Source: Limnochorda sp. LNt (GTDB lineage Bacteria; Bacillota; Limnochordia; Limnochordales; Geochordaceae). From it: DNA of 64,000 nucleotides. Of this stretch, positions 1 through 64,000 are shown piece by piece. Under the pieces are notes generated by a model. The model was not told the DNA's origin. It made no database searches and worked only from the letters and a program-made list of their open reading frames with translations. The position numbers and the translations under genes were made by a program. The stretch lies in the NCBI RefSeq assembly GCF_035593265.1, contig NZ_CP141614.1, positions 620,001 to 684,000 on the forward strand, given 5' to 3'. Every line of letters begins with the position of its first letter. Positions within the stretch are counted from its first letter, which is position 1.

Positions 1-901
1 AGCGCAGGTAGCCCACGTAGTGGCGCACGACCGCCCAGTTCTTCTGCTCCACGTGGCAGCTGTCGTTTTTCTGGTAAGGGCGAGACCGGGTGAACGTAAG
101 GCACCGGCTCTCGCAGAAGCGCTTCAGGTGGGCGTTGATGAACTCGGCGCCGTTGTCCGAGTCGATGCCCCGGATGGGGAAGGGAAAGGCGGGCAGCGTC
201 CGCTTGAGGGCCTCCAGGACCCAGCGCTGGGCCTTGTTGGGGACGGCCACCGTCACGGTCCACCCCGTGGCCACGTCGACCATGTCCAGGGTCTGGGCAA
301 AGTCCCCTTTGGGGTTGCCCCCGTCGTGGCCAACCAGGTCAATCTCCAGAAAGCCCGGATGGGTGTCGTCCCACTCGGCGAAGGTTCGGATGGGGATGGC
401 GCCTTTCAGCAGGCTGCCCGGCTTGGTGCCGCTGCGGCCCTTGATCTGCAGCCGCTGGCGCTCCCGGGCCAGCAGCCGGTCCACCGTCGCGGCGCTGATC
501 CGCAGCAGGCGCTCCCGCACCTCAGGGGTGAGGCTCAGCTCCCCCCAGCGCTCGAGGATGGGCACCACCTCCGGCAGAAACGGCGCTAGGCGCTTGCCGG
601 CCGGGAAGCTCAGGATGGCCCACACCTTCACCAGCGCCTCCTTCACCTCCCGGGTGTAGACCGGAGGCCGCCCGGTCCGGTGCACCCGTACCCGGGCCAC
701 CCGTCGCGAGCCGGGTCGGCTGGCCTGCCGCAGGGCTCGGGCGGCATAGGAGCGGTTGTAGCCACACAGTTGCTGCAGCTGACTCAGGATCTGCGCTTTC
801 TCCTTCTTCCGGGCCTTGCGGTAGCGCTCGGCGAGCTCCCGCACGACGGCCCGCCGCTCGGGCAACGAGAGGGGCACCTCCTGCGCCTCCTTCGGCTTCA
901 T
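1..901 (-). CDS. Integrase-core (DDE) transposase, C-terminus beyond window
   Basis: The frame is open for 300 codons from an ATG at 901 to the left window edge, so the protein is incomplete only because the window ends. GGAAAGGAG stands just upstream as a ribosome site. A basic helical N-terminus (CGYNRSYAARAL, residues 46-57) probably binds DNA. The rve-type catalytic core shows Asp188 (EIDLVGHDGG), an Asp in GIDSDNGAEF (about 247-249) and Glu285 (CHVEQKNW), the full DDE set. This matches the insertion-sequence transposase family with the KND.CHVEQKNW signature; I cannot assign the exact IS family. No frameshift is seen, so it may be active. Its upstream side carries two near-identical repeats (941-1001) that look like transposase-binding sites. 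Confidence 0.85.
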   Translation of the reverse strand, partial: MKPKEAQEVPLSLPERRAVVRELAERYRKARKKEKAQILSQLQQLCGYNRSYAARALRQASRPGSRRVARVRVHRTGRPPVYTREVKEALVKVWAILSFPAGKRLAPFLPEVVPILERWGELSLTPEVRERLLRISAATVDRLLARERQRLQIKGRSGTKPGSLLKGAIPIRTFAEWDDTHPGFLEIDLVGHDGGNPKGDFAQTLDMVDVATGWTVTVAVPNKAQRWVLEALKRTLPAFPFPIRGIDSDNGAEFINAHLKRFCESRCLTFTRSRPYQKNDSCHVEQKNWAVVRHYVGYLR

Positions 902-940
902 GGTTGGAGGCTCCTTTCCAGGCGCAGGGGGCTGGGCCTG

Positions 941-1001
941 TTCGAGTACCTTTTAGTTTTGAGGCAACGACCCCATTTCGAGTACTTTTCTTTTGAGGCA
1001 A
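941..1001. repeat. Pair of direct repeats at the end of the leftmost IS
   Basis: TTCGAGTAC...TTTTGAGGCAA occurs at 941-967 and 977-1001, with start points 36 bp apart. The copies differ by a few bases and a 2-nt length change. They lie between the ATG of the transposase at 901 and the decayed transposase to the right. Repeated subterminal sites at an IS end usually bind the transposase. The outer tip of the element is probably close to 1001, but no partner end is visible. Confidence 0.6.
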
Positions 1002-1024
1002 GGCCATGACTTGCCTCCACATTC

Positions 1025-2266
1025 ATGGAATGGCATCATTGGGCCGTAAGACGCGTAGCCACCGCCATGCACATCGAGACCGCCCGCCGCCGGCAGGGCG
1101 TCAAGGTCTACACCTATCACCTGCTGCACCAGAAGACCTGCCCACTGGCCCGCTTCGGATACAACCGGGACAAGAAGCGGGGCAAGAAGCAGTTCCGCGT
1201 GGGGCTGCTCACAAATGACGAGGCCTGTCCGGTGGCCGTGGAGGCGTTCCGCGGCGACGTGGGGGATCCGGAGACGCTACGGGCCCAGATTGCTCGGGTC
1301 CGGACTCCGTTCGGCATCGAGTGCGTCGTGTTCGTCGGCGACCGGGGCATGATCGTCAAGGCCCGATTGAGCGACTTGGAGGCGGTGGGCTTCGGGTGGA
1401 TCACGGCCCTGCGGGCGCCGGAGACCCAGAAACTGCGGGATGAGGGGTTCTTTCAGCCGGGCCTGTTCGACCGGCGGGACCTGGCGGAGATCGCCGACCC
1501 CGACCGGCCCGGGGAGCGGCTGGTGGTCCGCTACAATCCCCTGGTGGCCGAGGCGCGTCGGCAAAAGCGCGAGGCGCTGCTTTCGGCCACGGAGCGGGAG
1601 CTGGCCAAAATCGAAGCCCGGGTGCGCCGGCGCCGCCGCAAGCCCATGACGGCGGATGAGATCGGGGTGGCCGTGGGCAAGCTGCTGGGCCGCTGGAAGA
1701 TGGGCAAGCACTTTCGCCTCACCATCCGCGACGGGCACTTCGCCTTCCAGCGGGACCCCGCATCCATCGCCCGGGAGGCGGAGCTGGACGGGTTCTACAT
1801 GCTGCACACGAACGTCTCGGCCGACCGGATGGACCCGGTCCAGGTGCAACGCACCTACCAGTCGCTGCACCAGATCGAGCAGAACTTCCGAGCGATGAAA
1901 AGCGCCCTGGACCTGCGCCCGGTCTACCACCGGCTGGAGGACCGGGTGCGGGCCCACACGTTCTTGTGCATGCTGGCCCTCTACGTGCGCTGGCACATGG
2001 AGCGGGCCCTGCGGCCGCTGCTCGAGGAAGACCCCCGCCAGTCCTTCGAGGGGCTGATGATGCAGCTTGAGACGCTGCAGCGCCACACCGCGGAGGTGGC
2101 CGGGCAGGAGGTCACGATCCTCGGCGAACCCGAACCCCTCCACCGCCGGATCTTCCAGCTCTTGGGGGTTCCCCTCGCAGCCAGAAGGGGTGCACCGTTG
2201 AATCCCCTTGAAATGCGGTCGTCATGGGCACTGACACCGGATCGGAGGCCAGGAACTTCCGCCTAG
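1025..2266 (+). pseudogene. N-terminally truncated IS1634-type (IS4 superfamily) transposase
   Basis: The open frame encodes up to 413 residues. From about nt 1135 it resembles the catalytic half of IS1634-type transposases: CPLARFGYNRDKKRGK, then VVFVGDRGM holding the second catalytic Asp, then QIEQNFRAMKSALDLRPVYH holding the Glu, then an Arg/His-rich C-terminus. Family members are usually 500-600 residues. The N-terminal domain and the YDxTS segment with the first Asp are missing, replaced by unrelated sequence. The truncation abuts the end of the neighbouring IS at about 1001, which suggests that insertion removed the 5' part. It is not expected to be active. Confidence 0.75.
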
Positions 2267-2275
2267 CGTGACTTT
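2263..2275. repeat. 13-bp sequence repeated inverted at 4342-4354
   Basis: CTAGCGTGACTTT here overlaps the stop codon of the truncated transposase. Its exact reverse complement lies at 4342-4354, next to the CTAG target of the following IS. The two copies bracket the intact IS1634-type element. They could be IS ends or the trace of an inversion between flanks. Confidence 0.5.
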
Positions 2276-2339
2276 ACGAGTTATGTGCGCGCGATGGGCC
2301 GAAAAGAGCGTCATGACCGGCCTTTGGGGTGGGTGCCGG

Positions 2340-4197
2340 TGTATTACCCCAGCTCAAGGGGCCAGGGCGGCCAGCTCGAGCAGGTCGAAGAGGAGGCGCT
2401 GGCGGGGGGACATCTCGGAGAGGGTCAGATGGCCGGGGATCTTGGACGCGAGGGGGTAGAGGTGGGCCACCTCGTGGATGCCCCCCAGCGTGTCCACCAA
2501 CTCAGGGATGCTGTCGACCGGCGGCTCCATCCCCCGGGCCTGGGCCCGGCGGTGCACCTCGCGCAGCAACAGGGAGGCGAGGGCCAGGGCCATCACGCAG
2601 TAAAAGGCGTGCACCCGGATCTTGCCGTCGGTCCAGTGGAACATGGGCCGAAAGCTTTCGAAGTGGGGATCTTTCATCTGCCGGATGGCCCGCTCCACGT
2701 GCGCCTGGCCCCGGTAGGCGGCCACGATCTGCTCGTCGGTCCAGCTGGCCTGGTCGGTGAACAACAGCGTCTTGCCAAAGCGCCGCTCGGCCAGGGCCTG
2801 CAAGGCGGCATGGTCGATTTCGAAGTGGAGGGCCGGCAGTCCCTCTTCCAGGCGGAGGTCAATGTGAATCAACTCGTGCAAGGACTCTCCTTTCAAAATG
2901 CCCTCGACCTGGCGTTTCACGCCCTCCAGCGTGGGCGGCTGGCCGCGTCGATGCTGGCGATAGCGCTCCAGGCGGGCGCTGATCTCCCGCAGGGCCTGGG
3001 TCGCCTTTTTCAACTTCGTCGTCATGCCCTGGAGTTGCCCCAAGAAGAGCGTTTCGTGGTAGACCAGCAGCACCGTGTGGGGCCGTCCGAAGACGGTCTG
3101 GGTGGTCCGGTAAGCCCAGTGCCCGGCCCACTGCCCTTGGAGGGGGTGGAAGGCGGATTTGGGGATGGAAAGCAGGTCCGGATGCTGGGAGGGGACCAGG
3201 GAGCCCACCACGTGGTAGCCTTGCAGGTGCTGGTAGTTGGGGCGGGCGTTGTTGCCCTTGTCCAAAATGAGGGTGATGTCCTCGCACTGCTCGGCCAGCA
3301 TCCGGTAGCGTGCGACCAGTTCGTCGACGACGCTTTCGAACTCCCGGCTGTCGTGCCGATGGCCCGGGTAGGCGTCATGGAAGAGCGGCACGTGGAAATC
3401 GAGCGTCACCAAAAGGGCCAGCCCCACCTGCTTGAGGTCGAAGCGCTTGGCCTTGCTCGCCCCTCGCTGGGGGATCGCGGAGTCGGTGGCCGAGTCGATG
3501 TAGGTGACGAAGTTGGTGGTGTCGTAGACGAGCGCCCGCAAGTCCAACGCGAACTCCCGGACCATGTGGGCGGTCAGGTCCCGCTCGATGGCCCGCAACG
3601 TTTCGGCATCCAGGCGGTCCATGTGATCCCAGAAGCGCTGGCTGGAAAGCTGCCGGGCCTTCACATGGGGCATCAGCCGGCGCAGCACGGTGCCTTCGAA
3701 CCACTCGCCCATCTTCGCCTTGCTGGTGGGCGCCACCGCCCGGTTGAGGGCCGCGATCAGCATGTACTCGCCCACGCTGGGGCCCTGGTCTCGCTTGGGG
3801 GCGTGGGCGTCGACGTGCTCGACGAGGCGCAGCCTTCGGGCGATGGTCCACAGGGCGGCCACCGCGCCGAAGTCGAAGAGCTTAGCGGTGACCGGCTTGG
3901 GGGTCGGCTCCTCTTTGCGCCGGACGATGTCCTCCAGCTTGCCCAGGTACTTCTGCCAGACGATGCGGGGCTGGCCGTTCACCCGCCGGACCTCGACGGC
4001 GTAGTAGTACAGGCCGTTCCCCTTGCGTTTCCGAATAATGGTAGCCACCGGGCGTCTCTCCCCTCGGGGGTAATACGCCCTTCGCAGTCCGGACCCGAAG
4101 ATCCTGCTGCCCGCGGCCAACATTTTGGGCTGTCTTCATGGGGCATCGGGAGGCTTTTGGGTGAGCGCGTTTCCCCGGACTGGACGAGGGTAATACA
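2340..4197. mobile_element. IS1634-type insertion sequence
   Basis: TGTATTACCC at 2340-2349 is matched by the inverted GGGTAATACA at 4188-4197. A further GGGTAATAC lies inside at about 4069-4077. The single transposase gene fills the space between them. I see no clear target duplication outside these ends, so the outer limits may be a few bases off. Confidence 0.6.
2354..4048 (-). CDS. IS1634-type transposase, apparently intact
   Basis: The 564-residue product has the family's usual length and order. It starts with a short basic beta-rich domain (ATIIRKRKGNGLYYYAVE) and then has a DDE core: Asp in LVYDTTNFV, Asp in LILDKGNNAR, Glu in HVERAIRQMKDPHFESF. The C-terminus is hydrophobic. I chose GTG at 4048 because GGGGAG precedes it by 9 nt and because family members begin with this segment; an in-frame ATG at 4123 would add 25 unrelated residues. 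No frameshift is visible, which makes it the best candidate for an active transposase among the complete elements here. Confidence 0.85.
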   Translation of the reverse strand: MATIIRKRKGNGLYYYAVEVRRVNGQPRIVWQKYLGKLEDIVRRKEEPTPKPVTAKLFDFGAVAALWTIARRLRLVEHVDAHAPKRDQGPSVGEYMLIAALNRAVAPTSKAKMGEWFEGTVLRRLMPHVKARQLSSQRFWDHMDRLDAETLRAIERDLTAHMVREFALDLRALVYDTTNFVTYIDSATDSAIPQRGASKAKRFDLKQVGLALLVTLDFHVPLFHDAYPGHRHDSREFESVVDELVARYRMLAEQCEDITLILDKGNNARPNYQHLQGYHVVGSLVPSQHPDLLSIPKSAFHPLQGQWAGHWAYRTTQTVFGRPHTVLLVYHETLFLGQLQGMTTKLKKATQALREISARLERYRQHRRGQPPTLEGVKRQVEGILKGESLHELIHIDLRLEEGLPALHFEIDHAALQALAERRFGKTLLFTDQASWTDEQIVAAYRGQAHVERAIRQMKDPHFESFRPMFHWTDGKIRVHAFYCVMALALASLLLREVHRRAQARGMEPPVDSIPELVDTLGGIHEVAHLYPLASKIPGHLTLSEMSPRQRLLFDLLELAALAP

Positions 4198-4350
4198 TGT
4201 CCTAGGAGCCCAGACTCCCAGTTATGGGAGCTGCATCCAGGTCGTTACATCCCATGGTGGTGGAAACGAGCAAAGATGGCGAGAGCTTCCCCACCCGGTC
4301 CCGATCTGGAAATGCGCAGAGCCGGAAGACCCGTAAAGCGGAAAGTCACG

Positions 4351-5974
4351 CTAGTTAGTTGCCCCTGATAAACTCGTCCAGCAAAGCCCGTCGTGACGGG
4401 CTTACCCCTCTCCTCCCCGAGACCGAATGATGCTAAAATCGGCCCCAGGAGGCATGGCATCGTGCGTCGGGACCGCAACGTGGCGTTCAAGGCGGACCTC
4501 TTCGAAAGCCTCATCGACCCCCAGCTCTTCGAGCTGCCCAAGGAGCTGGCCATCATCGACCGGCTGCTGGACGACGAGCGCTTCCTGGAGCCTATCCGGC
4601 GCAAGCTCACGGCCCGGCGGGGTCGGCCCACCATCCCCCTGGAGACGTACCTGCGCATGATGTACCTGAAGCGCCGGTACCGGCTGGGCTTCGAGGCCCT
4701 CGTCAAGGAAGTGGCCGACAGCCTGGTCTGGCGGCGCTTTTGCCGGTTGCGCTTGACCGACAAGGTGCCCGATGCCACCACCCTCATCAAGCTGACGCAC
4801 CGACTGGGTCCGGAAGTCATCGAGCAACTCAACGACGCCCTGATGGCCCAGCTGGTGGAGGCGCGGCTGATGAAGCGCCACGGCCAGCGGATCCGGGTGG
4901 ACACCACGGTGGTGGAAGCCAACATCCATCACCCCACCGACGCGGGCCTGCTGGCCGACGGGTGCGGGTGCTGACGCGGCTGATGCGCCGGGCCAAGGAA
5001 GCCGGCATCGGGTACGCCTTTCGGTCCGAGACCGCCTGCGTTCGGTCCGCCGCCGGCTGCGCCGCATCGGCCAGGTGCTTCGCCGGGGAGGAGAAGGCCC
5101 AGGCCGAGGTGGACCGGCTTACCGCCGAAGTGGCTCGGCGGGCCGAGCAGACGCTTCAGGAGGCCGAGCGCATGGCTCGGGCTGTCCAGCGCCGCATCCG
5201 ACAGCTCGGTCCGGCGGTCGGCGCTCGTTACCGGGCCCTCGCGCAGGGTCTGGTCACGTACACCCGCCGCCTGCGCCGGGTGCTGGAGCAGACCCGGCTT
5301 CGCTTGCAGGGCATCCGGACCATCCCGGACCGGCTGGTCAGCCTCTTCGACCCGGATGCGCGCCCCATCCGGCGGGGGAAGCTTTCGAAGCCCGTCGAGT
5401 TCGGCTACAAGCTGACCCTGGTGGAGACCCAGGAGGGCTTCATCAGCCACTGGCGGCTGCATGTCGGCAATCCCAGCGACGACAGCTTGCTGGTGGACGC
5501 CGTGGCGGGCCACATCCACGCGGTCGGAGCCACGCCCCGAGCCGTGGCCGCCGACCGGGGCATGAGCAGCCGGGCCAACGAGGCGGCCCTTCGGGCGATG
5601 GGCATCGCGCACGTGGCCCTGCCGGCCCGAGGCGGTCGGGCTCGTCGACTTTTCGAGCGACGCCGGGCCTTTCGGCGGTTGCTCCGCTGGCGCAGCGGCC
5701 AGGAGGGGCGCATTGCGCACCTCAAGCACGCCTTTGAGCTCGACCGCAGCCGCTATCGGGGTGCCGACCGGGCGGCGACCTGGAGCGGGGAGGGCGTTTT
5801 TGCCCACAACCTGACCCGGGCGGCCCGCCGGCTGCTGGCCCTGGCCCCGGCAGGCGCCTGAGCAGACCCCCGCCGGGGCAGGACCGGACAGGGCGGCATG
5901 ACGAGCTGGGGTTGCTAAAGGTTCAGACTCCCCTCTAACGACGGACAGTGATTTTGTCAGGAGGCACTAACTAG
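4351..5974. mobile_element. Decayed IS with CTAG target duplication
   Basis: CTAG occurs at 4351-4354 and 5971-5974. Inside, TTAGTTGCCCCTGATAAA on the left and the reverse complement of the right end, TTAGTGCCTCCTGACAAA, agree at 14 of 18 positions. This gives an element of about 1.6 kb (4355-5970). The right CTAG supplies the TAG stop codon of the adjacent SelA-like gene, so insertion left that gene intact. Confidence 0.75.
4462..5861 (+). pseudogene. IS5-superfamily (ISNCY-like) transposase with several frameshifts
   Basis: The first part (4462-4974) has the DUF772-type N-terminus (LFELPKELAIIDRLLDDERF) and the first catalytic Asp in RVDTTVVEANIHHPTDAGLL. At about 4965 the frame is lost: one G missing from GACGGGTGCGGG turns the expected GVRVLTRLMRRAKEAG into a stop. 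A second and third shift lie between about 4995 and 5090, where the expected VRRRLRRIGQVLRR is in another frame. From about 5090 to 5861 the frame runs through AVAADRGMSS to an Arg-rich end. The likely start is GTG 4462, 9-10 nt after AGGAGG. It cannot make a full protein. Confidence 0.8.
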
Positions 5975-7101
5975 GATTGAGCGCCGCCAGATCGCAGGCT
6001 CGCGTAAGCCTCACGGACAAGGCGTATAACTACCGGCACATCCGGTGGGCGCAACGGGCGAGGATCGAAGGCGATGATCCCTAGGTTAACGCGATGGGTG
6101 CGCACCATAACCGGAGGAGTGGTGCGCGCCAGCCAGTCGACGAGCGCCGCGGCGGTAAAGCCGAGGCGAACCTCGTCCAACTGCATCACCAGCCGGACGA
6201 TCGGGCGCCCGGCTTCGTCGCGTTCAATGTAGGCGCGGGTGTACGGCAGCTCTTTGAGGCCGGCAAGGAGCTCTTCGGCCACGCGAGTCAGTGGCGCCAG
6301 CAGTTCCGTGGGGGATCGGGCCACGTAGGTCGAAAGGGCGGTCAACAGCCCCATGATGGTCTCTTTCCCGACCTTCATCGCGCGAGCGATCCCCTGCTCC
6401 TGGGCGCGGCATGCGGCGACAAGGCTTTCCTTTCCGCATATGATCCCGGAGGTCGGCCCACCGAACGCTTTTCCGCCGCTATACGTGACCAGGTCCGCTC
6501 CCGCTTCGATGTACGACCTCAAGTCGGTCTCCGCAGCGGCGTCGACTAGGACGGGGATACCCCGGCCATGAGCGAGCCGGATCACGTCGGCGAGCGGCAG
6601 CATTCCCTTCTGGACGCAGTGGTGGGACTGCACGAAGAGGACGGCGGCAACATGGTCGTCCAACGACGCTGCGAACAGTTCCGCGGGAGTGGCATTTGCC
6701 CACCCGACCGGGCGGGGTTCTCCGCCGCCGAGGCGTATCATCTGCGCTATGGGGGCACCGAAGTTAATCAGGTGCCCACTCTGCACCACGATCTCGCGGG
6801 GCTGCCAATCCGCGTTGGGCAGCCGCTCTATGCGACGAGGGTCTGTTCCGGCCACACAAGCGGCTGTCATGATAGCAATCCCGGCTCCTGCGCCGCAGGT
6901 GACCCAGGCGGATTCAGCGCCGGCCCACTTAGCTATCATCGCACCAGCGCGCTGTTTGAGGACGTCCATGTCGACGTACGCGGCCCCCGCATGGGCCATG
7001 GCCGAGGCTACGGCCGGGCTCAGGGAGGCGCCCCCCAGGCGGGTCATCATCCCGCTCGCGTTGATAACTGGGGTAACCCCGATGTCCTCATACGTGATCA
7101 A
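5971..7101 (-). CDS. SelA-like PLP enzyme, probable D-glucosaminate-6-phosphate ammonia-lyase type
   Basis: About 376 residues of the SelA-related, PLP-dependent family that includes DgaE. DgaE turns D-glucosaminate 6-phosphate into 2-keto-3-deoxy-6-phosphogluconate plus ammonia. Visible marks are the N-terminal INASGMMTRLGGASLSP, the glycine-rich TCGAGAGIAI, LVDAAAE, and the likely PLP lysine in TYSGGKAFGGPTSG. I chose TTG 7101, 6-7 nt after GGAGGG; TTG 7125 is the alternative. The start overlaps the kinase stop by about 14 nt, so the two are translationally coupled. The locus also holds a KDPG-type aldolase, the normal partner of this family. True selenocysteine synthase is unlikely, because no selenocysteine genes are nearby. 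Confidence 0.75.
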   Translation of the reverse strand: MITYEDIGVTPVINASGMMTRLGGASLSPAVASAMAHAGAAYVDMDVLKQRAGAMIAKWAGAESAWVTCGAGAGIAIMTAACVAGTDPRRIERLPNADWQPREIVVQSGHLINFGAPIAQMIRLGGGEPRPVGWANATPAELFAASLDDHVAAVLFVQSHHCVQKGMLPLADVIRLAHGRGIPVLVDAAAETDLRSYIEAGADLVTYSGGKAFGGPTSGIICGKESLVAACRAQEQGIARAMKVGKETIMGLLTALSTYVARSPTELLAPLTRVAEELLAGLKELPYTRAYIERDEAGRPIVRLVMQLDEVRLGFTAAALVDWLARTTPPVMVRTHRVNLGIIAFDPRPLRPPDVPVVIRLVREAYASLRSGGAQS

Positions 7102-7686
7102 GTCGCACCCTCCAGTTCGCGGCAAGAGCCCTTCGAAACTCCGTATGGACCGCCTTGTAGGCTTCCGTCCAGGCTGGCTCCGGTTCGACGACCCGTTCAG
7201 GCGTTGCCGCCATGTGTCGAACGGCGGTTTGAAGCGACGGGTGGATCCCGCTGGCGACAGCCCCCAGCATTGCTGCTCCCAGAGCCGACACTTCTCGGGT
7301 CATCAGTTCGAGCGGTCTGTCGAGAACGCTTGCGAGGATCCGGGGCCATTGACGACTGCGTCCACCGCCTCCCGTCAGCGACAGACGGGTGATGATAACG
7401 CCTCGCCTTTGCAGCACGTCCACTATCTCGCGAAGGCCCAGAGAGACTCCCTCCAGCACAGCGCGTGCCAGGTCTCGGACATCATGCTCCGGCCGCAGCC
7501 CCAGAAAGGCCCCCGTCGCATTGGGCCGGAACGCTGGCACCTCAGCCCCGTGGACGTACGGCAGGAACAAGAGCCCCCGGCACCCCGGAATCGAGCCAGC
7601 CGCCCACTCGTCCAGCGTTTTGTACACCTCGGACAGGTGCGCAGCAGCAAGGGGTTGCCTGGCCTCCAACAACCCCACCAGCCTAG
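7088..7686 (-). pseudogene. FGGY sugar kinase, C-terminal part (split by IS)
   Basis: This is the second half of an FGGY carbohydrate kinase. It has GCRGLLFLPYVHGAEVPAF, ATGAFLGL, VLEGVSLGLREIVDVL and the ATP-site loop LSLTGGGGRSRQW, followed by the helical end typical of xylulose/gluconate kinases. The preceding codons are at 9639-10483, beyond an inserted IS. Joining the halves across one CTAG copy gives ...VLWLAR-LVGLLEAR... in one frame, so the gene is broken only by the insertion. Its 3' end overlaps the SelA-like gene, which may now be starved of operon transcription. Confidence 0.85.
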
Positions 7687-9642
7687 GTGACTGCTCGGTT
7701 TCCTGTTGAATCGGGCCTTTGGTAGGGGGTTTGAAAGGTCAGGCATGCGGCCAGCGGGTTCGAGCTCGACCCAATCGCGGCCTTCGACGGGAGGGCGGAG
7801 CGCGTCGTGCTGCCTTTCCAACCCCCGGTTTCCCTTCTCTTTTCCTTGTCTTCCAGCTTCTTACTCATGCGGGGCCCACCACCCCCACGGGTGGCCCGGC
7901 GGCCATCACCTCCTTGATGTTGTGGTTGATGGCGGCCAGCAGGAGCTGGAAGCGCACCTTGATGCGACCCCAGTAGCGCGCCTTGCGGGCCCCGTGGGTC
8001 TTGAGCTGCCGCACGATGCGCTCGATGCGGGCCCGCAGCCGGTAGCGCTCCCGAAAGGCCGGGGTGCGCTGGTACGCCCGAGCCTGCCGCAGCTCGACCT
8101 CGTAGGGGTGGATCGTGACCTGACGGGCCGCCGCCGGCGTGCAGCGGGCCTTGAGGGGACAGGCCCCGCAGGCCTCGGCCGCAAAGCTCACCACGAACCC
8201 CTTGTGGTGCTGCAGTCGGCCCGGGTCGAAGCGGACCGTCTGCCCTGCGGGGCAGGTGAGCGTGCCGGCGTCGGCGTCCAGGGCGAAGGCCTCCTTCGAG
8301 AAGTACCCCTCCCGGTTCGTCGCCGGGGGCGCCTTGGCCACGATGAGGGTCCCCTTCTCGGCCTGGCGCCGGGCGCGCTCGACGTCGAAGTACGCCTGAT
8401 CGCCCAGCACCTCCGCGGGGGCGGTGGCCGTGCCGCTCCTGGTCGTCCAGCATCGCCTCCAGCCTCGCGTCGTCCGGTGCGTTGGCGGGCGTCACCGCGA
8501 CGGCGGTGACCAGCCGGTGGCCCTCGCCGCCCGTCATCAGATGGGCTTTGTAGCCGTCTGCCCGGTTCGAGGCCGTCTTGTGGCCATGGCGCATCTCGGG
8601 GTCGACCACCGAGATGACCCGGTCCTTGGCCACCCCCCTGCTTGAGGCGGACCGTCCCGTCCGGGTCCCGCTCGATGTCCTGGGTGGCCACCCGCTCCAG
8701 CAGGTCCACCATGGCCTTCAAGTCCTCGGGCACCTTCGCAAGCGCCCGCGCCGCCGCCACCAGGGCCAACGCGTCGTCGACCAGCGCCTGGAGCAGCTGT
8801 CGGCGGGCCTCGGCGTCGTCCCAGTCGATCCGGGGCTTGCCCGGCTGGTGGTAATCGGTGCGCTTCAGTACCGCCGAAAGCGGACCGTCCAGCTCGTGCA
8901 TCCGGGCCACCGCCAGGACCCGCACGATACCCTTGCGGATGAGGGTGTAGGTGTCCTGCACGGCGGCCCCGCCGTGGATGAGAAAGGAATCGACGATCTG
9001 GGAGCGCTCCGGCGAAAACAGCCCCGCCTGCTTGGCCGAGGCCAGGGTCCTCTCCAGCATGGCCGCCGCGATGCCATGCTGCAAGAAGCGCCGGCGGTGG
9101 TCGCACAGCGTCACCGCATCGATGCCCTCAAAGTCCCGCCCCGCCAAAATCGCCAGCTTCACCCGGTCATCGAAGCGGGATTCCTGCTCCATCTCCCGGT
9201 CCGAGTAGCCCTTCTCCATCTGGATCAACAGCGCCAGAAACGTGTGGACCGGGCTCACCGAAGGCCTTCCGGTGCGGGCGTCAAACAGCGGAGCAAACAT
9301 CGATTCGTCCAGGTTCTGCACCGCCCAGTCGTGGAGCCGCCACCAGTAGGAGTCCTTGGGGATGCGCTGTCGCCAGGTGACGTCGTCGAAGGTGGTCTGC
9401 CGGTTGCGCCGGCCCAGCACGCCGCTCCACTCCCTGCCCGGAGGTGGTTTCCAGCCGCATCGTACCACGAAAACGGGCGTGAACGCAAGAGCGGTGCAGC
9501 AATACAAAGCTACAGAAAGCTCATAGAGGTGTATCAATGGTTACTGTCCAAGAAAGCCCTCCGGCGTTCATCATCGACTTTCTATTCTTCAAACCCCATC
9601 AGCTCATACCCCGTGGGGTACGGTTTCCGAGCGGTCACCTAG
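7683..9642. mobile_element. IS1182-type element inserted in a sugar kinase gene
   Basis: Target duplication CTAG stands at 7683-7686 and 9639-9642. The element between them (7687-9638, 1952 bp) begins GTGACTGCTCGG and ends CCGAGCGGTCAC, a 12-bp inverted repeat with one mismatch. The kinase reading frame is continuous across a single CTAG. The element carries one frameshifted transposase. Confidence 0.9.
7865..9420 (-). pseudogene. IS1182-family transposase with two frameshifts
   Basis: The start is GTG 9420 (VLGRRNRQTTFDDV), with GGGAGTGGAG upstream. The frame carries DUF772-like and first-Asp segments (QIVDSFLIHGGAAV). At 8635-8640 a run of six Gs, where five are expected, shifts it out; the correct reading continues VAKDRVISVVDPEMRHGHK. 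A second shift at about 8430-8445 moves to the frame with VLGDQAYFD (second Asp) and ERIVRQLKTHGARKARYWG (Glu). All three catalytic residues exist, but in three frames. The element cannot make its own transposase unless the indels are sequence errors. Confidence 0.85.
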
Positions 9643-10483
9643 CCAGCCACAGCACGGACACCCCTCCTGTGGGCAGGTCGCCGCCCGACGCCCAGAGCCC
9701 GTCGATAAAGGGATAGGTGAAGGTGTGACAAAACCGCGTGGGGTAGAGGGGCCGCGTCGTGTTGACCCGGATCACTCCGACGGTGCCCAGGGTGACGCAG
9801 CCCTGACCCGCCTCCACCATCCCTGCGCCCAGATTGGCGCACACGCCGTCGTGCCCGCCCACCGCCACGGGAATCCCGCGTGGGAGGCCCAGCTCGTCTG
9901 CGATGTCGCTCTTGAGGGGCCCGAGGGGCTCCTCGCCGGGAGAGATCCGGGGCAGCCACGAACGCTGAACACGGTAGCGCTCCGTCGACCTAGGCCACTC
10001 CCGTGTGTTGGCGCTGAAAGGATCGGTGGCGAGCCTCCCCGTCAGAACGAAGTTGATATAATCCTTGACTCCACACAGGCTGCGCAGCCTGTCGGCGGCG
10101 GCAGGGTCCACCCGGCGAAACGCTTCCGCCGCCCGGCCCCACGCGGCGAGTTTGCTGTATCGGCGTGTCTTGACGCGAGGGACGCGACCCACCTCTGAGG
10201 CGAGCGATGCCCAGGGGACGGGCAGAGGCTCTCCGTTGCCGCCGAGGAACGCAAGCCCGGACCCCCGCCCGCAAAGGCCCATGGCAACCACGCTATGTCC
10301 GGATGCGCGAGCCATAACGGACCGGATGGTGTCACGTACGGCTGCCCACCACTGCTGCGGATCATGGACCGGGCCGCGAGCGGCATAAGGCAATACGACC
10401 TCTGCAAGGGTCTCGCCGTCTCGGCTTACGAGTATGGCTTTACATGTGGTCGTTCCGATGTCGCAGCCCAGGATGGCTTCCAT
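9639..10483 (-). pseudogene. FGGY sugar kinase, N-terminal part (split by IS)
   Basis: ATG 10483 follows GGGAG. The product starts MEAILGCDIGTTTCKAILVS, the FGGY phosphate-1 loop, then shows MGLCGRGSGLAFL, GVKDYINFVLTGRLATD and GGHDGVCANLGAGM with the catalytic-base Asp of FGGY kinases. It reads ...VSVLWLAR and hits a stop just inside the inserted IS. As it stands it makes about 280 residues without the C-terminal ATP-binding lobe, so it should be inactive. It lies 50 bp downstream of the IclR gene. By context the substrate would be a sugar acid or amino-sugar acid. Confidence 0.88.
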
Positions 10484-10533
10484 TAGGTGCTCCCTTTGCC
10501 TTGGATGACTCGGGCGTCCGGGGCTGAGGCTGG

Positions 10534-11352
10534 TCAGGGGTCGTCCCTCACAGCGAGCCCGGCCACCGAATCGCCCGCGACCGCGTAACCGAGGTCTCGG
10601 GACAGGTTCTGAGCGGCAGCTTTCAGATATGGCACCAACTCGTTGATGCGCTCCTCGGACATCCGAAACACGGGAGCGGTGATGCTGATGGCGGCAATGC
10701 CCTTGCCTGTGTAGTCCCGCACCGGAGCGGCGATGCATCGCGAATCCTCGCGGTGCTCCCGGTCATTGAGGGCGTAGCCTTGGGCGCGGACGGTGCTCAA
10801 TTGCCGCATAAGATCCTCCACGTTGGTCACCGTGTAGGCCGTGAACGGCGTCAGAACACGCGAAGACAGCCTGCGGCGAGCCTCCTCCTCGGGTAACTCG
10901 GCCAGCAGCACTTTCCCTATGGCCGTGCAGTGGGCGGGCGCACGCGCCCCCACGGGCGTCCGGAGGCTGATGGGCTGGGTGCCCATCAACCGATCGATGT
11001 ACACGATTTCCAGGCCGTCCAATACCGCGATGTTGACCGTCTCCTCGCTAACCTTCACTAGGTACTGCAGGTACGGCTTCGCTCGCCGGCGGATCTCCAT
11101 GCTGTCGAGGGCACGGTGGGCCAGGGTGAGGATGCGCAGTCCCAAACCGTACCTCCCGTCCGCCCGGCGCTCTACATACCCCCTCTCGGCCAGGGTCGCG
11201 AGCAATCGGGAGGCCGTGCTGCGGTGACAGTGCATCCGCTCCGCTACTTCGCTCACGCTCGTACCGGTGGCACTCTCGGCCAACAGCTCGAGGACGTCCA
11301 GTGCTCGCTCCGTGGGGCGCGCCGTGACGACATCTAGGGACCTCTTGGGCAT
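10534..11352 (-). CDS. IclR-family transcriptional regulator
   Basis: 272 residues. The N-terminal winged helix-turn-helix reads ALDVLELLAE, SVSEVAERMHCHRSTASRLL, YGLGLRIL. The C-terminal IclR effector domain has IVYIDRLMGTQPISL, CTAIGKVLLAELP and GIAAISITAPVFRM. ATG 11352 is preceded by GGGAGG; the frame extends further upstream without coding signals. It heads the minus-strand kinase/lyase operon and faces the plus-strand M20/transporter operon, so it probably controls both from the shared 120-bp gap, which holds three evenly spaced repeats. The ligand is unknown; a sugar acid of this pathway is the likely effector. Confidence 0.9.
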   Translation of the reverse strand: MPKRSLDVVTARPTERALDVLELLAESATGTSVSEVAERMHCHRSTASRLLATLAERGYVERRADGRYGLGLRILTLAHRALDSMEIRRRAKPYLQYLVKVSEETVNIAVLDGLEIVYIDRLMGTQPISLRTPVGARAPAHCTAIGKVLLAELPEEEARRRLSSRVLTPFTAYTVTNVEDLMRQLSTVRAQGYALNDREHREDSRCIAAPVRDYTGKGIAAISITAPVFRMSEERINELVPYLKAAAQNLSRDLGYAVAGDSVAGLAVRDDP

Positions 11353-11411
11353 GGGAGTTCCTCCCGACCACACCTCTCGTTTCACTTTTTCGGCAAGTGC
11401 AGGGAGGATCC

Positions 11412-11461
11412 TGCAACCGGACGACGAATACTTGCAACCGAAAGAGCAATCAATGCAACAG
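11412..11461. promoter_or_regulatory. Three TGCAAC direct repeats at exact 21-bp spacing
   Basis: TGCAACCG starts at 11412 and 11433, and TGCAACAG at 11454. The 21-bp period is two helical turns, so all three face the same side of the DNA. They lie between the divergent iclR and M20 genes and overlap the proposed iclR promoter. They are the best candidate IclR operator. Confidence 0.55.
11425..11453 (-). promoter_or_regulatory. Possible iclR promoter
   Basis: On the minus strand TTGATT (11453-11448) and TATTCG (11430-11425) are 17 bp apart and point at iclR. The middle TGCAACCG repeat lies in the spacer, which would suit autorepression. The match to consensus is moderate. Confidence 0.35.
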
Positions 11462-11473
11462 GGGGTGAAGGCT

Positions 11474-12658
11474 GTGCACTTACCCGTGCAGTACGTGCGG
11501 GGCGACGAGGTCATCGCGCTTCTCCAGGAGATCCTGCGAATTCGCTCCGAGAATCCGCCCGGCAACGAGAGAGACGTGGCCTACCACCTCGGTGAGCGGT
11601 TGCGGCGGTCGGGGTTCGACGTATCGTACTTCGAGCCGGAGCCGCTGCGGACAAGTGTCGTCGCCATCCTGAAGGGAACGGGTGGTGGCCGCTCCCTCAT
11701 CCTCAACGGGCACATCGACACGGGCCCCGTGGGCGAGGGATGGACGCGCGACCCGTTGGGAGGGCAGGTTGAGGACGGGAAGATATACGGCCGAGGCGCC
11801 GGCGACATGAAGTCCGGCATCGCTGCCATGGTCGGCGCGGCCGAAGCGGTGATCGCAAGCGGCATGCGACGCCGTGGCGATCTGATACTGATGCTCGTAG
11901 CCGACGAGAGCTCGGGCGGACACAAAGGGACGGGATACGTCGTCCGCCAGGTGAAGCTGAAGGCCGATATGGCCGTGGTATGCGAGCCCAGTGGCACTCA
12001 CATAGCTATTGCCCACCGCGGGGTCGTCTGGGTCGAGGTCGAAGTGCGAGGCAAGTCGGGTCAGGCGGCACGGCCGTGGTCGGGCGTCAATGCCATTAGC
12101 CTCATGGGCCGGGTCATCACCGCTCTCGACGCGACGCTGCCGGGCCACTTCGCCAAACGCACTCACGAAATACTTCCCTCACCCACGCACAGCTTCGGCA
12201 CCATCGCAGGCGGTATCAAGCCCAACGTCATCGCAGAGGCATGCCGTGTGGTGATCGATAGAAGGACCTTGCCCGGAGAGAGCGTCGACGATGTCGTCGA
12301 CGAGATCCAGCGCATCGCCGAGGAGGCCATCGCCGGCACCGGCGCTCGCGTGCAGTCACGGCCTGTCATGGTGGTCGAACCCTCCGAGGTGCCCGCGGAT
12401 TCGGAGCCCGTCAACCGCTGTCGTGAGGCGTTGCGCGCGGTCACGGGGATGGAGGCGAAGCTCGCCGGCGCCGGGGGGTTCACCGATGCCCATTGGCTCA
12501 ACAACAACCTGGGTATACCGACCGTCGTGTTCGGTCCCTGGTACTTGCACCTCACCGGAGGCAGCGTCTCTGACATCCCCGACGAGTTCAACTACGTCGA
12601 GGACGTGGTGACGGGCACGCGGGTCTACGCTCACCTCATCGCCGACGTCATCGGTTGA
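11474..12658 (+). CDS. M20-family metallo-amidohydrolase (ArgE/DapE type)
   Basis: About 394 residues. The M20 pattern is clear: NGHIDTGP (metal His and catalytic Asp), GRGAGDMKSGIAAM (bridging Asp), ADESSGGHKG (Glu/metal), VVCEPSG, and a dimerisation insert (IAHRGVVWVEVEVRGKSGQAA). The C-terminal segment that normally reads AHxPDEY reads SDIPDEF, so the usual last metal His appears to be Asp. GTG 11474 is favoured, with GGGGG 8 nt upstream; ATG 11453 lies inside an operator-like repeat. It starts the operon with the sugar-type ABC transporter and aldolase. An N-deacylase role on the imported sugar acid fits the context but is inference. Confidence 0.8.
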   Translation: MHLPVQYVRGDEVIALLQEILRIRSENPPGNERDVAYHLGERLRRSGFDVSYFEPEPLRTSVVAILKGTGGGRSLILNGHIDTGPVGEGWTRDPLGGQVEDGKIYGRGAGDMKSGIAAMVGAAEAVIASGMRRRGDLILMLVADESSGGHKGTGYVVRQVKLKADMAVVCEPSGTHIAIAHRGVVWVEVEVRGKSGQAARPWSGVNAISLMGRVITALDATLPGHFAKRTHEILPSPTHSFGTIAGGIKPNVIAEACRVVIDRRTLPGESVDDVVDEIQRIAEEAIAGTGARVQSRPVMVVEPSEVPADSEPVNRCREALRAVTGMEAKLAGAGGFTDAHWLNNNLGIPTVVFGPWYLHLTGGSVSDIPDEFNYVEDVVTGTRVYAHLIADVIG

Positions 12659-12691
12659 AGGCGGGCGAAGCTCGAAGGGGCCAGCAGCAGC

Positions 12692-13552
12692 ATGACAGGG
12701 CGCAGGTCAGCGTGGGCAGGCTTCGTGTTCACAGTACCGGCCATCGTCGTCCTCGGGGCCATCCTGCTGGTGCCGGTGCTGGACGTGTTCCGGACCAGCT
12801 TGAGTAACCCGTCGTTTCCCGGCCTCGGCAACTTCGTGGAACTCCTTCAAGAGGAGGTGTTCTGGAAGGCGCTCGGGAATACCATCCTCTTTACCGTTGT
12901 GAGCGTCGCGGGACATCTCGTCCTTGGCCTCTGGGTTGCGATGCTGGTCAACAAGCCGCTGGCAGGGCAGCGCGTCTTCCGCAACGTCGTTCTCCTGCCG
13001 TGGATGCTTCCTCCAGCCGTTGTGGCAACAACCTGGGCGTGGATGTACCATCTCCCGTTTGGGCTGATGAACCCCATCCTGCTGAAGCTCGGCCTGATCA
13101 GGCAGCCGTTGGCATGGCTGTCGGAACCGTCCCTTGCGATGCCATCCCTGCTCGTGGCGAATCTGTGGCGGGGATTCCCCTTCGTATCCATCATCCTGCT
13201 GGCGGGACTCCAGTCGATCCCTGCCTACCTCTACGAGGCCGCCAGCGTAGACGGCGCGAACGCGTGGCAGAAATTCTGGGGCGTAACACTGCCGTCCATG
13301 TCCCGGATCATGCTCATCGCGATGATGCTCGACCTGATCGGTACGGTGAAGTACTTCGACCTTATTTGGGTGATGACCCACGGTGGCCCCGCGAACCAGA
13401 CCGAGGTGTTTGCCACGCTGATTTACCGCCTGGCGTTCGTGTTTTACCGTACCGGCCCTGCTGCCGCGCTTGCCGTGATCATGTTTGGCGTGCTTGGCTT
13501 GTTGACATACCTGTACCTCCGTACCTCCCGGCACCAAGACCAGTACGTGTAG
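12692..13552 (+). CDS. Sugar ABC transporter permease (MalF/UgpA type)
   Basis: 286 residues with about six membrane segments, from WAGFVFTVPAIVVLGAILLV to the C-terminal IMFGVLGLLTYLYL. The cytoplasmic EAA loop (EAASVDGANAWQKF, then GVTLP) that docks on the ATPase is intact. It lies 33 bp after the M20 gene and 4 bp before the second permease. No ATP-binding gene is in the locus, so a shared MsmK/UgpC-like ATPase elsewhere must energise it, as is common for this family in Gram-positives. The substrate is inferred from neighbours as a sugar acid or amino-sugar acid. Confidence 0.9.
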   Translation: MTGRRSAWAGFVFTVPAIVVLGAILLVPVLDVFRTSLSNPSFPGLGNFVELLQEEVFWKALGNTILFTVVSVAGHLVLGLWVAMLVNKPLAGQRVFRNVVLLPWMLPPAVVATTWAWMYHLPFGLMNPILLKLGLIRQPLAWLSEPSLAMPSLLVANLWRGFPFVSIILLAGLQSIPAYLYEAASVDGANAWQKFWGVTLPSMSRIMLIAMMLDLIGTVKYFDLIWVMTHGGPANQTEVFATLIYRLAFVFYRTGPAAALAVIMFGVLGLLTYLYLRTSRHQDQYV

Positions 13553-13556
13553 GAGG

Positions 13557-14411
13557 ATGGGCATGGCCTTCCTAAGATATCGGCGCTGGCTGCGAACCGC
13601 AGACAAGCTGTACACCTACGCCTCCCTTGGCCTAGTGACAGTCTTCGTGCTGCTCCCGTTCTTCTGGATCCTGTCAACCTCGTTAAAGCCCGAGAGCGAA
13701 ACCTTCAAGTTTCCGGTGCAGTGGATACCGGGTAAGCCTACCATCGCTGCGTACGTCGAAATGTGGTCTCATCGTCCGTACGGCATCTACCTGCTCAACA
13801 GCGCTTTTGTGGCACTGGCCTCCATGCTGATTGCGGTTACCGTTTCGTCCATGTCAGCTTACGGACTGTCGAGATTCCGTTTCCGAGGGTCCAACTGGGT
13901 TTTGCTGGCCATGATGGGCACTCAGATGGTGCCGCCCATGCTATTGCTCATCAGCTACTTCAAGGTCATGTCCGCGGCCGGGCTGTTCGACACGTTGTGG
14001 GCACTGATCATCACCTACACGGCCTACCTGCTGCCGTTCAGCGTGTGGATCATGAAGGGATATCTCGACACGATACCCGTCGACCTGGACGAGGCAGCGC
14101 TGATCGACGGGTGCTCACCGGGCAACGTGTTCTGGAGGGTCATCCTGCCCGTGATCCTGCCCGGCATCGTGGCAACGGCCATCTTCTCCTTTCTCCTGGC
14201 CTGGAACGAATTCACGTTTGCCTACGTCCTCACGAGTTCGGATAAGCGGTACACGATAGGCGTCGGGATCGCGTACCTGTTCGGGGAGTACAGCGTTGCC
14301 TGGAACGAACTCATGGCCGCGGGGATGGTCGCGTCGTTGCCTCCCATTCTCTTGTTTTTCTTCGCCTCCAAGTACCTCATTTCCGGCCTCACCGCCGGTG
14401 CGTTGAAGTAG
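13557..14411 (+). CDS. Sugar ABC transporter permease (MalG/UgpE type)
   Basis: 284 residues with about six membrane spans. The first span (LVTVFVLLPFFWILSTSLK) is followed by the MalG-type extracellular segment (PTIAAYVEMW). The EAA loop is EAALIDGCSPGNVF followed by RVILP. The C-terminus is FASKYLISGLTAGALK, the usual GAxK ending. It pairs with the upstream permease and the downstream binding protein to make one importer. The start ATG 13563 is also possible; the upstream one follows GTAGGAGG closely. Confidence 0.9.
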   Translation: MGMAFLRYRRWLRTADKLYTYASLGLVTVFVLLPFFWILSTSLKPESETFKFPVQWIPGKPTIAAYVEMWSHRPYGIYLLNSAFVALASMLIAVTVSSMSAYGLSRFRFRGSNWVLLAMMGTQMVPPMLLLISYFKVMSAAGLFDTLWALIITYTAYLLPFSVWIMKGYLDTIPVDLDEAALIDGCSPGNVFWRVILPVILPGIVATAIFSFLLAWNEFTFAYVLTSSDKRYTIGVGIAYLFGEYSVAWNELMAAGMVASLPPILLFFFASKYLISGLTAGALK

Positions 14412-14504
14412 CCGGTACGGGGGTGGGAATGGCGAGGGACGTCAGGGTGGGTAGGTGCTTACGTTGCCGCTGGACAGAAACCATGGATGAAAGGTGGGTA
14501 TCGG

Positions 14505-15803
14505 ATGCGTAACTCGGGACCCGATCGGACTCGGCGTGTGTATGTTTCCCTTGTTGCCTTCATGGTGACCTGGGTGCTGGTGACCGCGGTGCCGGTGGCG
14601 GCGGCTCAGAAGGTAGAGCTGCGACTAATGTCGTGGTACTTCGGAGAGGAACCTGCGGCGACCGGCCTCAAGACGTTGATCGCAGAATTCGAGAGAACGC
14701 ATCCCGGCATTTCCATCGTTCCCGAACAGGTAACGGACACGGAGCGTCTCACGAAGCTCACAACCAGGATGGCCGGTGGACAGGGTCCCGACATGTACAT
14801 GGAGACGGCGAGTAACGTGCGCTTTGTGGTCGACAGGGGGTACTGCATCAACCTGGAGCCCCTGATCGCCCAGAGCGCCGAGCCCATCAAGCAACGGTTC
14901 AGCGATGGCATTCTGGAGGAGTTCTCGGACGCCAACGGCAACTTGTACTTTATGCCGTATGCGATCGGCCCAACCGCCCTTGTGTACAACTCGCGGATGT
15001 GGAGGGCGGCAGGCCTTGACCCAGCCAACCCGCCGAAAACATGGGAGAGCTTCGTGGAGTACGCCAAGAAGCTTACAGGTAACGGCCGGTACGGCCTCGC
15101 AATGTTCGGAAAGGGTGACGGCAGCTCAGTCTGGCGCCTGTCGTATTGGTGGATGACCAACGGTGCAGATGTGCTCAGCAGCGATGGGCAGCGGGCCACG
15201 GTCAACACCCCGGAGTTTATCGAGGCGATCGAGTTCTGGGCGAATCTGCACAAAGTGTACCACGTGGTACCCCCGAGCGCGCCCCAGAACAGCTTCTCCG
15301 AGAACAACGCCATCTTCGCTGCCGAGGTGGCTGCGATGGTGGAAAGCGGAGTGTGGCAGTTCGGCGTCACGGAGAAGATGAACCCGTCCCTTAAGGGGGA
15401 GCTAAGGGCAGCGCTGATGCCCGTCAGGCGGCGGCCTGTGGCAGCGGGTGGTGGTGATGACGGGATCTGCATCACGACACAGTCCAAGCATCCAAAGGAG
15501 GCCTTCGAGTTCCTGTCGTTCCTGTCATCAGCCAAGGCGGGCGTGACGCTCTGGCAGATACACGGGAAGTTCCCGGCCAATAAGGCGTCGCTCCAGGACC
15601 CTGCCGTCGCCAAGGACAGCCTGGTGCAGATGTGGCTGCCAATCCTACCATACACGAAAGCACCCGTTCTCCATCCGCGCTACCCGGAGATCTCAAGCGT
15701 GCTCGGTGTCATGCAACAGGAAGTGCTGCTTGGGCTGAAGAGCGCTGCGCAAGCGGTAGCGGATGCCAACGCGAAGATCACCGAGATTATCGAACGGAAG
15801 TAG
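14505..15803 (+). CDS. Extracellular sugar-binding protein of the ABC importer (family 1)
   Basis: 432 residues. The N-terminus (MRNSGPDRTRRVYVSLVAF...VPVAAAQK) is a secretion signal ending near AAA; no lipobox Cys is seen. The mature part has family-1 features: LRLMSWYFGEEPAAT, EFERTHPGISIVPEQV, MAGGQGPDMYMETASN, YAIGPTALVYNSRMWR and a C-terminal PRYPEISSVLGVMQQEV. ATG 14505 follows an AAAGGTGGG stretch; ATG 14487 in frame is less likely. It lies 93 bp after the permeases in the same direction, so it supplies the ligand-capture part of this importer. Confidence 0.9.
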   Translation: MRNSGPDRTRRVYVSLVAFMVTWVLVTAVPVAAAQKVELRLMSWYFGEEPAATGLKTLIAEFERTHPGISIVPEQVTDTERLTKLTTRMAGGQGPDMYMETASNVRFVVDRGYCINLEPLIAQSAEPIKQRFSDGILEEFSDANGNLYFMPYAIGPTALVYNSRMWRAAGLDPANPPKTWESFVEYAKKLTGNGRYGLAMFGKGDGSSVWRLSYWWMTNGADVLSSDGQRATVNTPEFIEAIEFWANLHKVYHVVPPSAPQNSFSENNAIFAAEVAAMVESGVWQFGVTEKMNPSLKGELRAALMPVRRRPVAAGGGDDGICITTQSKHPKEAFEFLSFLSSAKAGVTLWQIHGKFPANKASLQDPAVAKDSLVQMWLPILPYTKAPVLHPRYPEISSVLGVMQQEVLLGLKSAAQAVADANAKITEIIERK

Positions 15804-15948
15804 CGGCCTCCACGGCGCGTAGTGACGTCTGTACCGCGTTGGATGTTGCGGGGACGGCCCTGAGGAAAGGTCAAATGGATGTGGGGCGATGGGACCCAAG
15901 GAGCCCTTCCCGTCGCCCCACGTACTCGACACAAGGAGCTGTAGCATC

Positions 15949-16716
15949 GTGACACAAACGATTGACATACCGCTCATCGGGGGCCGCGTCGCGCTGAACG
16001 TTAGGGTGCGAGATGTAGCCACGGCGAAGGCGGCCATGGAGATCGCCGGGGGAGCTTGTTTGTTCGGTTTTTTGGTGCGGGAGTACTCAAGCGTGGACGC
16101 AGCTGTTGAGGCAATCCAAGCAGTCCAGGCGAGTGTGGATCGTATCTCGGTCGGGTTGGGTGAGGGAGATCCCACGCAGTGGCGAGCTGCCCTTGAGGTC
16201 GCAGTGCGCACCCGGCCGGTGCACTTGAACCAACCCTTCGCGTGCGCTGGATACTCAGCCGGGTATCTGCGTGGCGCCGGCAACCAACGCACCGTGGTCA
16301 ATGCTCTGGTCAATCCGGGCTCGACGCCCGGAAAGGTGATCATCGCGACCGGGCCGGCGGGGCGGGAATGGGGCCGCCGACAGGGGCCCACGGAAGTGCC
16401 GGCCGAGGAGGCCATGGCCTACTTGAGGGACGCGTCCGTTTTCTCCGTGAAGCTCTTCCCGCTCAGGTGTCGTGAGGCGGTGCACCACGTGCGGGCGGTG
16501 GCGCGCGCGGCAGCGTCCGCAGGGATCCCGTTGATAGAGCCTACTGGTGGTATCACTCCGGATAACCTGGCAATCATACTCGAAGCGGCGCTGGCGGAGG
16601 GAGTCAGCGTGATGCCGCACCTTTATGGAGCGCTCTTATCCGGTGACGGAGAGCTGGACATCCAGAAGTTCAGACGTTGCGTTGCCATCGCGAGGACTGT
16701 AACCGGCAAGGCTTAA
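15949..16716 (+). CDS. KDPG-type aldolase of the DgaF family
   Basis: 255 residues. The family (EF_0839/DgaF, TIM-barrel class I aldolases) cleaves 2-keto-3-deoxy-6-phosphogluconate to pyruvate and glyceraldehyde 3-phosphate. Visible marks are RVALNVRVRDVATAKAA, VSVGLGEGDPTQWRAA-like loop (actual ISVGLGEGDP), ALVNPGSTPGKV, the presumed Schiff-base Lys in FSVKLFPL and the phosphate loop EPTGGITPDNLA. GTG 15949 has AAGGAG about 10 nt upstream; the longer frame from 15889 has none. It ends the plus-strand operon and is the natural partner of the SelA-like lyase at 5971-7101, which puts both halves of the pathway in one locus. Confidence 0.82.
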   Translation: MTQTIDIPLIGGRVALNVRVRDVATAKAAMEIAGGACLFGFLVREYSSVDAAVEAIQAVQASVDRISVGLGEGDPTQWRAALEVAVRTRPVHLNQPFACAGYSAGYLRGAGNQRTVVNALVNPGSTPGKVIIATGPAGREWGRRQGPTEVPAEEAMAYLRDASVFSVKLFPLRCREAVHHVRAVARAAASAGIPLIEPTGGITPDNLAIILEAALAEGVSVMPHLYGALLSGDGELDIQKFRRCVAIARTVTGKA

Positions 16717-16897
16717 CCCCTGACAGCAGAAATCGCGCTCCCAACAATTGGTAATAGGGTTTAGCGTCATGCATTGCCCCCGCCCACCGCGCAGGCCGAA
16801 AGACGCAACCAATCATCCGTCACCGGGCCATAACCGGCTGACAAACAGGGGCTGGCTTTCCGGCTCCCGGCTACGTGCCCACGGCCTCGCCCGGCGC

Positions 16898-17260
16898 TCA
16901 GCTCGTGTCCCAGATGAGCTGCTTTACGGCCCGATCCAACGAGGGCCCCCAGCGTAACTCCCCTTCCACGGCCCGGGCCGCTTCAGCCAGCGTCTCACCG
17001 TCCCGGCCAAAGGCCCGCCGGTGGCGCTGGAAGAACATTCGCATCACGTTGATGGCCAGCATCTGCAACCAGTGAACGGCCGGAATGGCCGTGGCCGTGT
17101 GCACGTAGCCGTGATCCAGGTGCCAGCGTCCTTTGGCTTCATGAAAACCCGTGTTCTCGATGACCCAACGGGCGTGTACGAAAGTCCGGACCGTCTCCAG
17201 CGGGGCCTGCTTGGCCGAAAGATCCGTGGCCGCCAGGATCCGATGCACCGTCCCGGCCCG
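16898..17260 (-). pseudogene. IS4-superfamily transposase, C-terminal part (split by IS21)
   Basis: The frame continues the N-terminal part at 19810-20699 once one GCCCG duplication and the IS21 are removed: ...LSGRRA-GTVHRILAATDLSAK... The visible catalytic Glu is in RWVIENTGFHEAKGRWHLDHGY, followed by a hydrophobic MLAINVMRMFFQRHRRAF. Alone it can encode about 120 residues and would be inactive. Confidence 0.8.
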
Positions 17261-17352
17261 TGTCCGTGGCCACGCTAAAATCGGCATAAATGGTCACGAA
17301 AAACCAGCATGAATGGCCACGAAAAATCCGCACATCTGGCCAGGTAGGGGAA

Positions 17353-18896
17353 ATGCCCGCTCCCCCGTATCGGCTCCGCTGGGGCAGCACCCAGACGGAT
17401 CCGGCGAAGGAGCGAGCAAACCTGGTTGGACAGGAGTTGGTGATCCAGTTGCGGCGCTTGCGTGACGAAGGGTTCAAGAAGGTTCAGGTGGCCAAACGCC
17501 TCGGCATCCACCGGGACAGCGTGGCCAAGTACTGGGAAGGTCCCGCCCTCCCCGCGGAGCCTCCCCGCTACCGCCAGCGGGCTCGCAAGATCGACCGCTA
17601 CGTCGAGTATATCACAGCCCGGCTGGCCCGTTGGCCCGAACTGACGGCCGAACGGCTCTACCAGGAGATCCGCCAGCAGGGCTATACGGGTTCCCGCCGT
17701 ACGGTGCGCCGGTTCGTGGCCAAGATCCGGCCGCACCCGGTCCGGGAGTACAAGCCCATCGAGACGCTGCCCGGGGAGCAGGCCCAGGTGGACTGGGGGC
17801 ACTTTGGAACCCTCGTCGTCGAGGGGGCTCGGGTGCGGCTGTACGCCTTCATCTTCACGCTGTCGTGGTCGCGCGTGATCTACGTGGAGTTCATCACGTC
17901 GCTGGCCATGGCCACGCTGGCGGGGTGTTTGCACCGGGCCTTCGAGTACATCGGCGGGGTGCCTCGCACCCTGCTCTTCGACAACGCCAAGACCGTGGTG
18001 GCGGAGCGGGTCGGCGGGGTCGTCCGCTACCAGCAGGAACTCTTGCAGCTGGCGGCCCTGTACGGCTTTGCGCCGAAGGCCTGCTGGGCCCGAGACCCTG
18101 AGTCCAAGGGCAAGGTCGAGTCCATGGTCAAGTACGTGCGCCGGGGCTTCTTCTACGGCCGGGCCTTTACGGACCTGGCGGATCTCAACCGTCAGGTCCG
18201 GGCCTGGATGGACGCGGTGGCCAACGCCCGGGTGCACGCCACGACCGGGGCGGTGCCGTGGGACCGGCTGGCGCAGGAGGCGCCCCACCTCAAGCCGCTG
18301 GCGCTGAGCGCTCCGCAGGGCATCCTGGAGCAGCGGAAGGCCACCCGCACCAACCTCATCTCCGTCGAGGGAAACCGGTACTCGGTGCCGGCCCGCTTTG
18401 CCCGCCGACCCGTGAGTTACCGGCGCTTCGAGCACCACATCGAGATCCTGGAGGACGGCCAGGTGGTGGACCGGATCGCGCTCGTCCCCGGGCGAGGGCG
18501 GGTGATGATTCGGGACGACCATTACCCGCAGCACCAAGCGCGCCGCCAACCGGCCCATCCCCTTCAGGCTCGCTTGAGGCCTTGGCCCCCAGTGCCCGAA
18601 CGTACCTGGAGGGCCTCAGCCGGTCTCGCAGCGGGCATTTGCGGGAGCAGATGGAGCGCATCGTAACGCTGGCCGAGAGCTGCCCAGCCGACGTGCTGGA
18701 GCAGGCCATGCAGCGGGCCATTCGCTTCGAGGCTTACGGCTACGGCATCCTCAAGCGCCTGGTGGAGCGCCTGCAGAAGGCGCCGGGGAGCCTTCCCCAA
18801 CCAGCGCAGCCGTCTGCCCAACGTCGGCTCTCGCTCCCCTACCGGGTCGACGTGGAGCGACGGGATCTCTCCTACTACCAGGAGGTGGCCCGATGA
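17353..18896 (+). pseudogene. istA: istA-like IS21 transposase with one frameshift
   Basis: From ATG 17353 (after AGGTAGGGGAA) the product has an N-terminal helix-turn-helix (KVQVAKRLGIHRDSVAKYW), then an rve core with Asp in AQVDWGHFGTL, Asp in LLFDNAKTVV and Glu in SKGKVESMVKYVR, and a C-terminal beta domain (GNRYSVPARFARRP). At about 18535 the frame shifts: the natural continuation (SAPPTGPSPSGSLEALAPSARTYLEGL) lies in the next frame and ends at TGA 18894-18896, overlapping istB by the usual ATGA. The catalytic core is complete, but about the last 120 residues are lost from the original frame. The shift is not in a long homopolymer. Confidence 0.85.
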
Positions 18897-19735
18897 TTCG
18901 CACCATTGCTCCGGCCGATCGGGCCCGCCTCGAGCAGGGCCTCAAGCGGTTGAAGCTGCGCCGCATCCGGGAGATGCTGGACGCCGTCAGCGAGCTGGCC
19001 CTTCAGGAAGAGCCCTCTTACCTCGACTTCTTGGCGTACCTCGTGGAGGCCGAGGTGCAGGCCCGGGAAGCCACCCAGCGGGACAAGCGCCTGAAGGCGG
19101 CCCGCTTTCCCATGCTGCGCACGCTGGACAGCTTCGACTTCTCCTTCCAGACGTCGGTGAGCGCCCAGACCATCCGGGACCTGGCCACGCTGCAGTTCGT
19201 GGAGGCGCACGAGTCGCTCGTGCTCTTGGGGCCGCCAGGGGTCGGCAAGAGCCACTTGGCGATCGGTCTGGGCATCGAGGCGGTCCACCGCGGCTACCGG
19301 GTGCTCTTCCTGACGGTGCAGGACCTGGTGCAGGAGCTGTACTCGACGCTTGCCGATGGCAGCACGACCCAGAAGCTGAAGGCCATTCTGGCGCATGACC
19401 TCATCATCCTGGACGAGCTGGGCTATCTGAAGATGGATGCCACCGCCTCGGATTACCTGTTTCAGCTGGTGGCCAAGGCCTATGAGCGGCGCTCGCTCAT
19501 CGTGACGAGCAACCTGGAGTTCCAGGAATGGGGATCGCTCTTCGATAGCCCGGCCACCGCCGCGGCGGTGCTGGATCGGCTGCTGCACCACGCCCACGTC
19601 ATCACCCTCAAGGGCGAAAGCTACCGGATGCGCAGCCGGCTGGCGCCGCCCAAGGCCAACGGCACCCTGCCCGAAGGCTCGGCGGCCCCCGCCCTACGGG
19701 CGGGGGGCAGAGGGGAGGGAGGGACCCCCACGTAG
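18893..19735 (+). CDS. istB: IstB-like ATPase helper of IS21
   Basis: 280 residues. The N-terminal helical part (LKRLKLRRIREMLDAVSELA) leads into a AAA+ ATPase: Walker A GPPGVGKSHLA, Walker B LIILDELGYL, sensor-like SLIVTSNLEF. The start is the ATG of ATGA shared with the istA stop. Family IstB is 250-270 residues; the tail after MRSRLAPPK is a low-complexity extension rich in Gly and Ala. The protein chooses and remodels target DNA for IstA. The gene looks intact even though istA is shifted. Confidence 0.92.
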   Translation: MIRTIAPADRARLEQGLKRLKLRRIREMLDAVSELALQEEPSYLDFLAYLVEAEVQAREATQRDKRLKAARFPMLRTLDSFDFSFQTSVSAQTIRDLATLQFVEAHESLVLLGPPGVGKSHLAIGLGIEAVHRGYRVLFLTVQDLVQELYSTLADGSTTQKLKAILAHDLIILDELGYLKMDATASDYLFQLVAKAYERRSLIVTSNLEFQEWGSLFDSPATAAAVLDRLLHHAHVITLKGESYRMRSRLAPPKANGTLPEGSAAPALRAGGRGEGGTPT

Positions 19736-19809
19736 ATCTCGCCATCTACCTGGCCACGACTGCGGGATTTCCGTGGCCAAAAGTGCGGTTTTTCAAGTGG
19801 CCATTGACA

Positions 19810-20699
19810 GCCCGCCGGCCCGAAAGCTCCGTCTCCTCCACGTACACCACCCGCAGCGGCGGCATCCCCTCCCAACTGGTAAACCCTTCGTCCTCCCACG
19901 CCTTGACCTCCACCGGGGGCTTGCCCCGCCGGCCCACCTCCACCCACTGCCGGTCCGGCCGACGGCGCGCAAACAGCCCCATGGCGTCCTGCACGATCAG
20001 CATCCGCTCATCTTCCAGGCGCACCACGAAATGGTAGCCGTAACGCCGCACCGCCCTCAGAAACGGCGCCTTCGCAAAGCCCGCATCGAAGAGCAGCACG
20101 TCGACGAAGTGCTTGAAGTGGGTGTACAGCCACGCCAACAGCCGCAGCGCGGCGGTCGTCTCCCCTTCCCCGGGGTGCACCGGCTCGTAGCCCCAAAACA
20201 GCCGGGGCGCCGGGCCGACCCCGTGGCAGAACACCGCCGCATGGTCGTACGTGATGCTCCCATCCCGGTGAGGCTGCGCCCGGCAATGCTCGCATTTATG
20301 GAGCGCCGACGTGAAAAAGTGGGTGCCGTCCACGGCCGCCACCCGCCAGCCCTAGCCCTCGAAAAAGGGCACCGCCTTCATGGCCTTGATCGCCTTCATG
20401 ACCTGGATGAACAAGCGCTCAAGCGCCTCCAGGTCGACCCGGTCCATCCCGTCCCGCAGGGCATCCGCCGACGGCGGGCGCTGACCTCGGGGCAACAGTT
20501 GGCGGAAATGGCGCCGAGCCAGGCGCTCCAGCTGCTCCCAACTGGGCAGTTGCAGCAAAAAGCCCATCCACGCCGTCAGCCACAGCGTGCCGGGCAGGAT
20601 CTCCGGCCGCTTGCGGCCATCGCGAGCTTGCCGCCAGGCGCCGGGTGGCAGGAGCTTTTGGTGGGCATATCGAACCAGATCTCGCAGCCACCGCCGCAT
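19810..20699 (-). pseudogene. IS4-superfamily transposase, N-terminal part with in-frame amber
   Basis: From ATG 20699 (MRRWLRDLVRYAHQKLLPPG) the frame reads through an N-terminal helical domain to a TAG codon at 20352-20354 (VPFFEG-stop-GWRVAAVDGTHFF). It then continues in the same frame through the first catalytic Asp (AVDGTHFF) and second Asp (VLLFDAGFAKAPFL) up to the IS21 insertion. So this gene is hit twice: by a nonsense codon and by IS21. No slippery site or other sign of programmed readthrough is obvious. Confidence 0.8.
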
Positions 20700-20710
20700 C
20701 GGTGGCGCTC

Positions 20711-20755
20711 ACCTCCCGAGCCCTTCTGGTTTGTGTTGGCTCGGGAGGTCTTTTT
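20711..20755 (+). terminator. Intrinsic terminator at the right end of the IS4-type element
   Basis: ACCTCCCGAGCC (20711-20722) pairs perfectly with GGCTCGGGAGGT (20738-20749), a 12-bp stem with a 15-nt loop, followed by CTTTTT. It would stop plus-strand transcription leaving the element. It lies upstream of, and antisense to, the minus-strand transposase start at 20699. Confidence 0.75.
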
Positions 20756-20876
20756 CTGCCGAACCGGCCCCTTTCCTCCAGGAATCCCCAGAAAACTCGG
20801 AGTCAAGTCCCCATTTGCGCCGCTTGCCCCGCCGCTTCGCTATCGGCACCGCGGCTCATAGGAAGCGAGATTTCTG

Positions 20877-20922
20877 CCTGTCACGCCGGAGATCGGGGGT
20901 TCGAATCCCCTCGGCCCCGCCA
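20877..20922 (+). tRNA. tRNA-Asp(GTC) 3' half, truncated by IS
   Basis: CCTGTCAC (anticodon loop with GTC), variable AGATC, T arm GGGGG-TTCGAAT-CCCCT, acceptor CGGCCCC and GCCA match the 3' half of bacterial tRNA-Asp. The expected 5' half (GGGGCCG...GAGCG) is replaced by the end of the IS4-type element, which finishes in GATTTCTG at about 20876. The chance-like 5' sequence at 20845 pairs with the acceptor at only 5 of 7 positions. It should not give a functional tRNA. Confidence 0.65.
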
Positions 20923-20924
20923 GC

Positions 20925-20999
20925 TCCGGGCTCGGCTAAGCGGCAGGCCGCCAGGCTTTGGACCTGGAGGTGCTCGTTCGACTCGGGCGCCCGGAACCA
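20925..20999 (+). tRNA. tRNA-Gln(TTG), intact
   Basis: The 75-nt cloverleaf is complete. Acceptor TCCGGGC/GCCCGGA pairs 7 of 7; the D stem is GGC/GCC; the anticodon stem is CCAGG/CCTGG around CTTTGGA (anticodon TTG at 20958-20960); the variable loop is AGGT; the T stem is GCTCG/CGGGC around TTCGACT; the discriminator is A and CCA is encoded. It follows the truncated tRNA-Asp by 2 nt, so the pair was once one tRNA transcript whose promoter side has been replaced by an IS. Confidence 0.88.
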
Positions 21000-21025
21000 G
21001 TTCACGGTGAGGAGGCACGGCAGCT

Positions 21026-21466
21026 TTGGGGATCCACCGCTGGGACAGGTACGTAGACCATGAGCCGGACGCGTTGCGGGTGCTCTTTACCCTGAGCGAT
21101 CTTTGCAATAAGTGTCACGGACCCCTGACCGAAGACGAATGCCCTTGCCCGATCATGGCCGCTCGCGTTCAGGCGCTGGCGTATCTTAAAGAGGCCGCTT
21201 CCTTGCCTCCTCGGGCCCGTTCGATGCCTCAGGATGAGCTGCGTCGGGTGATCGAGCTATTTGAAGCGTATGACCGTCGGTGGTTTGTGCCCACCGAAGA
21301 GCACGAGCGCCACGGGACACTGGGGCTTCCGCTCTTTAAGGTCAACCCGGCCTGGCACGAGGCCAAGGCGCTGGCCGATCGGCTCATGGAAGCGTGGGAG
21401 GCCGAGCGGCGCCGGCTGTGGGAGAAGTTCGGCGTCCCGGAAGAGGAGGCGGAGCGTGAAGCCTGA
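21026..21466 (+). CDS. Unknown protein with Cys-rich N-terminus
   Basis: 146 residues, not recognised. The start is TTG 21026, about 11 nt after GGAGG; no better in-frame start precedes the Cys motif. Near residue 30 it has CNKCHGPLTEDECPC, a plausible zinc-binding knuckle. The rest is charged and helical (DELRRVIELFEAYDRRW, LADRLMEAWEAERRRLWEKFG). It overlaps the next gene by 11 nt and heads a run of three small genes before rtcB, so it may be made with them. No function can be assigned. Confidence 0.6.
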   Translation: MGIHRWDRYVDHEPDALRVLFTLSDLCNKCHGPLTEDECPCPIMAARVQALAYLKEAASLPPRARSMPQDELRRVIELFEAYDRRWFVPTEEHERHGTLGLPLFKVNPAWHEAKALADRLMEAWEAERRRLWEKFGVPEEEAEREA

Positions 21467-21998
21467 CTACTCGGATATCACGTCCCGCTTGGGTGCCCCT
21501 CTTTGGTACGACGAGCACGGGGTTCCTCGTTACGAGCCGTTCCGTCCTGACCTGTGTGACGTCTACACCGACTACGTCGCGCTGTTGCAGGTAGAGTGCC
21601 ACGGGTGCGGCCAGGCCTTCAGGGTGGCCCAGTCGGTGTGCCTGCTCGATGAGCGTGTCGCTCGCAAGGATCCAAGCTGGGTACCCGAGCTTCCCGGGGA
21701 TGGGCGCATCGGCCATTTCCACTATGGAGACCCGCCTTCTCACCTGAACGCGGTCGGCGAGCATTGCGTGGGAGAGTCGATGAACACCATCCGCCGGCGG
21801 GTCCTTGAGTTTTGGCGACGGGACCGCGGACACCCCTGGAAATGGGTCCGGGACCACCGGCATGAGATCGAGCTATCAGGCGACCCGTTCGGATTCGAGG
21901 AGGCTACGCAGCCTCGAGCCGGAAGGGCTGCGCGGCTGAGCGCAGGGGAGAGTGGGACGCATGACCGCCAGGGAACGAGCCCTACAGAAGATACGTGA
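21456..21998 (+). CDS. Unknown protein with Cys/His motif
   Basis: About 180 residues from GTG 21456 (VKPDYSDITSRLG), preceded by GAGGAGGCGGAG. It has VECHGCGQAFRVAQSVC and later HFHYGDPPSHLNAVGEHC, a Cys/His set that could bind zinc, then DRGHPWKWVRDHRHEIEL. The start overlaps the previous gene, and the C-terminal 38 nt overlap the next one. I do not recognise a family. The shared zinc-like pattern with its neighbour suggests related roles in one cassette with RtcB. Confidence 0.6.
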   Translation: MKPDYSDITSRLGAPLWYDEHGVPRYEPFRPDLCDVYTDYVALLQVECHGCGQAFRVAQSVCLLDERVARKDPSWVPELPGDGRIGHFHYGDPPSHLNAVGEHCVGESMNTIRRRVLEFWRRDRGHPWKWVRDHRHEIELSGDPFGFEEATQPRAGRAARLSAGESGTHDRQGTSPTEDT

Positions 21999-22425
21999 GG
22001 CCATCCAGGAGCTTCGTGGGCTCGGAACCATCGATGACCTGCCGGACTGGGTCTGGGAAGAAGTCTGGCATCTTAAAGGCGTGCGGCGTAACCAAGAGGG
22101 GTACTACGACCTGGGGTGCGAGTTGTGTCAAGGGGATCATGGGATCGCCATCCGAGCCCGGCTATTCGGCCCTGGCTGGCCGGTCGTGTTCGAGGTCTAT
22201 CGGTACCGCCGTTCGTGGCCTCTGAAAGACCGCGTCCGCGAGGCCTGGCGTGCCCTGCGTGGTCTACCTTATGAGGATGAGGTGCTCCAGAGTGCCGATT
22301 CGCTGGTGAGGCTGCGGGACTTTCTGAACCGGGTCTTTGCGTACGCTGCACCGGGGCCTGATGGCACACAAGGTCGACCACCCCGCGGCGCAAGCAACGG
22401 TTCCCCGGGGTCGGAGAAGGAGTGA
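21961..22425 (+). CDS. Unknown small protein upstream of rtcB
   Basis: 154 residues from ATG 21961 (MTARERALQKIREAIQELRG), with GGGGAGA about 10 nt upstream. The N-terminus is helical; the middle has DWVWEEVWHLKGV and GCELCQGDHGIAIRARLFG, with one CxxC; the C-terminus is Pro/Gly-rich. It overlaps the preceding gene by 38 nt and ends 15 nt before rtcB. Operon membership with rtcB is therefore likely. No known domain is recognised. Confidence 0.6.
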   Translation: MTARERALQKIREAIQELRGLGTIDDLPDWVWEEVWHLKGVRRNQEGYYDLGCELCQGDHGIAIRARLFGPGWPVVFEVYRYRRSWPLKDRVREAWRALRGLPYEDEVLQSADSLVRLRDFLNRVFAYAAPGPDGTQGRPPRGASNGSPGSEKE

Positions 22426-22440
22426 GCGGGGTATCTCTCC

Positions 22441-23676
22441 ATGGATAGGCCATTTCGCATTTTCGGCCAGCACGACGAAGAGACCCTGCGGCAGATGGAG
22501 CGGGTGGCTACCACGGGGCCGGTCGTCGACGCCGTGCTGATGGCCGATGGACACAAGGGTTACTCCATGCCGGTAGGCGGCGTGGTGGCGTACGATGAGG
22601 CGGTGTCGCCTGTGGGGGTTGGAGTCGACATAGGGTGCGGCTGCCTTGCCGTCCGCACCGAGCTGACCTACTCAGACCTGGTACAGCTTGCCGGGGAGGA
22701 CAAGACCTCCATCAAGCCCCTGGTCAACCGGATCTACAAGAGTATCGCCTTCGGGATGGGCCGTACCAACCCGGATCCGGTCGATTCCCCCCTCTTCGAC
22801 GATCCCCGTTGGGAGGCCATCCCCGCCCCGGTGCGTGGCTCCTTGCGCAACCTGGCACGTCAGCAGCTTGGGACGGTAGGCGGTGGCAATCACTTCGTCG
22901 ACCTTCTCGTCGAGGAAAGTCCAGAGGGCAAGGTGTGGGTGGCCTGCCATTTCGGCTCCCGGGGCTTTGGCTTCAAGGTCGCCCACGGCTTTCTGGGCCT
23001 GCATGCTGGGCTCGGCTGGGAGGACGCTGTTCGTGAAGACATGGATGCCCCGCCGGTCGTCTTCTCGTTGCGTTCCAGCATCGGCCAGGACTACTGGCAG
23101 GCCATGAGCCTGGCCATCGACTACGCCTATGCCGGCCGAGAGTACGTCGTCGGTCAGGTGCTGAGGCTCCTGGGCAACCCCAAGGTGCTCCTCACCGTGC
23201 ACAACAACCACAACGACGCCCGCAAGGAAGTCCACAACGGCCAGGAAGTCGTCGTGGTGCGCAAGGGCGCCACTCCGCTATTTCCGGGCCAATTGGGCTT
23301 CGTCGGCGGCTCGATGGGCGACATCAGCGTCATCGTCCGGGGCCTCGATACCGAAGAGAATGAGCTCACCATCCGCCCGACGGTTCACGGCGCAGGTCGC
23401 GTCATGAGCCGCACGAAGGCGGCCGGCAAGCGCAAGAAGATCGACGGCCGGTGGATGCGGGTGGGTGGTGAGGTGGACTGGGAGGCCGTGCGACGCTCGC
23501 TGTGGGAGCGGGGCATCGTCGTGAAAGGCGGGGGCGCCGATGAGGCGCCGGCGGTCTACCGGCCGCTTTCCCAGGTGTTGGGCGCCTACACCGACTCCTT
23601 CGAGGTGCTGTGCACGCTACGTCCGGTAGCCGTCATGATGGCCCCGGAGAACGAGTTTGACCCCTATAAGGACTAA
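22441..23676 (+). CDS. rtcB: RNA ligase RtcB
   Basis: 411 residues, within the range of shorter bacterial RtcB proteins. It joins RNA 2',3'-cyclic phosphate (3'-phosphate) ends to 5'-OH ends using GTP and Mn2+. Signature motifs are all present: MADGHKGYSMPVGGV, VGVDIGCGC (metal Asp/Cys), GTVGGGNHF, CHFGSRGFG, VHNNHNDA, VRKGATP, and HGAGRVMSR with the His that carries GMP. It follows three small unknown genes and precedes a PIN-like remnant and an integrase, an accessory setting. Bacterial rtcB often repairs tRNA or rRNA cut by ribonucleases; that role here is inference. Confidence 0.95.
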   Translation: MDRPFRIFGQHDEETLRQMERVATTGPVVDAVLMADGHKGYSMPVGGVVAYDEAVSPVGVGVDIGCGCLAVRTELTYSDLVQLAGEDKTSIKPLVNRIYKSIAFGMGRTNPDPVDSPLFDDPRWEAIPAPVRGSLRNLARQQLGTVGGGNHFVDLLVEESPEGKVWVACHFGSRGFGFKVAHGFLGLHAGLGWEDAVREDMDAPPVVFSLRSSIGQDYWQAMSLAIDYAYAGREYVVGQVLRLLGNPKVLLTVHNNHNDARKEVHNGQEVVVVRKGATPLFPGQLGFVGGSMGDISVIVRGLDTEENELTIRPTVHGAGRVMSRTKAAGKRKKIDGRWMRVGGEVDWEAVRRSLWERGIVVKGGGADEAPAVYRPLSQVLGAYTDSFEVLCTLRPVAVMMAPENEFDPYKD

Positions 23677-24017
23677 GGCAGGTGTGGCGGTCGGCAACTC
23701 CGGTGCCCAGCGTGATGCCTCGACGCTGCGGATGCCGATGCTTGGCGGGGGGCGCTCCTCCGGGCCATCGAGAACGATGAAGACCTCCTGAAGGAAACGT
23801 CGTGGAAGGTTATGAGCCGTGTGGGACGTGCCGGACGGGGCAGAAAGCCGGGCCAAGCTCCCTCCCTTCACCAGGGCTGAAGCCCGGGGCATCCTGGCAG
23901 TGAGCATGGGAGATGGTGCCATGGCCTACCCGGAAAGCCTTGGGCTGCGGAAGATCGGGGGCCCCGGCCAACGCGGGACAACGTGAGGGGGCGGTCTCGG
24001 CAAGAGGTAGGTCCCAC
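23677..24017. other. Non-coding gap with no recognised element
   Basis: 341 bases between rtcB and the PIN-like frame. No tRNA, convincing hairpin, promoter pair or coding similarity was seen. The missing N-terminus of the PIN domain could not be found here in any frame. Confidence 0.5.
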
Positions 24018-24380
24018 ATGCGGGAGGCTCCAATGTATGCCGAAAGACAAATCGACGTCCTGACCGTCCACGAGGTGAGCTACACCCTGCTGCGGGTGCT
24101 GGCGACCCGGTTCCCCTCGCCCCGGGAGGTAGTGGAGTACCTGGCGAGCATCTTGCTCCTGGACGCCGTGCGTTGTCCCGACAAGGAGGTTCTACTGGCA
24201 GCCCTGCACCGCTGGGCCGAGCGGGGCCCCAAGTTCGGCGGCTTCGCCGATGCGTGGCTGGCTGTGCGAGCCCAGCGGAGCGGGCTGCCCGTGTGCAGCG
24301 TCAACGGTAGTGACTTTCCAGACGTTGTCAATACGCACCCGCTGGCAGAACCTGGCCAGGGCGAGGCAGCGACACCGTGA
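24018..24380 (+). CDS. PIN-like (VapC-type) protein, N-terminally truncated
   Basis: About 120 residues from ATG 24018; an in-frame start at 23913 adds unlikely sequence. VLTVHEVSYTLLRVLATRFP, LLLDAVRCPDKEVLLAALHRWAERG, FADAWLAVRAQRSGLPVCSVNGSDFPDV follow the middle and end of PIN ribonucleases, with the acidic residues of the ADA...D region kept. The family's first strand and Asp (LLDANVLLRFL type) are absent, so catalysis is doubtful. No antitoxin frame is visible upstream. It is probably the remnant of a toxin gene; its place next to rtcB, an RNA-repair ligase, may be meaningful or chance. Confidence 0.5.
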   Translation: MREAPMYAERQIDVLTVHEVSYTLLRVLATRFPSPREVVEYLASILLLDAVRCPDKEVLLAALHRWAERGPKFGGFADAWLAVRAQRSGLPVCSVNGSDFPDVVNTHPLAEPGQGEAATP

Positions 24381-24596
24381 TCACCGCTCCCGGGTCGGTC
24401 AGTCAGCCGTCGCTTATCTGTCGGTCCGTTGCGCCATAGGAGCAGGCTCCTGAGACGCTAGGTCTCCAGGTGAGCGACCGTAGGCTGGAGTGGTCCATGC
24501 GCGGGCCGCCCGCAGTCGACCCGTGACAACCGCCTGATATACACGGGATGGCCAGGAAACCACGGCCGTTCCCGGCCTTTCGTCGCAGGAGGGCCT

Positions 24597-26126
24597 ATGT
24601 CCGTGTCGTATTTGGTTTCCCAGCCCTACGGGGAAACGCAGCTGTCCCGGCCTCGGAAAGGAGGGCCGGCACAGTTGGCCGGGACGACTCGTCGGACCCG
24701 AAGGGGCACTGGTAGCCGCAATCGTCGGTTTGGTTCGATCCGCCAACTCCCGAATGGGCGGTGGGAAGCTCGCTGGGACGCGGGGGTGGATGCGAAGGGG
24801 CGGCGCCTGCAGCGCTTGAAGAGCTTCGCCAGCCGCGAGGAGGCGGAAGCCTTTCTGGGCCAGCAAGCGGTGCTGTCGGCTCGTCGCCTCGCGCGGGAAG
24901 GCGAGGTCCTCACGTTCGGCGAGTTCATGAGGACCTGGCTGCGGGACATCTACCCGGAAGAGTGCGAGCTCAACACCCTGCGATCCAGTCGCTACCATGC
25001 GCGCCATCTGATCCGGGCGCTGGGTCGCTACCGTCTGGCCGATCTCACCCCGGCCATCGTCGAGCGGTATCTGGAAGAGGCGAAGGCGAAGGGGTTGTCG
25101 GTGGGCACCCGCCGTCGCCACCTGACCTTGCTGCGGAAGGCCCTGGACTACGCCGTCGAGAAGGGTGCGCTGCACCGCAACCCCGCCCGTCAGGTACGGA
25201 TGCGCTACCGCAACGGCTCGGTGCGCGAGGTGCTCACCGAGTCGGAGCTCAAGGCGCTGTGGCAGGCGGCCGAGGGCTCCTACTACCGGGACCTGTTCCG
25301 GCTGTACCTGCTGACCGGGGCCCGAGAAGGCGAGCTTCTGGGCCTCTGCTGGGACGACGTGGTCTGGGAGACCGGCGAGACCATCATCCGCCACAATCTC
25401 GTCTACGCGAAAGCGGATGAGATCGACGAATGGCTCGCTCGCCATCCGGGAGAGGGGATCCGGTTGGGCCGAACCTTCGTGCTGAAGGGGCCCAAGACGG
25501 AGACCTCGCTTCGCCGCATTCCCTTGGGCCAGGCGTACATGGCGATCCTGCGAGCGCATCGGGAGCGCATGGAGCGCCTGCGTCGCCCGGACTGGCCAAA
25601 GCTACCGGTAGACCTGGTTTTCCGCAGCCGGACCGGGATGCCGCTTTCGCCGCGCCATCTGCGGCTGGCCATCAAGAAGCTCGCCCTGAGAGCCGGCATG
25701 GACCCGGACGTGGTGGCCAAGAAGGTGCGGGTCCACGCCCTGCGGCATGGGCAGGCCACGCACCTGCTCTTGCGCAATGTCCCCCTGAAGGTTGTGGCGG
25801 AGCGGTTTGGGCATGCCAGCACACACGTCACGGCCGATATGTACCAGCACGTCTTGCCGCCCATGCAGGACGAGGCGGTGCAGGCGGTCCAGAGCCTGTT
25901 CGGGGCACCGCCGGAGGTCACCCACGATCCGGAGCTTGAGCCGCCGGAGACGGTGGCCCGAATCCGGGAGCTGTATCGCCAGGGCAAAAGCTACTGGGCG
26001 ATCGCCAAGCAGCTCAACGAGGAGGGCTACCGCACCCGTCGGGGTGGGAAGTTCTACCACCAGACGGTGCGGCAGATCCTGGAGGATCCTCGTTACCGGG
26101 ATTTGGCAGTCGACGGGAAGGCATGA
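24597..26126 (+). CDS. Tyrosine recombinase/integrase with extra C-terminal domain
   Basis: 509 residues. After a basic leader there is an AP2-like arm-binding segment (GSIRQLPNGRWEARWDAG), a SAM-like core-binding domain (LTFGEFMRTWLRDI) and the catalytic domain with Arg in TGAREGELLGL, HALRHGQATHLL, GHASTHVTADMYQHV (catalytic His/Gly and Tyr). About 60 further residues follow (ARIRELYRQGKSYWAIAKQLNEEG, then a TRRGGKFYHQTVRQILEDPRY stretch). These resemble the recombinase linker of large serine recombinases, an unusual appendix. The N-terminal start is as in the frame, with CAGGAGGGCCT upstream. It probably moved the 21-26 kb cassette. Confidence 0.9.
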   Translation: MSVSYLVSQPYGETQLSRPRKGGPAQLAGTTRRTRRGTGSRNRRFGSIRQLPNGRWEARWDAGVDAKGRRLQRLKSFASREEAEAFLGQQAVLSARRLAREGEVLTFGEFMRTWLRDIYPEECELNTLRSSRYHARHLIRALGRYRLADLTPAIVERYLEEAKAKGLSVGTRRRHLTLLRKALDYAVEKGALHRNPARQVRMRYRNGSVREVLTESELKALWQAAEGSYYRDLFRLYLLTGAREGELLGLCWDDVVWETGETIIRHNLVYAKADEIDEWLARHPGEGIRLGRTFVLKGPKTETSLRRIPLGQAYMAILRAHRERMERLRRPDWPKLPVDLVFRSRTGMPLSPRHLRLAIKKLALRAGMDPDVVAKKVRVHALRHGQATHLLLRNVPLKVVAERFGHASTHVTADMYQHVLPPMQDEAVQAVQSLFGAPPEVTHDPELEPPETVARIRELYRQGKSYWAIAKQLNEEGYRTRRGGKFYHQTVRQILEDPRYRDLAVDGKA

Positions 26127-26241
26127 TACCTATACCCCGTAGGGTAGGAAAGCGAAGTCCGATCCCACGAAAAATCTCACGAACTACACGTACAAGGGGA
26201 TCACTACAGACCATAAAATGCCAAATGGCAATGCGTTCCAG

Positions 26242-26390
26242 TCCGGCGAGGCTTGTCACGACGGCGTTTACCGGGATCGGGATGGGGAACGGGGAAGCAT
26301 CCCCCTTCCCATTCCGAACACGGAAGTGAAAACCTCCAGCGCCTAGGGTACTGTGGGGGCCACCCCACGGGAGAGCGGGTCGCCGCCGGG
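26242..26390 (+). rRNA. 5S rRNA with internal expansion
   Basis: The diagnostic core CCCATTCCGAACACGGAAGT (26309-26328) is followed by CTCCAGCGCC, GGTACTGTGGGG, CCCCACGGGAGAGCGGGTCGCC in canonical order. Helix I is TCCGGCG (26242-26248) with CGCCGGG (26384-26390). The predicted length is about 149 nt against about 117 normally. The extra ~30 nt lie between GACGGCG and the loop-B core, in TTTACCGGGATCGGGATGGG, and can form a hairpin of GGGAACGGGG with CCCCCTTCCC. No 16S or 23S gene is in the window, so this copy is not in a visible rRNA operon. Confidence 0.8.
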
Positions 26391-26406
26391 ACACCCTTGC
26401 GACGAG

Positions 26407-26466
26407 GTCACGGCCTCGATCCCCGATGGATCCCGCCAAGCCGGGGTCCGGGGTCGAGGCCGTGAC
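26407..26466. terminator. Strong stem-loop 16 nt after 5S rRNA
   Basis: GTCACGGCCTCGATCCCC (26407-26424) is complementary to GGGGTCGAGGCCGTGAC (26450-26466) apart from one bulge, around a 25-nt loop. There is no U tract (GTTCTGG follows). It may end or process the 5S transcript. Confidence 0.45.
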
Positions 26467-26573
26467 GTTCTGGTGGGCGCCGCCACTTGCCGGCCTCCGT
26501 CACGCTGTAGCGTTGCGTCCTCCTGGGGAAGCAACCTTGCGTTCGCCGTGAACGGGGGCGGCTTCGTTCATCG

Positions 26574-26863
26574 TCACTGGCGTCCGGCGGTGCGGTGGTA
26601 GAGGACGGCCGAGTAGAGGATCGTGGCCATGGCGGCCGCCGCGACAGGTTCATCACCGGCAGGAAGAACGCACCCATGGCCCGGCTGCCGTAGCCGTCGA
26701 CTTGGCCCGCCAGGTTCCAGTGGATGGGCACCCGCTCAGGGAGGGCCGGGTAGAGCAGGATGCCCGCCACGAAACTCCCCACCAGTGCGAGCCAAGCGGG
26801 CCAGTCGTGGCGCACCTCTTGCCAGTCGAGCCGATAGGTGGCCTTATCAGCGTCGGGCTTCAT
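26574..26863 (-). pseudogene. DUF1648 membrane protein, frameshifted
   Basis: From ATG 26863 the frame gives MKPDADKATYRLDWQEVRHD, a membrane span (WPAWLALVGSFVAGILLYPALP) and the DUF1648 signature PERVPIHWNLAGQVDGYGS, up to FFLPVMN at about 26660. It then runs into unlike sequence. In the next frame the natural continuation VAAAAMATILYSAVLYHRTAGRQ reaches a stop at 26574. One base added or lost at about 26655 explains this. If corrected it is a protein of about 95 residues with two or three spans, like the N-terminal unit of SdpI-type proteins. Confidence 0.65.
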
Positions 26864-26960
26864 CGAGCCGTTCTTCCCCCCTTCTCTTAGTGTAGCAGCG
26901 CTGCGCCCTCACGGGAAACGCCCGGGCCTGCGTGGAACCTTGCCGCCGGGAGGGATCGCG

Positions 26961-28004
26961 ATGATGAGGCTGGCATGGCTGGTGCCCGACGCGCCGGACA
27001 GCCTGGAGTCGTTCCGTCGCTTCGGGCGGCGCCTGACCCACGTGAGTCCGACCTGGCTGCGGCTGGACGCTGAGGCGCGGCTCGAGGCGCGATGGCAGCC
27101 CGAGGTGGTCGACCTCTGCCGCGAGTACGCGGTGGCCCTGGTGCCGCTGGTGGTCAACGAGGGCTTCAAGGCCGAGGTGGCCGGCGCCATCCTGGCCGAG
27201 CCGTCGCGCCGCCGGCGTGCGGTCGACGCTCTGGTGCGCTTCGCTGACCGGCCCGAGGTGGCGGGGATCAACCTGGACTTCGAGGGGCCCTTCGGCCGAT
27301 GGCGCCATGCCTACTCCGAGTTCGTCCACGAGCTGGCGGAGCGCCTGCACGGGCTGGGCAAGGAGGTCTCCGTCGACGTGGTTTGCCAGACCCGGCCCCC
27401 TCACCCCGTCGAGTCCCTGCAGGAGGGATCGGAGCCCACGTCGGCCGCATGGATCGCCTCATGGGCGGAGCCCTACGACTACCAGGCTCTGGGCGAGGCG
27501 GTGGATCAGCTCATCCTGATGGGCTATGACTTCCATGCGCGCCTCTCGGAGCCAGGGCCGGTCGGCCCGCTGTGGTGGCTGGAGCGGGTGCTGGCCTACA
27601 CGCTCTCCGTGACGCAGGCCTCCAAGGTGGTACTGGGACTGCCCTTCTACGGGCGCCGCTGGGTTTCGAGCGGGCCGATGACCGACACGGACTGGGCGCC
27701 CCGGGAGCCCGGATCGTACGATGCGCCGCGCGCCGCCAGGGACGCCGGCTTCGAGCCGGCCGAAGGGCTCTCGTTCGCCCAGGCGGCCCAGGAGATGGCT
27801 CAGGCCACGCGCAAAGGTCGACGTCCCGAGGAGGCCTCGCCGTGGGGAGCGTATGGCCAGGCCGATGGCCGGCTGGCCGTGGTGCACTACGACGACGCCG
27901 AGAGCCTGGCGACCAAGCTCACGCTCGTCCGCCGGCACGGGCTGGCGGGTTGCGCCTTCTGGCGACTGGGGCAAGAGGATCCCGGGGTCTGGGAGCGGCT
28001 GTGA
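26961..28004 (+). CDS. GH18-family glycoside hydrolase, cytoplasmic
   Basis: 347 residues. The TIM-barrel signature is AGINLDFEG (about residue 105; Glu is the acid/base), with flanking LVVNEGFKAEV, VSVDVVCQTR, LILMGYDFHA and VVLGLPFYGRRW, most like the GH18 domain of YaaH/SleL enzymes acting on N-acetylglucosamine polymers. ATG 26961 follows GGGAGGG; upstream in-frame codons look non-coding. There is no signal peptide or LysM, so it may act on imported oligosaccharides. It is convergent with the binding-protein gene at 28065, from which a perfect hairpin separates it. Substrate (chito- or peptidoglycan fragments) is inference. Confidence 0.8.
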   Translation: MMRLAWLVPDAPDSLESFRRFGRRLTHVSPTWLRLDAEARLEARWQPEVVDLCREYAVALVPLVVNEGFKAEVAGAILAEPSRRRRAVDALVRFADRPEVAGINLDFEGPFGRWRHAYSEFVHELAERLHGLGKEVSVDVVCQTRPPHPVESLQEGSEPTSAAWIASWAEPYDYQALGEAVDQLILMGYDFHARLSEPGPVGPLWWLERVLAYTLSVTQASKVVLGLPFYGRRWVSSGPMTDTDWAPREPGSYDAPRAARDAGFEPAEGLSFAQAAQEMAQATRKGRRPEEASPWGAYGQADGRLAVVHYDDAESLATKLTLVRRHGLAGCAFWRLGQEDPGVWERL

Positions 28005-28010
28005 CGAAAG

Positions 28011-28043
28011 GAGAGAGCCCCTCGTCGGTCGAGGGGCTCTCTC
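28011..28043. terminator. Bidirectional terminator-like hairpin
   Basis: GAGAGAGCCCCTCG (28011-28024) and CGAGGGGCTCTCTC (28030-28043) are perfect complements around TCGGT, a 14-bp stem. It lies in the 60-bp gap between two convergent genes and would stop both. Confidence 0.75.
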
Positions 28044-28064
28044 GTCTGGATGGCTCTACTCGTG

Positions 28065-29354
28065 CTACCTGCGGGAGGTGGCCAGCTCCTGCAGGAGCGG
28101 CCGCAGCTGCTCGTCGATGGTCGTCAGGACCTCCTCCAGCCCGCGCTGGCCGGTCAGGTACTGATTGAGGTTGCTCAGCACGAGCTGGCCGGTGCGGCCC
28201 TGCCACTCCACGCCCTTGGGGAAGGGGTGGGCGTAGGTGGCGATCTCCAGGAAGACCGCGCGATTCTCGGGCACCTGGGGCCCGGAGAAGGCCATCTCGG
28301 CCACGGGTCGGCGGGAGGGGAAGCCCGTCGTCACGTACTCCGACTGCCACTCGTGGGACGTCACGAAGGCGATGAACCGGAAGGCGTCCTCCTTGTTGGC
28401 GGCATTGGCGGGGATGGCGTAGCCTGACCCCTCCAGGCTGGTGGCTCGGCCGCCGGCGTAGCTGAGCGGCATGTGGCCGACGTCGAAGTCGAAGTTGTAC
28501 TGCCGGCGCTGATCATCCCAGACGTAGTAGTTGGGCATCCAGGCGCCCGCCGGCGCCATGGCGATCTTGCCGGCCTTGAAGTGGGCCGCCGAGTGCGGAT
28601 ACCCCTGGGCCTGGGAGATCTCGAAGGTCGCTACCGTGTCGAGCTCGAAGAAGCGCCGGTAGAAGGAGAGGGCCTCCCGGGCCGCGGGTGATGCGAGGGC
28701 GGAGCGGCTGCGGTCGGCGGTGAAAATGTCGCCGCCGTTGGCCCAAATCAGCGTGACGTAGTGGAACCACCAGTTGGTGAAGCCGTACTGGTCGGGCCGT
28801 CCGTCACCGTCCAGGTCCCGGGTCAGCTTGCGGGCGGCGTCCAGCCACTGGTCCCAGGTGTACTCGTAGGGACGCTCCACGCCCGCCTCGTCGAAGAGCT
28901 CGGCGTTGAAGAAGAAGCCCATCATGTCGAGGTCATTGCCGAGGGCGTAGACCCGGCCCATGGCGTCGGTCCAGAGGTCCACCGAGGCGGGATAGAACTC
29001 GTCAAACCGGTAGGTGGCGTTGTGCTGCTGCAGGTACGGCCTCAGGTCCAGGAACATCCCCTGGTCGGCGACCAGCGAGCCCCACGCGCTGCTGACCCGG
29101 ACCACGTCGGGCGGCGCCCCGCCCGCGATGGCCACCGTCACCTTGTCACGCATTTCGCTCCAGCCGACCTGCTGGAACTCGATGGTGATGCCCGTCTCCT
29201 GCTGCCAGCGGTTGAAGGCGGCCTGATACTTGGCCACGATCTCGGGTGGTTCCCAGTCCCACACCACGATCTTGCGCTCGGCCGACCACGCCGACGACGT
29301 CAGGACGACGACCGCCACGATGGCTAAAGCGATTGCAACCCTGCGCCCCCGCAT
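28065..29354 (-). CDS. Extracellular sugar-binding protein (ABC, family 1)
   Basis: 429 residues from ATG 29354, with AGGGGG 9 nt upstream. The signal sequence is MRGRRVAIALAIVAVVVLTS...WSAE; no lipobox. Family-1 marks are KIVVWDWEPPEIVAKYQAAF, WQQETGITIEFQQVGW, AGGAPPDVVRVSSAWG and YALGNDLDMMGFFFNAELF, then a C-terminal PFPKGVEWQGRTGQLVLSNL. It is divergent from the eight-gene transporter operon and shares its two GGTCTAGACC operators, so the two units are probably co-regulated. It may serve one of the two permease pairs there. Confidence 0.92.
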   Translation of the reverse strand: MRGRRVAIALAIVAVVVLTSSAWSAERKIVVWDWEPPEIVAKYQAAFNRWQQETGITIEFQQVGWSEMRDKVTVAIAGGAPPDVVRVSSAWGSLVADQGMFLDLRPYLQQHNATYRFDEFYPASVDLWTDAMGRVYALGNDLDMMGFFFNAELFDEAGVERPYEYTWDQWLDAARKLTRDLDGDGRPDQYGFTNWWFHYVTLIWANGGDIFTADRSRSALASPAAREALSFYRRFFELDTVATFEISQAQGYPHSAAHFKAGKIAMAPAGAWMPNYYVWDDQRRQYNFDFDVGHMPLSYAGGRATSLEGSGYAIPANAANKEDAFRFIAFVTSHEWQSEYVTTGFPSRRPVAEMAFSGPQVPENRAVFLEIATYAHPFPKGVEWQGRTGQLVLSNLNQYLTGQRGLEEVLTTIDEQLRPLLQELATSRR

Positions 29355-29385
29355 CCACGAGCGCCCCCTCTCCGGCTGACGATCT

Positions 29386-29395
29386 GGTCTAGACC
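29386..29395. promoter_or_regulatory. DasR/NagR-type operator, site 1
   Basis: GGTCTAGACC in the context CTGGTCTAGACCGG, a perfect 10-bp palindrome. It matches 11 of 12 bases of the TGGTCTAGACCA core known for HutC-subfamily regulators of amino-sugar use. It lies 31 bp before the binding-protein start on the minus strand, a position suited to repression. Confidence 0.8.
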
Positions 29396-29445
29396 GGACA
29401 TTCGTGCCCACGGGGCTCGACTCCTGCCACCGGGAAGGAGAAAGT

Positions 29446-29455
29446 GGTCTAGACC
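29446..29455. promoter_or_regulatory. DasR/NagR-type operator, site 2
   Basis: A second GGTCTAGACC, in GTGGTCTAGACCCC, exactly 60 bp from site 1. It lies 61 bp before the TTG of the plus-strand operon. An overlapping small palindrome CTGAAA...TTTCAG follows at 29457-29472. Confidence 0.8.
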
Positions 29456-29516
29456 CCTGAAAGGAGTTTCAGATTGGGAGGGCGAATCGCGCTCACCAGG
29501 AGGGGGCACCCAGGCC

Positions 29517-32486
29517 TTGCGGTTCACCCGGCTCGGGATCGTCTGGCGGGGGGCATTGCTCGGAGTCGTCTGGTTTGGTCTGGCCACGCTGGCCGGGGCT
29601 GGCGACGCCGGTCAGCTGCCCGACGCCGGTGTCCTGCCCGACCGGGGCGAGCCGGACTACGTGGAGGCCCTGGCCGCGTGGGAGCGGGAGGGCGTCGGAC
29701 CCGTGGAGGGCGTCTCCGTCACGGTGTCGGGCGCCGACTTCGTGCGGTACGTCCCATCTCCGTGGGCGGACGACCCGGGGCCGTCGGTCGAGACGGGCAT
29801 CGGCGGGCGGCCCGAGCCCGTCCTCGTCTGGCGGAGCCCGGAGAGCCTCGTCGAGTGGGAGGTGGAGGTGCCCCGGACGGGCCTCTACCAGATCACGGTC
29901 GACTACTACCCGCTGGAGGGCAAACGGTCCTCCATCCAGCGGGATATCCGCATCAACGGGGCCTTTCCCTACGTCGAGGCCCGCCGTATCTTCTTCGAGC
30001 GCACCTTCACCGACGCCTACCCCCCGCGCCAGGACAACCGGGGCAACGACATCCGCCCGCCCCAGGTCGAGGTGCGGAGCTGGATGCGCAAGACCGTCGA
30101 GGATGCCGACGGCATGTTTCGGGAGCCCCTGCTCTTTTACTTCCGAGAGGGCGTCAATCGCTTGGCGATGTACGCCCATCGGGAGCCCATCGCCATCGCC
30201 TCCATCACGGTGCACGCCCCCCATCGCTACCCCTCCTACGCCGACGTGCTCGAGCGCTGGCGGCAGGAGGTACCGGCCGCCGACCCGTCGGGCGTCGAGG
30301 TGGTGGTCCAGGCCGAGGAGGCTGTCCTCAAGACGGATCCGACGGTGCGGCGCGAATTCAACGCGGACCCCAAGACCGTGCCGGCGTCGGAGGGCAACGC
30401 CCGCCTCAACTCGTTCGGTGGCTGGCGATGGCGTCGTGCCGGCCAGCGTGTGGTCTGGGAGTTCTCCGTGCCGGAGGACGGCTTCTACCAGATCGGTCTG
30501 CGGGTCTGGCAGGGGTACGAGTTCGTGCCCGTTGTGCGCGAGGTGCGCATCGACGGGCAGATCCTCTTCGACGAGATGCGCGAGGTGACCATCCCCTACC
30601 GCCCAGACTGGCAGTTGGTCCGGCTCGGGGAGGGGGCAACGGGTGACGGCCAGCCCTTCCTCTTTTACCTGAAGGCGGGCGCGCATACCCTGGAGCTCGT
30701 CCCGAAGGTGGGACCCGCCCGGCACACGGTGCGCACCCTGCTCTCGGTCTCCCGTGCCATGGCCGGCCTCTCCCGCCAGGTGGCCATGATCACCGGGGTC
30801 AACCCCGATCCCCACATGGAGTGGGATTTAGGGCGGCGGCTGCCGACGCTCATCCCCACGCTCCAGGAGCTGATCGACCGCCTCGAGGCCGAGTCGGAGT
30901 ATGTGTCGAGGCACCTGGCCTCCGGGGGACGCCCCGGCGTCGTCAACACCATCGCCGAGGCCGTCCACCAGATGCGGGGCATGATGTCCAGGCCCGACAG
31001 CATCCCGGCGCGTCAGGAGCAGTTCGCGGCGACGCAGACCGCCATCGGGTGGTGGGTGCTGCGTCTCCAGGAGCAGCCTCTCGAGGTCGACTGGATCTGG
31101 ATCGCCTCGTCCGACGTGCCGCCGCCGGAGGTCCGCTCCTCCTTCTGGGACCGGCTGCGTGCCAGCTGGCGCGTCTTCTTGATGAGCTTCACCCGCCCCA
31201 AGCAGTACTACGCCGTCGGCAGCGAGTACGACCCGACGCAGGAGGAGGGGGTCGTCCTCAACCTCTGGGTGGCGCGAGGCCGGGAGTGGGCGGCCATCAT
31301 GAAGGAGATGATCGAGGACGACTTCACGCCGCGCACCGGCATCAAGGTCAACGTCAACGTCGTCCCTCCCGGGCAGCTGCAGGTCGGCTTCAATGTGCTG
31401 CTGCTGGCGGCGGCGGCCGGTCGAGCGCCCGACGTGGCGACCGGCGTGGACCCCAACATCCCCGTCGAGTTCGCCATCCGGGGCGCGCTGCTCAATCTCA
31501 ACCAGTTCGCCGACTACCCCGAGGTGGCGCAGCGCTTCCGGCCGGGGGCGCTGATCCGGTACCGCCACGCCGGCGGCGACTACGCGCTCCCGGAGACCCA
31601 GGACTTCTACATGCTCTTCTACCGCACCGACATCCTCCAGGAGCTGGGGCTCGAGCCGCCGGAGACGTGGCAGGATGTCTACTCGATGCTGCCGCTGCTC
31701 CACCGCAATGGCTACGAGTTTTATTACCCCGGCGAGCCGGATCCGTGGGTGGGCTTCATCCCCTTCTTGTTTCAACATGGCGGCTCGCTCTACACCGAGG
31801 ATGGGCTCCTGTCGGCCCTGGATCGCCCGGAGGCCTACGAGGCCTTCAAGGAGTGGACCGGGCTCTTCACCAACTACCGCATCCAGAAGCAGGCCGACTT
31901 CTACAACCGCATCCGCACGGGCGAGATGCCCATCGGCATCTCCAACTACTGGACTTACGTCTTGCTCTCGACCGCTGCGCCCGAGCTGCAGGGCTGGTGG
32001 GAGATGCGGCCCATCCCGGGCCGGCGTCTGCCGGACGGGCGCATCGACCGCAGCATCGGCGGCGCCGGCCAGGTAGCGGTCATTTTCAAGCAGACCCGAT
32101 ATCCCCGGGAGTCCTGGGAGCTCTTGAAGTGGTGGACCAGCGCCGACGTCCAGGTACGCTTCGCCCGGGAACTGGAGGCTCTCATCGGGTCCGAGGCCCG
32201 GTGGAACACCGCCAACGTGGAGGCGCTCCGGGACTTACCGTGGCCTCGCAAGGACCTCGAGGCCATCGAGGAGCAGTGGCAGTGGTTCATGGAGACCCCC
32301 GTGGTGCTCGGCGGCTACTTCACGCCGCGGCACCTCAACAACGCCTGGAACCGCGTCGTCCTGCAGGGATGGCACCCCCGAGAGGCTCTGGAGGAGGCCG
32401 TCAAGGAGATCAACCGGGAGCTCGTCAAGAAGCAGGAGGAGTTCGGCATGACGCCGTCGGAGGCAGCACCGGCATGGGCCAGGTGA
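29517..32486 (+). CDS. Large secreted fusion: two CBM-like domains plus sugar-binding protein
   Basis: 989 residues. A signal peptide (RGALLGVVWFGLATLAGAGD) is followed by two similar beta-rich domains: about 90-235 (SLVEWEVEVPRTGLYQITVDY, EGVNRLAMYAHREPI) and about 255-410 (QRVVWEFSVPEDGFYQIGLRV, KAGAHTLELVPKVGP). Both have the look of carbohydrate-binding modules. A helical linker comes next, then from about 570 a family-1 binding protein (WAAIMKEMIEDDFTPRTGIK, AAAGRAPDVATGVD, ETQDFYMLFYRTDIL). TTG 29517 follows AGGAGGGGG. It starts the operon. Usual binding proteins have about 430 residues, so the 500-residue N-terminal addition is the notable feature; a role in docking long glycans is inference. 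Confidence 0.85.
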   Translation: MRFTRLGIVWRGALLGVVWFGLATLAGAGDAGQLPDAGVLPDRGEPDYVEALAAWEREGVGPVEGVSVTVSGADFVRYVPSPWADDPGPSVETGIGGRPEPVLVWRSPESLVEWEVEVPRTGLYQITVDYYPLEGKRSSIQRDIRINGAFPYVEARRIFFERTFTDAYPPRQDNRGNDIRPPQVEVRSWMRKTVEDADGMFREPLLFYFREGVNRLAMYAHREPIAIASITVHAPHRYPSYADVLERWRQEVPAADPSGVEVVVQAEEAVLKTDPTVRREFNADPKTVPASEGNARLNSFGGWRWRRAGQRVVWEFSVPEDGFYQIGLRVWQGYEFVPVVREVRIDGQILFDEMREVTIPYRPDWQLVRLGEGATGDGQPFLFYLKAGAHTLELVPKVGPARHTVRTLLSVSRAMAGLSRQVAMITGVNPDPHMEWDLGRRLPTLIPTLQELIDRLEAESEYVSRHLASGGRPGVVNTIAEAVHQMRGMMSRPDSIPARQEQFAATQTAIGWWVLRLQEQPLEVDWIWIASSDVPPPEVRSSFWDRLRASWRVFLMSFTRPKQYYAVGSEYDPTQEEGVVLNLWVARGREWAAIMKEMIEDDFTPRTGIKVNVNVVPPGQLQVGFNVLLLAAAAGRAPDVATGVDPNIPVEFAIRGALLNLNQFADYPEVAQRFRPGALIRYRHAGGDYALPETQDFYMLFYRTDILQELGLEPPETWQDVYSMLPLLHRNGYEFYYPGEPDPWVGFIPFLFQHGGSLYTEDGLLSALDRPEAYEAFKEWTGLFTNYRIQKQADFYNRIRTGEMPIGISNYWTYVLLSTAAPELQGWWEMRPIPGRRLPDGRIDRSIGGAGQVAVIFKQTRYPRESWELLKWWTSADVQVRFARELEALIGSEARWNTANVEALRDLPWPRKDLEAIEEQWQWFMETPVVLGGYFTPRHLNNAWNRVVLQGWHPREALEEAVKEINRELVKKQEEFGMTPSEAAPAWAR

Positions 32487-33436
32487 GAGGCGGCCTGGCC
32501 GTGGGGGCGCGCCCGTGGGTGGCCCCCCTGCAGGAGCTGGCCCGTCTCAGGGCACAGGTGCGCCGGCACCGCGTCGCCTATTTCTTCATGGCGCCGTTCG
32601 TTGCCGTCTTCTTCCTGCTCACGCTGGCGCCGGTGCTGGTGGCCACCTATCTGAGCTTCACCTACTTCAACCTGCTGCAGCCCCCGACCTGGATCGGCTG
32701 GTCCAACTACCGTGCCCTTTTGCTGGACGACGACATCTTCCTCATCGGCGTGCGCAACACCCTCTTCTTCGCCTTTATCTACGGACCCGTCAGCTTTATG
32801 GCCTCCTTCACTCTGGCATGGCTGATCAACCAGTTGCGAAGGCTTCGGGCCTTCTACACGCTGGCCATGTATGCCCCCAGCATCGTCAGCAGCATCGCCA
32901 TCAGCGTCATCTGGCTCTATTTCCTCGCGGGGGATCGCTACGGCCTCATCAACTACCTGCTGATGCGGGTGGGCATCCTGGAGGAGCCGTTCTTGTGGCT
33001 CAGGGACCCCCGCACCACCATGCCGAGCATCGTTGTGGTCGCCCTGTGGATGAGCCTGGGCAACCAGTTCCTCGTCTTCCTGGCGGGCCTGCAAAACGTC
33101 GATCCTCAGCTGTACGAGGCGGCGGCCATCGACGGCGTGCGCAACCGGCTGCAAGAGCTGTGGTACGTCACCATCCCGGTAATGAAGCCCCAGTTCCTCT
33201 TCGCCTCCGTCAACGCGGTGGTGGCTTCCTTCTCGGTTTTCGACATCGCAGTGGCCCTGGCGGGACTGCCCAGCCACCTCTACGCCGGGCACACCATCGT
33301 GACGCACCTCTACGACTACGCGTTCATCCGCTTCGAGATGGGCTACGCGGCGGCCATCGCCGTGATCCTCTTCTTGCTGACGTTCGCCACGGGGCGATTG
33401 GCCTTTCGACTCTTCTCCACCGGAGGGGCGTACTGA
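32474..33436 (+). CDS. Sugar ABC transporter permease A, pair 1
   Basis: 320 residues with six predicted spans, beginning YFFMAPFVAVFFLLTLAPVL. EAA loop: EAAAIDGVRNRLQE then YVTIP. ATG 32474 overlaps the preceding stop by 13 nt. The N-terminal cytoplasmic extension (about 40 Arg-rich residues) is typical of MalF-like proteins. It forms a heterodimer with the next gene product. No ATPase is encoded here, so a shared one is needed. Confidence 0.92.
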   Translation: MGQVRGGLAVGARPWVAPLQELARLRAQVRRHRVAYFFMAPFVAVFFLLTLAPVLVATYLSFTYFNLLQPPTWIGWSNYRALLLDDDIFLIGVRNTLFFAFIYGPVSFMASFTLAWLINQLRRLRAFYTLAMYAPSIVSSIAISVIWLYFLAGDRYGLINYLLMRVGILEEPFLWLRDPRTTMPSIVVVALWMSLGNQFLVFLAGLQNVDPQLYEAAAIDGVRNRLQELWYVTIPVMKPQFLFASVNAVVASFSVFDIAVALAGLPSHLYAGHTIVTHLYDYAFIRFEMGYAAAIAVILFLLTFATGRLAFRLFSTGGAY

Positions 33437-33440
33437 ATCC

Positions 33441-34334
33441 ATGATACGAGCGGCCATGACGGCCACCGCGACCGTGAAGGGGGCCGGTCGACGCCGTCTC
33501 GACTGGGGCCGCGCCGTCTTCTACGTGCTATTGACCGCGCTGGCCGCCTTTATGGCGCTGCCGCTCATCTTCATGGTCAACCAGGCGTTCAAGCCGGCGG
33601 AGGAGCTCTTCCTGTTCCCTCCGCGATTCTTCGTACGCAACCCGACCCTCAAGAACTTCCACGACCTACTCATGTCGGCCGATACCATGCTGGTGCCTTT
33701 CAGCCGGTACGTCTTCAACAGCCTGCTCGTAACCGTCTCCACGGTGTTGCTAACGGTCATCTCGGCGAGCCTCGCCGCCTACGCGGTGGCCAAGCACCGG
33801 GCGCCCGGGAGCGGGTGGCTCTTCACCCTGGTAGTGTCGGCGCTCATGTTCGCGCCCCACGTCACCCAGATCCCCCGTTACATGATCGTCAACTCCCTGG
33901 GTCTGGTGGACACGTACTGGGCCCTGATCCTGCCAGCGCTAGCCTCGCCCTACGCGCTCTTCTTGATGAAGCAGTTCATCGAGCCGCTGCCTGACGCACT
34001 GCTGGAGGCGGCCAAGGTGGACGGGGCCTCGGAGTGGCGCATCTTCTGGCAGGTCGTGATGCCGATGGCGCGCCCTGCCTGGGCGACCCTCACCATCCTC
34101 ACCTTCATCACAACATGGAACGACTTCTTCACGCCCCTCATCTTCACCCAAAGCGAGGTGATGAAGACCCTCCCTCTGGCCCTCATCACCATCTACGGCG
34201 GGCCCGGGCAGGTGGCCCGCTACGGGGCTTCGCAGGCCGCCACCTTCCTGATGACGGTGCCGACCATCGCCCTGTTCATCCTGATGCAGCGCCGGGTCAT
34301 CCAGACCATGGCATACTCCGGCATCAAGTCGTAG
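33441..34334 (+). CDS. Sugar ABC transporter permease B, pair 1
   Basis: 297 residues of the MalG type. First span VLLTALAAFMALPLIFMV, then a periplasmic segment ending PTLKNFHDLL. EAA loop EAAKVDGASEWRIF then VVMP. The C-terminus VIQTMAYSGIKS is the usual GIK-type ending. It begins 4 nt after its partner's stop. Confidence 0.92.
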   Translation: MIRAAMTATATVKGAGRRRLDWGRAVFYVLLTALAAFMALPLIFMVNQAFKPAEELFLFPPRFFVRNPTLKNFHDLLMSADTMLVPFSRYVFNSLLVTVSTVLLTVISASLAAYAVAKHRAPGSGWLFTLVVSALMFAPHVTQIPRYMIVNSLGLVDTYWALILPALASPYALFLMKQFIEPLPDALLEAAKVDGASEWRIFWQVVMPMARPAWATLTILTFITTWNDFFTPLIFTQSEVMKTLPLALITIYGGPGQVARYGASQAATFLMTVPTIALFILMQRRVIQTMAYSGIKS

Positions 34335-34345
34335 CGGAGGGACCC

Positions 34346-35788
34346 ATGGGTCGTCGCACACGTTGCATGGCGAGCTTACTCGGCTGGACACTCCTGGCGG
34401 CCTCGGCCACCGGAGCGCCCGTCGTCCGGGCGGCGGAGCCCCAGTGGGTCTGGGACGACGTCGCCGAGCGCTTCTTGCGCACGCCGGCCGGCTACGTCGT
34501 CGACCGGGTACTGTCGGTGCGGACCGAGCAGGGAGGCCTCAAGGCGCCGCAGGACCTATTTCTTGACGCCGAGGGGTACCTGTGGGTGGTGGACTCCGGC
34601 AACCACCGGGTCCTCAAGATGACGCGCGAGGGCGAGGTGCAGGCCGTGTTGCCGCGCCCCGGCTCCGGCCGCCTGCAGCGGCCGCAGGGCGTCTTCGTCG
34701 ACGACGATGGCACGGTCTACGTCGCCGACACCGGCAACGGGCGGATCGTGGTCTTCGGGCGAGAGGGGCAGTGGGTGCGGACCTACGAGGCGCCCGTCTC
34801 CTCGCTGCTGGACCCGAGCTTCACCTTCAAGCCCTCCAAGCTGCTGGTCGACAACCGGGGCTACCTCAACGTCGTCAACGAGGGGGAGTACCGGGGCATC
34901 GTGCTGCTGGACCTCGATGGGCACTTCCGGGGCTTCTTCGCACCCAACCCCGTCGGGTTCGACTGGCGGCGGCTGCTGATCCGGCTCCTGGCCACCGAGG
35001 CCCAGCGCGAGCGGATCGCCCGACTGCTGCCGCCTCCCCACTCCAACCTGACCCAGGACGCCCAGGGGTTCATCTATACGACGACGGTCCATGCGCAGCG
35101 GGGCCAGATCAAGCGCTTCAACTCCATCGGCCGCAACACCTACCCCGACAAGTCCTACGGCCATGCGTGGTATCGGGACCTGCAGCAGGTGCTCCCGCAC
35201 TTCACCGATCTGGCGGTGGACGAGACGGGCATCGTCACCGCCGTCGACGCCGCCTCCCAGCTCGTCTACCAGTACGACCAGGAGGGTAACAACCTCCTGG
35301 TCTTCGGGGGGCGGGGCGAGCGGGAGGGACGCTTCCTGTACCCATCGGCCATCGAGGTCGACGAGCGGGGGTGGCTGTACGTCGCCGACCGCGAACAGAA
35401 TGTCATCCAGGTCTTCCGGCCCACCGAGTTAATGCAGCTGGTGCACCGGGCCTCGGCACTCTACTACGACGGGCGCTACGAGGAGGCGGGCGAGCCTTGG
35501 CGGCAGGTGCTGCGGCTCGACGCCAACTACCTCATCGCCCATCGCGGGCTCGGCAGGGCCCTGCTCAAGCAGGGGCACCCCGGTGAGGCCATGCAGGAGT
35601 TTCGCTACGGCAAGGATCGGGCTGGCTACTCACGGGCGTTCGCGGAGCTCCGCTACCGCTGGATGCGTGCCAACTTCGGGTGGACGGTTCTGATCGTCGC
35701 CGGGGCGCTGGCGGGCGTGTGGCTGGCCGTGCGAGGGGCTGGCCGCATCATGCAGGCTGCCCGGCGTCACTACGGGGGATACGCGTGA
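34346..35788 (+). CDS. Secreted NHL-repeat / TPR protein with C-terminal anchor
   Basis: 480 residues. A signal peptide (MASLLGWTLLAASATGAPVVRA) leads into NHL beta-propeller repeats with repeated Y-V-A-D-x-x-N-x-R units: YLWVVDSGNHRVLKM, TVYVADTGNGRIVVFG, WLYVADREQNVIQVF. Around residues 361-425 there is one TPR-like helical pair (ALYYDGRYEEAGEPWRQVLRLD, ALLKQGHPGEAMQEF). A single membrane span near 445-462 (WTVLIVAGALAGVWLAV) faces a short cytoplasmic tail. ATG 34346 follows GGAGG. Being central to the operon and joined by 1-nt overlap to the Yip1 gene, it is probably a scaffold or glycan sensor; no enzyme motif is seen. Confidence 0.8.
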   Translation: MGRRTRCMASLLGWTLLAASATGAPVVRAAEPQWVWDDVAERFLRTPAGYVVDRVLSVRTEQGGLKAPQDLFLDAEGYLWVVDSGNHRVLKMTREGEVQAVLPRPGSGRLQRPQGVFVDDDGTVYVADTGNGRIVVFGREGQWVRTYEAPVSSLLDPSFTFKPSKLLVDNRGYLNVVNEGEYRGIVLLDLDGHFRGFFAPNPVGFDWRRLLIRLLATEAQRERIARLLPPPHSNLTQDAQGFIYTTTVHAQRGQIKRFNSIGRNTYPDKSYGHAWYRDLQQVLPHFTDLAVDETGIVTAVDAASQLVYQYDQEGNNLLVFGGRGEREGRFLYPSAIEVDERGWLYVADREQNVIQVFRPTELMQLVHRASALYYDGRYEEAGEPWRQVLRLDANYLIAHRGLGRALLKQGHPGEAMQEFRYGKDRAGYSRAFAELRYRWMRANFGWTVLIVAGALAGVWLAVRGAGRIMQAARRHYGGYA

Positions 35789-36414
35789 TGGGTCTGGTCG
35801 CGGCGGCGTGGGAGAGCACCCGGTTCGCCATCTGGGTGCTGGTGGAGCCCCAGGAGACCTTCGAGCGCTTGCGCCAGCGAGGCAGCGTGGGCGCCGCCAT
35901 AGTGATGATCGGCCTGGCGCTGGCCGTCCGGGTCGCCACCTTCTTCACGACGGCCTTCCACTTCTCGTCCGCCGAGCCTTCGGAGGTCAACTTCGCGGGG
36001 GAGGTGCTGCGCCTTCTAGTGCCGCTGCTGACGTGGGTGGTGGCCAACTACGCGGTGACCGCCATCCTCTACGGCGAGGGGACGCTCCGAGCCATCTTCG
36101 TGGCCTCCTCCTACTGCCTGGCGCCCTACGTGCTGCTTACGCCCTGGATCTCGCTGGCCACCAACGTCCTGACCCTGAGCGAGGCGGCGCTGGTCAACGG
36201 GGCGCAGGCGATGGTCTACGCATGGACGGGGCTGCTCTTCTTCATCTCCGTCAAGGTGATCCACAACTACGAGTGGGGCCAGACGCTGGCCATCACCTTG
36301 CTGACCCTGGCCACCATGCTCGCGACGTGGGCGGTGGCGGCCACCATCTACGGTTTGACGGACCAGGTGCTGCACTTCTTCAGGGAAGTGGTGCGGGAGG
36401 CGTTGCTGCGGTGA
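35788..36414 (+). CDS. Yip1-domain polytopic membrane protein
   Basis: 208 residues with about five spans: GAAIVMIGLALAVRVATFF, VLRLLVPLLTWVVANYAVTA, IFVASSYCLAPYVLLTPW, AQAMVYAWTGLLFFISVKVI, TLLTLATMLATWAVAATIYG. The Yip1 feature VEPQETFERLRQRG near the start and the SYCLAPYVL turn fit the family. Start and stop overlaps (TGATG with the previous gene, GTGA with the next) mean strict coupling. Function of bacterial Yip1 proteins is poorly known; here it likely organises the NHL and DUF5696 products at the membrane (inference). Confidence 0.8.
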   Translation: MGLVAAAWESTRFAIWVLVEPQETFERLRQRGSVGAAIVMIGLALAVRVATFFTTAFHFSSAEPSEVNFAGEVLRLLVPLLTWVVANYAVTAILYGEGTLRAIFVASSYCLAPYVLLTPWISLATNVLTLSEAALVNGAQAMVYAWTGLLFFISVKVIHNYEWGQTLAITLLTLATMLATWAVAATIYGLTDQVLHFFREVVREALLR

Positions 36415-38657
36415 CGACTCGAGGCCCTGGCGCAAGCGTCCGCCTGGCGACGGCACTGGTCGTCTCCGTCCTGTCGTGGATGGCCCCGACCCCGACAGCT
36501 CGGGGAGCGGGCGTGGCCGTCGCGACGGAGCCGGACGGAGCCGTCGTGGCGCGCTCGGCCCACCTGGAGATGCGGGTGGCGGCCGACACCGGGCAGGTGG
36601 AGGTGACGGATCTCCGCAACGGCGCGGTCTGGTCCTCGGTGCCGTCCCTGCCGCCCGGCACGCGCATCGTAGGGTTGTGGCGGGCCCACATGGACGCGGG
36701 CTTCATCCTGGAGTATGCCGAGGCGGACCGTCAGCCGAGGGGTGTCCTCAACACGTCTCGCTACCGGCCCGTTCGCACGGTCGAGCCCACGCCTCGAGGC
36801 GCCCGGGTCCGCTACGACATCCTCGATCCGGCCGGTGAGAAGCTCTTCGGCTTCGCATGGGAGCTGAGCCTGGGCGAGGACCACCTGGACTTGCGCATCC
36901 CCTTCGACTCGCTGTACGAGCGGCCGGGTGGACTCAAGCTCATCAGCATCATGCCGCTTCCCTTCTTGGGGGCGGCCACGGATCTCGACGACGGGTACGC
37001 CTTCTTCCCTGACGGGCCGGGTGCCATCACCCGCTTCAAGGTGGACCACCCGACCTACCAGCAGAATTTCCGAGAGTGGGTCTACCAGAGCGGCCCCGAG
37101 TACGCGCCGGGCGGCGCCGGCCAGGTCAGGCTGCCGGTCTTCGGCATCAAGCGGGGATCGGCCGCCTACGTGGGTTTCATCACCCAGGGGGACGCCAACG
37201 CCCAGATCGAGTTCTCACCCAGCGGCTATATATTGCCGCTGTACCGCGTGGCGCCCATCTTCCACTTCCGGCAGCGGTTCAGCGTCGCCTTGCGACGGGA
37301 CGCCTTCGTCGACAAGGTCGACGAGGCCTTGATCGCTGGCGATCGTTCGGTGCGTTACGTCTTCCTGCACGGCGAGGATGCCGACTACTCGGGCATGGCA
37401 CGGGCCTACCGGCGCCATCTCCTGGAGGCTGGGAGCCTGGCGCGGGCCATCCCGCCCGACTTCGCCGGCTATCTCGACCTCTCGCTCTTCATGGCCATCG
37501 AGAAGCCCCTCTTGTTGTGGAGCAGTCTCGTGCCGATGACGACCTTCGCCCAGGCCCGGGAGATCCTCGAGGAGCTGCGTCGCCACGGGGTCGAGCGCGT
37601 GGCGCTCACGCTCATGGGGTGGACGAGCCGAGGCTACATGGGGGCGCCGCCTGCCCGCTTCCCGGTGGAGAAGGCGCTGGGCGGCGAGGCCGGCTTGCGG
37701 GACTTGGTCGCCTGGGCCCGGGATCACGGTATCGAGGTGTGGCTGTACGACCAGTTCTTGTGGGCTGCCCAGGGAGCGGCGGGCTACTCGGAGCGGCGCG
37801 ACGTGGTGCGGCGTGCCTCACGAGATCTGCTGGGCTTCTCCCGTGCGCTGAGCCCCGTCCCGTCGCTGCGGACGGAGCGCCGCTACTACCTGCTCAACCC
37901 CCTCGCGGCCATCGCCATTGCCCGCCGAGATGTGCCACGCCTGGCCGCCCTGGGGGTCACCGGCATCGTCGACGAGAACGTCGGTGCCCTCGTGCACGTG
38001 GACCACAACCCCGCCCGTGCCATGGGCCGGGCAGACTTCATCGCAGCCTTGCAAGAGCTGGCGGGGGTCTACCGGGACAGTGGCCTCAAGGTGGGCGTCA
38101 ACAAGGGCAACGGCTTCATCTTGGGCTCGGTGGATCGCCTCCTCGACATCCCGACGGAAGGAGGGCGCCTGCTCTTCGCGGACGAGACCGTGCCCTTCTA
38201 CCAGATGGTGGTGCACGGCTACGTTCCGTACAGTGGCGACTTCTTCGAGGCCGGCAACCTGCGGGCGGATCCCGCAATCGAGAGGCTGCGCGCCATCGAG
38301 TTCGGCGCGCTCCCGCGCTACGTGCTGACGTACGAGGCGACGTCCAGCCTCGCCGACACCTGGTTCTCGCAGCTGTACAGCTCTCGCTACACCGACTGGA
38401 TCGACAGCCTCGTGGAGGACTACCGCATCCTCGTCGAGGAGTTGGGACGCTTGCAGGTCGTCCCGATGCAGGCCCACCGCCGGCTGGACGAGGGCGTCTA
38501 CGAGGTGCGCTACGAAGATGGGAGCCGGGTGATCGTCAACTACCGCGCGCAGGCGTATTCGCTCAACGGAGAGAGGTCACCCCGCTCCGTCTCCGTGCCT
38601 CCCCTGGGACACGTCGTCCTGTGGGCCCAGGGGGACGAGGGGGGAGCTGGCTCATGA
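36411..38657 (+). CDS. DUF5696 protein, glycosidase-like, secreted
   Basis: 748 residues from GTG 36411. It has a signal segment (LATALVVSVLSWM) and an N-terminal beta domain (HLEMRVAADTGQVEVTDLRN, then LKLISIMPLPFLG). A TIM-barrel-like region from about 330 to 620 follows: RVALTLMGWTSRGYMGAPP, GIEVWLYDQFLW, VTGIVDENVGALVHVDHN, and SGDFFEAGNLRADP preceded by VPFYQMVVHGYVPY. The C-terminal beta part is EVRYEDGSRVIVNYRAQAYS. The layout is like GH36/GH101-type enzymes. VDEN at about 517 is a candidate acidic site, but no catalytic pair is proven. DUF5696 genes accompany ABC sugar importers in other Gram-positives; cleaving bound glycan before uptake is inference. Confidence 0.8.
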   Translation: MTTRGPGASVRLATALVVSVLSWMAPTPTARGAGVAVATEPDGAVVARSAHLEMRVAADTGQVEVTDLRNGAVWSSVPSLPPGTRIVGLWRAHMDAGFILEYAEADRQPRGVLNTSRYRPVRTVEPTPRGARVRYDILDPAGEKLFGFAWELSLGEDHLDLRIPFDSLYERPGGLKLISIMPLPFLGAATDLDDGYAFFPDGPGAITRFKVDHPTYQQNFREWVYQSGPEYAPGGAGQVRLPVFGIKRGSAAYVGFITQGDANAQIEFSPSGYILPLYRVAPIFHFRQRFSVALRRDAFVDKVDEALIAGDRSVRYVFLHGEDADYSGMARAYRRHLLEAGSLARAIPPDFAGYLDLSLFMAIEKPLLLWSSLVPMTTFAQAREILEELRRHGVERVALTLMGWTSRGYMGAPPARFPVEKALGGEAGLRDLVAWARDHGIEVWLYDQFLWAAQGAAGYSERRDVVRRASRDLLGFSRALSPVPSLRTERRYYLLNPLAAIAIARRDVPRLAALGVTGIVDENVGALVHVDHNPARAMGRADFIAALQELAGVYRDSGLKVGVNKGNGFILGSVDRLLDIPTEGGRLLFADETVPFYQMVVHGYVPYSGDFFEAGNLRADPAIERLRAIEFGALPRYVLTYEATSSLADTWFSQLYSSRYTDWIDSLVEDYRILVEELGRLQVVPMQAHRRLDEGVYEVRYEDGSRVIVNYRAQAYSLNGERSPRSVSVPPLGHVVLWAQGDEGGAGS

Positions 38658-39541
38658 GCGCGCGCCCGCGGCCGCTTCGGATCTCGCTGGCCACGCGTCG
38701 GGCCCTGGAGGGCTTCGCGTTCATCTCGCCGTGGCTGGTGGGCTTCGTCGCCTTCGCGCTCTGGCCGCTGGTGCGATCCTTTCTGCTCAGCTTCCAGAAA
38801 CTGGATCAGCTGGTAGGCTTCCGCACCTCGTGGGTGGGGCTCGACAACTATCGGGAGAGCTTCCTGGTCGACGCCAACTTCGTCCCCATGTTCATCGACG
38901 TGGTGCGAAACACCCTCGTCGACATCCCGGCCGTCGTGGTCTTCTCCCTCTTCACGGCCCTCATGGTCAACCTCAGGCTGCGAGGGGACGCGTTCTTTCG
39001 GGCGGTCTTCTTCTTGCCGGTGGTGATCGGGTCGGGCGCCGTAGTGCAGCACCTCCAAGCGCAGGATGTGGGCCGGCTCAGCATCATCCGCAGCGCCGAG
39101 GGGTTCGCCGAGTTCCTGGTCGCCTACCTGGGCCCCGCGCCCGCGTCGGCGGTGCTGGACCTGCTCAACCGCCTCGCGCTGGTGCTCTGGGGCACCGGAG
39201 TGCAGGTGCTCCTCTTTCTGGCCGGCCTGCAGAGCGTAAGCCCCAGCCTGTACGAAGCCGCCCGGGTGGATGGCGCCACCGAGTGGGAGATGTTCTGGAA
39301 GGTGACGTTGCCGATGCTGTCCCCCATCATCCTGGTGGTGGCCATCTACACCCTGGTCGACTCCTTTACGTCGGTCTTCAACCCCATCCTGACCTACGTG
39401 CGTGATGTCGCCTTCAGCGGACAGTTTCGAATGGGTTACGCGGCCGCCCTTGGGTGGATCTACTTCGCGTTCGCCTTCGTGCTGATGGTGATCATCTTCA
39501 AGGTGGCCGAGCGCCGCATCTTCTACGCCGGGGAGCGATAG
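38654..39541 (+). CDS. Sugar ABC transporter permease A, pair 2
   Basis: 295 residues, six spans, starting GFAFISPWLVGFVAFALWPL. EAA loop EAARVDGATEWEMF then VTLP. Within the second periplasmic loop is a long insert (HLQAQDVGRLSIIRSAEGFA). ATG 38654 overlaps the DUF5696 stop as ATGA. This second pair differs from pair 1 in sequence, so it probably moves another substrate or forms the exporter-like partner of the same complex. Confidence 0.92.
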   Translation: MSARPRPLRISLATRRALEGFAFISPWLVGFVAFALWPLVRSFLLSFQKLDQLVGFRTSWVGLDNYRESFLVDANFVPMFIDVVRNTLVDIPAVVVFSLFTALMVNLRLRGDAFFRAVFFLPVVIGSGAVVQHLQAQDVGRLSIIRSAEGFAEFLVAYLGPAPASAVLDLLNRLALVLWGTGVQVLLFLAGLQSVSPSLYEAARVDGATEWEMFWKVTLPMLSPIILVVAIYTLVDSFTSVFNPILTYVRDVAFSGQFRMGYAAALGWIYFAFAFVLMVIIFKVAERRIFYAGER

Positions 39542-39548
39542 ACGACCG

Positions 39549-40490
<942 letters not shown>

Positions 40491-40514
40491 GTGGCGTCGC
40501 CCGTCGCAGCCGGG

Positions 40515-42317
40515 CTAGGGCTGCCACCGATGACCGGCGGGCCAGCGCCCCGGCAGGCCGACCGGCAGCCGGCCGTCAGCCGGCGTCCGCCCGGCCAGCA
40601 CCTCGGCCAGGGCCTGCAGCGAGACCGCGGTGGTGCCGTAGGTGGCCAGCAGGGCCGGGCCGTCGGGCATCTCCCCCAGATCGTATGGCTCCCGCAACGC
40701 CACGACGACGGTGGGGCGTCCCAGGTTGAGCTCCCAGGCCCGTCGCACCAGCTGCACCTGGCCGGCATAGCGGGGCTCCCAGGCACGGTAGGTGCCCACC
40801 AGCACGGCGTCCCAGCGAGCGAGGTCCTGCAGCAGGCGCTCCACCTCCGTGGCCTGGATGGCCAGGGGGTAGGTGCGCTCCTCCACCTCGAAGCCCACCT
40901 CCGCCAGGGCGGCACCGAGGCCGGTGGTGTGAGCGCCTCGCTCCTCGACCCCCGTCAGGTCCTGGATGCGGGGCACAACGACGAGGAGCCGCCGACCCTC
41001 GCCCAGCGGGACGAAACCGTTGGGATCGGCGACTCGGGTGACGGAGCGGCGCGCCGCCTCCAGGGCGGCGGAGCGGGCTTCCGACGAGCCGACTCGTTGC
41101 GGGACGGCGGCGACGTCGACACGGGGATCGCCGTCGAGCAGCCCGACCCGCGCCTTGGCGGCCATCACCCGGCTGACGGCCTCCTCGAGGCGGGCCGCCG
41201 GGATCTCGCCGGAGCGCGCGGCCTCCACCAGGCGGCGCGCGACTCGCACCGCGGTGGCCCAGTCTTGCGGCCAGGCCACCAGCACGGCGTCGGCCCCTGC
41301 CCGCACCGCCTGCACGGCTGCCTCCTCGATGCCGAATCGCTTGACGATGGCCCCCATCTCCAGGGCGTCGGTCACCACCAGCCCCTGAAATCCCATCGCC
41401 TCGCGCAACAGCCCGGTCAGCACCCGGGACGACAACGTGGCGGGCAGGCCGGGGGTCGGGTCCACCGACGGAAACGTGACGTGGGCGGTCATGATGGAGG
41501 CCACGCCCGCCTCGATGGCCGCCTCGAAGGGCAGGAGCTCGATCTGCCGCAGTCGCTCCATCGGATGGGCGACCGTCGGCAGGTCGATGTGGGAGTCCAC
41601 CGCCGTGTCGCCGTGGCCGGGGAAGTGCTTGGCAGTGGCCAGGACGCCGCCGTCCTGGAGCCCCCGGATCATGGCGACCCCCAGGGCGGCGACCCGCTGG
41701 GGCGACTCGCCGAAGGAGCGCACCCCGATGACGGGGTTGGCCGGGTTGTTGTTGACGTCGAGGACGGGCGCGTAATCCTGGTGAATCCCGACGGCTCGTA
41801 GCTCCCGGGCGGTCCACAGGCCGGCCTGGTAGGCCAATGTCTCGGAATCCGCCGCTCCGAGCGCCATATTCCCGGGAAATACCGTCGCCCCCCGCGTCAG
41901 CCGGGCGACCAGCCCGCCCTCCTGGTCGACGCTCACCAGCAGGGGTACCCGGGCACCCGACGAGCGCGCCATCTCCTGGAGCGCGTTGGTCAGCCGCGCG
42001 ACCTGGACGGGGTCCACGACGTTGCGCGCGAAGAGGATGACCCCGCCCACGTAGTGCCGCCGGATCAACTCCTCCACCTCGGGCCCCGGCTCGACGCCCG
42101 GAAAGCCGACGTGCAGGATCTGGCCGACCTTCTGCTCGATGGTCATGGAGGCCACCCACTCCCTGATGCGTGACGGCGACGTCCCGGCGGCGGGGCCTGC
42201 CGTGGCCGGCTCGTTGACGGTGGGTGCGAGCCGGCCGAGCGCGAAGCCGAGCACGGCAGCCGCCAGGCCCACGACCGCCAGCGCGGCGACGACGCCGCGG
42301 CGGCCCGGCGCGATCAC
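40515..42317 (-). CDS. nagZ: NagZ-type beta-N-acetylglucosaminidase (GH3), membrane-anchored
   Basis: 600 residues. An N-terminal span (GVVAALAVVGLAAAVLGFAL) precedes the GH3 domain: GGVILFARNV, VDQEGGLVARL, YAPVLDVNNNPANPVIGVRSFG, the NagZ-specific KHFPGHGDTAVDSH with its Asp-His dyad, and the nucleophile Asp in VVTDALEMGA. A second domain (RLLVVVPRIQDLTGVEERGA onward) makes it the long Gram-positive form. It releases GlcNAc from muropeptide or chito-oligosaccharide ends. The GTG start lies in GTGA shared with the regulator's stop, so the two form one operon. The gene ends facing the transporter operon. Confidence 0.92.
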   Translation of the reverse strand: MIAPGRRGVVAALAVVGLAAAVLGFALGRLAPTVNEPATAGPAAGTSPSRIREWVASMTIEQKVGQILHVGFPGVEPGPEVEELIRRHYVGGVILFARNVVDPVQVARLTNALQEMARSSGARVPLLVSVDQEGGLVARLTRGATVFPGNMALGAADSETLAYQAGLWTARELRAVGIHQDYAPVLDVNNNPANPVIGVRSFGESPQRVAALGVAMIRGLQDGGVLATAKHFPGHGDTAVDSHIDLPTVAHPMERLRQIELLPFEAAIEAGVASIMTAHVTFPSVDPTPGLPATLSSRVLTGLLREAMGFQGLVVTDALEMGAIVKRFGIEEAAVQAVRAGADAVLVAWPQDWATAVRVARRLVEAARSGEIPAARLEEAVSRVMAAKARVGLLDGDPRVDVAAVPQRVGSSEARSAALEAARRSVTRVADPNGFVPLGEGRRLLVVVPRIQDLTGVEERGAHTTGLGAALAEVGFEVEERTYPLAIQATEVERLLQDLARWDAVLVGTYRAWEPRYAGQVQLVRRAWELNLGRPTVVVALREPYDLGEMPDGPALLATYGTTAVSLQALAEVLAGRTPADGRLPVGLPGRWPAGHRWQP

Positions 42318-43126
42318 GAGCTCTCACCACGCACGGGGCGGTCTCGTCGCAACTCGACGAAGAACTTGTAGCGGTCGCCCCGGTAGAGGGAGCGCACGAA
42401 CTCGACGGGCTCGCCGGCCGCGTCGTACGTGGTGCGCTCCATCAAGAGCAACGGGCTGCCGGGCTCCACGCCCAACAGGCGCGCCTCGCTCTCTCCCGCC
42501 AGCACCGGCTCCAGGGTCTGGTGGGCGTGCGCGAGGTCGATCCCGAGCTCGCCCTGCAGGTACTCGTAGAGGGACCCCTCGGCCACGCGCCCCCGTGGTA
42601 CCGACGGTACCCGGGCGACGGGGAGGTGGCTGGTCTCGAGGGCCATGGGGATGCCGTCGGCCAGGCGCAGGCGCCGGATGACGAGGACCCGCCGGTCGGC
42701 GTCGAGGGCCAGCGCTCGCTCCACCTTGGGGGGCGCCTCCTGGACCTCCATCTCCAGGAGGCGGGCCCCCGGGCGCATGCCGCGGCGCCGCATGTCCTCG
42801 CTGAAGCTGGTCAGCGAGACCAGACCCTGCTCGATTTTGCGCTCCGCGACGAACGTGCCCCGCCCCTGCCGTCGTACCAGGACCGACTCCTGCACCAGCT
42901 CGACGAGGGCCTGGCGCACCGTCATGCGGGAGATCCCCAGATGCTGGGCGAGCTGCCGCTCCGAGGGGATTCGCTGGCCGTTGCGGATCTCGCCGCGCTC
43001 GACGAGGTCCAGCAACGACCGCTTGAGCTGGACGTAGAGGGGTGCGCTCCCGCGGGCGCCCGGCGTCCAGCGCAACGCGTCGAGCACGGGATCTCGACGG
43101 CTGACCGTGGTCGGCATCGTGCCCAC
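42314..43126 (-). CDS. GntR/HutC-family regulator, DasR/NagR-like
   Basis: 270 residues. The GntR winged helix (GSAPLYVQLKRSLLDLVERG, IPSERQLAQHLGISRMTVRQ, VRRQGRGTFVAE) is followed by the UTRA/HutC effector domain (SFSEDMRRRGMRPGARLL, DRRVLVIRRLRLADGIPM, SLYEYLQGELGIDLAHAHQT, YKFFVELRRD). Family members such as DasR and NagR bind TGGTCTAGACCA and respond to glucosamine or GlcNAc 6-phosphates. Perfect sites of this kind stand 13 kb away at 29386 and 29446, and a one-mismatch site lies 53 bp upstream, so autoregulation and control of the transporter cluster are likely. GTG 43126 has AGGAG 9 nt ahead; ATG 43117 is possible. Confidence 0.88.
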   Translation of the reverse strand: MGTMPTTVSRRDPVLDALRWTPGARGSAPLYVQLKRSLLDLVERGEIRNGQRIPSERQLAQHLGISRMTVRQALVELVQESVLVRRQGRGTFVAERKIEQGLVSLTSFSEDMRRRGMRPGARLLEMEVQEAPPKVERALALDADRRVLVIRRLRLADGIPMALETSHLPVARVPSVPRGRVAEGSLYEYLQGELGIDLAHAHQTLEPVLAGESEARLLGVEPGSPLLLMERTTYDAAGEPVEFVRSLYRGDRYKFFVELRRDRPVRGESS

Positions 43127-43178
43127 GCCCCACCTCTCCTCGCCCCTGCGGATGGGACCCCGCCTCCGGGAGCGCGAC

Positions 43179-43188
43179 GGTCTGGACC
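43179..43188. promoter_or_regulatory. Degenerate DasR/NagR-type operator upstream of the regulator
   Basis: GGTCTGGACC, one change from GGTCTAGACC, followed by A to give TGGACCA. It lies 53 bp upstream of the regulator start, in the gap to the divergent thioesterase gene. Further along, TGGTATTCCTGGACC at 43200-43214 has split halves of the same motif. Confidence 0.6.
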
Positions 43189-43290
43189 ACCGCCTCGCTC
43201 TGGTATTCCTGGACCTTCCGGCGAATCCTTCACCCGCCCGATCCAGTACGGTCACCAGGAGCCCTCGGGGGCCCGCCGAAGGCTCTGCCC

Positions 43291-43842
43291 ATGGCCTTCG
43301 AGTACTGGACCTCCGCCTGCTTCGTCTGCGGTCGCGAAAACGAGGGAGGCCTCCACGCCCGGGTGGTGGCCGGCGAACTGGGCGGTCTCGTGCAGGCGAC
43401 GCTGCCGCCGAGCCTGGTGGGCCTCCCCGGCATCGGCCACGGCGGGGCCGTGGTGGCTCTGCTCGACGAGGCGATGTGGTACGCGGTCTACGGGCAGGCC
43501 GGCATCCCCTCGTTGACGGCTCACCTGGAGGTGCGCTTCGTCCGACCGGCGCCCCCGCAGGTGCCGCTCGTCGCGGTAGCGCGGCTGGCCCCGGCCCGAG
43601 GGGCGCCGCCTGGTGACGACTCGCAGGGAAGGGGCGGGCCCAGACGAATAGGACGGGCTGTGGCCCGCCTGCTGGACGGTGAGGGGCGGCTCGTCGCCGC
43701 CGCTCGCGGCCGCTTCGTGGAGGTGGAGCCGTCGACCGTGCCGGTACACCGCCTGCTCGCTTGCCGGCCCGTGACGCCCGACGCGGTGGCGGACCTGTGG
43801 CGGTGGCCGGGTGTCGGGGCCTTTTTGAAGGGTGGCGAGTGA
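43291..43842 (+). CDS. PaaI-type hotdog thioesterase
   Basis: 183 residues. CFVCGRENEGGLHARV begins the fold. GIGHGGAVVALLDEAMWYAV holds the catalytic Asp/Glu region, and TAHLEVRFVRPAP is the following strand. Residues near 104-120 carry an insert rich in Gly, Pro and Arg (APARGAPPGDDSQGRG) that the family usually lacks. Such enzymes hydrolyse acyl-CoA or acyl-ACP thioesters. It runs into fabI, with the stop 2 nt before the favoured fabI start, so a fatty-acid link is plausible. Confidence 0.85.
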   Translation: MAFEYWTSACFVCGRENEGGLHARVVAGELGGLVQATLPPSLVGLPGIGHGGAVVALLDEAMWYAVYGQAGIPSLTAHLEVRFVRPAPPQVPLVAVARLAPARGAPPGDDSQGRGGPRRIGRAVARLLDGEGRLVAAARGRFVEVEPSTVPVHRLLACRPVTPDAVADLWRWPGVGAFLKGGE

Positions 43843-43843
43843 C

Positions 43844-44611
43844 GTGAGCCTGCAAGGCAAGGTCGCGCTCGTGTTGGGCGTGGCCAACCAGAGGAGCATC
43901 GCCTGGAGCATCGCCAGGGCCCTGGCGCAAGAGGGGGCACGCCTGGCCCTCACCTACCAAAACGAGCGCCTGCGCCCCAACGTGGAGGAGCTGGCCTCCA
44001 CCATCGGCGCGGCCACCTTCGCCTGCGACGTCAGCTCGGACCAGGACGTGGCGGCCCTGATGGATTGGGTCGGCCGTGAGATGGGAGGCCTCGACATGCT
44101 GGTGCACAGCGTGGCCTACGCCCCCCGGGAGGGCCTGGAGGGCCGCTTCGTCGAGACACCCCGGGACGCCTTCCGGATCGCCCTCGACGTCAGCTGCTAC
44201 TCGCTGGTGGCGCTCTGCCGCGCCGCCGAGCCCCTGATGAAAGCCCGGGGCGGTGGCAGCGTGCTGACCATGACCTACTACGGCTCCGAGAAGGTGATGC
44301 CGGGTTACAACTTGATGGGCGTGGCCAAGGCGGCGCTGGAGTCCTCGGTCCGGTATCTGGCCTACGAGCTGGGGGCTTCGGGCATCCGCGTCAACGCCAT
44401 CTCCGCCGGCCCCATCAACACCCTGGCGGCCCGGGGCGTCTCGGGCTTCACCGAGATGCGCCGCACCCACGCCGAGCGGGCGCCCCTGCGGCGCAATATC
44501 GAGGTGGACGAGGTCGGCCGGACGGCTGCCTTCCTCTTGGGGCCGGGCGCCAGCGGGATCACCGGCGAGGTGATCTACGTGGACGCCGGCTACCACGTCA
44601 TGGGCGTCTGA
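43844..44611 (+). CDS. fabI: Enoyl-[acyl-carrier-protein] reductase (FabI)
   Basis: 255 residues, the usual length. NAD-binding GVANQRSIAWSIARAL, the catalytic motif TYYGSEKVMPGYNLMGVAKA (Tyr-x6-Lys), SAGPINTLAARGV, and the C-terminal ITGEVIYVDAGYHVMGV are all typical of FabI, which reduces enoyl-ACP in the last step of each fatty-acid elongation round. GTG 43844 is chosen; GTG 43832 in frame would overlap the thioesterase. It is followed by a hairpin (44619-44637) and a strong tRNA promoter. Confidence 0.95.
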   Translation: MSLQGKVALVLGVANQRSIAWSIARALAQEGARLALTYQNERLRPNVEELASTIGAATFACDVSSDQDVAALMDWVGREMGGLDMLVHSVAYAPREGLEGRFVETPRDAFRIALDVSCYSLVALCRAAEPLMKARGGGSVLTMTYYGSEKVMPGYNLMGVAKAALESSVRYLAYELGASGIRVNAISAGPINTLAARGVSGFTEMRRTHAERAPLRRNIEVDEVGRTAAFLLGPGASGITGEVIYVDAGYHVMGV

Positions 44612-44618
44612 GGGCGGG

Positions 44619-44637
44619 CCCCGCTTGCGAGGCGGGG
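44619..44637 (+). terminator. Hairpin after fabI, overlapping the tRNA-Asn promoter
   Basis: CCCCGC and GCGGGG-type arms (CCCCGC-TTGCGAG-GCGGGG) form a short strong stem. There is no U tract. Its loop is the -35 hexamer of the tRNA promoter. Confidence 0.45.
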
Positions 44638-44653
44638 TGGGCGCGACTATAAT
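44625..44653 (+). promoter_or_regulatory. Promoter of tRNA-Asn
   Basis: TTGCGA (44625-44630) and TATAAT (44648-44653) are 17 bp apart, a near-consensus sigma-A promoter 58 bp before the tRNA. Confidence 0.75.
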
Positions 44654-44710
44654 GAGGGCCGCGGGCCCGCTCGGGCCGGTCCAGCCGCCGGACGAGGCGG
44701 CCGGTGGCGT

Positions 44711-44785
44711 TCCTCGGTAGCTCAATGGTAGAGCGCCCGGCTGTTAACCGGGGGGTTGCAGGTTCGAATCCTGCCCGAGGAGCCA
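44711..44785 (+). tRNA. tRNA-Asn(GTT)
   Basis: The 75-nt cloverleaf is intact: acceptor TCCTCGG/CCGAGGA, D stem GCTC/GAGC, anticodon stem CCCGG/CCGGG around CTGTTAA (GTT), T stem GCAGG/CCTGC around TTCGAAT, discriminator G, encoded CCA. Confidence 0.97.
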
Positions 44786-44940
44786 TCCCTCCCGTCCCCG
44801 TGGCTCTTTCCGCCATCTCGTGAGTCCCGCCGCGACGATCTCGACGGCTTCGGCGCGTGTAGCGTCCCTCTCCGCCGGGCATGCTTGCGGGTGAGGCCGT
44901 GAGCCGCAAGGCGTCGAGAGAGGGGAGCGACGATACCGGC

Positions 44941-45243
44941 ATGGATGCTGACCTCGCGTGGCAGGAGTGGAAGCGATGGCTGTCGCAGGCTGTCTCGGCT
45001 GGACGGGAGGCCGGCCTCGGCAGCCGGGAGCTGGTCGACTACGCCGAACGCGTGGGTGACTTCCTGGCCCGTCACGTGGACCCGGCCAACCCCCAGCAGC
45101 GGGTGCTCAAGGAGCTTTGGAGCGTGGCCGACCAGGGGGAGCAGCGGGCCATCGCCTCGGCCCTGGTCAAGCTGGTGGGGCAGGCGGGCGATGTCGGGGG
45201 TGGATACCAGCGCGACCGTGGCCGGGGCTTCACCTTGAGCTGA
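44941..45243 (+). CDS. DUF3243 protein
   Basis: 100 residues. WQEWKRWLSQAVSAGREAGL, YAERVGDFLARHVDPANPQQ, LKELWSVADQGEQRAIASAL and VKLVGQ follow DUF3243 (YmfJ type) throughout; the family is typical of Gram-positive spore-former relatives and has no known biochemical role. ATG 44941 gives the family length; an upstream start at 44881 adds 20 unlike residues. It is a single gene ending before a strong hairpin. Confidence 0.9.
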   Translation: MDADLAWQEWKRWLSQAVSAGREAGLGSRELVDYAERVGDFLARHVDPANPQQRVLKELWSVADQGEQRAIASALVKLVGQAGDVGGGYQRDRGRGFTLS

Positions 45244-45251
45244 GCCGGCCA

Positions 45252-45282
45252 GGCCGGGCCATGGGTGGCGACAGGCCCGGCC
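45252..45282. terminator. Hairpin after DUF3243 gene
   Basis: GGCCGGGCC (45252-45260) and GGCCCGGCC (45274-45282) are perfect complements around a 13-nt loop, with CCGTTTG following. It precedes the ABC promoter. Confidence 0.55.
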
Positions 45283-45286
45283 CCGT

Positions 45287-45316
45287 TTGAACGGCCGGTC
45301 CCGCATCCCCTATAAT
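45287..45316 (+). promoter_or_regulatory. Promoter of the GldA-type ABC operon
   Basis: TTGAAC (45287-45292) and TATAAT (45311-45316) with an 18-bp spacer, 23 bp before the GTG start at 45339. Confidence 0.7.
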
Positions 45317-45338
45317 CGGGAGCCGGGGGTGCGGCGGC

Positions 45339-46321
45339 GTGATCCAACTGGTCCAGGTCGGTAAGCGCTTCGGCCAGCGATGGGCGGTCCAGGACCTCAC
45401 CTGCTCGGTGGAGCCAGGGGAGGTCCTCGGCTTTTTGGGGCCCAACGGGGCCGGCAAGAGCACCACCATGCGCATCGTCACCGGCTACATGCCTCCTACG
45501 ACCGGGAGCGTCCGGGTGGCCGGCGTCGACGCCCTGGACGATCCCGTGCGCCTCAAGAGCCGGGTCGGCTACCTCCCCGAGATCCCCCCGTCTACGGCGA
45601 GATGACGGTGCGGGGCTACCTGCTCTTCGTGGCCGAGATGCGACGGGTGCCGCGACACCGGCGCCGCCGCCACGTCGACGAGATCATGGGGCGGACCGGC
45701 GTCGCCGACGTGGCGCACCGGCTGGCGGGCCGGCTCTCCCGGGGCTACAAGCAGCGGGTGGGCCTGGCGGCCGCCCTGGTGGGGGAGCCGCCCGTGCTGG
45801 TGCTGGACGAGCCCACGGCAGGGATGGATCCCCGCCAGATCATCGAGATGCGCCAGCTCATCCGGAGCCTGGCCGGACGACACACCGTGCTGCTCAGTTC
45901 CCACATCCTGCCCGAGGTGGCCAGCACGTGCCAGCGGGTCCTGATCATCAACAAGGGCCGCCTGGTGGCGCAGGACACCCCCGACAACCTGTCCGCCCGG
46001 TTGGGTGGCCGACGGCACCTGAGGCTGGAGGTGAGGGGTGACCGTGAGGCCCTGGAGGCCGCGCTGGCCGAGGTGCCGGGCATCGTCGAGGTCCGGTGGC
46101 CGGGCGGGCCGGGCCAGGAGGGGACCGCGGTGGCAGAGCTCGACCTCGGTCCCGGCGGAGCCGATGGCGAGGCCGCCGGAGACGTCCGGGAGGCCATCTT
46201 CTTCGCGCTGGCGCGCCGGGGCTTGCCCATCCTGGAGATGCGCAGCCTCGACCGCAGCCTCGAAGACGTCTTCCTGGAGCTCGTCACCCACGAGGACCTG
46301 GAGCCCGACGCCAGGACCTGA
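45339..46321 (+). pseudogene. ABC transporter ATPase (GldA type), frameshifted in a C run
   Basis: The first frame gives LGFLGPNGAGKSTTMRIVTG (Walker A) and stops at GYLPEIPPSTAR. One C missing from the six-C run at about 45582-45588 explains this: with seven Cs it reads GYLPEIPPVYGEMTVRGYLLF. The next frame continues to 46321 with signature LSRGYKQRVGLAAAL, Walker B VLVLDEPTAGMD and the H-loop LLSSHIL, then a C-terminal beta domain. With the repair it is a normal protein of about 327 residues. As the three downstream genes look healthy, a sequence error in the homopolymer is as likely as a true mutation. Confidence 0.88.
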
Positions 46322-46345
46322 CGGGGGAAGGAGGAGGCAACGCCG

Positions 46346-47053
46346 ATGGCCGTCTTCGCCATCTTCAAGCGGGAGCTCAAGAGCTACCTGGTCTCGCCGC
46401 TGGCCTACGCGGCCGGGGTCGTCTTCCTCGCCATCTCCGGCTACTTCTTCTCCGTCATCCTGCTGGCCACCCGCATCGCAGACCTGCGGCCGTACTTCCT
46501 CAACCTGGGCGTCATCCTGCTGCTGGTGACGCCGCTGTTGACGATGCGATCCCTGGCCGAGGAGCGCCAGAGCCACACCGACGAGCTGCTCATGACGCTG
46601 CCCGCCACGCCGGCCCAGATCGTGGTGGGCAAGTACCTGGCCACCCTGGCCCTCTATGCCGGGATGCTCGCGCTGACGGCCGTCTACCCCGCATTGCTGT
46701 ACTGGCTCTCCGACCCTCCCGCCGGCCCCATCCTCTCGTCCTACCTGGGCGCGCTGCTCCTGGGGGGCACCTTCCTGGCCGTGGGCGTCTTCACCTCGTC
46801 GCTGACCGACAGCCAGATGGTCGCGGGGCTGCTCTGCTTCGGTCTCATCCTGTTGATGTGGGTCATCAACTGGCTGGCCTTCGCGATGACGGGGCCCGTT
46901 GCCGACGCGGCGCGCCAGCTGGCCGTCTTCGAGCGCTTCGACGACTTCACCAAGGGGCTCGTCGACTCGACGCACGTGCTCTTCTACGTGAGTGCCATCG
47001 CCATCTTGCTCTTCTTGAGCGTGCGGAGCCTCGAGCGGCGCACGTGGATGTGA
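46346..47053 (+). CDS. ABC-2 type permease (GldF-like)
   Basis: 235 residues with six spans: LAYAAGVVFLAISGYFFSVI, YFLNLGVILLLVTPLLTM, LATLALYAGMLALTAVYPALL, YLGALLLGGTFLAVGVFTSS, VAGLLCFGLILLMWVINWLA, VLFYVSAIAILLFLSVRSL. LAEERQSHTDELLMTLPATP is the typical cytoplasmic loop. It starts 24 nt after the ATPase frame and is followed by the Gld_G and DUF4340 genes, the known conserved order of this transporter class. The transported substrate is unknown. Confidence 0.88.
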   Translation: MAVFAIFKRELKSYLVSPLAYAAGVVFLAISGYFFSVILLATRIADLRPYFLNLGVILLLVTPLLTMRSLAEERQSHTDELLMTLPATPAQIVVGKYLATLALYAGMLALTAVYPALLYWLSDPPAGPILSSYLGALLLGGTFLAVGVFTSSLTDSQMVAGLLCFGLILLMWVINWLAFAMTGPVADAARQLAVFERFDDFTKGLVDSTHVLFYVSAIAILLFLSVRSLERRTWM

Positions 47054-47067
47054 GGGGGGGGCGCGCG

Positions 47068-48567
47068 ATGCAAGAGTCCGAGCGCATCGGTGGGATCCAG
47101 CGGCTGACGCGAGCGGGTGCTCGCCTGCGGCTGGCGCGTGGGGCCAACGCCACGCTCTTCACCCTCTTCGTGGTGGGCATCGTGGTCCTCCTCAACGTCA
47201 TGCTGGCCCAGCGCCCGCTGCGCCTCGACCTCTCGGCTGACAAGCGCTTCCAGCTCGCTCCGCAGAGTCGCCAGGCCCTCGACCGCCTGCGGCAGCCCGT
47301 CACCCTGTACGCCTTCGTCTTCGAGGGTACCGAGGAGGCCGAGCGCCTGGGCGATCTGTTGCGAGAGTACCGCCTGGCGTCGGACCGGGTGCGGGTGCGG
47401 ATGGTGGACCCCGATCGTGAGCCGACCCTGGCCCAGAAGTACGAGGTGCGCGCCGCGGGCACGGTCGTCGTGGAGATGGGGAGCAACTACCGCAAGATCG
47501 AGCCCTTCAACCTGTTCACCTCGTCGCTGTACGGCGCGATGGAGTTCCGAGGGGAGCAGGCGGTGACCCGGGCGCTGCTGGAGCTGAGCGGCCTGGGCGG
47601 CAGCGTCGTCTACTTCCTGGAGGGCCACGGCGAGGGAAGCCCCTACGACGACTACTCGGAGCTGCGCGGCTATCTCGAAGGGGAGGGCTTCACGGTCAAG
47701 ACCCTCAACCTCGCGCTGACCGACTCGGTGCCCGACGACGCACGGGTCGTGGTGGTGGCCGGACCTCGCACGGATCTGGCCGTCCAGGAGCGGGAGATGC
47801 TGGAGGCGTTCGTGCAGGAGCGCGGAGGGCGGCTGGCGCTCTGGCTCGACCCGCTGCCCAACCGGCAGCTCCCGCAGGTCGATGGGCTGCTGGCGACGCT
47901 GGGGGTCGAGCGCGTGCCGGGGGTCGTCGTGGACCCGGGCCGTGCTCTCTTCGGAGACGCGCTGAGCCCCGTGCCGGAGTTGCGGTGGCACGACGTGACG
48001 AGTCCCCTCATCCAGGCCAACGTGGGCGTGGTGTTGCCGGGCGCTCAGGCCCTTCGCGCGGCGTCGGGTGACCGCGTCACGGCCCTGATGGTGAGCACCG
48101 ACCGCGCCTGGGCCGAGCGCGACGTGAGCGGCCAGCGCTGGCAACGTGACGGGGAGGACGTGGCGGGCCCCCTCGAGCTGGCCCTGGCCATCCAGCGGGA
48201 GGAGCCGGTGGCGCCAGCCACTGCCACGTCTGAGGCCACGTCGGCGGCGAGCGCGGACGAAGCGTCCGCCCAGCCGTCGGAGGGCGAGACGACCCGGGTC
48301 CCGGTCGCCGTCGTGGTGGGCAACTCCACCTTCGCCCGCAACGGCTCCTTCGCCTTCCAGGGCAACCGGGACTTCGCGGCCAACCTGATCACGTGGCTGG
48401 CCGGCCAGAGCGAGATGGTCACCATCCGGCCCACCACCACCCCGCTGCCCACGGTGCTCCTGACGGGCCGCCAGGCACGGGGCATCTTCTACGGCACCAC
48501 CCTGGGCATGCCGCTGGCGGTGGTGGTGGCCGGCGTGCTGGTCTGGTGGCGGAGGCGAGGCCTGTGA
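47068..48567 (+). CDS. GldG-like ABC auxiliary protein
   Basis: 499 residues. One N-terminal span (TLFTLFVVGIVVLLNVMLAQ), then RLDLSADKRFQLAPQSRQAL and VRVRMVDPDREPTLAQKYEV, as in the ABC-type uncharacterised/Gld_G family. Later VVYFLEGHGEGSPYDDYSEL, and a C-terminal span (TTLGMPLAVVVAGVLVWWRR). Ser/Ala-rich low-complexity sequence near 390-410 is a linker. The GTG of the next gene overlaps its stop by 3 nt. It is thought to form the extracytoplasmic part of the transporter. Confidence 0.88.
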   Translation: MQESERIGGIQRLTRAGARLRLARGANATLFTLFVVGIVVLLNVMLAQRPLRLDLSADKRFQLAPQSRQALDRLRQPVTLYAFVFEGTEEAERLGDLLREYRLASDRVRVRMVDPDREPTLAQKYEVRAAGTVVVEMGSNYRKIEPFNLFTSSLYGAMEFRGEQAVTRALLELSGLGGSVVYFLEGHGEGSPYDDYSELRGYLEGEGFTVKTLNLALTDSVPDDARVVVVAGPRTDLAVQEREMLEAFVQERGGRLALWLDPLPNRQLPQVDGLLATLGVERVPGVVVDPGRALFGDALSPVPELRWHDVTSPLIQANVGVVLPGAQALRAASGDRVTALMVSTDRAWAERDVSGQRWQRDGEDVAGPLELALAIQREEPVAPATATSEATSAASADEASAQPSEGETTRVPVAVVVGNSTFARNGSFAFQGNRDFAANLITWLAGQSEMVTIRPTTTPLPTVLLTGRQARGIFYGTTLGMPLAVVVAGVLVWWRRRGL

Positions 48568-50057
48568 GACGCTCGGTCTGGACCGTGGCCACCGGCGTCG
48601 TCTTCGTCGGGCTGCTGGCCGTCTGGGCAGTCTGGATGCGACCGGCCGGCTCCCGGCAAGCGCCGGGCACGACCGTCCTGGAGGTGGAGCCCGCCGAGGT
48701 GCAGGCGCTGGTGGTGGAGCACCGCGACGGCGTCACGGTGGAGATCCAGCGAGACGGCGACGGGTGGCGGATCGGGCGGCCGCGGCCGGTGCCGGCCAGC
48801 TCGTCGGCCGTCGACTCGCTGTTGCGGGCCCTGGCGCCCCTCGAGGCGCGCCGCGTCATCGCATCCGGACCGTCCGACGGGGAGGGCGACGGCACCGTGG
48901 ATCCGGCCGCCTTCGGACTCGCTCCTCCTCAGGCGGTGTTGACGCTGACGCTGGCCGACGGGTCGAGCCGGCGGCTGCGGGTCGGGGACCCGACCCCCGT
49001 CTCCCAGGGCCTGCCGGCGTACTACGCGCAGGACGAGCGGAGCGGCGCCATCTATACCATCGACGCCTACGTGGCCGAGCAGATCACGGGCTCCTGGGAG
49101 AGCTTTCGGGAGCGCCGGTTGGTGCCGTTGGCGGTCGACGACGTCCGGCTGGTGCGGATCCGGCGGGACGGCGTGACGCTGGAGGCCCGGCGCGACCCTC
49201 AGGCCCCGGTCGCCGAGAGGCGGTGGAGGCTGATGGCTCCGTACCAGGCGCCCGGCGATACGCAGGCCATCGAGAGCGTGCTGCGGGATCTCGAGTTCGC
49301 CCGGATCGGCCGCTTCGTCGACGACGAGCCGTCGGCGGACGCGCTGGCCGGTTGGGGGCTCGCCTCGCCTCGAGCGGTCATCGAGGTGGAGTACGTCGCC
49401 TCGGAGCAGGCCGAGACGACCGCCACCGTCGTCGTGATGGTGGGCCACGAGGCCGACGAGGGCAGCCGCTACGTCAAGCTCGCCGGCAGCCCCTCCGTCT
49501 ACACCCTCCCCCAGTCGGACCTGCAGGCGGCCCTCGAGGCGGCTGCCGATGACTGGGTCCGGCGCCGGGTGCTGGGTCTGGCCCGCTCCGAGATCCAGCG
49601 GATCTCCATCGGGATGGAGGGCCGCCCGGGCCCTTACACGCTGGAGCGAGACCCGCAGGGCGGCTGGAGGCTGGCGCCCCAGGGAGAGGCGTTGGAGACG
49701 GGCGAGGTCGAGTCGTGGCTGGACTCCCTGTGGCGGCTGCAGGCCGAGGGCGTCGCCGCGGTGGGGAGGGGGGCCCAACCTCCCCAGCGAAGTACGGGGG
49801 GCCAGGCCACCGTCATCGAGCTGACGGTCGCGGGCCATGACGGTGTCCCCGTGACCCGCCTGGTGATCCCGGTGCCCTTGCAGGCGGCGGCCGGGGACGG
49901 GGGCAGTGCGGCCCTGCGAAGGGTCTACGTGGAGCAGGGCCAGGACCGGCTGGTCTACGAGATCGCCGACGACGCGCTGAGGGGAATCGAGGGCGTCATC
50001 GCGAAATGGACGGCACCCGAGCAGGGAGCCGGCTCGTCGCCCTCCGCCAGTCGCTGA
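48564..50057 (+). CDS. DUF4340 protein of the ABC operon
   Basis: 497 residues. An N-terminal membrane anchor (VATGVVFVGLLAVWAVWM) is followed by repeated DUF4340 beta units: ALVVEHRDGVTVEIQRDGDG, FGLAPPQAVLTLTLADGSSR, RDGVTLEARRDPQAPVAERR. The product is extracytoplasmic. Start GTG 48564 lies in GTGA shared with the previous stop. The downstream glycosyltransferase frame begins within its last 52 nt. DUF4340 nearly always follows GldG-like genes; role unknown. Confidence 0.88.
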   Translation: MRRSVWTVATGVVFVGLLAVWAVWMRPAGSRQAPGTTVLEVEPAEVQALVVEHRDGVTVEIQRDGDGWRIGRPRPVPASSSAVDSLLRALAPLEARRVIASGPSDGEGDGTVDPAAFGLAPPQAVLTLTLADGSSRRLRVGDPTPVSQGLPAYYAQDERSGAIYTIDAYVAEQITGSWESFRERRLVPLAVDDVRLVRIRRDGVTLEARRDPQAPVAERRWRLMAPYQAPGDTQAIESVLRDLEFARIGRFVDDEPSADALAGWGLASPRAVIEVEYVASEQAETTATVVVMVGHEADEGSRYVKLAGSPSVYTLPQSDLQAALEAAADDWVRRRVLGLARSEIQRISIGMEGRPGPYTLERDPQGGWRLAPQGEALETGEVESWLDSLWRLQAEGVAAVGRGAQPPQRSTGGQATVIELTVAGHDGVPVTRLVIPVPLQAAAGDGGSAALRRVYVEQGQDRLVYEIADDALRGIEGVIAKWTAPEQGAGSSPSASR

Positions 50058-51238
50058 GCAAGGCCGTCCTGCCGTTGCGGGCCGTGCCCGCATGGCGGGA
50101 CCTTCAGCCGGCGGAGGTGCTGATGCTGACAGCCACCTACGGGCAGGGACACATCCAGGCTGCCCGGGCCCTGGCGGAGGCCATGGCGGTGGTGCGTCCC
50201 GGCATCCGGACGGCCAGCATCGACTTCTTCGACCTGATCAATCCGGTCTTCAACGCCGCCACCCGCCTCGCCTACATCTACTCGGTGCGCAAGGCGCCGG
50301 TGCTGTGGCGGGAGTTTTACGAGCGCACGGCGCGCATCGACCCCGACTCCTTCCTGCAGCAGCGGCTGTACCACCTGGGGGAGTCGGCGCTGCGCCGCAC
50401 CATCGAGGCGACGCAGGCCCGGGTCGTGGTCTCCACCCACCCGACGCCGGGCGGGGTGGTGGCCGAGCTCCATCGCGACGGCAAGCTTTGGCCCGAGCCC
50501 GCGTTGACGGCGACGGTCATCACCGACTACGTGCTCCACAGTCAGTGGGTGCATCCATCGACCGGCCTCTACCTGGCGTCGTGCCATGACGTCGCCGACG
50601 AATTGATGGCGCGGGGCATCCCCGCCAGCCGGATCGAGGTGACGGGCATCCCCATCCGGTCCGGCTTCCGCCGACCCGTCGATCGGGAGGCGGCTCGCGC
50701 CCGGTGGGGTCTGGATGCCGAGCGGCCCGTCGTGGTGATGCTCATCGGGGCTCACGGGATGATGCGGGGCGCGGTCGAGGCGTGCCGTAGGCTGGCGCGC
50801 CTGCCGGAGCCGCTCCAGCTGGTGGTCGTGGCCGGCTTCGACCGCCACCTGCAGGCCACCCTGGAGGCGGAGCTGGCCGGCTCGCCGCATCCGGTGCGGG
50901 TGCTGGGCTTCGTCGAAGAGGTGCCGGCGTTGATGGCGGCCAGTGACGTGCTGGTGACCAAGCCGGGCGGGCTGACGGTCTCGGAGGCCCTGGCCATGGG
51001 CACGTGCACCGTGGTCTACTCGCCCATCCCCGGCCAGGAGGAGGGCAACGCGGCGTACCTGCGACGCCACGACGCCGCGGAGGTGGCCGCGTCGCCCGCC
51101 GAGCTGGCCTTCGTCGTCGAGGGGCTGCTGCAGGCACCCGAGCGCCGGCGCCAGCTGGCGGAGCGTGCCCGCCAGCTGGGGCGCCCCGATGCCGCCACGG
51201 AGGCGGCCTCGCTCATCCTGGGGCGCGGCCTGCCGTGA
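50006..51238 (+). CDS. Diacylglycerol-type glycosyltransferase (MGDG synthase/YkoN-like)
   Basis: 410 residues, GT28/MurG-like. The N-terminal MGDG-synthase part has LMLTATYGQGHIQAARALAE, ASIDFFDLINPVFN and STHPTPGGVVAELH; the C-terminal nucleotide-sugar half has VVMLIGAHGMMRGAVEACRR, VLGFVEEVPALMAASDVLVTKP and GGLTVSEALAMGTCTVV. It probably transfers a hexose to a lipid at the inner membrane face. ATG 50006 makes a 52-nt overlap with the DUF4340 gene. The following deacetylase and YkoP genes match the B. subtilis ykoN-ykoP-type order. Confidence 0.85.
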   Translation: MDGTRAGSRLVALRQSLSKAVLPLRAVPAWRDLQPAEVLMLTATYGQGHIQAARALAEAMAVVRPGIRTASIDFFDLINPVFNAATRLAYIYSVRKAPVLWREFYERTARIDPDSFLQQRLYHLGESALRRTIEATQARVVVSTHPTPGGVVAELHRDGKLWPEPALTATVITDYVLHSQWVHPSTGLYLASCHDVADELMARGIPASRIEVTGIPIRSGFRRPVDREAARARWGLDAERPVVVMLIGAHGMMRGAVEACRRLARLPEPLQLVVVAGFDRHLQATLEAELAGSPHPVRVLGFVEEVPALMAASDVLVTKPGGLTVSEALAMGTCTVVYSPIPGQEEGNAAYLRRHDAAEVAASPAELAFVVEGLLQAPERRRQLAERARQLGRPDAATEAASLILGRGLP

Positions 51239-52014
51239 GCGGCACGGGCCTCCTCCTGATGGGCCTGGCGGGTGCCTGGACCGCGCTGGCCGCTCTCTCG
51301 TACACCGTGGGCGCCGACGTCTGGTATCGGGGGCTGGGATGCGGCGTCATCCGGGAGGGGCCCGGTGCTGGCGGGCAGCTCGCGCTCACCTTCGACGACG
51401 GGCCCGACCCCGTCTGGACAGCCCGCATCGCCTCGGCCCTGGAGGCCTTCGGGGCCAGGGGCACCTTCTTCGTACTGGCATCGGGGGCCCGCCGGCATCC
51501 CGCCGTCGTGCGCAGGTTGCTGGAGGGGGGACACGAGGTCGCCCTCCATGGGTACGACCACCGTCCGCTGTGGCTGACGGGACCCCGCGAGAGCTGCCGG
51601 CGACTCTTCGAGGCCGTCGCCGTGCTGGAGAGCATCCTGGACGGCCAGCGGCCGCGCTTCTTCCGTCCTCCGTGGGGCCACTTCAACCTGGCGGCGGCTC
51701 GCTGCGCCCGGGAGTTGGGGCTGCGGCTGGTGCTGTGGTCGCACGCGCCTCCCGACTGGCGAGCGAGGACTCCCGCCGGGGAGCTGGCCCGGCACCTGCG
51801 GGAGGCCCTGCGCCCCGGCGCCATCGTGGACCTGCACGACGCGGGCCCCGGTGACCGTCCCCTCGTGCTGGCGGAGGTGCTGCCCGAGGCGCTGCAGCTC
51901 GGCCGGAGCCGGGGGCTGCGGTTCGTCACCCTGTCGCAGCTCCTGCACGACGATGGCGGGGCGGCGCCCCGACGGGCCCGTCCCATCCGGCAAGGGGAGG
52001 CCACCCACACGTGA
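51235..52014 (+). CDS. Polysaccharide deacetylase (NodB domain)
   Basis: 259 residues. One N-terminal span (GLLLMGLAGAWTALAALSYT), then NodB motifs: LTFDDGPDPVWT (motif 1), VALHGYDHRPLWLTGP (metal His pair region), RFFRPPWGHFN (motif 3), LWSHAPPDWRA, VDLHDAGPGDRPLV (motif 5). The enzyme removes N-acetyl groups from extracellular glycans, metal-dependent. GTG 51235 overlaps the glycosyltransferase stop as GTGA. The membrane anchor keeps it outside the cell. Confidence 0.9.
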   Translation: MSGTGLLLMGLAGAWTALAALSYTVGADVWYRGLGCGVIREGPGAGGQLALTFDDGPDPVWTARIASALEAFGARGTFFVLASGARRHPAVVRRLLEGGHEVALHGYDHRPLWLTGPRESCRRLFEAVAVLESILDGQRPRFFRPPWGHFNLAAARCARELGLRLVLWSHAPPDWRARTPAGELARHLREALRPGAIVDLHDAGPGDRPLVLAEVLPEALQLGRSRGLRFVTLSQLLHDDGGAAPRRARPIRQGEATHT

Positions 52015-52703
52015 GCCGGCCGACCCACGCGCGCGGCCGCGGAGCTCGGAGCCGATGGCGACACCTGATGGCGCGGGCCTGGTCCGGGTGGGAGTGGGCC
52101 TTCGCCAAGCTCTTTCGGCTCTACCAGGTGCCGGGGGCCGGCGACGGCGTGCTGAGTTTCGGTTTCCGCCGGTGGCGGGGCCCGGCCGTCCGGCTCGGAG
52201 ACGGCACCGTGGTGCGGCGCGGCGACTGGGTCGCCGAGGTGCACATCACCAGCCCGCGGGTGCTGGCCCGAAGGGACGTGGCCAGCTCGTCACTGACCCG
52301 GCTGGTCTTCGTCCTCAGCGCGCAGATGCGCTCGGCGCTGCAGGCTCTGGCGCGCGAGATCGAGTCGGGCCGCCTGACGGTGCCCATCGTCGCGCTGTAC
52401 GGCAAGACGCTGCTGCACCGGGGGGCTGCGAGGCTGGGCTTCGAGGTGCACGATCTGCCCGAGGGGATCGGCTCGCGGCTCCTGGCGGCCTACGAGCGCT
52501 GGCTGGTGAGTCTGTACCACCCACTGGCCCCCGGTGCGGGGGCGATGGGGGAGCGGGTCAAGATCGTCTGGCTCTCCACGGGGGCCCTGCTGCGGCGCTT
52601 CGGCGAGAGAGGGCCGACCATCGGCGACCGGACCGGGGCGCAGGCGGAGGCTCCTTCGTGGTATACTGCGCCAGGCAATCCAGGGGAGGGCACGCGACCG
52701 TGA
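52011..52703 (+). CDS. YkoP-like protein
   Basis: 230 residues. WEWAFAKLFRLYQVPGAGDGVL, GDWVAEVHITSPRVL, LAREIESGRLTVPIVALYGK and VKIVWLSTGALLRRFG match the YkoP family by position of conserved segments. It starts GTG 52011, overlapping the deacetylase stop. The C-terminal stretch holds a TATACT at 52662-52667 that may drive the following gene. Function is unknown; it always keeps company with the GT28 and NodB proteins, so a lipid- or wall-glycan role is inferred. Confidence 0.75.
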   Translation: MSRPTHARGRGARSRWRHLMARAWSGWEWAFAKLFRLYQVPGAGDGVLSFGFRRWRGPAVRLGDGTVVRRGDWVAEVHITSPRVLARRDVASSSLTRLVFVLSAQMRSALQALAREIESGRLTVPIVALYGKTLLHRGAARLGFEVHDLPEGIGSRLLAAYERWLVSLYHPLAPGAGAMGERVKIVWLSTGALLRRFGERGPTIGDRTGAQAEAPSWYTAPGNPGEGTRP

Positions 52704-53059
52704 TCACCCTGACGGCAGAGGCGACCACCCAGTTGAGAAGGCTCCTGGCCGAGAAGAACCGGCCAGGGCTCTTCTTGCGGCTCTTCGTGCAGCCGGGGGG
52801 CTGCCGGGGCTTCTCTTACGGCATGGCCTTCGACGACGAGATGCGCGATGACGACGTGGTCGTCGAGCACGAGGGCGTGCGCATCGCGGTGGATCCCTTC
52901 AGCGCCCGGCTGCTGGAGGGCGCCCGCGTCGACTACACCGACGCCCTGATGGGCGGCGGCTTCACCATCACCAACCCCAACGCCGTCTCCACCTGCGGCT
53001 GCGGCCGCTCGTTTAGGACCCGGGGGGCCCGGGGCAATCCCCAGTCCTGCTGCCACTGA
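52700..53059 (+). CDS. A-type iron-sulfur carrier (IscA/ErpA/HesB family)
   Basis: 119 residues. VQPGGCRGFSYGMAF and STCGCGRSF hold the three ligand Cys of the family (Cys-x..-Cys-Gly-Cys), and DPFSARLLEGARVDY is the conserved middle. It carries and delivers Fe-S clusters. GTG 52700 overlaps the YkoP stop as GTGA; a C-terminal tail with an extra CC is unusual. It may serve the oxidoreductase pair next door, which needs Fe-S ferredoxin. Confidence 0.92.
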   Translation: MITLTAEATTQLRRLLAEKNRPGLFLRLFVQPGGCRGFSYGMAFDDEMRDDDVVVEHEGVRIAVDPFSARLLEGARVDYTDALMGGGFTITNPNAVSTCGCGRSFRTRGARGNPQSCCH

Positions 53060-53125
53060 CGGGTCACCCCGCGCCTGCGTCGAGCCCCGTGCGTCCGGCG
53101 ACGCCCCATGTATACAGGTGGCGGC

Positions 53126-53156
53126 CCTTTCGCTGCCAGCGAAGGGGTGTTATAAT
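53126..53156 (+). promoter_or_regulatory. korAB promoter with palindromic operator
   Basis: TATAAT (53151-53156) is preceded by the inverted repeat CCCTTTCGCTG/CCAGCGAAGGGG (53126-53147) that covers the -35 region and spacer. The -35 (TTTCGC) is weak, so a protein bound to the palindrome could repress or activate. Confidence 0.5.
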
Positions 53157-53215
53157 GCATCGGAACGTTGCATGGATGCAAACCGCCTCAACACACGAAG
53201 CCGGGGGGAGTGCCC

Positions 53216-54997
53216 GTGTCGGCAACGGAGCTGACGCTGAAGCTGGCCGGTGAGGCCGGCCAAGGCGTCGAGTCGAGTGGAGCGGGCTTCGCCCGGGCGC
53301 TGCACCGCGCCGGGCTGCACGTCTTCACCTGGTCCGACTACATGTCCCGCATCCGAGGGGGCCACAACTCCTTCGCCATCCGGCTCAGCGCGCAGGGGCC
53401 CGTGGCGGCCCCGACCGACCGGGTGCACCTGCTGCTGGCCTTCGACGAGGCCAGTGTCGACGCCCACCTCTCCGAGATGGAGCCGGGCGGCGTCTTCCTG
53501 TTGGACGAGCCCCTGGCCAAGCTTGCGCCCAAGGTCGAGGGCGGCGGTGCCCAGGCGTTGGTCGCGCCCTTCACCCGTCTCGCCGAGGAGGCCGGCGGCA
53601 ACAAGGTGATGGCCAACACCACGGCGCTCGGCATGGCAGCCGCTCTGATCGGCGTCGGCCTCGAGACCATCGAAGAGGTGATCCGGGAGAACTTCGGCCG
53701 TCGCAAGGGCTCGGGCGTGGCCGAGGCCAACTTGAGGGTCGCCCATGCCGGCTATGCCTTCGCCAGGGAGAACTGGCAGGGGCGCTTCCGTTGGACCCTG
53801 CCGGCGGCCCGGGTCGATGGGCGCCGCGCCATCCTCATCAACGGAAACCAGGCCCTGGGGCTCGGGGCCCTGGCGGGCGGCTGCCGCTTCATCGCCGCCT
53901 ACCCCATGACGCCGGCGTCGTCGCTCTACGAGTGGCTGACCGCCCAGGCCAACCGCTACGGGGTCGTCTCCAAGCAGGCCGAGGACGAGATCGCCGCCAT
54001 CGCGATGGCCATCGGGGCCGGCTATGCGGGGGTGCGGGCCATGACGGCCACCTCCGGCGGCGGCTTCTCGCTGATGGTGGAGGCGCTGGGGCTGGCCGGC
54101 ATGGCCGAGGTGCCCGTGGTCGTGGTGCTGGCCCAGCGGCCGGGCCCCTCGACGGGCATGCCGACCCGGACGGGTCAGGGTGATCTCCTCTTCTCGCTGC
54201 ACGCCTCCCAGGGGGAGTTCCCTCGCATCGTGCTGGCGCCGGGCTCGCAGGAGGAGTGCTACGAGGTGGGCGTACGGGCCTTCAACCTGGCCGAGCGCTA
54301 TCAGTGCCCCGTCATCGTGCTGACCGACGGCTTCCTGGCCAGCAGCTTCAAGACATCGCCCGAGGCCAGCTTCGACATCACCGGGGTGGCCATCGATCGT
54401 GGCGAGTGGCTGTCGGCTGACGAGGTCAAGTCGTTGCAGGGCCCTTACGCCCGCTACAAGCTGACCCCATCGGGCATCTCGCCGCGTGCCCTGCCGGGGC
54501 TGCCCGGCGCCGTGCAGATGGCCTGCTCCGACGAGCATACCGAGCTGGGACACTTCGAGGACGAGGACGCCGACAACCGCATCGCCCAGCAGTCCAAGCG
54601 AATGCGCAAGCTGGAGGCGGCCAGGGCCGAGATGCGGCCGCCGGAGCGGTACGGGCCCGAGGAGGCCGAGATGACCCTGGTGGGCTGGGGGTCGTCCAAG
54701 GGCGCGCTGTACGAGGCCGTCGATCGCCTGGTGGCGGAGGGCGTCTCGGCCAACGCGTTGCACTTCGTCGACATTTACCCCTTCCCCCAGGCGGCTGTGC
54801 AGGCCATCGAAGGGGTGCGCTACATGGTCGTCGTGGAGGGCAACTACACGGGGCAGTTCGCCCGGCTGTTGCGCGCGGAGACGGGGCGCAAGGCCGACGA
54901 GATCATCACCCGCGACGACGGGCGCCCCATCACGCCGGGCTACATCCTGTCTCGCCTGGAGAGGGTGGCCGTCCATGCTGGACGCGAAGCTGTATAA
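53216..54997 (+). CDS. korA: 2-oxoacid:ferredoxin oxidoreductase, alpha (alpha-gamma fusion)
   Basis: 593 residues. The N-terminal gamma-type domain (LAGEAGQGVESSGAGFARAL, DYMSRIRGGHNSFAIR) is joined to the pyrimidine-binding alpha domain (GNQALGLGALAGGCRFIAAYP, MTPASSLYEWLT, TATSGGGFSLMVEALGLAGM, VQRPGPSTGMPT-like AQRPGPSTGMPTRTGQGDL). The C-terminal domain II is at VGWGSSKGALYEAVD. It oxidatively decarboxylates a 2-oxoacid (2-oxoglutarate type is likely) to acyl-CoA, reducing ferredoxin. GTG 53216 follows GGGGGAG. It overlaps korB by 23 nt. Fusion order is the KorA type. Confidence 0.92.
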   Translation: MSATELTLKLAGEAGQGVESSGAGFARALHRAGLHVFTWSDYMSRIRGGHNSFAIRLSAQGPVAAPTDRVHLLLAFDEASVDAHLSEMEPGGVFLLDEPLAKLAPKVEGGGAQALVAPFTRLAEEAGGNKVMANTTALGMAAALIGVGLETIEEVIRENFGRRKGSGVAEANLRVAHAGYAFARENWQGRFRWTLPAARVDGRRAILINGNQALGLGALAGGCRFIAAYPMTPASSLYEWLTAQANRYGVVSKQAEDEIAAIAMAIGAGYAGVRAMTATSGGGFSLMVEALGLAGMAEVPVVVVLAQRPGPSTGMPTRTGQGDLLFSLHASQGEFPRIVLAPGSQEECYEVGVRAFNLAERYQCPVIVLTDGFLASSFKTSPEASFDITGVAIDRGEWLSADEVKSLQGPYARYKLTPSGISPRALPGLPGAVQMACSDEHTELGHFEDEDADNRIAQQSKRMRKLEAARAEMRPPERYGPEEAEMTLVGWGSSKGALYEAVDRLVAEGVSANALHFVDIYPFPQAAVQAIEGVRYMVVVEGNYTGQFARLLRAETGRKADEIITRDDGRPITPGYILSRLERVAVHAGREAV

Positions 54998-55847
54998 CAG
55001 CCCGGTCCGCCCGACCTGGTGCCCGGGTTGCGGTGACTTCGGCATCCTCAATGCGGTGAAGCAGGCGCTGTCCGAACTGGAGATCTACCCTCACGAGGTG
55101 GTCTTCGTCTCGGGCATCGGCTGCGGCAGCAAGCTGCCCGACTACATCCACGCCAACGGCTTCACCACCCTGCACGGGCGCGCGTTGCCGGTGGCGCAGG
55201 GCATCAAGCTGGCCAACCCCAAGCTGCACGTCATCGCCATCACGGGGGACGGCGACGGCTACGGTATCGGCGGCAACCACTTCCTGCACGCGCTGCGTCG
55301 CAACCCCAACATCACGCACATCGTCGAGAACAACATGGTCTACGGCCTGACCAAGGGGCAGACGGCGCCGACGTCGCAGCGTGGGTTCGTCAGCAGCACG
55401 ACGCCGGATGGCTCCATCGAGAAGGCCGTCAATCCCCTCGCCCTGGCCATCGCGGGCGGCGCCTCCTTCGTGGCGCGCGGCTTCTCCGGCAATCCCAAGC
55501 ACCTGGCCAGGCTCATCGCTCGGGCCATCCGCCACGAGGGGTACGCCCTGGTCGACGTGCTGCAGCCGTGCGTCATCTTCAACCGCATCAACACCTACGA
55601 CTGGTACCGTGAGCGGGTCTACCTGCTCGACGACGACCCGTCGTACGATCCGTCCAACTACGAGGCGGCCTGGGAGAAGGCCCACGAGTGGGGCGAGCAC
55701 ATCCCGCTGGGGGTCATCTACGAGGTGACGGGCGAGCCCTCGTACGAGGCGCAGGTGCCGGCGCTCAAGGAAGGGCCCATCGCCACGCAGGAGCTGCGTC
55801 CCCTGAGCCTGGAGCAGGCCGAGACCCTGCTGGGGCAGTTCCGCTAG
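54975..55847 (+). CDS. korB: 2-oxoacid:ferredoxin oxidoreductase, beta
   Basis: 290 residues. TWCPGCGDFGILNAVKQALSE starts the TPP-binding beta subunit; VVFVSGIGCGSKLPDY, GRALPVAQGIKLANP, AITGDGDGYGIGGNHFLHAL (GDG-x..-N TPP/Mg motif) and NNMVYGLTKGQTAPTS follow. No 4Fe-4S CxxCxxC cluster pair other than the N-terminal Cys is present, as in two-subunit KorAB. It pairs with the alpha subunit; the gene is followed by a hairpin at 55877-55911. Confidence 0.94.
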   Translation: MLDAKLYNSPVRPTWCPGCGDFGILNAVKQALSELEIYPHEVVFVSGIGCGSKLPDYIHANGFTTLHGRALPVAQGIKLANPKLHVIAITGDGDGYGIGGNHFLHALRRNPNITHIVENNMVYGLTKGQTAPTSQRGFVSSTTPDGSIEKAVNPLALAIAGGASFVARGFSGNPKHLARLIARAIRHEGYALVDVLQPCVIFNRINTYDWYRERVYLLDDDPSYDPSNYEAAWEKAHEWGEHIPLGVIYEVTGEPSYEAQVPALKEGPIATQELRPLSLEQAETLLGQFR

Positions 55848-55876
55848 ACGAGTCCCACGTCCCCCAAAACCGGCAC

Positions 55877-55911
55877 GATCGGGGCCGGCCCCTCCAGAGC
55901 CGGCCCCGATC
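55877..55911. terminator. Long GC hairpin after korB
   Basis: GATCGGGGCCGGC (55877-55889) pairs perfectly with GCCGGCCCCGATC (55899-55911), a 13-bp stem around a 9-nt loop. There is no U tract; it probably still ends the korAB transcript. Confidence 0.6.
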
Positions 55912-55988
55912 GCGCGCGGGGCATAAGGCGGGGCCCGGCGGAATAGCCAAGAGCCAGAGGTCGTCCAGCCAGGGAGAGGAGGGGCCCC

Positions 55989-57005
55989 TTGCACCCTCGG
56001 CGGGGCTTTTGGCTCAGGGCGACCATCGTCGCCACGATGCTGGCGGCACAGGCGTGGACGGCCGCGACGGTCGTGGCGGCGACGGGGCCCGCATCCACCG
56101 GCCCGATGATGGGGGTCTGCGCCGAAGCGGAGACGCTCGGCGTGCCGGGCCGCCCCGATCCGCCCGACGCCGTGCGGGAGCTGCAGCTCGGGCTGCGCCT
56201 GTTGGGACGGTTTGCCCACCCCATCACCGGCCTCTACGACGAACGGACCCGGGAGGCGCTCCGGCGCTTCCAGGCGGAGCACGGTCTGACGCCGGACGGG
56301 GTGGTGGGGCCCCGTACGTGGGAGGCGCTGGCCCGGGCCTACGAACAGGAGGCCGCCGGACTGGCCGCGACGCAACGGGCGGCACCGGGGTCGGCAGACG
56401 CCCGTCCGCTGCCCTCCCATCCGGACCGGCAGGCGGGCGGTTACTGGATCGTCATCGACACGACGGCCGTCGAGCTGACGCTCTACCAGGGCGAACAGGT
56501 GGTGCGTCGCTGGCCCGTCGCGGTGGGCAAGCCGTCCACCATCACCCCGGTGGGCGAGTGGCGGGTCATCCGCAAGGCTCGTGACTGGGGCGGCGGCTTC
56601 GGCACGCGCTGGCTGGGCCTCGACGTCCCCTGGGGCATCTACGGCATCCACGGCACCAACAAGCCCTGGTCCATCGGCACCCGCGCCAGTGGAGGGTGCA
56701 TCCGCATGTTCAACGACGACGTGGAGCAGCTCTGGGACATGGTCCCCGAGGGGACACCGGTCACCATCGTGGGCGTGCTGCCCGAGGCCACGTGGGACAG
56801 CCCCATCGGGTCGGGGGCCTCGGGCTGGAACGTCCCCGTCCTGCAGTGGGCCCTTCGAGATCACGGGTTCGACGCCGGGCGGGCCGACGGCAAGATGGGC
56901 CCCCAGACCATGCAGGCCGTCGCCGAGGCGCAACGTCAGTGGGCGCTTCCCCCGGTGGCGGCGGCGACCCCGGACCTCTTCAGGGCCCTGGGGCTGAGAA
57001 TGTAG
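55989..57005 (+). CDS. L,D-transpeptidase (YkuD) with flanking peptidoglycan-binding domains
   Basis: 338 residues. A signal peptide (LRATIVATMLAAQAWTAATVV) is followed by a PG_binding_1 helix bundle (VRELQLGLRLLGRFAHPITG, TREALRRFQAEHGLTPDGVV), then the YkuD domain (WIVIDTTAVELTLYQGEQVV, YGIHGTNKPWSIGTRASGGC, then IRM) with catalytic His and Cys. A second PG-binding-like bundle lies at the C-terminus (VPVLQWALRDHGFDAGRADG). TTG 55989 follows GAGGAGGGG. It cross-links peptidoglycan at D-Ala-free sites. Two binding domains on both sides of the catalytic domain is less common than one. Confidence 0.88.
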   Translation: MHPRRGFWLRATIVATMLAAQAWTAATVVAATGPASTGPMMGVCAEAETLGVPGRPDPPDAVRELQLGLRLLGRFAHPITGLYDERTREALRRFQAEHGLTPDGVVGPRTWEALARAYEQEAAGLAATQRAAPGSADARPLPSHPDRQAGGYWIVIDTTAVELTLYQGEQVVRRWPVAVGKPSTITPVGEWRVIRKARDWGGGFGTRWLGLDVPWGIYGIHGTNKPWSIGTRASGGCIRMFNDDVEQLWDMVPEGTPVTIVGVLPEATWDSPIGSGASGWNVPVLQWALRDHGFDAGRADGKMGPQTMQAVAEAQRQWALPPVAAATPDLFRALGLRM

Positions 57006-57017
57006 GTGGGTGGCAGC

Positions 57018-58478
57018 GTGACGCGCCGGCGCATCGTATCGTGGTGGCCCGTCGTCGTGCTCGTGGCGGCCGCTCTGCTCGTCGGCTGGGGCATCGGCAG
57101 CCTGTACGATCCCGTCGTCTCGGCTCTCTCCCTGCCCCGATGGCCCTGGTGGGGGCCCCGGGTGCGGGTCGGCGAGCGGGAGTTTCGCCCGGACCTGCGC
57201 CCCCGACCGGACGTGACGATGGATCTGCAGGTGTGGGACGTCGACCAGCCCGCACGGCGCGAGGCCGGTGGATGGCCGCAGGTGCTGGCCGAGGGGATCG
57301 AGGCCTTCCGGGCACGCTACCCCAACGCCACGGTGCAGGTGAGGGTGCTGCCCTGGAGGGAGTACGCCCGGACCGTGGGCGAAGCCCTGCGGATGGGTCA
57401 GCTTCCCGACGTGCTGGGCACCCCCGACGCCATCTACCTCCTCGACGCGCGATGGCAGGTGCCCCTGCGCCGGTACATGGAGCCCCGGCTCCCCCGGGTA
57501 CGCTCCCTGGCCATCATGCCCGGCGCCTGGGATCTCGTCACCCGGGAGGAGGAGTGGTGGGGGGTGCCGCGGTGGGTGGAGTGGCACGGCTGGCTCAAGA
57601 GGGCGGGCGCGGCGCCGGGGCGCGTCTGGGTGGACTCGGGGCATCCCCTCACCTGGCGCTACCTGGCCATGACCCTGACGCCGCCCTCCCCGGAGCCGGT
57701 CTGGCAACGCCAGCGGCTCGAGGCAGCCGCCGCCTGGATGGCCGCCGCGCCCCTCGGCGGGGGGAGGGTCCAAAGCGGCGTCCCCCTGCACCGGCCCGAC
57801 CTGAGTCTGCTCGAGCCTCTCTACTCCGGGGAGGCGGACGCCGTGGGACCGGTCAGCGGGAGACTCCTGCGGCGGCTGGGTGCGTGGCCGTATCCGGCGT
57901 CGGCGACAGCCGACGTCTCCCTGGTCGCCGCTCCGGGCGACGTGGAGGAGGCGGGCCGGCTCCCCGGCCCCCTGCTGAGCGCCAGCGGCTACCTGGTGCT
58001 GGCCCGGCCTGGCGCCGATGACGTGCGGGTGCAGCTGGCCTTCGAACTGGCATGGCACCTGGCCCGCTGGACCGCCCGGGCCCTGGCCGGCTTCGAGGGC
58101 GTGGTGCCCGTCTGGAACCCGCAGTGGCAAGAACCCGCCTCTCGCCGGCAGCTCAGGGACGCACCGCCACCGGACGCCGTCCCCTGGTGGCACGGCCTCG
58201 CGCTGCCGCCGGGCATCGACGTGCTGCTGCAGACGCCGGCGGCCCCGGAGGGCCCTGGCGCATCCGGCGCCTCCTCGGGCGGCGGAGCGCCTCTGGCGGC
58301 ACCGGGCCCGGCCGTGTGGGGCGCCAGACCGTGGCAGGAGCTGTCGCACGAGCTGGATGCCGTCCGGGAGGCGGCGGACCGGCTCGCGTCCGGACGGGCG
58401 GGGCTGGCAGTCTTCCTGAAGGAGGCCGCGTCCGGCGTGACGCCCACGCCCTCGGAGCCCGCGCCAGCGCAACCGTGA
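57018..58478 (+). CDS. Membrane-anchored binding-protein-like protein
   Basis: 486 residues. GTG 57018 follows GGTGGG by 6 nt. One N-terminal span (WWPVVVLVAAALLVGWGIGS), then weak family-1 binding protein features: MDLQVWDVDQPARREAGGWP, IEAFRARYPNATVQVRVLPW, LRMGQLPDVLGTPDAIYLL. The central and C-terminal parts are Ala/Pro/Arg-rich and divergent; GASGASSGGGAPLAA is a linker-like stretch. No permease lies beside it. It starts just after the L,D-transpeptidase stop and ends near the convergent feoC. A transport or wall-sensing role is possible; I cannot assign one. Confidence 0.7.
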   Translation: MTRRRIVSWWPVVVLVAAALLVGWGIGSLYDPVVSALSLPRWPWWGPRVRVGEREFRPDLRPRPDVTMDLQVWDVDQPARREAGGWPQVLAEGIEAFRARYPNATVQVRVLPWREYARTVGEALRMGQLPDVLGTPDAIYLLDARWQVPLRRYMEPRLPRVRSLAIMPGAWDLVTREEEWWGVPRWVEWHGWLKRAGAAPGRVWVDSGHPLTWRYLAMTLTPPSPEPVWQRQRLEAAAAWMAAAPLGGGRVQSGVPLHRPDLSLLEPLYSGEADAVGPVSGRLLRRLGAWPYPASATADVSLVAAPGDVEEAGRLPGPLLSASGYLVLARPGADDVRVQLAFELAWHLARWTARALAGFEGVVPVWNPQWQEPASRRQLRDAPPPDAVPWWHGLALPPGIDVLLQTPAAPEGPGASGASSGGGAPLAAPGPAVWGARPWQELSHELDAVREAADRLASGRAGLAVFLKEAASGVTPTPSEPAPAQP

Positions 58479-58507
58479 GCCCGTGACGGCGGGGCGCGCG
58501 GCGTCGT

Positions 58508-58864
58508 TCAGGCAGGGGCGGAGAGCGGCGACGGCCGGGAGCGGCGCACCAGCGCCCACCCCCGCGGGGTGAGGCGCCAGCTCAGCCCGGTGGCGGGCGA
58601 CCACGAGGCCCCCTGCGCGGCCAGCGGACACGTCGCTGCCACCGGGCAACCACGGCAGGCCGGCTCACCGGCCGACGGAGCAGGACATGCCTGGCCCAGG
58701 GGGGCGGGAGTCACCAGCCCCAGCGCGGCCAGCTCGCGCAACATGAGGCGCAACTGCTCGGGGTCGACCCGAAGCCGGCCGGCGAGGTCCGCGGCGCTGT
58801 CGTCCCGCCCGGAGGCCATCGCGTCCAGGAGGCGAGCCAGGGGCCCCTCGCTCAGGCCGCCCAC
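58508..58864 (-). CDS. feoC: FeoC-like winged-helix protein with Cys cluster
   Basis: About 118 residues from GTG 58864, overlapping the feoB stop by 13 nt. A winged helix (LARLLDAMASGRDDSAADLA, RLRVDPEQLRLMLRELAALG) precedes a Cys group: QACPAPSAGEPACRGCPVAA then TCPLAAQG, four Cys suited to a 4Fe-4S cluster. FeoC-like proteins are Fe-S-containing and tune FeoB stability or activity. The C-terminal tail is Arg/Pro-rich. Position last in feoABC supports the call. Confidence 0.75.
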   Translation of the reverse strand: MGGLSEGPLARLLDAMASGRDDSAADLAGRLRVDPEQLRLMLRELAALGLVTPAPLGQACPAPSAGEPACRGCPVAATCPLAAQGASWSPATGLSWRLTPRGWALVRRSRPSPLSAPA

Positions 58865-60903
58865 AGCTGCAGGGCCCCCCAGTGGGCCACCCATGCCAGC
58901 CCGCCCGCCAGGAGCAGCGAGTAGCCGACCGAGACGAGGGTCCACCGCGTCGAGCCGATCTCCTGGCGGATGGTGACGGCCGTGGCCAGACACGGCGTGT
59001 AAAAGGTGTAGAAGACGAGGTACGAAAGTGCCTGCGGCACCGTCAGGGCAGCACGCAGCGCGGCGCCGAGACCTTGGTCCGCGCCCGCGGCGTACAGCAC
59101 CGCCAGGGTGGGTAGCGAGGCCTCCTTGGCGAGGAAGCCCGGGAAGAGGGAGACGATCATCCGCCAGTCGAAGCCCAGCGGGCGTCCGAGGGGCTCCAGC
59201 AGGTGGCCCAGCCAGGCAGCGAAGCTCGACTCGACCGACCCCGAGGGGAAGTAGGCGATGGCCCAGACGACCGCGGTCATGGGGGCGATGACGGTGACGG
59301 CTCGCTGCAGGAAGTGGGCCGTCTGCTGCCAGGCATACACCGCCACGTTGCGCAGCCTCGGCATGCGGTAGGGAGGTAGCTCGATCAGGAAGGGCTCCTC
59401 GTCACCGCGCAGGAGGGTGCGAGAGAGCAGCCATGCGACGGAGAGGACCAGTACCAGACCCACGGCGTAGAGCCCCGCCATCACCCAGGCGGCACCGCTT
59501 CCCGGGAAGAAGACGCCGGCCATGAAGCCGATGACCACCAGGCGAGCCGAACAGATGACCAGCGGCGAGACCAGGACGCTGACCAGCCGGGCGGTCCTCG
59601 ACGAGGCGGTGCGCGCGGCCATGACGGCCGGCACGTTGCACCCGTACCCGATGAAGAGCCCGATGCCGGCCTTGCCGTGCAGTCCGAAGCGGCTGAGCAG
59701 CCGGTCCAGTACGAACGCGGCCCGGGCGAAGTACCCCGAGTCCTCCAGCAGCCCCAGGAACAGGAAGAAGGCAGCGATCAGCGGCGCGAAGAGGGCCACG
59801 GTGGCGACGCCGGCCAGCACGCCGTCGGTGAGGAGCGCCAGGGTCCAGGGCGCCACTCGACCCGTCAGGGCCCCCGCGACGGAGACGGACAGCCACGCGA
59901 AGAGCCCGTCCAGCCATTCCTGCAAGGGGGCCGCGATCTGGAAGGCCGACCATATCCCGGCCGCCAGCGTGGCCGCGGTCAGCGGGGGGCCGACCACCGG
60001 ATGCGTCACGACCAGGTCGACCCGATCCGCCAGTCTCGCCGGCGTCCCCCGCAGGGGTCGGCCGGCGACCCGCTCTCGCAGCGCCTCCCGGACCACGGCG
60101 GCGACCCACGCGTAGCGGGCGTCCGCCACCCGCACCGGGCCATCGGGCGCGGCGGCCTCGACGGCGCGTCGCAGCCGCTCCCGCTCCGCCTCGGGCAGGA
60201 CCGCCTCGAGGTCCCGGATGGTCCCGGGGTCTTGCTGGATGAAACCCAGAGCCAAGCGGCGCCCGGCGACCGGATGGTCGCAGGGGATCTCGCGCAAGAG
60301 GCTTGCCACCAGGGCCTCGAGGGTCGAGTCGGGGTAGACCGGGGGAGATGGCGCCGCGACGCCGCCGGCGACGGCCGACTCCAGTGTACGGCGCAGGACG
60401 TCCAGCCCCTCGCCCGTGGCTGCGACGACGGGCACCACCGGCACTCCCAGTCGCCGTGCCAGGGCGTCGACGTCGATCTCCACGCCGAGGGCGCGGGCCA
60501 TGTCCCCCATGGTCAGCGCCACGAATGTCGGGATCCCGAGCTCCAGCAGCTGCGAAGTCAGGTAGAGGTTGCGCTCCAGGTGGAGAGCGTCGACCACGTC
60601 GACGATGACGTCGGGCCTCTCTTCCACCAGGAACTGGCGGGTGACGGACTCCTCCAGCGTGTAGGACTCCAGGCTGTAGCTGCCGGGCAAGTCGACCAGC
60701 AGGGCGGTGCGGCCGCCCAGGTCGAGCGACCCCTCCCGGCGCTCCACCGTCTTGCCGGGCCAATTGCCGACCCTCTGGCGGAGGCCGGTGAGGGCGTTGA
60801 AGAGGCTGCTCTTGCCGACGTTGGGGTTGCCGGCTAGCGCCACGACCACGGGACGCTGCCCGGTGCCGATGGCGACGGCCTGCGGCGCTACATGGCAGCC
60901 CAT
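58852..60903 (-). CDS. feoB: Ferrous iron transporter FeoB
   Basis: 683 residues from ATG 60903. The N-terminal GTPase has GNPNVGKSSLFNALTG (G1), VDLPGSYSL (G3) and VAATGEGL (G5), but G4, normally NxxD, reads ALTMGDMARALG with Thr for Asn. The helical spacer follows, then the transport domain with IGYGCNVPAVMAARTA and the second gate/Fe motif region LVSPLVICSARLV, and a C-terminal half with FLAKEASLPTLAVLY. It imports Fe2+ under anaerobic or acidic conditions. It overlaps feoA upstream and feoC downstream. ATG 60918 is an alternative start. Confidence 0.95.
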   Translation of the reverse strand: MGCHVAPQAVAIGTGQRPVVVALAGNPNVGKSSLFNALTGLRQRVGNWPGKTVERREGSLDLGGRTALLVDLPGSYSLESYTLEESVTRQFLVEERPDVIVDVVDALHLERNLYLTSQLLELGIPTFVALTMGDMARALGVEIDVDALARRLGVPVVPVVAATGEGLDVLRRTLESAVAGGVAAPSPPVYPDSTLEALVASLLREIPCDHPVAGRRLALGFIQQDPGTIRDLEAVLPEAERERLRRAVEAAAPDGPVRVADARYAWVAAVVREALRERVAGRPLRGTPARLADRVDLVVTHPVVGPPLTAATLAAGIWSAFQIAAPLQEWLDGLFAWLSVSVAGALTGRVAPWTLALLTDGVLAGVATVALFAPLIAAFFLFLGLLEDSGYFARAAFVLDRLLSRFGLHGKAGIGLFIGYGCNVPAVMAARTASSRTARLVSVLVSPLVICSARLVVIGFMAGVFFPGSGAAWVMAGLYAVGLVLVLSVAWLLSRTLLRGDEEPFLIELPPYRMPRLRNVAVYAWQQTAHFLQRAVTVIAPMTAVVWAIAYFPSGSVESSFAAWLGHLLEPLGRPLGFDWRMIVSLFPGFLAKEASLPTLAVLYAAGADQGLGAALRAALTVPQALSYLVFYTFYTPCLATAVTIRQEIGSTRWTLVSVGYSLLLAGGLAWVAHWGALQLWAA

Positions 60904-61253
60904 CGGGGATGACCCCATCCCTGTCGCCGGCCGGCCGCCCCGAGCTCAGGGATGGGAGCACCGGGTGTCGGTGGCGGGGCCGCCGCGGGCGCGACCGTTC
61001 GCTGGACCCAGACGCGCTCGGCCATCCGCCGTCCGAGTGCCAGTCGGCTGCCCCTGACGGCGATGACGACCGGCCCTCCCAGGGCGTGGACCACCGCGAG
61101 GGGCGTGCCGGGCACCAGCCCCAGCGCCAGGGCTCGAGCCAGCAGCCCCCGGCCGCCGGCCAGGTGGCGCACGATCCCGACTTCACCCCGTTGCAGCGCA
61201 CAGAGCGGCACCCACTCGGCAGGCGGCCCGCCTCCGTCCGCCCCGCTGGTCAC
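60888..61253 (-). CDS. feoA: FeoA-like SH3 protein
   Basis: About 121 residues from GTG 61253, chosen because GGAGG ends 5 nt before it and the family begins near here. WVPLCALQRGEVGIVRHLAG, RALALGLVPGTPLAVVHALG and RGSRLALGRRMAERVWV give the small SH3-like fold. The C-terminal tail beyond VWVQRT (PPTPGAPIPELG...) is an addition of about 35 residues. It overlaps feoB by 16 nt. FeoA is thought to regulate FeoB. The far N-terminal frame from 61331 lies in the promoter. Confidence 0.85.
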   Translation of the reverse strand: MTSGADGGGPPAEWVPLCALQRGEVGIVRHLAGGRGLLARALALGLVPGTPLAVVHALGGPVVIAVRGSRLALGRRMAERVWVQRTVAPAAAPPPTPGAPIPELGAAGRRQGWGHPRWAAM

Positions 61254-61298
61254 GGGCGCCTCCGGAGCGGAGCCGGCGGGTGGTGGGCGTAAGTAGGA

Positions 61299-61356
61299 GT
61301 TATTATCGCTAACCACTCTCTCCCACGCCATCCCCTGAGACTGAAAATCGCTCTCA
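61299..61356 (-). promoter_or_regulatory. Candidate metalloregulator boxes upstream of feoA
   Basis: GTTATTATCGCTAAC (61299-61313, GTTA...TAAC arms) and TGAGACTGAAAATCGCTCTCA as two halves at 61336-61356 (TGAGA...TCTCA arms) lie upstream of feoABC. On the minus strand the first contains GATAAT, a possible -10. An iron-responsive Fur/DtxR-like repressor is plausible; neither site is a textbook box. Confidence 0.4.
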
Positions 61357-61591
61357 CACCAAGCCTACGCGGAACTCGTCCACCCGTCAAGGGTACGCCA
61401 GTCAGTCCGCTCCGGGGACATTCGTCACTCCTGATGGACGATAGCGTCGCTTTACAATGAAGCCGGAGCCGGCCGGAGAGGGCTCAGGTCCCGGTGGAGA
61501 CCATCTCAGGTCTCCGCCGGATGGGACGGAGCGGGGGGGAGCGATAGACTCCACCGCGGTGACAGGACCACCAGCACGGGGGGCAACGGTG

Positions 61592-62566
61592 GTGAAGGAT
61601 CGCACCCGCACAGGAGGGTGGGCGCGTACGGCGGGGGTGGCCTTGCTCCTGACCGTGATGGGGGCAGGGGGAGCGGGGTATGCCGCGGCTCGGGGTGGTG
61701 CCCCGGCGCAGGCGGCGCCGTCGTCCTTCTCCCCTCTCGATGCTCTGGACGAGGCGAGCCAGGCCTGTCTCAGTTGCCACGAGATGGAGGGGATGTCCGT
61801 CATCTTCGTGGACGGGATCGAGGTGGACGTCCAGGTCGATCCGGAGGCGTTCGCCAGCTCGGTCCACGCCCAGGCGGGCCTGGGCTGCCAGACCTGTCAC
61901 GTGGGGATCGACGACTATCCCCACCCCGAGGTGACGCAGACGCGGCTGCAGTGGGTGCTGGAGCAGCAGCATGTCTGCGCGTGGTGTCACTCGGCAGGCG
62001 ACGACTTCCACCTCGGAGCGCACGGGCGCGCCCTGAGCCTGGGCGATCCCGACGTGCCCAACTGCACGACCTGCCACGGCGACGCTCATGCCATCCAACC
62101 GGTCGCCACGCCGGCCTTCCGGGCCGGCATCGTGGATACGTGCGCCTCCTGCCACGCCGATGACGAGCTGATGACGGCCCACGGGGTGAGGACCGGCACG
62201 GTCCCGAGCTACCTGGCGGAGTTTCACGGGCTGACCGCCTCGCTCCTCAAGGAGAAGGGGGCGACCATCCCCGTCGCGGTCTGCTCCGACTGTCACGGGG
62301 CCCATGCCATCCTGCCAGCCGACGATCCGTCCTCCAGCGTCTTCGTCACCAACCTGGCCGCCACGTGCCGCCGCTGCCACCCGGACGCCACCAACGCCTT
62401 CGCGACGGCTTGGAGCATGCACGACAACCCCGAGCGACACCCGCTGGTGGGCGGCATCGCGTGGTTCTACCGGATCGTCACGGGCATCTCGGTGCTGGGC
62501 TTCCTGGGCTACATCGCCCTGGAGCGGGCTCATCAGCGCCGGGAGCGCACACGGAGGGGGGCTTGA
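61592..62566 (+). CDS. Seven-haem membrane cytochrome c
   Basis: 324 residues. GTG 61592 follows GGGGGG. Signal segment GVALLLTVMGAGGAGYAA. Seven CXXCH motifs are present: CLSCH, CQTCH, CAWCH, CTTCH, CASCH, CSDCH and CRRCH. A C-terminal span (FYRIVTGISVLGFLGYIALE) anchors it outside the cell. The frame extends upstream to 61457, but that part is not signal-like. It lies 6 nt before the cytochrome b gene and probably passes electrons between it and the next three-haem protein. Similar layout occurs in quinol-oxidising NapC/NrfH-like or cytochrome bc modules; the partner reductase is outside the window. Confidence 0.9.
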   Translation: MKDRTRTGGWARTAGVALLLTVMGAGGAGYAAARGGAPAQAAPSSFSPLDALDEASQACLSCHEMEGMSVIFVDGIEVDVQVDPEAFASSVHAQAGLGCQTCHVGIDDYPHPEVTQTRLQWVLEQQHVCAWCHSAGDDFHLGAHGRALSLGDPDVPNCTTCHGDAHAIQPVATPAFRAGIVDTCASCHADDELMTAHGVRTGTVPSYLAEFHGLTASLLKEKGATIPVAVCSDCHGAHAILPADDPSSSVFVTNLAATCRRCHPDATNAFATAWSMHDNPERHPLVGGIAWFYRIVTGISVLGFLGYIALERAHQRRERTRRGA

Positions 62567-62572
62567 CCCGTC

Positions 62573-63373
62573 GTGCGGGCGGGTATCGCCGAGCGGGCGG
62601 CGAGCCGCGCGGGCGCCGGCGCCGGCCCGGCGGAGGCGCAGGCGTACGTCCAGCGCTTCACCCGGTGGCAGGTGGTGCAGCACGCCGTGCTGATGGTGAG
62701 CTTCACGGGGCTGGCGTTGACCGGCATCCCGCAGAAGTACGCCCAGCTCGCCATCAGCCGCTGGCTCATCGAAGGGATGGGCGGCATCGAGCGAGTCCGC
62801 GAGGTCCATCACATACTGGCCTACGTCCTGCTGGGCCTGGGCCTCGTGCATGCCCTGGAGATGGTGGCGAGAGCCACCCGCTACGGTCTGCGCTCGCAGA
62901 TGTGGCCGGGCGTCCAGGACGCCCGGGACCTGTTGCAGCAGCTTCGCTACTTCATGGGGCTCGAGCACGAGGAGCCCCGCTTCGGCCGGTACTCCTTCAA
63001 GGAGAAGTTCGAGTACTGGGCCGTGGTCTGGGGCACGGCCGTCATGGGATTGACCGGGCTGATCCTGCTCTACCCGGAGGTCGCGACCCGATACCTGCCC
63101 GGGGTCGTCGTCCCGGCCGCCAGGGCCGCCCACGGGGGCGAGGCGGTCCTGGCCGTGCTGGCCATCCTCATCTGGCACATGTACAACGCCCACCTGCGCG
63201 CCGAGGTCTTCCCCATGGACCCGGTGATCTTCACCGGCCGCATGCCCCGTGAGCGAGCCCTGCGGGAGCACCCGCTGGAGCTGGAGCCCCCGGGCCGGGC
63301 ATCGGCTCAGACCTCGGCGACGGGGGCGTCCGTCACGTCGCCCGGAAGGGGAGGGGGCCCTTCGACCCCCTAG
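62573..63373 (+). CDS. Four-span cytochrome b (formate dehydrogenase gamma/cytochrome b561-like)
   Basis: 266 residues from GTG 62573. Spans are WQVVQHAVLMVSFTGLALTG, VHHILAYVLLGLGLVHALEM, FEYWAVVWGTAVMGLTGLIL and GGEAVLAVLAILIWHMYNAH. His residues near spans 1 (QHAV), 2 (VHH, VHALE) and 4 (IWHMYNAH) fit ligation of two b haems. Basic N-terminus and a Pro/Ser/Gly tail are cytoplasmic-like. It exchanges electrons with the quinone pool for the adjoining c-type cytochromes; direction unknown. Confidence 0.88.
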   Translation: MRAGIAERAASRAGAGAGPAEAQAYVQRFTRWQVVQHAVLMVSFTGLALTGIPQKYAQLAISRWLIEGMGGIERVREVHHILAYVLLGLGLVHALEMVARATRYGLRSQMWPGVQDARDLLQQLRYFMGLEHEEPRFGRYSFKEKFEYWAVVWGTAVMGLTGLILLYPEVATRYLPGVVVPAARAAHGGEAVLAVLAILIWHMYNAHLRAEVFPMDPVIFTGRMPRERALREHPLELEPPGRASAQTSATGASVTSPGRGGGPSTP

Positions 63374-63406
63374 GGACCGCTGCCGAGAGAGGAGGTGTCA
63401 TCGCAC

Positions 63407-63841
63407 ATGCGGGCGCGCTGGATGGTTGCGGTACTGATCGTGGGGTTCGCGCTCAGCTCGGTCGTCGCCGCCGTCGCGGCGGAGCAGGCGACCCTGCCCG
63501 CGATCCCCGGCATCACGGCGGAGGATACCCATCCCAACGGGTGCACCGACTGCCACCGCAAGGTGAGCGCGGACGGGGACTACAGCCTGGCCACGGAGAT
63601 CGCCAACATGGTGAAGGAGGGCCGGCACCCGCGGGTCTCCGACCGCATGCTCCAGGATCTTCCCAAGCAGTGCATCACTTGCCACAAGCCCGACAGCAAG
63701 TACCCGTTCGGCGAGATCATGCACTCGGCGCACCTGACGGGCGGGGCGGAGAATCACTTCATCACCAACTACCAGGGCCAGTGCATGCACTGCCATGCCA
63801 TGGATCCTCAGACCGGCAGCATCACGGTGAAGGGTCTCTGA
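63407..63841 (+). CDS. Three-haem secreted cytochrome c
   Basis: 144 residues. ATG 63407 lies 10 nt after AGAGGAGGT. Signal peptide WMVAVLIVGFALSSVVAAVA. CXXCH motifs are CTDCH, CITCH and CMHCH; further His residues (HPRV, MHSAH) could be distal ligands. It follows the cytochrome b by 33 nt. It may be the electron-delivery subunit of a periplasmic reductase. Confidence 0.88.
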   Translation: MRARWMVAVLIVGFALSSVVAAVAAEQATLPAIPGITAEDTHPNGCTDCHRKVSADGDYSLATEIANMVKEGRHPRVSDRMLQDLPKQCITCHKPDSKYPFGEIMHSAHLTGGAENHFITNYQGQCMHCHAMDPQTGSITVKGL

Positions 63842-63890
63842 GGGGGCGGGGGCGCCCCCTCGCCCTTCCCCTCGGGAGAGGTCGACGAGC

Positions 63891-64000
63891 ATGGCACGAC
63901 AGGCGACATCCCGGTGGCGCCTCTGGGTAGGGGCCTTGCTGGTGGTGGGAGCGACGGCCTACCTGATGGGCACAGCCTTCCACGGAGCGACGACCTATTA
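63891..64000 (+). CDS. Probable CcmE-like cytochrome c biogenesis protein, N-terminus only
   Basis: ATG 63891 follows GGGAGAGG. Only 36 residues are in the window: basic MARQATSRWRLWV, a span GALLVVGATAYLMGTAF, then HGATTY. A short basic tail, one span and an aromatic after it is the start of CcmE haem chaperones (periplasmic beta barrel follows). Neighbouring c-type cytochromes support it. The haem His is beyond the edge, so the call is tentative. Confidence 0.5.
   Translation, partial: MARQATSRWRLWVGALLVVGATAYLMGTAFHGATTY

What the first reader, a model, noticed from the sequence alone, without database searches (positions are those of the whole stretch)
21026..26126. Accessory cassette with RtcB, unknown Cys proteins and a broken PIN protein
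Three overlapping unknown genes, two with zinc-knuckle-like motifs and the third with a single CxxC, lead into rtcB, then a truncated PIN ribonuclease and an integrase. RtcB repairs RNAs cut by ribonucleases, and PIN toxins cut RNA. A mobile RNA-damage/repair or defence module is a reasonable guess.
Basis: inference. Interest (0 to 1): 0.65.

Follow-up and report, generated by a model that had tools for sequence, protein, structure and literature searches.

The report
Phage-type tRNA–RtcB repair cluster remnant
A short gene cluster in a bacterial chromosome (two surplus tRNA genes, three small unknown proteins and an RNA-repair ligase) looks like a stranded piece of a bacteriophage genome that once repaired or replaced tRNAs cut by the host, while the broken nuclease and the integrase next to it seem to be separate debris.

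Summary
Upstream, 27 bp before gene 1, lie a surplus tRNA-Gln(UUG) and a truncated tRNA-Asp. Downstream of the integrase lies a fragment of a 5S rRNA gene.

Gene 2 belongs to PHROG 27600; its relatives are mostly in phages or prophages. One viral contig (L063) carries the gene-2 homologue, four tRNAs and RtcB within 3.9 kb. Viral RtcBs of this subfamily lie within 2 kb of tRNA genes in 17/69 contigs, against 2/46 for a thyX control. Genes 1–3 have much lower GC3 than host genes nearby. Best reading: a relic of a phage tRNA/RtcB region, a known arrangement already proposed to counter host tRNA cleavage.

Caveats: the RtcB itself branches nearer to chromosomal RtcBs of the same order than to phage ones; genes 1 and 3 have no relatives found; function is inferred. 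The PIN toxin–repair idea is not supported: that remnant recurs without RtcB, and PIN cleavage chemistry does not suit RtcB. The integrase/5S unit is a separate lead.

The parts
20876..20922 (+). 3' half of a tRNA-Asp(GTC) gene; its 5' half is replaced by sequence next to a degenerate IS transposase
   Evidence: ARAGORN (20845-20922), below the Rfam gathering score; 47 bp at 94% to the host tRNA-Asp 3' half, with a C-G to G-C compensatory change in the T stem
20925..20999 (+). surplus tRNA-Gln(TTG), 3' CCA encoded
   Evidence: 49 bits; the host has its own tRNA-Gln(TTG) and tRNA-Gln(CTG) elsewhere; 68% identity to host tRNA-Gln(TTG)
21026..21466 (+). g1, 146 aa, CxxC-x9-CxC motif, no relative found
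21456..21998 (+). g2, 180 aa, PHROG 27600 family (phage protein of unknown function; conserved PxW.D...VPR, CxxC, YGDPP, C.xG)
21961..22425 (+). g3, 154 aa, one CxxC, no relative found
22441..23676 (+). rtcB, 411 aa; aligned metal ligands and GMP-accepting histidine conserved (D63, C66, H151, H170, H257, H316)
24051..24326 (+). PIN-domain remnant inside ORF 23913-24380 (N-terminal part missing)
   Evidence: second copy of 24159-24535 at G000:C1:1320020-1320396
24597..26126 (+). tyrosine integrase, 509 aa, with extra C-terminal PF07508 segment (residues 451-500)
   Evidence: 90% nt identical relic in G005
26302..26467 (+). 3' fragment of a 5S rRNA gene plus its terminator, 175 bp after the integrase; candidate attachment site

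Best explanation
The stretch from about 20876 to 23676 is a relic of a phage (or phage-like element) early region: a short tRNA array (Asp, Gln) followed by three overlapping small genes and rtcB, probably one transcription unit. In the phage, RtcB would reseal tRNAs (or other RNAs) cut by host anticodon nucleases that leave 2',3'-cyclic-phosphate/5'-OH ends, and the phage tRNAs would replace depleted ones. g1-g3 are small phage accessory proteins; g2 is an uncharacterised phage family, perhaps Zn-binding. In this chromosome it is a stranded passenger among IS elements and 5S/integrase debris, possibly still making a second RtcB. Shown: gene content, phage affinity of g2, surplus tRNAs, intact RtcB active site, tRNA-rtcB association in viral contigs. 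Inferred: phage descent of the whole block, the counter-nuclease role, co-transcription, present-day activity.
For: g2 is in PHROG 27600 (5e-15). Its homologues are in Thermus phages beside thymidylate synthase and ribonucleotide reductase genes, in 10 IMG/VR contigs and in a Bacillota prophage early region with integrase and thyX, but in only 2 of 399 Bacillota genomes, the window's own included. Viral contig L063 has g2 (6001-6426), tRNA-Ser/Leu/Leu/Lys (7217-7949) and rtcB (8637-9857, 51% id) among other phage families. tRNA within 2 kb of rtcB: 17/69 distinct viral contigs against 2/46 for thyX, Fisher p 0.003; within-contig permutation p about 0.01. The host already has tRNA-Gln(TTG) and tRNA-Asp. 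GC3 of g1-g3 is 0.68-0.74 against about 0.92 for host genes to the right. RtcB active-site residues are invariant. Published precedent: PMC3203893, PMC7881722, PMC7824862.
Against: In the tree the window RtcB falls on the side of six chromosomal RtcBs of the same order and class (52-56% id), not inside the phage clade. g1 and g3 have no phage relatives. g2 and rtcB occur together in only one other contig; the other g2 loci lack rtcB nearby and none of the other 79 viral rtcB contigs searched has g2. No phage structural or replication genes were found beside the block. g2 also occurs as a chromosomal gene after RNase J in Rhodobacteraceae. The thyX control is not matched for phage genome size.
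Confidence: 0.6

Rival explanations
1. A cellular RtcB of the host's own order, moved or laterally passed between relatives, that happens to sit behind unrelated phage scraps (tRNAs, g1-g3). It acts as a general RNA-repair enzyme beside the canonical RtcB.
For: The closest RtcBs are chromosomal genes of other families of the same order (53-56% id), in two genomes next to a TrmL-like methyltransferase gene, and the tree puts the window gene nearer to them than to viral ones. GC3 of rtcB (0.82) is higher than that of g1-g3. A canonical rtcB remains at G000:C1:46678-47964.
Against: The same-genus and same-family genomes examined lack this RtcB. It is packed 15 bp behind g3 on one strand. None of the relatives' copies has tRNAs or g1-g3 beside it. 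The window branch is long (0.68).
Confidence: 0.25
2. A mobile RNA-damage/repair or defence module in which the PIN ribonuclease cuts RNA and RtcB heals it.
For: Same strand, adjacent genes, integrase next door.
Against: The PIN lacks its N-terminus, recurs without rtcB and has no antitoxin or PADLOC match. PIN cleavage ends are the wrong kind for RtcB (own knowledge of the families). 236 bp without a recognised gene separates rtcB from the PIN ORF.
Confidence: 0.05
3. Cargo of an integrative element that uses the 5S rRNA gene as its attachment site. The tyrosine integrase 24597-26126 moves an element whose right end is at the 5S fragment, with rtcB as cargo.
For: An integrase 175 bp from a 5S 3' fragment; the same integrase-end/5S unit at 90% nt in G005; further 5S fragments downstream of the second rrn operon, one with the same left flank beside a PIN fragment; a 70-bp exact repeat with the rrnA 5S 40 kb upstream.
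Against: The 70-bp repeat lies within conserved 5S sequence. The rrnA downstream region resembles rrnB's past the terminator, so it does not look like a hybrid attL. The 40 kb between holds sugar transporters and IS elements. The relics elsewhere lack rtcB and g1-g3, so cargo linkage is not shown.
Confidence: 0.1

Closest known systems
Phage-encoded RtcB with tRNA genes (mycobacteriophage subcluster K1, PMC3203893; Proteus phage Privateer, PMC7881722; jumbo phages, PMC7824862)
   Same: RtcB-like ligase in phages that also carry tRNA genes, close together in Privateer; proposed protection against host tRNA cleavage
   Different: Here it is in a bacterial chromosome, without other recognisable phage genes, with only one intact tRNA; this RtcB is nearer to chromosomal RtcBs of the host order
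PHROG 27600 (Thermus phage P23-45/P74-26 gp15-type protein)
   Same: g2 aligns along about 140 residues with all family-conserved motifs
   Different: Carries about 40 extra C-terminal residues overlapping g3; function unknown throughout; fold search found no match
RtcR-controlled rtcBA operon of proteobacteria (PMC7790460)
   Same: RtcB RNA ligase
   Different: No rtcA, no rtcR, no Rsr or Y RNA recognised next to it
VapBC/PIN toxin-antitoxin modules
   Same: PIN domain C-terminal two thirds
   Different: N-terminus and antitoxin missing; below the Pfam cut-off

Membership tests
RtcB RNA ligase (PF01139) | profile match over catalytic domain with metal ligands and GMP-accepting histidine | tested here: met
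   216 bits; D63, C66, H151, H170, H257, H316 invariant; identity of the ligands from own knowledge of PH1602
RtcB RNA ligase (PF01139) | ligation of 2',3'-cyclic-P/3'-P to 5'-OH RNA ends | not testable with these tools
   needs a biochemical assay
phage tRNA-RtcB counter-defence region | RtcB close to surplus tRNA genes | tested here: met
   tRNA-Gln 1.4 kb upstream on the same strand, redundant with host tRNAs
phage tRNA-RtcB counter-defence region | neighbouring genes of phage families | tested here: met
   g2 = PHROG 27600; L063 has g2, tRNAs and rtcB; g1 and g3 unplaced
phage tRNA-RtcB counter-defence region | RtcB descends from a phage RtcB lineage | tested here: inconclusive
   tree places it beside chromosomal RtcBs of the order, outside the sampled phage clade
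phage tRNA-RtcB counter-defence region | protects translation against host tRNA cleavage | not testable with these tools
   needs a phage/nuclease assay
PHROG 27600 | profile match and conserved motifs | tested here: met
   5.4e-15 over 1-140; all invariant columns kept
VapC-type PIN toxin | complete PIN fold with all acidic active-site residues | tested here: not met
   profile positions 1-32 absent, score 20.5 below cut-off 23.6
VapC-type PIN toxin | adjacent antitoxin gene | tested here: not met
   none recognised in the ORF lists or library hits
tyrosine integrase element with 5S attachment site | integrase next to one att half that copies the target gene | tested here: met
   5S 3' fragment 175 bp downstream; repeated in G005
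tyrosine integrase element with 5S attachment site | matching left att half and empty site in a relative | tested here: inconclusive
   70-bp repeat at rrnA 5S 40 kb away, but the flank pattern does not fit a hybrid attL; same-genus contig carrying the right flank shows no 5S or element
known defence system (PADLOC) | match to any PADLOC model | tested here: not met
   0 matches

The most novel reading that the evidence does not exclude
g1-g3 are RtcB partner proteins (Zn-binding substrate adaptors) forming, with the tRNAs, a previously undescribed tRNA-repair cassette that passes between phages and integrative elements which insert into 5S rRNA genes; the placing of the g2 family next to RNA enzymes (RtcB here and in L063, RNase J in Rhodobacteraceae) would then reflect an RNA-repair role.
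Probability: 0.1. Interest if true: 0.65.

Novelty: new member of a known kind. Interest (0 to 1): 0.35.

Why it matters
It adds a chromosomal relic and a quantitative association (RtcB near tRNA genes in viral contigs of this subfamily) to the proposal that phages carry RtcB to undo tRNA cleavage by host defences, and it names a phage protein family (PHROG 27600) worth testing for a link to RNA repair. The side observation of an integrase travelling with a 5S rRNA fragment would be the less expected result if confirmed.

Tried and rejected
PIN-RtcB toxin/repair pair: rejected (broken PIN, duplicate without rtcB, chemistry). Conserved g1-g3-rtcB operon in relatives: not found in 61-101 related genomes for each gene. 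Weak g3 hit in G004: part of a 369-aa frame, judged chance. g2 fold search in PDB and BFVD: no match with E below 0.001, so no mechanism from structure. g1 folded from a single sequence: models disagree (pLDDT 75 to 44), not used. Single-sequence scans of viral contigs with rtcB, g1 and g3 found nothing. A 40-kb element between rrnA and the window's 5S fragment: considered, not supported by the flank pattern or contents. Literature search for 5S rRNA as an integrase attachment site: no relevant paper in the held library. First family scans with a wrong g2 frame failed and were repeated. A first RtcB alignment included one sequence on the wrong strand and was remade.
Full report
WHAT IS THERE. 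The window is G000:C1:620001-684000 of a single-contig 3.02-Mb genome. g1, g2 and g3 overlap head to tail, and rtcB starts 15 bp after g3. Pfam (above cut-off), NCBIfam and PADLOC find nothing for g1-g3. PHROGs finds g2 (phrog_27600, 5.4e-15) and RtcB (phrog_1075). RtcB is a full-length 411-aa member of PF01139. The residues corresponding to the metal ligands and the guanylated histidine of PH1602 are invariant in an alignment with ten relatives (assignment of those residues from own knowledge). The PIN match starts at profile position 33 and falls below the Pfam cut-off, so the gene is truncated. The integrase is full length.

(a) Two tRNA genes abut the block on the same strand: tRNA-Gln(TTG) 20925-20999, 27 bp before g1, and the 3' half of a tRNA-Asp ending 2 bp before that. 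The tRNAs of the genome were listed (48 matches) and read by ARAGORN. The host has its own tRNA-Gln(TTG), tRNA-Gln(CTG) and tRNA-Asp(GTC), so these are surplus; the Gln copy is only about 68% identical to the host's. (b) Downstream of the integrase lies a 5S rRNA fragment.

WHERE THE SMALL GENES COME FROM. g2 homologues: Thermus phages P23-45, P74-26 and G20c, beside thymidylate synthase and ribonucleotide reductase genes; ten IMG/VR contigs; a prophage in G092 with integrase, repressor-like and thyX genes; alphaproteobacterial plasmids of two genera; and three Rhodobacteraceae-type genomes, in two of which the gene overlaps the end of an RNase J gene. Only 2 of 399 Bacillota genomes carry it, the window's own included. 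g1 and g3 matched nothing convincing in phages, viral contigs or 60 relatives. GC3 of g1-g3 is 0.68-0.74 against about 0.92 for the host genes to the right, consistent with foreign origin.

LINK BETWEEN G2, tRNAs AND RtcB. Viral contig L063 holds, within 3.9 kb on one strand, the g2 homologue, tRNA-Ser, two tRNA-Leu, tRNA-Lys and rtcB (51% identity), among phage-family genes. Of the 80 best viral contigs with this RtcB subfamily, 23 have a tRNA gene within the fetched flanks, 17 within 2 kb and 14 within 500 bp. In a control set fetched the same way with thyX the numbers are 6, 3 and 3. After removing similar contigs: 17/69 against 2/46 within 2 kb, Fisher p 0.003. Within the same contigs, random placement of the gene reaches 14 hits in 20 of 2000 trials. 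The control is not matched for phage genome size, so part of the signal may be that large phages have both. Besides L063 itself (refetched as L132), none of the 80 contigs has a recognisable g2, so g2 is an occasional neighbour, not a fixed partner.

WHERE THE RtcB COMES FROM. The nearest RtcBs are chromosomal genes of other families of the same order (and one of the same class), 52-56% identical, in ordinary gene contexts without tRNAs or g1-g3; the same-genus and same-family genomes examined lack it. A tree of 83 RtcBs puts the window gene outside the sampled phage clade, on the side of those chromosomal genes, on a long branch. Phage descent of rtcB itself is therefore not shown; the phage affinity rests on g2, the tRNAs, L063 and composition.

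PIN AND INTEGRASE. Window 24159-24535 recurs at 93% at G000:C1:1320020-1320396, beside another 5S fragment and without rtcB. The integrase end plus the 5S fragment recur at 90% nt in G005, a genome of another family, without rtcB next to it. These are parts that move or decay independently of the rtcB block. The 5S pattern suggests an integrase that uses the 5S gene as its attachment site, but the expected hybrid left end was not found: rrnA keeps rrnB-like sequence beyond its terminator. The library searched holds no paper describing this.

MECHANISM. Jumbo-phage RtcB ligases are described as sealing RNAs with 3'-phosphate or 2',3'-cyclic-phosphate ends made by metal-independent RNases, supplementing phage tRNAs (PMC7824862). 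Subcluster K1 mycobacteriophages were the only cluster-K phages with both tRNAs and RtcB, and a role against host tRNA cleavage was proposed (PMC3203893). Phage Privateer has RtcB about 1 kb from a tRNA cluster (PMC7881722). Phage tRNAs and ligases as answers to anticodon nucleases are discussed in PMC10264068. The window block fits this arrangement and is most simply a relic of one. PIN nucleases, being metal-dependent, leave 5'-P/3'-OH ends (own knowledge), which RtcB does not join; PMC7790460 does cite VapC as an inducer of the E. coli rtc operon, so the point is not absolute.

VERDICT. Observation confirmed; interpretation partly supported. New member of a known kind, moderate interest. 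Whether the block is expressed or functional today cannot be told from sequence.

Noticed in passing
window 24597-26467; L124:8126-8724 (G005): Tyrosine integrase followed 175 bp later by a 3' fragment of a 5S rRNA gene; the same unit, decayed, at 90% nt in a genome of another family. Candidate 5S-rRNA-targeting integrase.
   Followed up: partly
G000:C1:1258767-1325712 (L050-L053): Further 5S 3' fragments with terminator lie 35 kb and 61 kb downstream of the second rrn operon; one has the same left flank as the window's fragment and a PIN fragment beside it.
   Followed up: partly
window 24597-26126: The tyrosine integrase carries a C-terminal PF07508 (serine-recombinase 'Recombinase' domain) segment, residues 451-500.
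   Followed up: no
L069:1881-4045, L071:6334-8476: g2-family gene overlaps the end of an RNase J gene in two Rhodobacteraceae-type genomes, suggesting a link to RNA metabolism.
   Followed up: no
window 19746-20870: Degenerate IS transposase (minus strand, internal stop near 20345) beside the truncated tRNA-Asp; an IS insertion may have removed its 5' half.
   Followed up: no
L162, L189, L203, L173: Viral contigs in which rtcB lies inside or beside tRNA arrays of 18-32 genes.
   Followed up: partly
window 7685-9642 and G000:C1:1284413-1286366: A 1.96-kb stretch is 99.7% identical to a second genome copy; it reads like a recent transposon duplication.
   Followed up: no
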